A DNA stretch of 26,819 nucleotides from the IMG/VR virus record IMGVR_UViG_3300011013_000069, positions 1-26,819 of that record. One strand, 5' to 3'. The notes beneath the pieces are model-generated. The model searched no databases, was not told the origin of the DNA, and saw only the letters and a program-made list of their open reading frames with translations. Below, piece after piece: positions 1 through 26,819 of this stretch. This DNA comes from a virus. The translations under genes were made by a program, and so were the position numbers. The stretch's first letter is position 1. The number at the start of each line of letters is the position of its first letter.

Positions 1-408
1 CACCTCGGCAAGGGGAAGATCGAGGGCTTCATCAAGGAACGGGGGCCCCCCGACTTCGTTGCAGCGGTCCGGCTTGGGCCTGTGCTCTTGATGGACGCCA
101 AGGACTGCCAGGACGACCGGTTCCCGTTCGCGAGCATCAAGGGCCACCAGGCGGACCGGTTCAGCGAATGGCACAGCGACAATGGGCGGTGCGCTGCTGT
201 CCTGCTGAGGCTCCAGGGCCGGCGGTTCGTTGTGCCGTGGACCAGGATTGAGGAGTCCTATGCCCTGTGGTGGGGATTCAAGGAGTCCGGAAGGAGGGCC
301 CCGAATGGCACCGCGTCCCTGACCCTGGACGAGGTCCGCGAACTGGGCCTGCCCTTCGACGAGTCCGGGTGGCTCGGGCCGCTGATGCGGTGGTGGGGGG
401 AACGGTGA
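1..408 (+). CDS. RecU-like Holliday junction resolvase (5' partial)
   Basis: This reading frame is open from the first base of the window, so the N-terminus is missing. The visible part contains the core of the RecU (penicillin-binding-protein-related factor A) nuclease family: a G-P-P-D-F block near the window start, then L-L-M-D-A-K-D (the D-x-K metal-binding pair), then R-F-P-F-A-S-I-K-G-H-Q, which matches the family's fpl-x-x-I-x-x-H-Q signature, and finally a hydrophobic strand ending in F-V-V-P-W. In phages such enzymes resolve branched DNA before packaging or during recombination. The stop overlaps the next gene as GTGA. The family assignment rests on motif recognition, not on an alignment. 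Confidence 0.75.
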   Translation, partial: HLGKGKIEGFIKERGPPDFVAAVRLGPVLLMDAKDCQDDRFPFASIKGHQADRFSEWHSDNGRCAAVLLRLQGRRFVVPWTRIEESYALWWGFKESGRRAPNGTASLTLDEVRELGLPFDESGWLGPLMRWWGER

Positions 409-590
409 AGATCCGCCACGCCATCGCAGGCCCGGCCTTCCGCCACACCGCGGACGGCCCGCGACTGTTGACAACCTGTGGGGTCTGGCTCTCGCCTGAG
501 CTCTTTGACGAGGACCTGCGAGCCACCTGTGAGCTCTGCAAAGCCAGGCTCCGGATCCGGCGCCGGTTCGATGCGATGGCGGCAAAGTGA
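405..590 (+). CDS. Small cysteine-containing phage protein
   Basis: This 61-residue protein starts at GTG 405, inside the GTGA that ends the RecU-like gene, so translation is probably coupled. It contains a T-T-C-G-V-W-L segment and a later A-T-C-E-L-C-K-A-R pair, giving three cysteines that could form a small zinc knuckle, followed by an arginine-rich C-terminus (R-I-R-R-R-F). No specific family is recognised. Proteins of this size with a CxxC motif are common in phage accessory clusters and often bind nucleic acid, but that role is inference here. Confidence 0.6.
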   Translation: MKIRHAIAGPAFRHTADGPRLLTTCGVWLSPELFDEDLRATCELCKARLRIRRRFDAMAAK

Positions 591-793
591 GCCGCATTTC
601 TGAATTCATGCAGCGAACGGCTGTGCTGATGGTCCGGCTTGAGAACCGCAGGCAGCACAACCGCCCGCAGTACCGCTGGCTGGCTCTCGCCCATCAGCAG
701 GCCGCGGCTGGCGTTGCTCCGGGAGAGGGGCAGTGGAAAGAGCTTGAGCGGCTCGAGGGGCTGTCGAAGCCGGAGGCGCCGCCGTGTGTCTGA
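587..793 (+). CDS. Small hypothetical phage protein
   Basis: This 68-residue protein starts at GTG 587, again in a GTGA overlap with the upstream gene. It is rich in Arg, Gln and Glu and looks helical (M-Q-R-T-A-V-L-M-V-R-L-E-N-R near the start, E-L-E-R-L-E-G-L near the end). No domain is recognised. The coupled start and the gene order are the main evidence that it is real. Confidence 0.5.
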   Translation: MSRISEFMQRTAVLMVRLENRRQHNRPQYRWLALAHQQAAAGVAPGEGQWKELERLEGLSKPEAPPCV

Positions 794-945
794 CCCGCGC
801 ACAGTTGCCCGCGTGTCCTGGCTGCTTGCACAGTCCTGGAAGGGGTTCGGGGGTCACTTCGCGGATCAGGACCCGGCCAGGCCAGGAGTCCATCAGCACG
901 AACAAGTCCAGGCGCTTGAACTGGCCCGACGGCTTGAGTCTGTGA
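784..945 (+). CDS. Possible small cysteine-containing protein
   Basis: GTG 784 opens a 53-codon frame that overlaps the end of the previous gene by ten bases and stops 14 bases before the methyltransferase start. The translation carries a C-P-G-C motif near residue 11 and ends R-L-N-W-P-D-G-L-S-L. Hand count gives about 79 percent G/C at third codon positions, against about 68 percent for the competing frame that would extend the methyltransferase upstream to GTG 786. The call is therefore tentative; the alternative is a longer methyltransferase N-terminus. Confidence 0.35.
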   Translation: MCLTRAQLPACPGCLHSPGRGSGVTSRIRTRPGQESISTNKSRRLNWPDGLSL

Positions 946-959
946 GGGGGGGGGCGCCG

Positions 960-2669
960 ATGGATAGGCCGATCCCGCTGTTCGTGGAACTCACCGCGGG
1001 ACTGGCTTCGGTCTCACTGCGGCTCCAAGGCGGGCCCCACTGCCGGCCACCTGTGAGCCGGATGGGGAACAAGGCGGGCTACGCTGGCGCCATCCTCGAG
1101 GTGCTCGGGCTCAGGTCCAGCCAGGGGGCGGAGGCCTTCCTGTGGTGCGAGCCAGACGACGGGTGCAGGGCCCTGCTCCAAGCCTACCCCCAGCCCGATG
1201 TTCTGCGCGAAGCCGCGGAGATCATCCGGTCCTGGGCTGACGAGGACCCGCGGGCGCTGTGGGAACGGCTGCGGGCTGAGGGGCCGATTCGTGGGGCTGA
1301 TGGCGGGGAGGTGGCGCGGCACTGTTTCCTTCACATGGGGTCTTTTCAGTTCAAAGGGCCACAGGCGGGCATAGGGAGCCCGGAGGGCCACAACCGGGGC
1401 GGCTGGGGCGTGCCGCCGATAGCAACGACCATCCCGGGCCGCCTCGACTCCCTCGCCGCCTCCGAACTCGCCCGCTGGGCCCGGATCACCACCAGCAACC
1501 GCCTGATCAACCTGGACCCGCAGACCTGGCGCAACACGGGCCAAGGCGGGACCACGCACGGCGGGGAGGACTTCTCAACGGGTGCCGAGGACCTGGCGCT
1601 GGGGTTTGAGAGGGTGTCGGCTCGGGAACTTGCACGCTGGGAGGTCCGCTCGACGTGGTCCTATGAGCAGGGCAACGTAAAGACGGGATTCGTGGGGCCC
1701 GGCGAGCGCAGACAGGACACCTCAGCAACAGCAACAGCAACAGCAACAGCAAGGCACGCTCACACCTCCTGGCCCCCCGTCACCGTCTGCGCCGATGCCC
1801 GGGACATCGACCCGGGGTCATTCTACGTGGCGCCACAGTCTGCGGGACCGGACAGCGTAGATCGTGACCCGCTTCACCTTGTACCGATCTGCCATGACCT
1901 GCGCCGACTCATCCGACGATCTGATGTCGCGGACTGCATCCTCGGTGAGCTTCGCCCGGGGGTGGCGTTCTCCAATCTGGTGCGTACCGTGCCGAACCTT
2001 GTCTCCGATGTTCTCCTTCTGAGTGCTCCATGCAAGGTTTGTGGCGCGGTTGTTCGTGCGGGACCCGTCGAGATGCCGGACAACAGCCCCAGCCGGTCGA
2101 GGGCCATGGAATGCAACGCAAACCAAGGTGGCGATCTTGCGAGTGAATCGCCTGCCGCCAGTGCAGACGACAAGGTGACGATACCCGTCTTTGTCGAGGC
2201 CTCCCTTCAGCGGGCGGCGCGTGTAGTTGGAACGGATGAGGCCGCCTGCGGAGACCTCGTATTCGGGAGCTTCCGAGACCTTGCGCCAAGTCATCTACTG
2301 ACCTCCTGCACCACAATACCATATGGTGGCGCGGGTCTCCCGGCGGGCACTGTGGCATATGCGGATCCGCCGTATCGAAATACAACTGGGTACGGGAATG
2401 ACCTCCCGCGCGAGGAAGTGATTCGGCTTGCTGTTCGGTGGTCCCTCGCAGGAGCAACGGTCTGCATCTCCGAGGCTGAGGCCCTGCCTGAGCTCACTTC
2501 GATCGGGTGGCACCAGGTGGAGATCACCGACTGCCGGAAGGGTCAGAAGCGGACCTTCTCGAAGCAGAAGCGGGAATTCCTGACCCTGAACCGCGAGCCG
2601 GCCTGGGTCCCGAAGCAGTCCCTGCCCCTGGGTCTGTCGTTCGCTGAACCCCCGAAGGCGGCCAAGTGA
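960..2669 (+). CDS. N6-adenine DNA methyltransferase (D12/Dam-like) interrupted by an antisense HNH gene
   Basis: The protein carries hallmarks of an S-adenosylmethionine-dependent adenine methyltransferase: a motif-I-like F-V-E-L-T-A-G-L-A-S near residue 7, a P-P-V-S-R-M-G-N-K-A-G-Y stretch resembling motif X just after it, and the catalytic D-P-P-Y at about residues 469-472 followed by T-T-G-Y-G. It probably methylates phage or host DNA against restriction. ATG 960 was chosen because it follows a G-rich ribosome-binding stretch and directly precedes the first conserved motif. Roughly residues 285-458 (about 1813-2335) do not look like methyltransferase: on the opposite strand they encode an HNH endonuclease. 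The frame stays open across the insert, so the product could be a 569-residue protein with a large insertion or a non-functional enzyme. A hexanucleotide repeat lies just before the insert. Confidence 0.75.
   Translation: MDRPIPLFVELTAGLASVSLRLQGGPHCRPPVSRMGNKAGYAGAILEVLGLRSSQGAEAFLWCEPDDGCRALLQAYPQPDVLREAAEIIRSWADEDPRALWERLRAEGPIRGADGGEVARHCFLHMGSFQFKGPQAGIGSPEGHNRGGWGVPPIATTIPGRLDSLAASELARWARITTSNRLINLDPQTWRNTGQGGTTHGGEDFSTGAEDLALGFERVSARELARWEVRSTWSYEQGNVKTGFVGPGERRQDTSATATATATARHAHTSWPPVTVCADARDIDPGSFYVAPQSAGPDSVDRDPLHLVPICHDLRRLIRRSDVADCILGELRPGVAFSNLVRTVPNLVSDVLLLSAPCKVCGAVVRAGPVEMPDNSPSRSRAMECNANQGGDLASESPAASADDKVTIPVFVEASLQRAARVVGTDEAACGDLVFGSFRDLAPSHLLTSCTTIPYGGAGLPAGTVAYADPPYRNTTGYGNDLPREEVIRLAVRWSLAGATVCISEAEALPELTSIGWHQVEITDCRKGQKRTFSKQKREFLTLNREPAWVPKQSLPLGLSFAEPPKAAK
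1723..1752 (+). repeat. Five tandem CAGCAA hexamers
   Basis: The hexamer CAGCAA occurs five times without interruption inside the methyltransferase gene and encodes an alternating Ala-Thr run. Because the unit is six bases, copy-number change would lengthen or shorten the protein without shifting frame. It sits about 60 bases upstream of the HNH insertion. Confidence 0.9.
1818..2294 (-). CDS. NUMOD4-HNH homing endonuclease inside the adenine methyltransferase gene
   Basis: This 158-residue protein is read on the minus strand. Residues 2-50 match the NUMOD4 DNA-binding motif (W-R-K-V, E-Y-E-V-S-A-G-G-L-I-R-S). Residues 59-100 form the HNH nuclease core with V-V-R-H-L-D-G, N-N-R-A-T-N-L-A-W and E-N-I-G-D-K. 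Residues 114-158 (A-K-L-T-E-D-A-V-R-D-I-R to W-R-H-V-E) look like the C-terminal helix-turn-helix of these enzymes. A strong Shine-Dalgarno sequence (AGGAGGT on the minus strand, positions 2301-2307) precedes the ATG. Such enzymes nick or cut an uninvaded allele and are copied in by repair. Only about 20 bases separate either end from methyltransferase-like sequence, so there is no room for an intron. A sampled 60-base block inside (1861-1920) is 58 percent GC against 73 percent for 1081-1140. Confidence 0.88.
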   Translation of the reverse strand: MTWRKVSEAPEYEVSAGGLIRSNYTRRPLKGGLDKDGYRHLVVCTGGRRFTRKIATLVCVAFHGPRPAGAVVRHLDGSRTNNRATNLAWSTQKENIGDKVRHGTHQIGERHPRAKLTEDAVRDIRSSDESAQVMADRYKVKRVTIYAVRSRRLWRHVE

Positions 2670-2815
2670 AACGCCACACCCTGACCGGCGCCCTTGCCCT
2701 GACGCGAGCAGCCCTCTGGGTTGCCGGCTGGTCCGTGGCTCCCGGGGTCCTGGCCTGCATCGCTCTGGTCTTCGTCCAATCCGAACTCGAGCACAGGAGG
2801 AAGTCATGCTCTTGA
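2666..2815 (+). CDS. Small single-span membrane protein
   Basis: GTG 2666 overlaps the methyltransferase stop as GTGA and opens a 49-residue frame ending at TGA 2813. It has a basic start (V-K-R-H) and one hydrophobic segment of about 25 residues (L-W-V-A-G-W-S-V-A-P-G-V-L-A through V-F-V), then a charged tail E-L-E-H-R-R-K. This predicts one membrane helix. Its own coding region supplies the AGGAGG ribosome-binding site for the next gene, whose ATG it overlaps by ten bases. The function is unknown; a holin-like, spanin-like or exclusion role is possible but not shown. Confidence 0.6.
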   Translation: MKRHTLTGALALTRAALWVAGWSVAPGVLACIALVFVQSELEHRRKSCS

Positions 2816-3135
2816 CCCTGATCACCGCAGCCCTTGCAAGCCCAGCCCAGTGCATGACCGAGGCCGAGGCCCTGTTCACGTCCTGGCCCGTCCGCGCGGA
2901 CCTGGTGGCACCTGAGGCCCCAGAGAGCGCCTACGAGGCTCCAGGGGTCTCACAGGCCGTGGATTGGTTCGTGGATTGGATTCCTACGGGGCTTCAGATC
3001 GAGGTGGAGCTCAGCCGGAGCCTGGAAGAGCAACTGCTCTACGCGATCGACTGCACCGAGGGGTCGCACCCGGCCTGGTCCGCGATGGCTTCGGGGCTGC
3101 TGGCCCAGTGTGTGAGCGGGGGTCACTGCGGGTGA
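2806..3135 (+). CDS. Secreted (signal-peptide) hypothetical protein
   Basis: The 109-residue product starts with M-L-L-T-L-I-T-A-A-L-A-S-P-A-Q-C, a short hydrophobic signal peptide with a likely signal-peptidase-I site after A-L-A; the cysteine lacks a proper lipobox. The mature part is acidic, Trp-containing (V-D-W-F-V-D-W-I-P) and has three more cysteines that could form disulfides. A good AGGAGG site lies six bases before the ATG. A phage-encoded periplasmic or exported protein between two methyltransferases is most likely an accessory gene. No family is recognised. Confidence 0.65.
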   Translation: MLLTLITAALASPAQCMTEAEALFTSWPVRADLVAPEAPESAYEAPGVSQAVDWFVDWIPTGLQIEVELSRSLEEQLLYAIDCTEGSHPAWSAMASGLLAQCVSGGHCG

Positions 3136-5102
3136 GGGCTGTCTCCCTGTTCACGGGCGCGTGCGGTGCTGACCTCGGGATGACCGAGGCCGGGATCGAG
3201 ACCGTGTTGGGTATCGAGCATGACGCCTACGCGGTGGCGACCTGTCACGCGGCCGGGCTTGACTACGTGAAGCACGGAGACGTGCGGGACCTGTCACTGG
3301 TCGAGGACCTGGAAGACATCGATCTCGTGTACGGGGGCCCGCCCTGTCAGGCGTTCTCGACCGCGGGCAAGCGGGAAGCCCAGGACTCGGACCGGAACGG
3401 GTGGCCGTGGGCGCTCGATGTCGTGGACCTGGTCAAGCCCCAGTGGGTCCTGTTCGAGAACGTGCCCGGGTTGCTGCACCACTCCAAGGACTGCGCCGAT
3501 CCATGCGCTGGCTGCTACTGGACCGGGGACCTGCTGCCCGCCTTCCGGGAGCGGTTCCCTTGGGTCGGGCATCGGACGCTGAACGCATCCCAATATGGTA
3601 CGGTCGTTCCATGCCCGCTCCACGATACCGCCTGTCTGACCGATGCTGTGAAGAGTGCGGCAAGCGCCTCACGGTGCGCAACCGCACAGGCGTTTGCCGG
3701 ACTCCCTGCTATGGCCTCCGTGCCCGTCGAAGCGAGAAGAAGTGCAGCACATGCTCTGGGGCACTTGGCTCTCGCAATACGTGCGGCCTGTGCGTCCGGT
3801 GCAACATGCGACGAGCGGGTTCGTTCTCTCCTTGCACTGGCGCGGTCGGGCCCGACAACCCTTCCTGGAAGGGAGGCCGCCACGTTGACGACCGCGGCTA
3901 TGTCCGAGTTCGGGTGGCCGGCAAGTACCGCCGAGAGCATCGTGTTGTGGCTGAGCGCCTCCTTGGACGCCCTCTCACGAAGCGGGAAGTTGTGCACCAC
4001 ATCGACGGCAACAAGGAGAACAATCACCCTGACAATCTTGAGGTGTATCGCAGCAACGGCTATCACCTCGCCAGCCACCGGCACGGCAAGCCGTATGGAC
4101 GGGTGTGGCCTGTGTGTTGACTGGGCGGTCCCTCAGCACCGGCGCCGGGTGTTCCTGGTCGGCGGGCCTGGTCCCATCCTGTGGCCGCAGGCGACCCACG
4201 GCGACCCGGCCACGTTCAAGGCCCTGGACCTGTTCGGGAGACGGCTGAAGCCGTGGACCACCGTGCGCGACGCCCTGAACCTTGACGCCTGGGTCTACAC
4301 GGCCGGGACGAAGGGGAATGCTGAGATTCGAATCATCGGCGGGGGCCGGAACCCGCAGTCAGCCGAGGACGCGGACAAGCGCAGCTATCGGGACTTGACC
4401 GACGAGCCCTGCACGACCATAGCGGCAGCGGCAGCGGGCAACGCGGGGCCGTGGCTTGTCGGTTCCGGGCTCAAGGGCTCAACCTGGGAGGTGGAGAAGC
4501 CAGCGCCGACTCTGCGGGACGGCAACGGCACAGCCGGGCTCTACCTCGAGCGCCCGTCCCCCACCGTCACCGCCCAGGAGGTGAAGGGGACCCGAGCCAG
4601 CGCCGCCAGTGGCTGGACCTTCAGCGGTGGGCCGGACAGGGCCTCGGACGCCGTCTGGGCCGCCACCGGCCGGCGGCGCCTCACCGTGGCGGAGTGCGCC
4701 CGGCTTCAGGACTTCCCGGCCGGCCACCCCTTCCAAGGCACGAAGACGGCCCAGTATCGGCAGATCGGGAACGCCTGGCCTCGGACCTTCGGCCGGGTCC
4801 TGGGTCAGGCCTTGCTCGAGGCAGACCGCAAACTCAGGGTCTGCCCCTGCGGCCTCGACCTGATCTACGGCCACTGCTTCGCCTGTGACGACCCCCGCGA
4901 CCCGACAGCGACCGGGGGCTGCCAGGCACAGAGCGCCACGGAGATGCGCTCGGGACACCCCCACGGCTCCAACTGCCTCGGACTCGTGGGGGGTCCTTCT
5001 CCTCTTCCTGCCCCGCTCCATGCAGCTGTTGTGCAGGCCGTCAGTAGAACTGTAGATGAGGCCCTGGCGGCGGGCCGTGCGCGTGGTTGTGTGCTAAGGT
5101 GA
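3132..5102 (+). CDS. C5-cytosine DNA methyltransferase (Dcm-like) interrupted by an HNH gene
   Basis: GTG 3132 (GTGA overlap) starts a 656-codon frame with the C5-methyltransferase motif series: motif I F-T-G-A-C-G-A-D-L-G at residues 7-16, motif IV G-G-P-P-C-Q with catalytic Cys72, motif VI E-N-V at 109-111, then L-N-A-S-Q-Y-G ending at base 3599. The partner half of motif VIII, V-P-Q-H-R-R-R-V-F, resumes only at base 4128 (residue 333). Motifs IX/X (A-R-L-Q-D-F-P, Q-I-G-N-A at about 544) follow. Removing about 528 bases restores an ordinary Y-G-V-P-Q-H-R junction and a protein of about 480 residues. The insert carries an HNH gene in another frame. After motif X comes a cysteine-rich tail (C-P-C-G, then C-F-A-C, about residues 571-588). 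It likely modifies cytosine to evade restriction if still active. Confidence 0.85.
   Translation: MRAVSLFTGACGADLGMTEAGIETVLGIEHDAYAVATCHAAGLDYVKHGDVRDLSLVEDLEDIDLVYGGPPCQAFSTAGKREAQDSDRNGWPWALDVVDLVKPQWVLFENVPGLLHHSKDCADPCAGCYWTGDLLPAFRERFPWVGHRTLNASQYGTVVPCPLHDTACLTDAVKSAASASRCATAQAFAGLPAMASVPVEARRSAAHALGHLALAIRAACASGATCDERVRSLLALARSGPTTLPGREAATLTTAAMSEFGWPASTAESIVLWLSASLDALSRSGKLCTTSTATRRTITLTILRCIAATAITSPATGTASRMDGCGLCVDWAVPQHRRRVFLVGGPGPILWPQATHGDPATFKALDLFGRRLKPWTTVRDALNLDAWVYTAGTKGNAEIRIIGGGRNPQSAEDADKRSYRDLTDEPCTTIAAAAAGNAGPWLVGSGLKGSTWEVEKPAPTLRDGNGTAGLYLERPSPTVTAQEVKGTRASAASGWTFSGGPDRASDAVWAATGRRRLTVAECARLQDFPAGHPFQGTKTAQYRQIGNAWPRTFGRVLGQALLEADRKLRVCPCGLDLIYGHCFACDDPRDPTATGGCQAQSATEMRSGHPHGSNCLGLVGGPSPLPAPLHAAVVQAVSRTVDEALAAGRARGCVLR
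3611..4120 (+). CDS. HNH homing endonuclease with zinc-finger N-terminus, inside the C5 methyltransferase gene
   Basis: This 169-residue protein is read in +2 frame relative to the window, different from the surrounding methyltransferase frame. The N-terminal 70 residues have several Cys pairs (C-C-E-E-C, C-S-T-C, C-G-L-C-V-R-C) that look like zinc ribbons. A NUMOD3-like G-P-D-N-P-S-W-K-G-G follows at 80-89. The HNH core spans about 108-152 with R-E-H-R, V-V-H-H-I-D-G-N and N-N-H-P-D-N-L-E-V. ATG 3611 lies 12 bases after the last methyltransferase codon, and the stop is seven bases before the methyltransferase resumes, so the mobile unit is almost pure coding sequence. No clear Shine-Dalgarno precedes the ATG. 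An upstream start is unlikely because that region is conserved methyltransferase sequence in the other frame. Confidence 0.87.
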   Translation: MPAPRYRLSDRCCEECGKRLTVRNRTGVCRTPCYGLRARRSEKKCSTCSGALGSRNTCGLCVRCNMRRAGSFSPCTGAVGPDNPSWKGGRHVDDRGYVRVRVAGKYRREHRVVAERLLGRPLTKREVVHHIDGNKENNHPDNLEVYRSNGYHLASHRHGKPYGRVWPVC

Positions 5103-5123
5103 TCCCACTCCTACCCAGGACGC

Positions 5124-5160
5124 GGCCCCTTGGGCCACCCCCCGGCTTGATCACCGGGGG
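5124..5160 (+). terminator. Two GC-rich hairpins after the methyltransferase block
   Basis: GGCCC-CTT-GGGCC (5124-5136) is followed by a seven-base stem CCCCCGG (5139-5145) with loop CTTGATCA and CCGGGGG (5154-5160). There is no T-tract. The position, between the modification block and the replication genes, suits a transcription boundary or an mRNA-processing element, but the terminator call is tentative. Confidence 0.4.
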
Positions 5161-5202
5161 CCGTCCTGGAGGGGTTGGAAACCTGGGACATAGGGAGACG
5201 CG

Positions 5203-5283
5203 ATGAGCGATCAGACGGAGAGCCTCGGGCGTCGGGCGGCAGCGTGCGAGGAAGCCAAGGCGAATCTCCGGGCCAGCCGGTGA
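5203..5283 (+). CDS. 26-residue leader ORF before the replication initiator
   Basis: ATG 5203 has a good ribosome-binding site (GGGAG, positions 5194-5198) and opens a 26-codon frame beginning M-S-D-Q-T-E-S-L and ending L-R-A-S-R. Its TGA overlaps GTG 5280 as GTGA, the same coupling used at many junctions in this window. It may be a genuine small gene or a translational leader that delivers ribosomes to the initiator gene. The product is helix-prone and charged, with no recognised family. Confidence 0.5.
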   Translation: MSDQTESLGRRAAACEEAKANLRASR

Positions 5284-6191
5284 CCACCGCCCCCTTCTTC
5301 ACAGTTGACTCGGCATGGTGGCCGACCATCGCGGACACCCTGACCCTTCCGTGGGACCGCGAAGCCGTGCTGGCGGACATGCGGTACTGGGACAATGAGA
5401 TCAGGCGGAAGAAGCGCACCAAGGTCCCGAGCCGTCGGTGGCTTGCAGCCCGCTGGGGCTGGGGCGACAAGCGAGCCCGGACCATGCTGGCCTGCCCCGA
5501 CTGGCACGATCCGCGCCACACCCAGGGGTCCCAACGGGGTCCCAAGAAGGTCCCACTGGGGTCCCAAGAAGGTCCCAATTTGTGGTGGCAAGCCACTGAT
5601 ATCACATGGGTTGAGGTCCCACTGGGGTCCCACTGGGGTCCCACTGGGGTCCCAACAGGGTCCACACGCGCGGGTCTTAACAAGGAACCAGGAACAAGGA
5701 ACCAGGAACCAGAGCCCCCCCCTACCCCCCAGAGGGGGAAGCGGAAGAGACCCAAGCCGGAACCGTGGGCAGCACCAGACGAGGTCCAGCAGCTCGCCGT
5801 AGACATGACCGAGGCCTGGGGTGGGCGTCTGTCGTGGTTGGTAGCCAGCCCGCTCAAGGGCATGACCCGGCTCCAGTGCCTGGCCTGGTGGATGGGCTTG
5901 TACCGGACCAAGGGCCACGACCCACCCGCTGAGGTCTACGCCGCCGAGGTCATCTCCGGAGCATGGCAGGCCTACCTCCGAGAGGACTGGGCCAGGCAGC
6001 CAAACAGGGGGATCAAGACCTTCCTGCGGCCGTCATCGCTACCCGGCTGGACCGAGACCGGAGACCCGAACCTGCCCGAGGTCCTGGACCCGGAGCGCGA
6101 ACGGCTCAGAGCCATCAATGCCTCGGTAGGACTCGACGAATGGGGGCAGCCCCTGCCTGACAACGTGACCAAACTGGAGATGCACCGATGA
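5280..6191 (+). CDS. Phage replication initiator-like protein with internal origin
   Basis: GTG 5280 (GTGA overlap) gives a 303-residue protein. An upstream in-frame ATG at 5175 exists, but the coupled start behind the 26-codon ORF fits the local pattern better. Residues about 51-72 (S-R-R-W-L-A-A-R-W-G-W-G-D-K-R-A-R) resemble the winged-helix DNA-binding segment of phage replication initiators. Residues about 80-135 are low complexity because the DNA there is an iteron array. Residues about 165-303 form a Trp-rich C-terminal domain, possibly for partner binding. A DNA-binding N-terminus, iterons inside the gene and a charged linker recall lambda O-type initiators. The function is inferred from architecture, not from a specific family hit. 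Confidence 0.6.
   Translation: MTTAPFFTVDSAWWPTIADTLTLPWDREAVLADMRYWDNEIRRKKRTKVPSRRWLAARWGWGDKRARTMLACPDWHDPRHTQGSQRGPKKVPLGSQEGPNLWWQATDITWVEVPLGSHWGPTGVPTGSTRAGLNKEPGTRNQEPEPPPTPQRGKRKRPKPEPWAAPDEVQQLAVDMTEAWGGRLSWLVASPLKGMTRLQCLAWWMGLYRTKGHDPPAEVYAAEVISGAWQAYLREDWARQPNRGIKTFLRPSSLPGWTETGDPNLPEVLDPERERLRAINASVGLDEWGQPLPDNVTKLEMHR
5527..5665 (+). repeat. Iteron array (GGTCCCA every 11 bp), probable replication origin
   Basis: GGTCCCA occurs at 5527, 5538, 5549, 5560, 5571, then 5615, 5626, 5637 and 5648, with a degenerate tenth copy at 5659. The step is exactly 11 bases within each block of five, and the gap between blocks is 44 bases, which is four steps, so all copies share one phase close to one DNA helical turn. 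The four variable bases after each core are most often CTGG. Because 11 is not a multiple of three, the array is not explained by a simple peptide repeat. Clustered, phased direct repeats inside an initiator gene are the hallmark of a phage origin bound by its own initiator. Confidence 0.8.
5680..5712 (+). repeat. Tandem 14-bp direct repeat beside the iterons, possible unwinding element
   Basis: ACAAGGAACCAGGA occurs twice in tandem (5680-5693 and 5694-5707), followed by a partial ACCAG. The tract is purine-rich on this strand and less GC-rich than its surroundings, and a run of eight C (5715-5722) follows. In lambda-type origins an easily melted purine-rich tract sits next to the iterons, so this is a candidate DNA-unwinding element. 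Confidence 0.55.
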
Positions 6192-6502
6192 CCACCCACG
6201 CCCCGTTCACTCGTGCCGAGCGCAAGGCCCGTCAGGCCGCAAAGACCTTCGAGGTCATCCCCGCCCGCAGGAGCCGCGCCATCGACAGGCACCCTCTCCG
6301 ACGAGGCCCCCTCCAGGCGTTCATCCCGCTGCCGCACGAAGGCCCGAAGGCGCACCGATACGGACTTGAGCCCCAGGTCACCCGCCCATGGGGGTCTGGC
6401 AAAGACATGGAGCACACGGTCTGCACTCCGCGGATCATGCGGGCCGTTCTGGCCGAGGCGACCCACCAGCACCATGGTGCGCTGGAGCGGTTCAGGCTGT
6501 GA
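6188..6502 (+). CDS. Basic hypothetical phage protein
   Basis: ATG 6188 overlaps the initiator stop as ATGA. The 104-residue product starts with a basic, helix-prone segment (T-R-A-E-R-K-A-R-Q-A-A-K) and is rich in Arg, His and Pro. It sits between the initiator and a possible helicase-loader-like gene, so a replication accessory role is plausible. No domain is recognised. Confidence 0.6.
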   Translation: MTTHAPFTRAERKARQAAKTFEVIPARRSRAIDRHPLRRGPLQAFIPLPHEGPKAHRYGLEPQVTRPWGSGKDMEHTVCTPRIMRAVLAEATHQHHGALERFRL

Positions 6503-7137
6503 GCCTCAACCGCGACGACGTTCGCTTCCTGTTCGCCAAGATGCGGGCCGCCAAGGTCCAAGGCGTACCCAACACCATGGAACAGCCCGCGATGGTCGAT
6601 GACTGGGTCAACACCATGCCGGACTACTGGACCCGGGACATGCTGGTAGAGGCGTTCTACAGCTACCGACGGGTAGGCCGCGTCAATGGCCGGTTCTGGC
6701 CCGCACCTGGTGACTTCATACACGCCAGGGCAGCCGACAACGTCAATCCGCACCTGAAGCAGGTAGACAAGGACCGCGAAGGCTGCGACATCTGCAAGGC
6801 CCATGGTGACCCGAAGTCCGGCTGGGTGACCGTCTACAGGCCGAACCCTCCCAGAGAGACCCGAGCCAGGGACCCCCACGGGATGGACATGGGGCACTGG
6901 GCGCCCGCTTCCATCGTCTCGGGTGTCATCAGGTGCCCCTGTTGGAAGGCCCCCGAGAACGAGAAGCACATCAAGATCGGCTTCGACCTCCGAGGATGGC
7001 TCGAGGGCTGGCGCCACAACATGGAATGGCACGAATGGGCCATAGAGCACAGCAACAAGGCCACAAAGCAGCTGGACGAGCTCAGGTTCCAGAGGCAACA
7101 GGTGCTCGCGGCTCAGGTGCTGGGGAGGGTGGGGTGA
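6499..7137 (+). CDS. Possible replication accessory / helicase-loader-like protein
   Basis: GTG 6499 (GTGA overlap) gives a 212-residue protein. It has an N-terminal helical part (F-L-F-A-K-M-R-A-A-K, then D-Y-W-T-R-D-M-L-V-E-A-F-Y), an A-P-G-D-F-I segment, and two cysteine pairs: C-D-I-C-K-A-H-G near residue 95 and R-C-P-C-W near residue 147. Paired C-x-x-C...C-x-C after a helical N-domain is seen in several phage replisome-organiser and helicase-loader proteins. The location immediately after the initiator supports a replication role. The C-terminus is helical and charged. The specific function is inferred. Confidence 0.45.
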   Translation: MSLNRDDVRFLFAKMRAAKVQGVPNTMEQPAMVDDWVNTMPDYWTRDMLVEAFYSYRRVGRVNGRFWPAPGDFIHARAADNVNPHLKQVDKDREGCDICKAHGDPKSGWVTVYRPNPPRETRARDPHGMDMGHWAPASIVSGVIRCPCWKAPENEKHIKIGFDLRGWLEGWRHNMEWHEWAIEHSNKATKQLDELRFQRQQVLAAQVLGRVG

Positions 7138-7418
7138 AGAAACTCCAGAACTGGGAATTCATCCGGATCGGGGTAGACAGGTACAAGGCCCCCGAGCAGA
7201 TGTCCGACACCCTGAGAGGGCTCGTGTACGGTCACCCCCTGCACCCTGACGGTACGTGCGTGCGGACGACGCCGATCGTCCAGGTCAACGGTCTGGAAGT
7301 GACAACCAGGAGCGGTTCAGTCTACCGGCTAGGCCGGATTCACCCGCGCTATCGGCACTGGCTCAAGGCCAAGGGCCTGGACTACGACCGGGCCAACCCG
7401 CTCGGGGTCGGGCAGTGA
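7134..7418 (+). CDS. Hypothetical phage protein, 94 residues
   Basis: GTG 7134 overlaps the upstream stop as GTGA. The protein contains G-L-V-Y-G-H-P, V-R-T-T-P-I-V-Q-V and T-R-S-G-S-V-Y-R-L-G-R-I-H-P, a pattern of short beta strands that suggests a compact beta fold such as an SH3-like or OB-like domain. No family is recognised. Third positions are G/C-rich and the gene is coupled on both sides, so it is likely real. Confidence 0.6.
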   Translation: MKKLQNWEFIRIGVDRYKAPEQMSDTLRGLVYGHPLHPDGTCVRTTPIVQVNGLEVTTRSGSVYRLGRIHPRYRHWLKAKGLDYDRANPLGVGQ

Positions 7419-7592
7419 CCTGTCCCAAGTGCAAGGGCTTCTGCCTGCTGTTCAACGGCATGGCGCCCAGACGTGATCTGGGCCATCGACGGGTGCGACC
7501 GGTGTGGGGCTTCGGGTCGGGTCGATGACCGGGACCCCGGCTATCCTGAGAGCGAACTGGACAGCACAGGAGAGGGACATGGGCAAGGGTGA
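7415..7592 (+). CDS. DnaJ-type zinc-ribbon protein requiring a +1 frameshift
   Basis: GTG 7415 (GTGA overlap) starts V-T-C-P-K-C-K-G-F-C, a first C-x-x-C-x-G knuckle, but this frame then becomes Arg-rich noise and stops at 7528. The next frame over, from base 7470, reads D-V-I-W-A-I-D-G-C-D-R-C-G-A-S-G-R-V, the matching second knuckle, and stops at 7590-7592. Joining the frames at codon CCC (7466-7468) by a single +1 step gives one 58-residue protein with both zinc knuckles. The cause may be programmed +1 slippage (CCC in the P site re-pairing to CCA, with AGA waiting), one extra C in the genome, or a sequence error. The 3' end overlaps the terminase small subunit start. Confidence 0.6.
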
Positions 7593-8073
7593 GGCCGCGA
7601 ACGAGCACCCGGGATCTCCCGGGCTCGCCCAAATCACCGACCGTCAGCGCACGGCAATCGACCTGATCTTGATGGGCAAGACCCCGACCCAGATCGGCCG
7701 TGAAGGCGGCATCCCGCGCCGGACCCTGTGGGACTGGAGGCAAGACCCCGCGTTCCAGCAAGCGCTCGAGGAGGCTCGTCAGGAGCGATTCAACGCCGGA
7801 ACCGAGCGCATGAAGCGCCTTCACGAGGTGGCCTTGGCTCGGCTCTTGGAACGGCTCGGCCTGGACGAGGTGACCGAGGGCAAGGACGGGCAACTGATCT
7901 TCGTCGGCATCTCAGACCAAACCCTCGCAGCGCTCGTCAGGGACCTGTCGGACCGCATCGGGTACCCCAAGAGCCAGTCTATCGAACTGGACGACAAGCG
8001 AGACCCAGGGCCTGCGCTGCCTGCTGAGGTGCCGCTGGGTGTGCTGGAGAAGGCTGCGGTGGGGGATGAGTGA
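7579..8073 (+). CDS. terS: Terminase small subunit
   Basis: ATG 7579 is preceded by AGGAGAGG and opens a 164-residue frame. Residues about 23-52 form a helix-turn-helix (T-D-R-Q-R-T-A-I-D-L-I, then T-P-T-Q-I-G-R-E-G-G-I-P-R-R-T-L-W-D-W) typical of small terminase subunits that bind the packaging site. The rest is helical, suited to oligomerisation. The large subunit follows directly with a GTGA overlap. In-frame starts further upstream lie within the zinc-ribbon gene and are less likely. Confidence 0.85.
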   Translation: MGKGEAANEHPGSPGLAQITDRQRTAIDLILMGKTPTQIGREGGIPRRTLWDWRQDPAFQQALEEARQERFNAGTERMKRLHEVALARLLERLGLDEVTEGKDGQLIFVGISDQTLAALVRDLSDRIGYPKSQSIELDDKRDPGPALPAEVPLGVLEKAAVGDE

Positions 8074-9653
8074 GCGCCCAGCCAGCCATCACCCCGGAGC
8101 TCCGAGAGGCCATCCGAGAGGCCGCCAAGGACCGGTTGGCCATCGAGAAGCTGTCCTGGTTCGTGCGCAGGCTCTGGCACGTCGTGGAGCCTGGGGTGGA
8201 CCTGGAGTGGGGGCGCCACCTCGACGTGATGTGCGATGCCCTGGACCGGCAGAGGGCCGGGGACCCGGACTACCGGCGGACCGCGTTCTTCGTGCCGCCC
8301 GGGACCATGAAGAGCCTCCTGGTGGCGGTGTTCGGACCGGCCCAGGAGTGGCTCAAGGACCCGTCCCGCCGTAAGCTGTTCCTGGCCAGCGACGACGACC
8401 TGGTCAAGCGGGACAGCCGGCGGACGCGGCTGCTCATCCAGTCCGACGACTACCAGCGGCTGCTCGCCCGAGCGGAGCAGGACCTGGACCTGCCGGCGTG
8501 GGGCCTCGCCGGGGACCAGAACGAGAAGACCAACTTCGAGAACGACCACCGCGGCTTCCGGCAGTGCAGGCCCATCATGGGCAAGATCATCGGCAAGCGC
8601 GGGGACGACATCGTGGAGGACGACTTGCTAGACGCTAAGGCGGTGATCTTGGGGGCGCCGGATGCCATCGCCAGACGGGTGGAGGACGTGAACAAGATCC
8701 GGGCCCAGGTGCTGCCCACCCGGGTCAACGACCTGAGGACAGCCCGGCGGACGTACATCGCCCAGCGCCTACACCAGAACGACCCCGGCCAGGCCTGCAT
8801 TGACGAGGGCTGGAAGATCATCTGCCTTCCGATGGAGTACGACCCTAACCACCCGAACGTCTGCCCCGAGGACTGGCGTACTGAGCCCGGGGAGTTGCTG
8901 TTCCCGGAGCGCTTCCCCCGTGATGTGGTGGACGCGCTCAAGAAGACCCTCGGAGCACAGCAGGCCGCAGCGCAGCTCCAGCAACTGCCCACTCCCACGG
9001 AGGGCCTCAGGTTCAAGCGCCACCTCTGGGGCCGGTTCAAGGGCGCTCCCCAGGAAGTGGCCAAGAAGGCGATCGAGATCTGGTCGACCACAGATTGCGC
9101 CAACGAGGAGAAGCGCGACGCGGCATTCTCGGTCATCCACATCATGGGCCGGTTCCGCACCCCCAAGGGCTACCGAATTCGGGTCCTGGACGAGTGGCGG
9201 GGCCAGGTGGAGATCGACGACCTCGAGGCGGCCTGGCTCATGATGGCCAAGCGGTGGCCGATGGTGTCCCAGCACCTGATCGAGTACGCCGCAAATGGCA
9301 TCGCCCTCTATCAGCGCATGTCCAAGCGGCACTCCGGCTGTGTCAAGGTCAAGCCCAGGGGGGACGCGCAATTCCCGGGCGGGTCCAAGGAGGACCGCGC
9401 AGCCCACACCCTGGCGAAGCTCCAGGCCGGTGAGCTGGAACTCCCCGAAGACCAGCACGCAACCTGGGCACAAGAGGTCATCGAGGAACACGCCGCGTTC
9501 CCGGCCGGGACCTACAAAGACCGCGTCGACACCATCAGCCAGGCCTGTGTGCGATGGACCATCCTCGGCCAGGACTTCGCAGCTGCAGCCAAGATGCTGA
9601 ACGATGACGCGGCCATCCCTGATTTGGGCGGAACCTATGGCCGCTCGTTCTGA
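8070..9653 (+). CDS. terL: Terminase large subunit (packaging ATPase/nuclease)
   Basis: This 527-residue protein starts at GTG 8070. The ATPase domain has a Walker-A-like P-P-G-T-M-K-S at residues 76-82, preceded by F-F-V, an adenine/coupling segment L-F-L-A-S-D-D, and a Walker-B-like D-D-I-V-E-D-D near residue 179. The C-terminal part (W-S-T-T-D, then F-S-V-I-H-I-M-G-R-F) fits the RNase-H-like nuclease that cuts the DNA during packaging. Length and order, straight after the small subunit and before the portal, match the family. Which packaging strategy it uses cannot be decided here. Confidence 0.92.
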   Translation: MSAQPAITPELREAIREAAKDRLAIEKLSWFVRRLWHVVEPGVDLEWGRHLDVMCDALDRQRAGDPDYRRTAFFVPPGTMKSLLVAVFGPAQEWLKDPSRRKLFLASDDDLVKRDSRRTRLLIQSDDYQRLLARAEQDLDLPAWGLAGDQNEKTNFENDHRGFRQCRPIMGKIIGKRGDDIVEDDLLDAKAVILGAPDAIARRVEDVNKIRAQVLPTRVNDLRTARRTYIAQRLHQNDPGQACIDEGWKIICLPMEYDPNHPNVCPEDWRTEPGELLFPERFPRDVVDALKKTLGAQQAAAQLQQLPTPTEGLRFKRHLWGRFKGAPQEVAKKAIEIWSTTDCANEEKRDAAFSVIHIMGRFRTPKGYRIRVLDEWRGQVEIDDLEAAWLMMAKRWPMVSQHLIEYAANGIALYQRMSKRHSGCVKVKPRGDAQFPGGSKEDRAAHTLAKLQAGELELPEDQHATWAQEVIEEHAAFPAGTYKDRVDTISQACVRWTILGQDFAAAAKMLNDDAAIPDLGGTYGRSF

Positions 9654-9657
9654 CCCT

Positions 9658-9686
9658 TTGCCCGGCCTGACCCTGCGCGGTACTCT
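9658..9686 (+). promoter_or_regulatory. Candidate sigma-70-like promoter before the head genes
   Basis: TTGCCC (9658-9663) and TACTCT (9681-9686) are separated by 17 bases in the longest gap of this part of the map, 35 bases before the portal start. Matches to consensus are 4/6 and 3/6, so this is a weak candidate supported mainly by spacing and position. Confidence 0.3.
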
Positions 9687-9720
9687 ACTCGCAGTCGCCG
9701 GACGCACCTGAGGAAGCTCC

Positions 9721-12081
9721 ATGCTCCGCGACACCCTCGTCTCAAACCCAACCGGCCTGGTCGACCCATCCGGCCGCCCTGTCTCCAGCCGAGAGGCCCT
9801 GGAGGAGGCTCAGGGCTGGACAGGGACCGATCTGGGCTACGGGCGCGGGGCCCTGGACCGGGAGGAGTACAACCCCGACCTGGCCCCCAGGGAGTGGCGT
9901 GGGTACGGGCCCACCCGCGGCATTGTGGACCGGATGAGGCGGGAGGAGGCCATGGTGGCCGGCATGGACCTGGCCATGAATGCGCCGATCCTGTCCGCGC
10001 ACTGGAGCATCCCGCCCGTCTCGCAGGACCCGGCAGACCTTGAAGTGGCGGACTTCCTGACTGACTGCCTCTGGGACACCCCCCGGCACTCGTTCCGGCA
10101 CCTGTTGACGCAGTACCTGGAATTCAAGGCGCCCGGGTCGCAGCTGTTCGAGTGGTCGTTGCGGCTGGAGGGGCCGGGCACCAAGTGGGTGGGCAAGGCA
10201 GTCCTTGACAACCTGGCACCTCGGCCGGCGCACACCGTGCACGCCTGGCACACGGACACATCCGAGCGGTTCACCGGGATCACCCAGGTGGACTACACCG
10301 GCCGGACTGCATCCGAGCCCTTGAGCGCAACCAAGCTCTTGCGGTTCTGCTACCAGGGTCTTGGGACCAACTTCGAAGGCCGGTCGGCGTTCCGGGCCTG
10401 CTACCGACCGTACTACTTCAAGCGAGAGGCTTACCGGCACTGGGGGATCGGGGTCGAGCGCGGCGCAGTCGGGATCCCAGTGATGGACGTGGAGCCGATG
10501 GCCCCGAACGTCTACAAGACCGCGGTTCGGAACGCGCTGGTGGACATCCGAAACCACCAGAAGGGCTACGCGATGGCGCCCCCCGGAGCGAACCTGCGGG
10601 CCTTCCATGCGACGGGCACCTCTCAGGCCTGGAGCCCGCTGGAGCTCGTGACCCAGTGCAACTACGAGTTCGTCATGAGCACCCTGACCGGGTTCCTGAT
10701 GACGGGGCAGAACTCGGGGTCGCAGTCGCTCCACAACGGCCAGACGGACTACGCCGCAAACGCGTTCTACAACCTTGCCTTGCCCCTGTGCGAGGTGCTG
10801 AACGACGGCAACGATGGGTACGAGGCCCTGTTGGCGATGCTGGTCCGGCTGAACTTCCCGGGGCGGGAAGTCCCGAAGCTGCAGTGCTCAGGGCTTCAGT
10901 GGTGGGAGGGGATCGAGCTGCTGGACAAGCTGGCACCCGGCGTCAAGGCCGGTCTGGTTGACGCAGACGACACGGTGAAGGCGCACGTACGTGGGATCCT
11001 GAAGCTCCCGGAGAGCGAGGAGGAGGAGCCCGACATCAAGCCCCCGGCCCTGGTCGAGGACGATCCGGAGGACATCGCGGCGGAGCGGCACGGGTGCGAG
11101 CCGATGCTGCTCGAGGGCGCCCGGGAGGACCACCCGTATTGGGGCTGGCGACCGCTCACCAAGACGGAGCGCTTCCTGGACCTGGAGAGCATCGATGACA
11201 CCCACAACAGCCTTCGGGAGCGGATGGGTGCGGTCATCAAGGCGAATGAGCTCCGGATCGTCCCACGGTTCGTGGATGTGCTGGCAGGCCTGATCCGAGC
11301 CCGGGACTTTGCCGGCATCCGAAAGGCCTCAGTGCCTGGCCGTGCGGCCCTGGTGCGCGACGTCCGGCCCATTGTTGAGGAGGCAGCCGCCAAGGGGTAT
11401 GCCACGGTCGCAGAGTCCTACCTGCGCCAGACCAGGGGCCTCCCTGTGTACCCGGAAGCCGAAGACCAGGACGGCGCCACCCCGGTGACCTTGGAGGCCA
11501 CGGGACGCCACCTGGTGCTCTTGGACGATGAAGACGATCTGGATGCTTTCCCTGGCGCGAAGGCCTCAGGAGCGGGAAAGGTTCGAGCCGAATTCACGGG
11601 TCTGCCCAACACCACGGACATGCCCCTCCGAGACATCGTCGACAACGCGGTGGCCACGCTGTCGGACTGGGTTCTTCAGCGCATCAAGGGTTCAGTCACT
11701 CAGATCGCCCAATCGCAGGCCCAGTCTGGAGCCTTGGATGTGGATGCGCTCTTGGGTCCACTGCAGGACCTCTCGGGGGCCGTGGGGTCCAACCGGGGCA
11801 GCCAGGCGGCCGTGATGGGCTTCCAGACCGGCCGCGCGGTGGCTCAGGAGATGGCCAAGGACGCTGGCCTGATCGCCCGCTCGTTCTACAGCGCGATCCT
11901 GGACGGGGGAACCTGCGCCCCCTGTCGTGAGACAGAGCAGCGCTTCGGTGAGGCCGAGGGGGGCTTTCCCGACCACAAGACGGCGCTGCGCTTCCTGCCA
12001 CCGAACCCTCGGTGTGTCGGTGAGCGGTACGGGAACAGCTGCCGGTGCATGGTGGTCGAGGTGTTCACGGACGAGAGTTGA
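9721..12081 (+). CDS. Portal protein fused to MuF-like minor head protein
   Basis: The 786-residue product starts at ATG 9721 after a GAGGAAG ribosome-binding site. Residues about 1-430 resemble portal proteins of the Mu gp29/DUF935 type: R-R-E-E-A-M-V-A-G-M-D-L-A followed by W-S-I-P-P, a central F-K-R-E-A-Y-R-H-W, and a late D-Y-A-A-N-A-F-Y. An acidic linker (S-E-E-E-E-P-D) follows. Residues about 620-786 resemble the MuF/gpF head-morphogenesis domain, ending with I-L-D-G-G-T-C-A-P-C near residue 731 and a P-N-P-R-C...S-C-R-C-M-V-V terminus. The portal forms the dodecameric DNA gate; MuF proteins sit near it inside the head. In Mu these are separate genes, so here they are probably fused or need processing. 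Confidence 0.85.
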   Translation: MLRDTLVSNPTGLVDPSGRPVSSREALEEAQGWTGTDLGYGRGALDREEYNPDLAPREWRGYGPTRGIVDRMRREEAMVAGMDLAMNAPILSAHWSIPPVSQDPADLEVADFLTDCLWDTPRHSFRHLLTQYLEFKAPGSQLFEWSLRLEGPGTKWVGKAVLDNLAPRPAHTVHAWHTDTSERFTGITQVDYTGRTASEPLSATKLLRFCYQGLGTNFEGRSAFRACYRPYYFKREAYRHWGIGVERGAVGIPVMDVEPMAPNVYKTAVRNALVDIRNHQKGYAMAPPGANLRAFHATGTSQAWSPLELVTQCNYEFVMSTLTGFLMTGQNSGSQSLHNGQTDYAANAFYNLALPLCEVLNDGNDGYEALLAMLVRLNFPGREVPKLQCSGLQWWEGIELLDKLAPGVKAGLVDADDTVKAHVRGILKLPESEEEEPDIKPPALVEDDPEDIAAERHGCEPMLLEGAREDHPYWGWRPLTKTERFLDLESIDDTHNSLRERMGAVIKANELRIVPRFVDVLAGLIRARDFAGIRKASVPGRAALVRDVRPIVEEAAAKGYATVAESYLRQTRGLPVYPEAEDQDGATPVTLEATGRHLVLLDDEDDLDAFPGAKASGAGKVRAEFTGLPNTTDMPLRDIVDNAVATLSDWVLQRIKGSVTQIAQSQAQSGALDVDALLGPLQDLSGAVGSNRGSQAAVMGFQTGRAVAQEMAKDAGLIARSFYSAILDGGTCAPCRETEQRFGEAEGGFPDHKTALRFLPPNPRCVGERYGNSCRCMVVEVFTDES

Positions 12082-12207
12082 TGTGATGTCCCGGTCTGCC
12101 ACCGCTTGCACGGGCGTCCCGTCTCGGGTTGAGCCAAGTCCATAGTTCGGCACCCACGAACAACGATCCCTCTTGCATTCGGCAAATCCGTACCATAGGG
12201 TGCGGGT
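12082..12207 (+). promoter_or_regulatory. Intergenic spacer before the protease gene
   Basis: This 126-base gap is AT-richer towards its 3' end. It contains GTTCG and CGAAC arms (about 12145-12161) that could form a small hairpin, and TTGCAT followed by TACCATAGG whose spacing is too short for a good sigma-70 match. It may hold a phage promoter, but no convincing one can be shown. The protease ATG is preceded by a weak GGGTGCGGG. Confidence 0.25.
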
Positions 12208-13278
12208 ATGACCGGGAAACCCACACTTCGGCTGCGCTTCCTGCTTGATGCAGATCCGCCGGGTGGGCCGGCTGACTTCTCGGCCATGCACAAGGACGAG
12301 GACCGGAAGGCGGACGACGGCTCGGATCTCTACTGGGTCCAGGTCCTGCAGACGGGCCCGATCCCCAAGTACGACGACTTCGAGATCACGACCGCGCACC
12401 TGGCGGCGATGGTCGACGAATACGGCGCCCACCTGGAGCAGTACCCGGCCCAGCACCGGCCCGGGAACTACTTCCACAACCCGCGAAAGCCCGAGGTCAC
12501 AGACCCGGGAAGCAAGGTTGCCACCGGCTGGACCTATGACCTGGAGACCCGCGCCGACGGGCACCAGTTGTGGGCCCTGGTCGACTGGACTCCAAAGGCC
12601 CTGGAGCACATCCAGGGCAAGGAGTTCCGCTACATCTCGGCCGAGGTTTCGATCGGCGAGAAGTCCGCGTCCTTCGCCGGGTTCGCAATCACGAATGACC
12701 CAGCCGTCCTTGGGATGGCGACCACCTTCGAAGCCGGTCCGCCGGCCGAGGACGAGACCCCCATGACCATCCCCCTGCTCGTGCTGACCGCCCTGTCCCT
12801 CTCCGAGGACGCCACCGCCGAGGATGCTGTCCTCAAGATCGACGGCCTGAAGGCCCGAGTCCCGACCGGCGACGTTGTGACCCTGGAGCGGTCCCGCCTG
12901 GCGACCCTGAAGGCCAAGGAGACCCAGCTGACGGCTCTGCTGGAGAAGCAGGCCGAGGACGAGGCCAAGGGCTTCGTGGCAACCGCTCGGGACGAGCACC
13001 GGATCCTGCCCGCCGAAGAGCCCAAGTGGCTGGCCTTCACGCAGAAGCACGGCACCACGGCGGCCGATGACCTGATGCCGGCCAAGGGCACGCACACACA
13101 CCTCTTCGAGAGCAACGGTGACGATGGACAGGGCAACGGGGAGGCGCCCGAGGGTGGGCTCCTGACCTTCGAGGCTGCCAGCGCCAAGGTCGCGGAGCTC
13201 AAGACGGCCAAGAAGACCGACGCCGAGATCGAGAAGTCTCACCCGGCGGTCTGGAAGGCCTACACCAACCGCGGCTGA
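12208..13278 (+). CDS. Mu-I-like capsid maturation protease with C-terminal scaffold domain
   Basis: This 356-residue protein resembles the Mu gpI-like prohead protease family. After an N-terminal strand come a peptide modification block (I-T-T-A-H-L-A-A-M-V), Y-P-A-Q-H-R-P-G-N-Y with the conserved His, A-T-G-W-T-Y-D-L-E, V-D-W-T-P-K-A-L-E-H-I, then F-R-Y-I-S-A-E-V-S and A-I-T-N-D-P-A. From about residue 186 the sequence becomes acidic and helical (coiled coil with many Ala, Glu, Lys), the usual scaffold half. In Mu the scaffold is also made alone from a nested start. Position between portal and capsid genes agrees. It cleaves scaffold and head proteins during prohead maturation. Confidence 0.85.
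   Translation: MTGKPTLRLRFLLDADPPGGPADFSAMHKDEDRKADDGSDLYWVQVLQTGPIPKYDDFEITTAHLAAMVDEYGAHLEQYPAQHRPGNYFHNPRKPEVTDPGSKVATGWTYDLETRADGHQLWALVDWTPKALEHIQGKEFRYISAEVSIGEKSASFAGFAITNDPAVLGMATTFEAGPPAEDETPMTIPLLVLTALSLSEDATAEDAVLKIDGLKARVPTGDVVTLERSRLATLKAKETQLTALLEKQAEDEAKGFVATARDEHRILPAEEPKWLAFTQKHGTTAADDLMPAKGTHTHLFESNGDDGQGNGEAPEGGLLTFEAASAKVAELKTAKKTDAEIEKSHPAVWKAYTNRG
12763..13278 (+). CDS. Probable nested in-frame scaffold protein
   Basis: ATG 12763 is in frame with the protease gene and opens exactly where the scaffold part begins: M-T-I-P-L-L-V-L-T-A-L-S-L-S-E-D-A-T-A-E-D-A-V. A GAGG lies 11 bases upstream, which is a rather long spacing. Mu (I/Z) and lambda (C/Nu3) produce their scaffold from such nested starts. 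The 171-residue product would be an acidic, helical assembly scaffold lost during head maturation. Evidence is the start context and family precedent. Confidence 0.5.
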   Translation: MTIPLLVLTALSLSEDATAEDAVLKIDGLKARVPTGDVVTLERSRLATLKAKETQLTALLEKQAEDEAKGFVATARDEHRILPAEEPKWLAFTQKHGTTAADDLMPAKGTHTHLFESNGDDGQGNGEAPEGGLLTFEAASAKVAELKTAKKTDAEIEKSHPAVWKAYTNRG

Positions 13279-13311
13279 GTCGCGGTCAACCCCACTTCAT
13301 GAGGCTCAATC

Positions 13312-13686
13312 ATGAGCGCTTCCAGCTACACAGCCGAGAACGGCGCGGACCTCTCCGCAGGCCGCTTCAAGGCGGTCAAGTACTCCAGCGGGGCCCTCGT
13401 GCTCTGCTCCTCGGCGACGGACATTCCCGCCGGGATCCTCCAGTCCAACGCCCCCGACACCACCACCAGCGGACACGACCTCAAGTTCATCGACGCCGGG
13501 CCCTCCAAGGGCAGCGTCGGTGCGGCGGTCACTGCTGGTGACTTCCTCACGATGGATGCCAATGGGCAGCTCATCACCAGCACCGCGACCACCGATGTCA
13601 TCTGCGCCAAGGCCCGCCAGGACGGCGACGCTCAGGACGATGAGATCGACATCCTGGTCTGCATCAGCCCCGCGCGAGGTTCCTGA
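13312..13686 (+). CDS. Head decoration protein
   Basis: The 124-residue protein starts at ATG 13312 with GAGG upstream. It reads as a small beta-rich protein with Y-S-S-G-A-L-V-L, D-I-P-A-G-I-L-Q, T-A-G-D-F-L-T-M-D-A-N-G-Q-L and a hydrophobic C-terminal strand I-D-I-L-V-C-I. This pattern (start of processing, G-x-L, D-x-x-G-x-L) is typical of DUF2190-type or lambda gpD-like capsid decoration proteins encoded immediately before the major capsid protein. It would stabilise the expanded head. Confidence 0.75.
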   Translation: MSASSYTAENGADLSAGRFKAVKYSSGALVLCSSATDIPAGILQSNAPDTTTSGHDLKFIDAGPSKGSVGAAVTAGDFLTMDANGQLITSTATTDVICAKARQDGDAQDDEIDILVCISPARGS

Positions 13687-14663
13687 TGTCTGCAGTCCTC
13701 CCCAAGGTTGATGTGGCGCTGTCGATGGCAGCGCAGGAGTTCAAGAACGATGCCGGCCAGTTCGTCGGCGACATCGTGTGCCCGGAAGTGGCGCTTCCGA
13801 TGTCCTTCGACGAGATCACCGGCTACCAGGGCGCTTACTTCAAGTACGACCGGCGCGACACGTTCGGCGATGCCGATGCGACCGATCCGGACAAGTACGT
13901 GCGGGCTCCTGGTGCTGACATCCAGGAGGTCACCGACCGTGACCGCACGCTGACCACGTTCAGCCTGCAGTCCTGGGACCAGGTGGCCTACGTGCCCGGC
14001 GAGAGCACCCGCTATCTGGGTGTCGACCAGGTCGGCCACATCATCCAGATGCTGACCCAGAACCGCATGATCGCTCGCGAGCGGGAAGCGGCTGCCCTGG
14101 TCTTCGCAACGGGCAACTACGCCACGGGCCTGTCCGAGACCCTGGCAGGCGGCTCCACGCTGGTGGATTCCGGCGTCGACCCAGCGGACGAGTGGCAGCG
14201 TTGGATGCGCCTTGTGCAGGCCGAGATCGGCGTCAAGCCGACTGTCGGTGTGCTCGGGAGCCTGACCGCCCGGAAGGCCCGCGGCATGTTCGCTGGCAAC
14301 CTCCGCGGTGGCGGTGCCCTGGACACCGGCCTTGTGTCGCTGGACCGGATCGCCCAGCTGGTCGGCTTCGACGGAAAGCTCTACGAGGGTGGCGCGGTCT
14401 ACAACAACGCCAACTCGGGCCAGGCCTTCAGCACTGCCGATGTCTGGGGCGACGACGACCTGGCGCTGCTGTACGTGCCCCCCAGCCCCTCCATGGGCGT
14501 CGAGGGCTTCGCCTACCGGTTCCACCCGGCGGACAAGCCCTCGTTTGAGGTGACCTCCTGGTACGAGCCCAAGAAGAAGTCCTGGGCCTACGCGCTGCAC
14601 GACTACAGCATCATCCACCAGGTCTCAGACCTGTGTGGGTACCTGACGCTGAACGCCGTCTGA
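13686..14663 (+). CDS. Major capsid protein
   Basis: The 325-residue protein starts at ATG 13686 in a TGATG overlap with the decoration gene. It begins L-S-M-A-A-Q-E-F-K-N-D-A-G-Q-F-V-G-D-I-V-C-P, and contains Y-F-K-Y-D-R-R-D-T-F, a helical block A-R-E-R-E-A-A-A-L-V-F, and near the C-terminus W-G-D-D-D-L-A-L-L-Y-V-P. These are features of the HK97-fold capsid proteins found in phages with Mu-like protease and portal genes. Gene order (protease, decoration, capsid) and a hairpin straight after it support the call. Confidence 0.85.
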   Translation: MSAVLPKVDVALSMAAQEFKNDAGQFVGDIVCPEVALPMSFDEITGYQGAYFKYDRRDTFGDADATDPDKYVRAPGADIQEVTDRDRTLTTFSLQSWDQVAYVPGESTRYLGVDQVGHIIQMLTQNRMIAREREAAALVFATGNYATGLSETLAGGSTLVDSGVDPADEWQRWMRLVQAEIGVKPTVGVLGSLTARKARGMFAGNLRGGGALDTGLVSLDRIAQLVGFDGKLYEGGAVYNNANSGQAFSTADVWGDDDLALLYVPPSPSMGVEGFAYRFHPADKPSFEVTSWYEPKKKSWAYALHDYSIIHQVSDLCGYLTLNAV

Positions 14664-14671
14664 TCCCCCCT

Positions 14672-14704
14672 GAGCGGGCCCCGGTTCACGCCGGGGCCCT
14701 GCTC
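14672..14704 (+). terminator. Strong hairpin after the major capsid gene
   Basis: GGGCCCCGG (14676-14684), loop TTCACG, CCGGGGCCC (14691-14699) form a perfect nine-base stem. GAGC/GCTC can extend it by four pairs across a one-base bulge. No T-tract follows, so it may act as a partial terminator or as an mRNA-stabilising 3' end that raises capsid mRNA relative to downstream genes. Confidence 0.55.
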
Positions 14705-14725
14705 GCCCCCACCCTGGAGAATGCC

Positions 14726-15223
14726 ATGCGCCGGCTGGCTACCGCCCTCAGAACCCCTGACAAGACCTGGCCCGAGGGGACCCCCCTCGCCGACCTGCCC
14801 AAGGCCCTGCGAGACGAAGCAGCGGAAGCCGGGGCCGTCACAGATCAGGCTCACGCACCCGCGACCCCGGACAAGCCCCGGGATCCGATCCCGCCCTACA
14901 TCACCAGCGGGATCCGGCAACGCACGACCTACTTCGACGAGGGCGCCCTGCTCGCCGACCTGCCTGCAAAGCTGCAGACGTTCGCGCTTGAGCAGGGAAT
15001 CGTCGCCGGTGACCTGGAGCCCCAGGAGCCAGAGCCCACCTTTGACCTGTCCCCGCTTCAGGGCAGTGTTTCCAAGGCGCTTAAGCCGGCCCTTGCCCAG
15101 ATCGCGGACCTGGACCACCTGAGCGCCCTGCTCGCCGCCGAACTCGAGGGCAAGAACAGGGGCACAGCGAAGGCAGCCATCGACGACCGCCAGAGCGAGA
15201 TCGGCGCCAGGCCTGCGGAGTAG
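14726..15223 (+). CDS. Hypothetical head-region protein
   Basis: ATG 14726 has GGAG upstream and lies just after the capsid hairpin. The 165-residue product is helical and Pro-rich in its middle, with two similar segments (L-A-D-L-P-K-A-L and L-A-D-L-P-A-K-L) that suggest an internal repeat. The C-terminus has L-S-A-L-L-A-A-E-L-E-G-K-N-R-G-T-A-K-A-A-I, a helical motif seen at the ends of several phage head-region proteins. Its position suits a minor head or connector-associated role; function is not recognised. Confidence 0.55.
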   Translation: MRRLATALRTPDKTWPEGTPLADLPKALRDEAAEAGAVTDQAHAPATPDKPRDPIPPYITSGIRQRTTYFDEGALLADLPAKLQTFALEQGIVAGDLEPQEPEPTFDLSPLQGSVSKALKPALAQIADLDHLSALLAAELEGKNRGTAKAAIDDRQSEIGARPAE

Positions 15224-15226
15224 GCC

Positions 15227-15715
15227 GTGGCAGTCACCGACGGGACCTACACCACTGAAGAGGACCTCAAGCGCTTCGCCCCCACGTTCGCGACCACGAC
15301 CTTCGACGCGAACAGCGCTCCGAAAGAGGCCGAGGTTGACGATTTCATCGAGGATGTAGAGGCCGCGGTAGAGGCTGAGCTCGCGGCGATCGGCTTCACG
15401 GTCCCGATTGTGGGCAGCACCCGGACGGACCGCATCATGCGCGGCATCTGTGGGCGCCTGGTGGCCGCTGAAGTCCTCATGGTGACCACTGAGGGGGGGC
15501 GCAGGATTGACGGGTCGGAAAACGCCTACGTGACCCGCCTGACCACAGAGGCTCGGACCCGCATTGATGCGATCAAGGAGTCCCCCCGGATCCTGGTCGA
15601 GTCCGGGCTGACGTCCGACTTCGCCAACGTTGCCACGGTCGAGACGTGGCAGTCCGCGAACACGTCCGAGACCCTGAGCGACACCCCGGCCTTTGCCGCA
15701 GACAAAGACTTCTGA
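15227..15715 (+). CDS. Head-tail connector (adaptor) protein
   Basis: GTG 15227 follows GGAG and gives a 162-residue protein. The start Y-T-T-E-E-D-L-K-R-F-A-P, then D-F-I-E-D-V-E-A-A-V-E-A-E-L-A-A-I-G-F and I-M-R-G-I-C-G-R-L-V-A-A-E-V-L, matches the helical organisation of phage head-tail adaptors that bind under the portal. It precedes the tail-completion gene as expected. The assignment is by pattern and order. Confidence 0.65.
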   Translation: MAVTDGTYTTEEDLKRFAPTFATTTFDANSAPKEAEVDDFIEDVEAAVEAELAAIGFTVPIVGSTRTDRIMRGICGRLVAAEVLMVTTEGGRRIDGSENAYVTRLTTEARTRIDAIKESPRILVESGLTSDFANVATVETWQSANTSETLSDTPAFAADKDF

Positions 15716-16254
15716 TGGCCGGGTCCTTCATTGACTTCACGATCGAGCTTGACGGTGAGAAGCAATTCCACCGTCGGATGTCCTTCGCCCGCAAGGGCCT
15801 GAAGACCAATGTTCGCCGGGTCTCCCCGGACCTGTTCGATGTGCTCGAGGACGAGACCCTGCAGCGCTTCGACACACAGGGCCGGCGCGGTGGTCGCCCG
15901 TTCAAGAAGCTCTCACCGGCCTACAAGAGGCGAAAGCAGGCACTGCACAAGCGCAACCCGGCCCGGTTCCCCGGGACCAAGATCATGCAGCTGACGGGCC
16001 GGTCCCTCAACAGCCTGGTCGGGGGTCGCGGGGCCACCGGAACGGACGTCACCCCGGACAGCATCCGTCGGATCTTCGACGACCACCTGGTCTACGGGTC
16101 GGACGTTGAGTACCTGTCCGCGCAGAAGGCGTCCGGTCGGGATGTGCTCCGGTTCGGCCGGAGCGCTCGGTCCCGGATTCAGGAGGTCTTCAGGCTGGAT
16201 GCTGTGGGCGTGGTCCGTGTCGGGGTCGAGGGCCCCGCGCTGAGGGGTGGCTGA
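15715..16254 (+). CDS. Virion morphogenesis / tail completion protein (Mu gpG-like)
   Basis: ATG 15715 is in a TGATG overlap. The 179-residue basic protein has F-D-T-Q-G-R-R-G-G-R-P-F-K-K-L-S-P-A-Y-K-R-R-K followed by I-M-Q-L-T-G-R-S-L-N-S-L, the characteristic W/F-P-L-s-x-x-Y-x-x-x-K...L-x-x-T-G-x-L-x-x-S pattern of the phage virion morphogenesis family. Y-G-S-D-V-E-Y is the usual 'v-G-s-n-v-x-Y-A' segment. These proteins complete the connector and help join head and tail. Confidence 0.8.
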   Translation: MAGSFIDFTIELDGEKQFHRRMSFARKGLKTNVRRVSPDLFDVLEDETLQRFDTQGRRGGRPFKKLSPAYKRRKQALHKRNPARFPGTKIMQLTGRSLNSLVGGRGATGTDVTPDSIRRIFDDHLVYGSDVEYLSAQKASGRDVLRFGRSARSRIQEVFRLDAVGVVRVGVEGPALRGG

Positions 16255-16502
16255 TGGCCCTCCACCATTCGATCGCTCATGTGCTCCAGTTCTTCGCCTA
16301 CGAGCACCTTCCGCCGCACTTGCGGGAGGTTTCTCAGCACTTCCACTGGCTCGCCCACGCACTCGTGGGGCAGGCGCCGACTCACGGGAACTCGGAGCAC
16401 CGACAGCTCACCCTGACGGGCCCTGAGTTGACAGTGGCACTGCGGAAGCTCTTGGAAGCCAAGGACGCCGCCGTTCGCGCAGCCCTGGCTGAAGGCTCCT
16501 GA
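16254..16502 (+). CDS. Conserved phage structural-region protein
   Basis: This 82-residue protein starts at ATG 16254 (TGATG). It contains F-F-A-Y-E-H-L-P-P-H-L-R-E-V-S and, near the end, T-V-A-L-R-K-L-L-E-A-K-D-A-A-V-R-A-A-L. The combination is a recurrent small phage protein family, widespread in actinophages and others, whose role is unknown and which is often annotated only as hypothetical. Placement between tail-completion and tail-terminator genes is an unusual site for it. Confidence 0.75.
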   Translation: MALHHSIAHVLQFFAYEHLPPHLREVSQHFHWLAHALVGQAPTHGNSEHRQLTLTGPELTVALRKLLEAKDAAVRAALAEGS

Positions 16503-17017
16503 TGGCCCTCTCCCTGCTGATTGAACACGTCTTGGACGCCACGAAGGCCTATGTGCTGGCCGGGCTGGCTGCTCAGCTGACCCTGGTTGACGCCGATGCA
16601 GTGGCGGCGGGCAAGGCCTCGATCACCATCACGGCCCCCGCGTCGGGCCAAATCTACATCGGGACCACCCAATACGACACGACTCAGCCACTGCCTGGGC
16701 ATCTGCTCCTGCTCCTGGACGTGATCCGGACCGAGTGGATTGACCGGACCAGCGACCGCCGCCGCTACTTCCTGATGCTGGGTGCCATGCTGGACAACGA
16801 CTCAGGCCAGGAAGAGACCCTGACCCGGATGCTGTCCCGCCTGGGTGCTGCCCTGGTCCGCCTGTTCGAGGTGGACGGGACCCTTGACGGCGCGGGGGGC
16901 ATCTACGCAACCCGTGTCACCGCGGTGGACTGGGGCGGTGTCTCCAGTGGCCGAAACGCCCTCTTTGGCTCGTTCGAGTTGAGCCTTGAGATGGACGTCA
17001 GCGAGGCGAGCGCATGA
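16502..17017 (+). CDS. Probable tail terminator protein
   Basis: ATG 16502 lies in a TGATG overlap. The 171-residue product has an N-terminal helical part, a central P-L-P-G-H-L-L-L-L-L-D-V-I, and alternating strands near the end (G-I-Y-A-T-R-V-T-A-V-D-W, F-G-S-F-E-L-S-L-E-M-D-V). Size, mixed alpha/beta pattern and location immediately before the tail tube fit the tail terminator, which caps the tube and joins it to the head. No specific motif proves it. Confidence 0.5.
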   Translation: MALSLLIEHVLDATKAYVLAGLAAQLTLVDADAVAAGKASITITAPASGQIYIGTTQYDTTQPLPGHLLLLLDVIRTEWIDRTSDRRRYFLMLGAMLDNDSGQEETLTRMLSRLGAALVRLFEVDGTLDGAGGIYATRVTAVDWGGVSSGRNALFGSFELSLEMDVSEASA

Positions 17018-17232
17018 CCAAAGTGACCTGGAAGAGCGGACCCCGCAGCGTGCCCGGCGTGGGCACGGTTGCCAAGGGTGACACGTTCTCGATCCCCGAC
17101 CACCTGGCCCGGTCCTTGATCGGCGCTGGCCTGGCTTCCAAGCCCAAGACTTCCAAGACCCCCAAGCCCCGGACGCCGGCCCGGGACAAGACCAAGACCA
17201 AGAAGAAGCCCCCGAGCACCGGGGAGGAGTGA
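17014..17232 (+). CDS. Small lysine-rich protein before the tail tube
   Basis: ATG 17014 overlaps the upstream stop as ATGA. The 72-residue protein has a short folded N-terminal part (G-T-V-A-K-G-D-T-F-S-I-P-D-H-L-A-R-S-L-I-G-A-G-L) followed by a Lys/Pro/Thr-rich tail with repeated K-T-x-K-x-P units that is probably disordered. Similar short proteins lie before tail tube genes in many siphoviruses. Its TGA is followed by the tail tube start three bases later, and its end carries the GGAGGAG ribosome-binding site. Confidence 0.65.
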   Translation: MTKVTWKSGPRSVPGVGTVAKGDTFSIPDHLARSLIGAGLASKPKTSKTPKPRTPARDKTKTKKKPPSTGEE

Positions 17233-17235
17233 CCC

Positions 17236-18621
17236 ATGGCTACCACCCCCGTCGGCTGGCGAATCACCACGGCCCTGGCGAAGGAGACCACCTACGGCAC
17301 GGAGCTGTTCCCGACCGGGACCAAGTTCTTGCACGCGATGGACGGCGACACGATGACGGCCGAGCAGGGCAACATCGCCGAGCCGGACTTCGCCAATGTC
17401 CCGGACCGGATCGGGGCCATCCGCGGGATCCGCTCCCTGGCGGCTGACCTGCGCTACATCGTGCGCCCCAGTGGCACCCAGGGCACGAAGCCGGACATCG
17501 ACGAGGTCTTGACCGGGTCCCTGTTCCCGACGGTCACGACCAACACGGCCGATGCAGTGCAGGCGAGCCCGGCCCCCACGACGACCGCATACGCCATCCT
17601 CACCGCGGGCAACGTCACCGCCAAGACCTTCGTTGTCACCGACGGCACCGGGTACAGCGAGCCCGAATTGCGGTTCTGCACGGCCAACTCGTCCGGAACC
17701 CTGACCGTGACCCCGGCCCACTCCGCGGCCCCGACTGCTGCCGACGTGGTGGACGCGACCAACACCTGGGCGATGGGCGCCCGAACCGTGGGACTCACGT
17801 ACTACCTTTGGGCCAGCAACGACGCGGACACCCAGGTGTACAGCGAAGGCGCCATCGGATGGTTCCCCGAGCGCTGGACCCTGGACTGGTCCTCGGACGC
17901 GGACGGCCTGCTGACCATGAGCTGGTCTGGCCCGGGCAACGGCAACCACGTCACCACCGGCACCGATGCCCTGGACGGCGCCATCAACTCCTCCGTGACC
18001 ACCGTTGGCGTGGACGAGCTCCGCAACTTCTCGGTCGGGTCCAAGATCCTGATCAACTCGGAGGCGATGGAGGTCACCGCCAAGAGCGCGGACAGCGGCG
18101 CCGGCAACCTGACTGTGACCCGGGGCTTCGACTCCACCGTGGCGGCGAGCCACAGCGACAACGACCCGATCTACCCCTACCGGGGCACGGTCACCCTGAC
18201 GGCCGGGGACCCGATCTCGGCCAACTACTGCACCGTCATCATCGGCACGGGCTCGACCGAGTTTGAGGCCACCTCGGTGTCGATCAGCATCGGTCAGGCG
18301 GTCGGGCAACAGCGGGACGCGACTCAGGACGACCTGGTGGCCCGCATGACGGCTGGCCGGATCGACGGGACATGTGAGATCACGGGTTGGGTCACCGACG
18401 GCAACACGGCCGAGTTCTTGCGCGGTCGTGACCTGGAGTCCGTTGCGGTCTTCGTCCAGTGGGGCAACACCCTGGGCAAGCTCTTCGCCGCCTACATGCC
18501 CCAGGTCTACTTCAAGATCGTGCCCATGAGCCAGGACGGTGAAGAAGGCCTGTCCGTGGTCATGTCGGGCGACATCCGCGGCACGTCCGCTGGCAACGAC
18601 TCGATCTACCTGGGTTCCTGA
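17236..18621 (+). CDS. Major tail tube protein
   Basis: The 461-residue protein starts at ATG 17236 behind GGAGGAG. It opens T-T-A-L-A-K-E-T-T-Y-G-T, a phrase common in phage tail tube proteins, and is beta-rich throughout with Thr/Ser/Gly repeats. The size is larger than the usual 200-300 residues, so it probably carries inserted or appended domains; residues about 240-310 (F-S-V-G-S-K-I-L-I-N-S-E-A-M-E-V-T, then V-T-R-G-F-D-S-T) look like a discrete beta domain. It precedes the frameshifted chaperone pair and the tape measure, the standard order for siphophage tails. Confidence 0.8.
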   Translation: MATTPVGWRITTALAKETTYGTELFPTGTKFLHAMDGDTMTAEQGNIAEPDFANVPDRIGAIRGIRSLAADLRYIVRPSGTQGTKPDIDEVLTGSLFPTVTTNTADAVQASPAPTTTAYAILTAGNVTAKTFVVTDGTGYSEPELRFCTANSSGTLTVTPAHSAAPTAADVVDATNTWAMGARTVGLTYYLWASNDADTQVYSEGAIGWFPERWTLDWSSDADGLLTMSWSGPGNGNHVTTGTDALDGAINSSVTTVGVDELRNFSVGSKILINSEAMEVTAKSADSGAGNLTVTRGFDSTVAASHSDNDPIYPYRGTVTLTAGDPISANYCTVIIGTGSTEFEATSVSISIGQAVGQQRDATQDDLVARMTAGRIDGTCEITGWVTDGNTAEFLRGRDLESVAVFVQWGNTLGKLFAAYMPQVYFKIVPMSQDGEEGLSVVMSGDIRGTSAGNDSIYLGS

Positions 18622-18739
18622 ATGCTCTTCCCTGCGCCGATTCCCGGCCAGGGCTTTACCTGGGCCACCCCTGGGGCTGCGGAGTTGTCCGGCGACGGCA
18701 TCGTGGTCCCGGGGGTAGCCCCCTCGCCGGAGGTACACC
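18622..18739 (+). other. Leader of the tail chaperone gene with a small hairpin
   Basis: The 118-base gap holds GGGGG (18711-18715), loop TAG, CCCCC (18719-18723), shortly before the GGAGGT ribosome-binding site. It may adjust expression between the abundant tube protein and the chaperones. ATG 18622 opens a frame-1 ORF that continues into the T region, but its 5' part is a shadow of the G gene. Confidence 0.35.
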
Positions 18740-19237
18740 ATGGGGCTCAGCCTCTTTGTCAGGGGGGCCAAGGTCCCCAAGTCCTACACCAACCCGGACA
18801 ATGCGGACGAGACCCTGAGGGTCAGTCTGTCACCGCCACTGACGGGGCAACGCGCAGCGCTGGAGACGATCGGGTATGGCGCCGAACCCATGGACCTGTC
18901 GGCGATGATCAGCAAGATCCCGTCGGTGCAGGCACTGGAGGAGGGCGAACAGCTCGCGCTGAATGCGGCCTTGGCTACGGTGTCGCGGGCGTTCACTTCA
19001 AGGGCATCACGCCAGGCCCGCCAGAGGGAAACCACGGACCTCGAGCAGGCTCAGGCGAGGGCGGTATTCCTGGAGTGCGTCTCAGCGGACGCGGAGACGG
19101 TGGACCGGGAAGGCCAGCACGGCGAGAGCATCGAGGCCGACCTCTGGGACTACGCGCCTCACTGGGTCATAGACGCGATCTGCGAGGACCTGGTCCAGGT
19201 CTCGTCTGCCGGGAGGAAGGCCCTGGGAAACTCCTAA
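18740..19237 (+). CDS. Tail assembly chaperone G
   Basis: ATG 18740 follows GGAGGT at a good spacing and encodes 165 residues, helical and acidic, starting M-G-L-S-L-F-V-R-G-A-K-V-P-K. It ends A-L-G-N-S at TAA 19235, just past a slip site. As in lambda gpG, the unshifted product should coat the tape measure protein during tail assembly. Identity rests on position between tail tube and tape measure genes and on the frameshift signal. Confidence 0.85.
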   Translation: MGLSLFVRGAKVPKSYTNPDNADETLRVSLSPPLTGQRAALETIGYGAEPMDLSAMISKIPSVQALEEGEQLALNAALATVSRAFTSRASRQARQRETTDLEQAQARAVFLECVSADAETVDREGQHGESIEADLWDYAPHWVIDAICEDLVQVSSAGRKALGNS

Positions 19238-19680
19238 AGGTCGTCCACTTCCTGGAGCTCCCTCGGGAGCACCGGGACTGTACGACCTGCACGGAGGCCA
19301 CCCAGAAGCGGCGCAACTGTGGCGGCCGGTTCCGCAAGGACCGCACCGGGCTCAAGCCCCAGAGGGTGGGCGTGTTCTGGGGCGCAGTCCCGATCATGGC
19401 TGGTCGGTTCAAGCGCATCTGGACGGATCGGTGTCCCCTGACGAAGCGCTACCGCGGTCCTGAGCCCTGGATGATCGAGGTCTTCAGGGCGGTGAGGGTC
19501 TACAACAAGTCTGGCGCCCTCCCCCTGTCCGGTGGCTGGCTCGAGCAGCCCGCCGCGCTCATGGAGGCCATCGAGGCCGTCACGAACGAGTACGACGCCA
19601 TCCAGACCGCCGAGCGGGAAGTCCGGGACCGCAAGAGGGAGGCCCAGGACGCCTTGAAGAAGGCAAGGGCCGGAAAGTGA
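18740..19680 (+). CDS. Tail assembly chaperone G-T fusion (programmed -1 frameshift)
   Basis: After -1 slippage at GGGAAAC (19225-19231) translation continues in the overlapping frame as L-L-K-V-V-H-F-L-E-L-P-R-E-H-R-D to TGA 19678, giving about 313 residues. The T part carries C-T-T-C and a further cysteine (R-N-C-G-G-R-F), a possible zinc knuckle, then W-M-I-E-V-F-R-A-V-R-V-Y-N-K-S-G, S-G-G-W-L-E-Q-P and a charged C-terminal helix. The frame lacks its own start near the junction. The fusion is needed in small amounts to recruit the tube protein to the tape measure complex. Confidence 0.85.
19225..19231 (+). promoter_or_regulatory. -1 ribosomal slip site GGGAAAC
   Basis: The heptamer is read as G-GGA-AAC in the G frame, a textbook X-XXY-YYZ site that can re-pair as GGG-AAA; lambda uses the close relative GGGAAAG. 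The zero-frame stop follows two codons later. A GCTCC-CTCG-GGAGC hairpin (19257-19270) lies 25 bases downstream, further than a typical stimulator. Confidence 0.88.
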
Positions 19681-22028
19681 GCGGGATCAAGGTCAAGATC
19701 GGCTCGGACACGCGGGAAGCCCTGCGTGGGGTCGATGACGTCGACGACGCGATCGCGAAGCTGGGCCGCGACATCAAGAAGAGCCTTGGAGAGGACGGGT
19801 CCAAGTCCACCAAGAAGCTCGCCAATTCCATGGTTGGCGCTCACCTAAAAGCGAATGCGCTGATCGGGGCCATGAAGACAGCCGGCCGGGTCATCGGGGG
19901 GGTCTTCAGCACCCTTGCAACCGACGCGCTCGGGGTCGGCGCCAAGATGGAGTCCTACCAGACGCTTCTGACCACCTTCCTTGGGACCGAGGAAGCCGCG
20001 ATCGAGCGCCTAAACACCCTGTTTGACATCGGGGCCAACACCCCGTTTCAGCTGGACAGCCTGATCGAGGCTGACACCAAACTGGAGGCCTTCGGGGCGG
20101 ACGCGGACAAGTGGCGCACCGCGGTCATGGACCTGGCCGTGGTCATGGACGGGGACTTGGCCCTTGCGGCCGATGCGGTCGGCCGGGCTCTGGCTGGGGG
20201 TGCTGGAGCCGCGGACATGCTCAGGGACCGCGGGATCTTGTCCATGATCCAGCTCCGGACTGGCATCAAGGCCACGGAGATGAGCGCACGGGAATTCGAG
20301 CAGGCCTTGTTCGAGACCCTGACGGACCCGGAGGGCAAGATCGCGGGTGGAACGGCCCGGATGGCTGAGACCTTCGACGGGCTCATGTCCAACATCGGGG
20401 ACCGGTTCTTCCAGTTCAAGAAGTCCATTGCTGATGCGGACCTGTTCGCGAGTTCGAAGGCGGGAGCCGCGGCGCTCCTGGTCCTACTCGACAACAACCA
20501 GGAATCGGTCGATTTCCTCGCGGAGGCGATCGGGACCCGGCTGGGCGGATCGATCGAAAACATCGCCTTGGCCGCGGCGCTGATCCTCGACACGTTCGAG
20601 ACCGTAAAGCAGGCCGTCAACGGCATCGGGGGCCCACTCGGGGACGCCCTGAGAGAGTTGGACGTTGGCGTCGGTGACTTCTTTGAGGGCGCACTGAACC
20701 CAACAGGCAAAATGCTTGAGATGGTCCTGAACCTCACGGGGGCCACTGACGCAGCAGCAGAAGCGGCGACCAGTGCAGTCAATGCCCTGGGGGAGGCGAA
20801 CGCCGACGCGCTTGGGGACGACTTCGTGGGGCCCGTCCTCACCAGCTACCAGCAAATACAGCGACTCTTTGAGGAGATGCGAGCAGCGTCCGACAAAACG
20901 GCCACATCAACCGGCAAGACCAAGGACAACCTGCAAGGAGCGGCAAAGGCAACGGACGATATCGTAGGGTCCCCGATCTTCTCCAAGGAGCAGCTTGAAG
21001 GCGTCACAGCCCAGATCGAAAGGATGGCGGGGGTCTACAAGGAGCAAGCGGATCACGTCGCCGCCCACAATGAGCTGAGCGACATGATCGGTGCAGCCCT
21101 CAAGGAGCGCATCATTGACACCGAGGAGGCGGTCCGGCTTGACTCCCTGCTTGAGATCATCGGCCTGTCCCGGCTCCAGGCCGCCCGGGACCTCACCGCC
21201 GAGATGGAGAAGCAGCGCCGCGCGTCTGAACTCGCAGCAACCGAGGCCGGTGTTGGCGCGGTCACGGGCGCGGTCTCCTCGGGCGGCATGTCCGCGCTGA
21301 GCGCGATCCCCGTCTGGGGCCAGATCATCACGGCGATGCTGCACGCGACCCAGCAGGACGAATCGGGCAAGTTCCAGCAAATCGCCCAGAACGACCAAAT
21401 GCGGGCCATGTCTAGCCAGATGCGCATGAACCTTGGGGAGCTCACCAAGGACTTGGCCGAACAGCTGCCCCGCCACATCGGGGATGCCATCCAGGAGCAC
21501 CCCGAGATGATGACCGCCTTCGGAAAGGCGATGGCCGATGCGGTTCCGGAGTTGATCCGGGGCCTCGTTTTCGACCTGCCCCTGGTGTTCCGGGACATGC
21601 TGATCGCCAGGGCAGACGAGGCGATCTCGTTCTGGATTGACGCCTTCGCCGATGGCTGGAAAGAGGGCGCCAAGAACCTCGGTCGGCTCCTGGTGGACGA
21701 GGTCTTGAGCATCCTGGAAGCATTCGCGCCGACCGGGGAGACGGGTGGAGAGTTCACCGGGGACGGGGTCGGGGCCGGGCCCAACTACGACCCCACCGGA
21801 TCGGGGTCATCCTCCTCCTCCAACCGGGAAGACTCAGGGCGCGACAGTGAGCGGACGTCCGGCACGGCTGCACGCGAGGTCAACGTGGTCATCAGCGGCG
21901 ATGCCCAGCAGTGGGGATGGAACGCCAGCGTGGCCAACCAGGACAACCTGAGGCGCAGTCAGGTTGAAGCCCCGTACGAGCCCACGAACCTGGCACCCAC
22001 GTCCACCCGCCCGACCGGAGGGCCGTAG
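19677..22028 (+). CDS. Tail tape measure protein
   Basis: GTG 19677 (GTGA overlap) opens a 783-residue protein, the longest of the tail genes. It is strongly helical and Ala-rich, with V-D-D-V-D-D-A-I-A-K-L near the start, then F-L-G-T-E-E-A-A-I-E-R-L and T-P-F-Q-L-D-S-L-I-E-A of the tape-measure N-terminal region, and hydrophobic stretches near residues 290-320 and 520-560. The C-terminus is a Ser/Gly-rich low-complexity tail. At about 1.5 angstrom per residue the tail would be roughly 120 nm. It sets tail length and helps DNA entry. Confidence 0.85.
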   Translation: MSGIKVKIGSDTREALRGVDDVDDAIAKLGRDIKKSLGEDGSKSTKKLANSMVGAHLKANALIGAMKTAGRVIGGVFSTLATDALGVGAKMESYQTLLTTFLGTEEAAIERLNTLFDIGANTPFQLDSLIEADTKLEAFGADADKWRTAVMDLAVVMDGDLALAADAVGRALAGGAGAADMLRDRGILSMIQLRTGIKATEMSAREFEQALFETLTDPEGKIAGGTARMAETFDGLMSNIGDRFFQFKKSIADADLFASSKAGAAALLVLLDNNQESVDFLAEAIGTRLGGSIENIALAAALILDTFETVKQAVNGIGGPLGDALRELDVGVGDFFEGALNPTGKMLEMVLNLTGATDAAAEAATSAVNALGEANADALGDDFVGPVLTSYQQIQRLFEEMRAASDKTATSTGKTKDNLQGAAKATDDIVGSPIFSKEQLEGVTAQIERMAGVYKEQADHVAAHNELSDMIGAALKERIIDTEEAVRLDSLLEIIGLSRLQAARDLTAEMEKQRRASELAATEAGVGAVTGAVSSGGMSALSAIPVWGQIITAMLHATQQDESGKFQQIAQNDQMRAMSSQMRMNLGELTKDLAEQLPRHIGDAIQEHPEMMTAFGKAMADAVPELIRGLVFDLPLVFRDMLIARADEAISFWIDAFADGWKEGAKNLGRLLVDEVLSILEAFAPTGETGGEFTGDGVGAGPNYDPTGSGSSSSSNREDSGRDSERTSGTAAREVNVVISGDAQQWGWNASVANQDNLRRSQVEAPYEPTNLAPTSTRPTGGP

Positions 22029-22030
22029 TC

Positions 22031-23227
22031 ATGGCTGAGAACAAGTGGGTGCACCCGGACGACGTCACCACAGACGGGGCCGCGGTAACCATCACCGCGA
22101 GCAGCGCCGGCATTGGGTACACAACCCCGTCTTTGCTCTCGGTCCTGCCTGGCGATGCCTACCGCTTCGGCGGCCTGTTCCGCATCATGGCCGGCGGAGC
22201 CGCGGACAATGACACCCTTGACTTCATCGACACGACGTCCATTCACCGGACTGCGACCCTCACCGCCGGGGACTACAGCGGGGCCACGCTGGCTACCGAG
22301 GTGGGGACCCAGATGACCTCAGCCGGCAACGGGACCTATGCCTGCAGCTACAGCGCGACTACGGGCAAGTTCACGATCGAGGAGACCGGCGGGCCGTCCG
22401 CCTTTACCTTGAAGTGGGACACCGGGTCGGCAGGGACGGCCAGGCTCGGGACAACCCTCGGATACGACACCTCCGCGGACGACTCCGGAGCCTCGAGCTA
22501 CCTGGGGGACAACGTTGTCGTTCACTCCGAGGACTGGGTCAAGGTGGACCTCGGCGCAGCCACGATCCCGGACGTGCTTTGGTTCAATGGGCACTTCCTG
22601 AGCTCGTCTGCCACGGTTCGCGTCTACTCGCATACGGGAAACATCGTACCGACCGCCGGACAGACCTATGTGGAGGCCCTCGGCGCCACTGGCACCTTGG
22701 TAAACACCCTGGTGGCGGGCACCGGCTGGACCCATGCAGCCGACCACCAATTCGGTACCGTCGACCTGGTCGGGGGCACAGCCAGGCGGTGGTGGTGGCT
22801 GCACTTCATTGACACCGTGCCCGCGAATTCGGTCCTCTACCACGAGATCGGCAGGTTCGGCATGGGCGACCTGACCAGCCCGACCCAGGGCTACGCGCGG
22901 GGCTTCAGTGACCCGCTCATCGATCCGTCCGTGGACTACCAGGGCGCCGGTGGGGTGCTGATGGCGACCCAGCACCAGATCCTGATGCAGCGCGTGCACA
23001 AGTACGCAGCCGCCAACGCGGCGGACAAGCTGCTCCTGGAGAACATGTGGAAGTCCAGGCGTACCCCCTTCCCGTTCTGGTGGGACTGGGAGAGTGCCGC
23101 TGCTGGTGGCTTCGAATGCCAGTGCATCACCGGGGGGCGGTTCCCGAGCAGGGACGATCCGCGGCTCTTCCAGCGCTCAAACGTCGGCCCGCTTGTGTTT
23201 CAGCAGGTCCCGCGGCGCCGGCTCTGA
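22031..23227 (+). CDS. Distal tail / minor tail protein
   Basis: ATG 22031 follows GGAGGG. The 398-residue product is beta-rich: an N-terminal part with D-S-x-D-T-I repeats of Thr/Gly strands, L-W-F-N-G-H-F-L-S-S-S-A-T-V-R-V-Y-S, a W-W-W-L-H-F-I-D strand and a late F-P-F-W-W-D-W-E. The F-x-G-H-N-L-S-x-x-A-T-V-x-V-like segment resembles jelly-roll carbohydrate-binding or distal-tail modules found in minor tail proteins. Location directly after the tape measure fits a distal-tail component. Confidence 0.7.
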   Translation: MAENKWVHPDDVTTDGAAVTITASSAGIGYTTPSLLSVLPGDAYRFGGLFRIMAGGAADNDTLDFIDTTSIHRTATLTAGDYSGATLATEVGTQMTSAGNGTYACSYSATTGKFTIEETGGPSAFTLKWDTGSAGTARLGTTLGYDTSADDSGASSYLGDNVVVHSEDWVKVDLGAATIPDVLWFNGHFLSSSATVRVYSHTGNIVPTAGQTYVEALGATGTLVNTLVAGTGWTHAADHQFGTVDLVGGTARRWWWLHFIDTVPANSVLYHEIGRFGMGDLTSPTQGYARGFSDPLIDPSVDYQGAGGVLMATQHQILMQRVHKYAAANAADKLLLENMWKSRRTPFPFWWDWESAAAGGFECQCITGGRFPSRDDPRLFQRSNVGPLVFQQVPRRRL

Positions 23228-23230
23228 CCG

Positions 23231-24817
23231 ATGGCTGAGGGGACCCCAGACGTCCGCCTTCGCACCCTGGTGGAGCTCACCATGGACGGGGACGGGACCA
23301 GCATCACCCGGCGCTTCTGCGCGGTCACTCACGACCCCCAAGGGTGCATTGTTGACGGCAACCTGTACGAGCCTCGCTTGGTCAAGGCTGAGATCGTCCA
23401 GGACGTCGGAGACCTGCGCGGCGGGTGCCAGAAAGCCAGGCCGCAGACGATCGAGGTCCTGAGCAACTGGGAAGGGCACCCGGCGAGCGGCCTGACAGAC
23501 TTCTATGACCTGTTCGACGACGTGATGACCAAGTCCGCGTCCTCCGGGGACGTCGTCATCTATACCCAGGTGGTGGGCCCAGATACCGCCTTCTCCGAGG
23601 ACCTGTCCGACTACAAGACGGAGTGGGACGGCCAGGTCAGGCGGGACGGACCCTTCAGTTTCAACACCAAGACCGGGATCTGCACCTTCAACCTGGAGGA
23701 GGCCGCCGGGCTGTGGTCTATGGTCCTGACCACGGACACGATCGGGGGGAGCGTTGACGCGAACACGGATCTGGTAGTCCCGATGGTCTTCGGCAAGCAG
23801 GACGATGTGAGCACCGGGATCGAAGTCCTGGCCTACGCGACCGACCTGGGCACCTCGAGCGCACTGGCCTTCAAGTACGGAGGTGGCGGAACCTACGATG
23901 ACCCCACGGACGTCTACGTGGGCGGAACATCGGTCACCGCGGCGAGCCCGATCACGGCTGCCCCGGCTGACGGGGAATGGGGCAACTTCAGCGCCGCCAA
24001 TGGGACCTTTGAGATCAACGACACCAGCGGGGTCCTGGACGGCGGGTCGGCCATCTCAGAGTCATCTGTGGTCACGATCAAGGCCCTCGGGATCGAGCTG
24101 TCCGGGGCTGCGCCTGACAACGCTGCTGAGGTAGTCGAGACCATCCTGACGGCCGCGGGCTGGACCGGGACCCTGGACACCTCGGCGCAGTCGACATGGA
24201 AGTCTGACCTCTCCGGGGTTCCCGCCCTGACCAGGCTGATCGGGGTGTTCCCAATGGGTGCGACCACGACCCCCGTGGCGCTCGGGAAGATCCTCGACGA
24301 GGCCTGTGGGCGGTGCCTGTCGGTGTTCCGGCAGGGCTCGAATGGGGAGTGGTCCGGGTTCTACCCGACCGCGGTAGGCGCCGCTGACCACATCGTCTAC
24401 GGCGAGGACATCATCGGCGGCGAAGTCCAGATCATGGAGGACCCACGGGGCGATTACGCCAACGAGATCATCGCCATTAGCCAGGAGGTGCAGGGCACGA
24501 CGGTGGAGACTCACTATTCGTCACAGACCAACACTCCGGTAGGCAGCCTGGAGGGTGTCTACTCCTACGAGAGCCGATTCCGGATCAAGGGGGCGGGGTA
24601 CGTTGGACGCCGCGCCAACCTGCACCATCAAACGCAGCTGTGGACCGAGGCGCCAGTCAGCCCCCGGATCGGCCTGGACATGGTCGCAGGGGACGACCTG
24701 GAGTACCAATGGCTGGGCCTCAAAGACACCCTCGGGGTCGGGCAGATCCGACGGGTGCGCAAGAACCTGATCACCGGCGCTGTCAGGGTCCTGGCCTGGC
24801 ACGGGACCCCGGCGTAG
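23231..24817 (+). CDS. Tail tip / hub-like protein
   Basis: The 528-residue protein starts at ATG 23231 without a strong Shine-Dalgarno. It starts with V-E-L-T-M-D-G-D-G-T and contains many beta strands. The C-terminal third (A-L-G-K-I-L-D-E-A-C-G-R-C-L-S-V-F, then W-L-G-L-K-D-T-L-G-V-G-Q-I-R-R-V-R-K-N-L) resembles the hub-type domain of tail-tip proteins that close the tube and contact the cell. It is the last gene of the tail block before the transcription direction is broken by the lipoprotein gene. Confidence 0.65.
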   Translation: MAEGTPDVRLRTLVELTMDGDGTSITRRFCAVTHDPQGCIVDGNLYEPRLVKAEIVQDVGDLRGGCQKARPQTIEVLSNWEGHPASGLTDFYDLFDDVMTKSASSGDVVIYTQVVGPDTAFSEDLSDYKTEWDGQVRRDGPFSFNTKTGICTFNLEEAAGLWSMVLTTDTIGGSVDANTDLVVPMVFGKQDDVSTGIEVLAYATDLGTSSALAFKYGGGGTYDDPTDVYVGGTSVTAASPITAAPADGEWGNFSAANGTFEINDTSGVLDGGSAISESSVVTIKALGIELSGAAPDNAAEVVETILTAAGWTGTLDTSAQSTWKSDLSGVPALTRLIGVFPMGATTTPVALGKILDEACGRCLSVFRQGSNGEWSGFYPTAVGAADHIVYGEDIIGGEVQIMEDPRGDYANEIIAISQEVQGTTVETHYSSQTNTPVGSLEGVYSYESRFRIKGAGYVGRRANLHHQTQLWTEAPVSPRIGLDMVAGDDLEYQWLGLKDTLGVGQIRRVRKNLITGAVRVLAWHGTPA

Positions 24818-24818
24818 T

Positions 24819-25115
24819 TCACTCGATGATGGTCATGCTCCAGAGGGTCTCTGGGGGGAGTCCATCGCAATTCACCGAGGCCTCCTCACCGGCCACGATT
24901 GCGACCGTGCCCGGGTGCCATGTGGTGACCCCGGGGGCCTGGGTGAAGACGGACGCGACCACACCAGGGCCAGGGACAGGCGCCGCGGGGGCGAATGGGT
25001 CCGCGTCGATGCAATCGCCGGTGTAGACGGTCACAACGGCATCCCAGGTGTGAGCCACACCAAGGCCGCTGTCGGCAGGGGTCGCGCAGGCGATCAAGAG
25101 CAGCAAGTAGACCAT
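24819..25115 (-). CDS. Small lipoprotein, minus strand (probable moron)
   Basis: Read on the minus strand, the 98-residue product begins M-V-Y-L-L-L-L-I-A-C-A-T-P-A-D-S-G, a lipoprotein signal with lipobox L-I-A-C and a C-terminal D-S-G stretch typical of small lipoproteins from GC-rich deltaproteobacteria-like lineages. The mature part is acidic with two more cysteines. A longer start at 25163 would add an Arg-rich n-region; neither start has a clear Shine-Dalgarno. Its stop lies one base beyond the tail gene's stop, so the two converge. An oppositely oriented lipoprotein in a tail block is typical of morons that alter the host surface or block superinfection. Confidence 0.65.
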   Translation of the reverse strand: MVYLLLLIACATPADSGLGVAHTWDAVVTVYTGDCIDADPFAPAAPVPGPGVVASVFTQAPGVTTWHPGTVAIVAGEEASVNCDGLPPETLWSMTIIE

Positions 25116-25259
25116 TGCGGGAGGGTACGTCAGGGACCGTCGCCTGTTGCCTTGCTTCGTCATTCCCGAATATGCGCTGGTCTGCACTTCGGGGTATCCT
25201 AACGCCGAAGCCTGCCGGTTCTTCGCCGGGGACACGCAGGAGCAGCCCCGGAGGAAAGT
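25116..25259. promoter_or_regulatory. Divergent intergenic region
   Basis: Between the minus-strand lipoprotein and the next + strand gene the sequence drops in GC around 25160-25200. TATCCT (25195-25200) and TTGCCT (25147-25152) followed 18 bases later by TATGCG (25171-25176) are weak -10/-35-like elements. CCGG-TTCTTCG-CCGG (about 25214-25228) could form a small hairpin. Divergent transcription is expected here, but no promoter is convincing. Confidence 0.3.
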
Positions 25260-25595
25260 GTGGCGGCGACGACGATCAGCGGGCCCTACCCCAACTTTGC
25301 GCACATCACTTGCACGCTGGCGGACACCTGGTACGAGGTCATCGTTGACAGCCAAGCTGGCAAGATCAGCCTGAACCCGATCACCAACAACGCCCGGTGT
25401 GGGACCGAGGACAGCGGGGGCACCGCACTGGCGGACGCCGACGCGTACGACGCCACAGACAAATACGGCAACATCTACACCGCGGACAACTGGACAGAGA
25501 TCAGTTGGTCCAGTGGCCGGGGGGAGTCGCGCACATCGTTCTGCGTGTCGTCCTCGATCGCTGGGACGGTCGTTGACGTGTCCGTGGAGTTCTGA
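25260..25595 (+). CDS. Probable virion-associated small protein
   Basis: GTG 25260 is preceded by GGAGG at a spacing of five. The 111-residue product is beta-rich (T-C-T-L-A-D-T-W-Y-E-V-I-V-D near the start and I-A-G-T-V-V-D-V-S-V-E-F at the end) with three cysteines. It sits after the tail-tip genes and before another beta protein, where receptor-binding, fiber or decoration genes are usual. No family is recognised. Confidence 0.6.
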   Translation: MAATTISGPYPNFAHITCTLADTWYEVIVDSQAGKISLNPITNNARCGTEDSGGTALADADAYDATDKYGNIYTADNWTEISWSSGRGESRTSFCVSSSIAGTVVDVSVEF

Positions 25596-25597
25596 AG

Positions 25598-26260
25598 GTG
25601 CGCGGCAAGAGCACCGGCAAGGCTGCTGCGGGGGCGAGCGCCACAACCCAGGACCTCTCAGCGGGCACCAAGACTGACACCGGGTCCATGGAGGGGGCAT
25701 CCACCGCCCTTGCCTCCACCTCGACAATGGGCCTCGGGACCCCGCACGGCCGGTGGGATGTGGGCATGGATGGGTACGCCATCCTGGAAGCCCTGGCCAC
25801 GGTTCCCACCCAGGGCCAGACCCTGCGCCTCAAAGTGACGGCAACGTCCGTTACTGGCGACCCGGGCGGGTCCAATGTGGCGCTTGGGGTCATGCTCTCC
25901 ACCACCACCACCCCCGCCAGCGGTGAGGGCTACTGCGCCGCTGGTTTCGTGCGTACGGGTGGCTCTGTGAACAAGGCGTGGACGCCCACCAACATCGGAG
26001 GCGGCATCGGAACAGGTGCAACGCTGACGGGCTCGTTGACGGCCATCGCAGAGATTCAATGGGGCGCCTCTGGTCCTCTTGGGGTCGAGTCCAACACCTA
26101 TGGAGCCACCACCGGAGAGACCCGAGCCGACAGCCAGGCCGGCAATTCCGGAACATGGACCGCGCCGTGTGTGGGGGTGTTCATGCAGAACGCCAACAGC
26201 CCAGGAACCGCAGAGGTGGTCTGGAACAACGTGGTTGTCACGTCCGAGATCGTGGGCTGA
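25598..26260 (+). CDS. Probable tail/virion surface protein
   Basis: GTG 25598 follows the upstream stop by two bases. The 220-residue product has a Gly/Ala/Thr-rich disordered start, then a jelly-roll-like pattern: Q-T-L-R-L-K-V-T-A-T, G-S-N-V-A-L-G-V-M-L, L-T-A-I-A-E-I-Q-W-G, and a final V-V-W-N-N-V-V-V-T-S. Such sequences are common in phage adsorption or decoration proteins. The role is inferred from fold pattern and location. Confidence 0.6.
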   Translation: MRGKSTGKAAAGASATTQDLSAGTKTDTGSMEGASTALASTSTMGLGTPHGRWDVGMDGYAILEALATVPTQGQTLRLKVTATSVTGDPGGSNVALGVMLSTTTTPASGEGYCAAGFVRTGGSVNKAWTPTNIGGGIGTGATLTGSLTAIAEIQWGASGPLGVESNTYGATTGETRADSQAGNSGTWTAPCVGVFMQNANSPGTAEVVWNNVVVTSEIVG

Positions 26261-26333
26261 GTCCCACCACCCACCCCACCCCCAACCTGCCTGGGGCCCA
26301 CAGCATGACGCACAAGACCAGCACGAGGCAGGT

Positions 26334-26819
26334 ATGGCAGACGACACAGCACCCCCGAGCATCGACGAGGCCCACGAGCTCGCGATGCACGAGCTTGCCG
26401 GCGTGGCTGATGCCTCCGACGCGGATGCTCGGAAACGCTCCCTGGTCCGATCGCAGGTTGCGCTTGTGGTTGTGGGCCAGCGCACGAACCAACACCTCTC
26501 GGCGCTCCTGGACCGGGTTGGCCGGATCGAGGCGCGGTTTGCCGAGGTTGAGTCCCGGATGATCGCGCTCCCTGCCCAGGTCCTGCAGACGATCGAGCCG
26601 ACGGTGGGGGCCGCTACGTCCGCCCTTGAGCGCCTGGCCGTGTCCGAGGACCGCCGGGCGGACGAGCTGGCGGAGTCGAGCCTGATCAAGGCCCGGCAGG
26701 TGGCCGCGCTCGAGGCCCAAGAGCAGCGCTGGACGGCCCAGGCCCAGCGATTCATGGCCCCGGTATGGAAGGCCTGGCCCAAGGTGGTGGCTGCAGCTGC
26801 GACCTTTGCGGCCGGTTGG
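26334..26819 (+). CDS. Coiled-coil protein with a C-terminal membrane segment (3' partial)
   Basis: ATG 26334, with GAGG seven to ten bases upstream, opens a frame that runs off the window end (162 codons visible). The visible part is a long charged helix: A-D-A-R-K-R-S-L-V, then V-G-R-I-E-A-R-F-A-E-V-E-S-R, L-E-R-L-A-V-S-E-D-R-R-A-D-E-L-A-E and A-A-L-E-A-Q-E-Q-R-W. It ends W-P-K-V-V-A-A-A-A-T-F-A-A-G-W, the start of what looks like a membrane helix. Similar tail-adjacent coiled-coil membrane proteins are often holins or lysis accessories, but this cannot be decided from the fragment. Confidence 0.7.
   Translation, partial: MADDTAPPSIDEAHELAMHELAGVADASDADARKRSLVRSQVALVVVGQRTNQHLSALLDRVGRIEARFAEVESRMIALPAQVLQTIEPTVGAATSALERLAVSEDRRADELAESSLIKARQVAALEAQEQRWTAQAQRFMAPVWKAWPKVVAAAATFAAGW

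Follow-up and report, generated by a model that had tools for sequence, protein, structure and literature searches.

A probable ShiLan-type HNH homing element, without an intron, in motif VIII of a phage C5-cytosine methyltransferase

The window analyzed here is the 26,819 nucleotides of IMG/VR virus record IMGVR_UViG_3300011013_000069. Two neighboring methyltransferase genes lie in it, and each has an HNH gene inside it. The features that matter for what follows are these (+ and - denote the strand).

960 to 2669 (+): DPPY (adenine-type) methyltransferase, recognized from the DPPY motif and from relatives in IMG/VR and among Arthrobacter phages
1818 to 2294 (-): the other HNH_3 gene (158 aa; PF13392, 7.8e-12), on the opposite strand within the DPPY methyltransferase, a little upstream of its DPPY motif
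3132 to 5102 (+): C5-cytosine methyltransferase frame, GTG start, 656 codons and a stop, open through the insert (PF00145, 1.3e-35)
3132 to 3599 (+): its N-terminal part, which holds motif I (FTGACG), PCQ and ENV and ends on Tyr-Gly in motif VIII (aligned with the relative L003, M.HaeIII and M.HhaI)
3162 to 3164 (+): Cys codon in the FxGxG of motif I
3600 to 4127 (+): insert of 528 bases, 176 codons, defined by the empty site of L003 and a join test, with no Rfam match
3611 to 4120 (+): HNH_3 endonuclease gene, 169 aa, in the third frame relative to the host (PF13392, 1.3e-9)
4095 to 4097 (+): host-frame ATG inside the 3' end of the HNH gene, the sole candidate start considered for the C-half, with no Shine-Dalgarno-like match
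4128 to 5102 (+): C-terminal part, with VPQHRRR (motif VIII), variable region, motif IX, QIGNAW (motif X) and an extra CPCG...C..C tail

The GTG start of the C5 gene at 3132 overlaps the stop of the preceding gene. The DNA_methylase family of Pfam is matched in the host frame as two stretches. The first part runs to LNASQYG, ending at 3599, and the second restarts with VPQHRRR at 4128, which splits motif VIII as YG^VPQHRRR. The 528-base insert that an earlier sequence-only reading had described at this point is therefore confirmed. That reading held that excision of 176 codons rebuilds the motif exactly. YGVPQ is indeed restored; however, a shift of the join by one base in either direction also yields YGVPQ or YGIPQ, and the ends of the insert are therefore known to within about one base rather than exactly. 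When the joined protein is aligned with M.HaeIII and M.HhaI, the junction falls at YG|IPQ of M.HhaI.

An empty allele exists. The joined protein, used as a query, retrieved L003 (IMGVR_UViG_3300040985_002052), an uninterrupted enzyme of 343 aa with a GTG start at the equivalent place, which reads ...NASSFGVPQHRRR at the junction site and has no insert there. L003 is identical to the joined halves at 251 of 388 aligned residues (65%), and at the nucleotide level it is 80% identical over 3132-3589, 77% over 4128-4285 and 75% over 4545-4871. The search for relatives with an empty site that the sequence-only reading had proposed was thus productive, and homologs that carry the insert as a natural part of the methyltransferase, which it had named as evidence to the contrary, did not appear. 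The relative searches found no second occupied allele, the sole close relative being the empty L003. Further C5 relatives amount to 13 loci, L003's own contig among them and the others at 41% identity or less, and the sequenced prokaryote genomes contributed a single one at 30%. At 4800-5102 the C5 gene continues beyond the stop of L003 as the cysteine-rich tail (CPCG...C..C), which L003 encodes after its stop in another frame.

Another related contig, L001, lacks more. Its matches to the window jump from 1583 to 4802, omitting most of both methyltransferases. At 1-553 of L001 the beginning of the DPPY gene is joined directly to the final C5 codons (GQALLEADR), an arrangement that a deletion of about 3.2 kb would produce. 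Since most of both genes is missing from this contig, the methyltransferases look dispensable in this phage lineage, as far as its sequence can tell.

The insert holds little besides the HNH gene. As had been noted, the gene lies in another frame and nearly fills the insert, taking 510 of its 528 bases. There are 11 bases before the ATG at 3611, where the sequence-only reading had counted about 12, and 7, as it had said, after the TGA at 4118-4120. The HNH_3 assignment is sound in Pfam (38 bits against a curated cut-off of 24.8), and the residues conserved among the HNH relatives (E-H...H-H...N...N) are present. No solved structure matched the protein up to E=0.1. The 20 bases preceding the ATG contain no Shine-Dalgarno-like match. 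One 8-mer, ATATGGTA, stands immediately before each of the two HNH genes (2317-2324 on the minus strand and 3593-3600 on the plus strand), with 0.03 occurrences expected in the window. We discount it as evidence because it was chosen post hoc and because, by our own estimate, some 8-mer is common to about 4% of pairs of 60-base sequences. Elsewhere, at L107 (2231-3848), a different phage C5 methyltransferase gene is overlapped at its 3' end by a free-standing relative of the HNH gene.

Neither kind of known self-splicing host for a homing gene was detected. Rfam gives no match up to E=5 in 3300-4500 and only 18 bases lie outside the HNH open reading frame, so a group I or group II intron is rejected. 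This agrees with the sequence-only reading, which had argued that there is no intron and had named a conserved group I fold as the finding that would count against it. Likewise, the read-through protein matches no intein family in Pfam at E<=0.001, and an intein is rejected on the lack of a splicing domain in the host frame.

The same arrangement was published in 2025 as the ShiLan domain of mycobacteriophage N6/N4 methylases (PMC11855218; earlier history in PMC9957025). The passages of the 2025 report drawn on here reach the same conclusions on frame, intron and intein, and they also raise tolerance by the host and a leaderless start of the HNH gene. The sequence-only reading mentioned neither this precedent nor the antisense HNH gene at 1818-2294. 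The link to ShiLan can be made directly, as the relatives of the C5-borne HNH gene in phage records include mycobacteriophage genes annotated as DNA methylases. In 15 mycobacteriophage records an N6_N4 methylase contains an HNH gene in another frame, again the third, and all 10 distinct phages compared, with 8 distinct inserts among them, have a host frame without stops over the insert. Farther downstream, the methylase gene of OwlsT2W and ShiLan is annotated in pieces. Quallification and Shauna1 carry empty alleles. The HNH protein of Pollywog is 100% identical to that of ShiLan, and the HNH is 98.8-100% identical to Pollywog's in 11 of the 15 records, from two phage genera, whereas the whole gene is only 82-91% identical in nucleotides. 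This shows that the ShiLan-type HNH is mobile. Other insertions occur in the same gene family: the StAnnes methylase has an intein-like insert and the Mantra methylase a LAGLIDADG domain (Pfam), with Totinger aligning likewise (L053, 598-2856; L040 and L049).

How close is the likeness? In both cases the HNH gene fills the insert and lies in the third frame, the host frame is open, the insert consists of whole codons at a conserved site of a phage methylase, and neither an intron nor an intein is found. The HNH proteins are homologous, that of the C5 gene being 52% identical to Pollywog's over 73 residues (73-145). Thus every ShiLan-defining feature that was tested appears from sequence to be present, apart from spread among alleles, for which one close relative exists. 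There are also differences. The host here is a C5-cytosine enzyme and not an N6/N4 enzyme, and the site is the YG^VPQ of motif VIII. The HNH ATG lies 11 bases into the insert. An 11-residue likeness of the insert start to the 3' flank, a property of ShiLan, is not evident here by eye. Finally, this phage is no known mycobacteriophage, and the neighboring methyltransferase carries a second, antisense HNH gene.

Other systems are less similar. According to the parts of PMC2988022 relied on here, mobE in nrdA of phage Aeh1 and mobA in gene 60 of T4 are also HNH homing genes that sit without an intron at a functionally critical place. However, their hosts are split into separate coding regions, whereas here the host frame continues. 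A gene in pieces of the mobE/nrdA type is accordingly not what is found, the host frame having no end in the insert. Out-of-frame HNH-like genes in phage methylases are also described, in the excerpts cited, for the Pacc40 gp60 helicase-methylase with its hidden HNH (PMC11855218) and for Applejack gp54/55 (PMC12613952). These belong to other methylase families, and the likeness is drawn from their descriptions. A limited literature search found no earlier account of a C5 methyltransferase interrupted in this way.

We therefore read 3600-4127, with a probability of roughly 0.78, as an intron-less homing element of the ShiLan type, consisting of an HNH_3 gene and little else and placed in motif VIII, after the codons for Tyr-Gly and before those for Val-Pro-Gln. 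The earlier interpretation stands as regards the HNH gene in motif VIII, the lack of an intron, the open host frame and the empty site in a relative, while its suggestion of an enzyme made in two parts is weakened (see below). The endonuclease would cut alleles with an empty site at or near the conserved coding sequence of motif VIII, and repair from the occupied phage in a doubly infected cell would copy the element in. Since the insert is a whole number of codons and free of host-frame stops, translation of the methyltransferase would continue through it and give a protein of 656 residues, 176 of them inserted, and the host would not be truncated. The endonuclease would then have to be started internally at ATG 3611, where no Shine-Dalgarno site is visible. 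With both methyltransferases apparently dispensable in the lineage, such an element could persist whether or not the enzyme works. Only one occupied allele was found, so the C5-borne copy is at most presumably mobile. A possible trace of transfer is that the two lowest of the 392 eight-codon GC3 windows in the joined gene (3/8, against 0.87 for the gene) both span the junction. This fits co-conversion of the flanks from a donor of lower G+C, if that is how the pattern arose. Over the 15 bases that lead up to the junction the identity to L003 is poor, though not unusually so: 31 of 611 windows have the same value or a smaller one.

The host frame is, as the sequence-only reading had it, free of stops across all 176 codons of the insert, and indeed it is so across all 656 codons of the gene. 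Whether this is more than chance depends on the null model. Recoding the HNH protein with matched GC3 gives a mean of 4.78 host-frame stops and a probability of none of 0.0010. With the codon usage of the phage (nine genes of the window) the probability is 0.04, and when the HNH gene's own codons are shuffled it is 0.57. The last is a conservative null, as the codon set that it retains may already have been shaped by selection. The first two results suggest selection for an open host frame. However, with probabilities of 0.001, 0.04 or 0.57 according to the null, the open frame alone is weak evidence, and it may be a product of chance. Amino-acid constraint on the host frame of a ShiLan-type insert was looked for in the pair Pollywog and Mantra and was not seen. 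Their inserts differ at 34 places that are synonymous for the HNH and change the host and at 15 that change the HNH and are synonymous for the host. By opportunity this is 0.065 against 0.029, which makes the HNH frame the constrained one.

What if the methyltransferase is simply dead? In this scenario activity was lost through the motif VIII insertion, alone or together with the motif I change, and the open frame reflects nothing more than the scarcity of stops in G+C-rich DNA. The insertion falls within the catalytic core, where M.HhaI has YGIPQ in the alignment. Motif I has Cys at a position that is Gly in 13 of 13 aligned relatives (alignment A4, comprising 13 of the 16 translated C5 loci; L009, L150 (motif order permuted) and L156 were left out). 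In addition, the own-codon shuffle readily gives an open frame, the insert is modeled at low confidence, and both methyltransferase genes of the phage carry an HNH gene. Against this, the 4.78 stops expected under GC3-matched recoding and the 0.04 under phage usage make an idle open frame less comfortable, 656 codons have accumulated neither a stop nor a frameshift, the PCQ, ENV, QxRxR, IX and X motifs are intact, and the DPPY methyltransferase frame is likewise open. The chances of a dead enzyme appear about even. Such an outcome concerns the state of the host gene and is compatible with the homing reading.

The structural predictions bear on the same question. The AlphaFold model of the read-through protein has a mean pLDDT of 52.7 and a pTM of 0.46, against 61.8 and 0.64 for the uninterrupted L003. 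In Foldseek it aligns with M.HaeIII (3ubt_A) over 610 columns with a TM of 0.59 by target length; the best-ranked alignment covers the N-half only. The predicted protein thus seems to keep a methyltransferase-like fold drawn from both halves, although the model is of poor confidence. Three outcomes had been offered at the outset: a tolerated insertion, an enzyme made in two parts and a dead enzyme. The open frame leans to tolerance and the Gly-to-Cys change in motif I leans to a dead enzyme, while the two-part proposal is weakened by the lack of a stop for the N-half. That the enlarged 656-residue enzyme still methylates is less likely than not.

The remaining alternatives fare much worse. In a two-part enzyme, the N-half and a C-half begun at ATG 4095 would come together, on the pattern of the split nrdA in phage Aeh1. 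The in-frame ATG overlaps the end of the HNH gene, working genes split by homing endonuclease genes do exist (mobE in Aeh1 nrdA, in the portion of PMC2988022 cited), and the relevant parts of PMC3404938 describe fragment complementation of C5 enzymes. However, the N-half meets no stop in the insert that would give a short N-chain, and no Shine-Dalgarno-like site precedes 4095. Furthermore, the same parts of PMC3404938 place motifs I-VIII on one chain in the natural two-chain enzymes M.AquI and M.EcoHK31I and have the best C-fragments of SssI beginning after motif VIII. For these reasons a two-chain enzyme is very unlikely. A -1 frameshift that fuses the N-terminal methyltransferase to the HNH is more improbable still: the HNH frame is open upstream to a stop at 3260 and so overlaps the N-half, but no classical slippery heptamer was found at codons 3399-3719. 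An assembly chimera is hardly credible, as the junctions, though seen in one metagenomic contig only, fall between codons of a conserved motif, just as in independent mycobacteriophage cases derived from isolates. Removal of 3600-4127 by an unrecognized intron or intein deserves equally little credence, since the rebuilding of the motif without the 176 codons is countered by the negative Rfam and Pfam searches, the mere 18 bases outside the HNH gene and, in the passages of PMC11855218 used, the failure of the ShiLan authors to find either.

The second HNH gene of the phage lies antisense between ADARDIDPG and LPAGTVAYADPPY of the DPPY methyltransferase, an interrupted frame that itself has no Pfam or PHROG match. 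It has AGGAGGT six bases before its own ATG, whereas the C5-borne gene lacks such a site, and the best PHROG matches of the two differ. Its relatives come to 2 loci at 43%. Eight DPPY relatives that cover the region (L055-L062) have no comparable insert; L063 and L064 cover the C-part only. L063 (1-1086), also a DPPY methyltransferase, has extra sequence of another, repeat-like kind there, with segments (PDAREIRPEDVAEWMTRA...) that recur within its variable region. The DPPY host frame is open across its HNH gene, with probabilities of no stop of 0.06 (GC3-matched), 0.48 (phage usage) and 1.0 (own codons). Given these values, its openness says little.

A wider survey places the two genes among other nested HNH genes. 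It comprised 108 HNH loci, 28 from one search and 80 of the 321 relatives from another, and includes repeats of one contig (L012 and L072). Nesting in a longer frame of other phase or strand was flagged at 22 of the 108; the other 86 were not so flagged, unlike the genes here. Of 13 nested hosts scanned with Pfam, 8 match an intein splicing domain, three of them reaching the curated cut-off, and 5 of the 8 also match a terminase domain, the HNH being antisense inside the intein. Antisense HNH genes within inteins, mostly of terminase large subunits, are seen at L010, L014, L067-L069, L076, L091, L099, L108-L110 and L135-L136, both frames being open. A limited literature search found no report of such genes. 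In seven antisense intein cases, several of them A+T-rich, the probability of no stop is 0.003 or less under both recoding nulls, but these are not independent tests since the cases were picked for being open. Two of the 13 scanned hosts are N6_N4 methylases, from IMG/VR phages, that hold a sense, out-of-frame HNH gene. That of L096 (3486-3929) is at the ShiLan site, in a methylase that also has intein-like sequence, and that of L143 (3318-3845) is elsewhere and in the second frame.

Perhaps there is a general strategy here. HNH_3 genes might nest in conserved motifs of their hosts, shifted in the sense strand or antisense, and be tied to neither introns nor inteins. Selection would keep the host frame free of stops, so that one stretch serves as endonuclease and as tolerated spacer, and both methyltransferases of this phage would be active with spacers of 160-180 residues. 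At present we consider this rather unlikely. What is new here is a C5 host, a site in a catalytic motif, and a second, antisense HNH gene in a DPPY methyltransferase with an open host frame.

The locus thus extends the ShiLan-type arrangement from the N6/N4 methylases of mycobacteriophages to a C5 enzyme, in a phage that looks unrelated. If the enzyme works, it would be a natural test of the size of insertion that the core of a C5 methyltransferase can tolerate. Conversely, if it is dead, such elements need not spare their host. Together with the 2025 ShiLan report, this raises a testable question: does selection keep the hosts of nested homing genes open-framed?

Follow-up and report, generated by a model that had tools for sequence, protein, structure and literature searches.

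The stretch of DNA analysed here, referred to as the window, is a virus record of 26,819 bases whose terminase, Mu-type portal and tape-measure genes identify it as a fragment of a tailed phage. On the plus strand, a leader ORF of 26 codons recognized by reading the sequence (5203-5283) ends in a TGA stop codon that overlaps the GTG start of the following gene, and the two are possibly coupled in translation. The same GTGA stop/start overlap is found in L172, the nearest related phage. The following gene (5280-6191, plus strand), whose reading frame most likely starts at GTG 5280, encodes a replisome-organizer-like initiator of 303 residues, assigned through its homologs and lying outside the known families: no family match was obtained for this product in PHROGs, Pfam or NCBIfam. 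One gene after the initiator lies a helicase-loader-like gene (6499-7137, plus strand), which is syntenic in the related phages L177, L174 and L257. A four-sequence profile of this gene gave the SPP1 protein G39P (1NO1) as its sole PDB match, a weak one (E 0.065). The best structural alignment of its product was with the lambda P loader (Z 6.4 over 75 residues), a score within the range of common helical arrangements. These weak matches together with the genomic setting make it likely that the gene encodes a helicase loader.

Two further loci were noticed upstream. The C5-cytosine methylase gene (3126-5102) contains an in-frame insertion of approximately 173 codons at about 3603-4122 when compared with the intact 343-residue homolog of L172. 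An HNH endonuclease ORF (HNH_3, E 2e-9) is read in another frame within this segment, which is likely a homing insertion; a search of Rfam gave no intron match there. A second HNH_3 endonuclease (1818-2294, minus strand, E 8e-12), with a weak NUMOD4 match, lies antisense inside the ORF 639-2669.

The AlphaFold2 model of the initiator is confident only for approximately residues 10-70 (pLDDT 77-89), which form, according to the model and to the alignment of homologs, a predicted N-terminal helix-turn-helix DNA-binding domain (5307-5489, plus strand). Helices were modelled at residues 14-20, 27-42, 52-59 and 63-70. The last of these, second helix of the helix-turn-helix, is the predicted recognition helix (DKRARTML; 5466-5489, plus strand). 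The linker encoded by the repeat array described below has a pLDDT under 50 and is predicted to be disordered. Only weak matches to helix-turn-helix proteins were found in the PDB for the N-terminal domain, and Foldseek returned no significant match with either model.

The heptamer GGTCCCA occurs on the plus strand in nine exact copies starting at 5527, 5538, 5549, 5560, 5571, 5615, 5626, 5637 and 5648. A preliminary description of this DNA had counted ten iterons in two blocks of five. The 11-base spacing within blocks holds, but the tenth unit, at 5659, is degenerate (GGTCCAC) and merges with the box CACACGCGCG, so that the layout is 5+4(+1) units. Block 1, delimited by repeat search, comprises five GGTCCCA (5527-5577), and block 2 (5615-5665, plus strand like block 1) comprises four exact copies (5615-5654) followed by the degenerate one (5659-5665). 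CTGG spacer bases recur within block 2. The gap between blocks, given earlier as 44 bases in phase, is indeed four steps of 11 when measured start to start from 5571 to 5615, but the bare gap (5578-5614) is 37 bases long; its predicted duplex stability is the second lowest of the gene, near 5602. The claim that all copies face the same side of the helix is valid locally but not for the whole array: at 11 bp against 10.5 bp per turn, each unit is rotated by about 17 degrees relative to its neighbour, which by calculation adds up to about 206 degrees between the two ends of the array on straight B-DNA. The whole array could lie on a single face only if the bound DNA were slightly underwound. Fused to the last unit is the terminal GC box CACACGCGCG (5663-5672, plus strand), which is conserved as DNA across codon phases. 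Behind it, TTA and A-rich tandem repeats of 7/14 bases (AACAAGGAACCAGG twice; 5677-5712, plus strand) constitute a candidate unwinding element with the lowest predicted duplex stability of the gene; the minimum, at 5688, is the seventh lowest position in the 26.8 kb window.

The array is neither due to chance nor forced by the encoded peptide. Phased 7-mers reach a maximum of 9 in the window gene; none of 2000 permutations of its synonymous codons exceeded 5, and none of 100 windows simulated with a Markov model exceeded 3. When periods 8 to 30 were surveyed over the whole window, none besides 11 exceeded 3 phased 7-mers, except its multiple 22. The units occupy all three codon phases of the gene, and the encoded linker is therefore the product of a three-phase reading of the repeat.

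Direct protein searches with the window initiator found no relatives among viral contigs, phages and plasmids, and tblastn of the protein against phages gave one chance-level match (E 3), outside the Rep2009 family of phage Tuc2009. After these direct searches had failed, the large terminase was used as a route to relatives. In this way L174 and L177 were found to carry a gene homologous to the window initiator (26-32% identity overall; 39% between the N-domains of the window and L177), and L257, L262 and L267 were reached from these two. By its large terminase (81% identity), L172 is the nearest phage; in it, a DnaB helicase gene (E 4e-20) immediately follows the gene of a similarly built initiator. 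These six relatives (L257, L177, L174, L262, L267 and L172) were thus obtained through protein homology and not through the repeat. Two others, L290 and L273 (the phage of L028), were picked up by a search with the unit and are not independent evidence for it. The L290 and L172 proteins resemble the window protein weakly outside the helix-turn-helix. The nine genes amount to about five divergent lineages when the five genes of the L257 clade are counted once. None of the nine proteins showed, in Pfam, a Rep-type domain of the iteron-plasmid Rep proteins (RepE, TrfA type). The family is thinly sampled, and a cultured member was not found. In L172, the segment 3004-5297 holds a different initiator, with few units, and its own DnaB gene where the loader would be, which suggests cassette-like exchange of the replication module.

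Two DNA patterns were rejected as search tools. Three GGTCCC at 11-base steps, tried as a system-defining signature in viral and genome collections, gave mostly unrelated GC-rich loci, and the terminal box CCACACGCGCGNNNTTANAC returned the known clade plus chance matches. Other 11-base arrays were noted in passing. Tandem 11-base GGGACCAAGTC repeats occur in L014 (about 2180-2270, minus strand), L056 and L131, inside regulator-like genes that are not phage initiators and that we take to be of the ATP-binding/AlbA type. In L043 (about 6350-6440), GGGACC repeats at 11 bases lie in the linker of a gene whose N-terminus is presumably DUF1376-like; perhaps this gene is another initiator family with the same plan. 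In four AT-rich contigs (L283, L287, L289 and L297), GGACCAA occurs in two clusters of three copies at 11-base steps, with 106 bases between the clusters and no long reading frame running across them; these are possibly non-coding arrays of the same design as that of the window.

Arrays sit at the same place in the window gene and in the eight homologous or similarly built phage genes, which supports the earlier assignment of the array to a phage initiator-type gene. Of all lags from 4 to 39, 11 gives the strongest periodicity in each of the nine. The unit itself varies: GGTCCCA in the window, GGTCCCG in L273, GGACCAC in L172, CGACTCAC in L177, and GGACCAA or GAACCAA in L257, L262, L267, L174 and L290. 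Block 1 is degenerate in L290 and L172, and L172 retains only about four clear units, its lag-11 score being matched in 8 of 300 synonymous permutations. From block to block the step measures 43 bases in the five genes of the L257 clade and 44 in the remaining four (window, L273, L290 and L172). A terminal GC box follows, as CACACGCGCG in the window, L177, L262 and L267, as CACAGGCGCG in L257 and L174, and as GATCGCGCGCG and GATCGCGCACG in L273 and L290. Relative to the last grid position, GCGC begins 8-10 bases in for eight genes and 13 for L172, and the box is read in two different codon phases across the genes. In most genes the box is followed by TTA and by short repeats, 6-7 bases long and rich in A and C. 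In nine of nine cases the duplex behind the box has a predicted stability within the lowest 0.8% of the gene; in three genes the inter-block spacer is the weakest point of the duplex. The findings on the GC box and on stability come from the very nine genes on which they were first noticed, without a held-out set. The two-block step, the GC box and the low-stability stretch give the array the anatomy of an origin across the set, as had been proposed. Selection on the DNA and not on the peptide, also proposed from the window only, is supported by the comparison, since homologs retain the repeat yet lose the encoded peptide. The opposite case, a homolog keeping the peptide without the repeat, which had been named as evidence against this claim, was not found among the eight related genes.

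L177 and L257 form a close pair. Their N-domains are 84% identical and their C-domains 86%, but the linkers only 37%, because the units differ: those of L177 have changed together to the CGACTCAC type. The predicted recognition helix reads SQSKVSRLL in L257 and SQSKVRRLL in L177, one of several differences between the N-domains. As a correlation between sequences, no other observation points as strongly as this pair to the DNA units being kept rather than the peptide, and to the N-domain as their possible reader. A single switch is not claimed, the tree of the five L257-clade proteins leaving the position of L177 open, and the independent lineages are too few for statistics on a recognition code. 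The pair nevertheless makes a joint change of an initiator and its ten sites directly testable, and across the nine genes recognition helices and their units come as naturally matched pairs.

Taken together, these comparisons make it highly probable that the array is a phage replication origin inside the gene of its own initiator, a replisome organizer. The N-terminal helix-turn-helix would bind each unit, one initiator monomer per helical turn, and a continuous nucleoprotein filament would form over both blocks. Because units at 11 bases drift around relaxed B-DNA, whose pitch is slightly shorter, a regular filament over them would underwind the duplex. The resulting strain would be relieved on the far side of the GC box, within the A-rich repeats at 5677-5712; opening within the inter-block spacer is the main alternative to opening behind the terminal box. 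The putative loader encoded downstream would then bring a DnaB-type helicase, probably that of the host. Location of the site inside the initiator gene would keep protein and site linked during the exchange of replication modules between phages. A turn of the cumulative GC skew at the array, suggested earlier as a check, was not found in the window, which is a fragment and not a full genome; GC skew and GGWCC counts were uninformative.

Other functions for the array have to be considered. Such a protein might bind its own gene as an operator, for repression or activation of transcription or for copy counting, with replication starting elsewhere. A predicted DNA-binding domain is encoded beside the units, GGGACC-type repeats at 11 bases are also found with other DNA-binding regulators (L014, L056, L131) and the initiator may well autoregulate in addition to its main role. 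We nevertheless consider a purely regulatory array unlikely: it lies 250-390 bases into the coding region and not at a promoter, and a two-block layout with as many as ten or eleven units, ending in a GC box and low-stability repeats in nine of nine genes, speaks against an operator. Moreover, the nearest precedent, Tuc2009 rep, is annotated with an origin in GenBank and likewise described in the literature (PMC8965321).

It is very unlikely that the array is a functionless by-product of slippage in a segment encoding a disordered linker. Slippage may account for the likeness of the units within one array, the linker is predicted to be disordered and the CTGG spacer bases recurring in block 2 resemble recent duplications. 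Slippage leaves unexplained, however, the period of 11 across nine genes with different units as well as the 43/44 block step and the fixed distance to the GC box and the weak stretch, and a frame-changing unit would be costly in the absence of selection. A packaging (pac) site, or another recognition site for a phage protein encoded elsewhere, is less probable still. The terminase genes do lie about 2-4 kb downstream, but the array is found within an initiator-type gene in all relatives regardless of the distance to the terminase genes, and in L177 the unit and the recognition helix of the initiator have changed together. Few phages have had an intragenic origin mapped, and the initiator family described here is absent from the protein-family libraries searched. 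The comparison suggests that such origins could be found in metagenomic phages from sequence only, by an 11-base periodicity behind an N-terminal helix-turn-helix.

In Tuc2009 and TP901-1, direct repeats located within the replisome-organizer gene are bound by its product and serve as ori (PMC8965321). In Tuc2009, the gene of Rep2009 (ORF16) holds the origin, as proposed for the window (GenBank note; PMC8965321), and four copies of AACCA spaced at exactly 11 bases precede CACAGG and 5-base tandem repeats in it. It differs by its four to five units in a single block, against ten in two, by the lack of a CGCG box and by its N-terminal domain, for which no sequence similarity to that of the window was found. 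Lag 11 is also strongest in the Brochothrix and Ruminococcus relatives of Tuc2009, with related but different units; a period of 11 throughout the family is not claimed, lag 11 being strongest in only two of ten relatives. In several Tuc2009 relatives (L301, L303-L312), CACAGG and then TTAGG/ATAGG 5-base tandem repeats stand behind the iterons, resembling the box-plus-repeat layout of the window. The short, phased repeat, initially regarded as unusual, is thus no novelty: besides Tuc2009, plasmid iterons are helically phased (PMC5043065), and in ori2 of V. cholerae 12-mers recur with spacings of 10 or 11 base pairs (PMC6090056).

The likeness to bacterial oriC, where DnaA boxes are followed by DnaA-trios, is one of layout only: double-stranded boxes and then short repeats potentially gripped as single strands (PMC10797057). 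The window differs in having no DnaA box at the array and no sign of an AAA+ initiator, and its repeats are not trinucleotides. Three one-mismatch sites for the DnaA box TTWTNCACA were found in the 26.8 kb, fewer than expected by chance and none in the array. With a period of 6 or 7 (5 in the Tuc2009 family), the repeats do not fit a strict DnaA-trio pattern, and this reading was abandoned. It is conceivable, though we would not call it probable, that several unrelated phage initiator families share one plan, in which sites one helical turn apart are followed by a differing terminal box (CACAGG or CGCG) and by 5-7-base repeats gripped single-stranded by the same filament, as a phage counterpart of the DnaA box-trio system. 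Specificity would then be re-set by point changes in the recognition helix, with the units following, and the pairs could be read as a code.

An origin inside the gene of the protein that binds it would fit an arrangement already known from phages lambda, SPP1, TP901-1 and Tuc2009. The iterons of lambda lie in O, and ori-lambda shares with the window the mid-gene position and an easily melted (in lambda AT-rich) region behind the iterons; its loader gene P, next to the initiator, would correspond to the putative loader gene of the window (PMC7466680). Lambda differs by its four inverted-repeat iterons of 18-19 bases, bound by O dimers at 20-24-base steps, in contrast with short direct repeats at one per turn. 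The SPP1 oriL lies in gene 38 and, by its published description, likewise combines an origin inside the gene of its binder gp38 with direct repeats, an unwinding element and a loader, gp39 (PMC6316719). The genes of TP901-1 Rep and of gp49 from the Listeria phage A118 also carry direct repeats behind the DNA-binding domain, as in the window, but at different steps, 15 bases in TP901-1 and 12 in A118, compared with 11 in the window.
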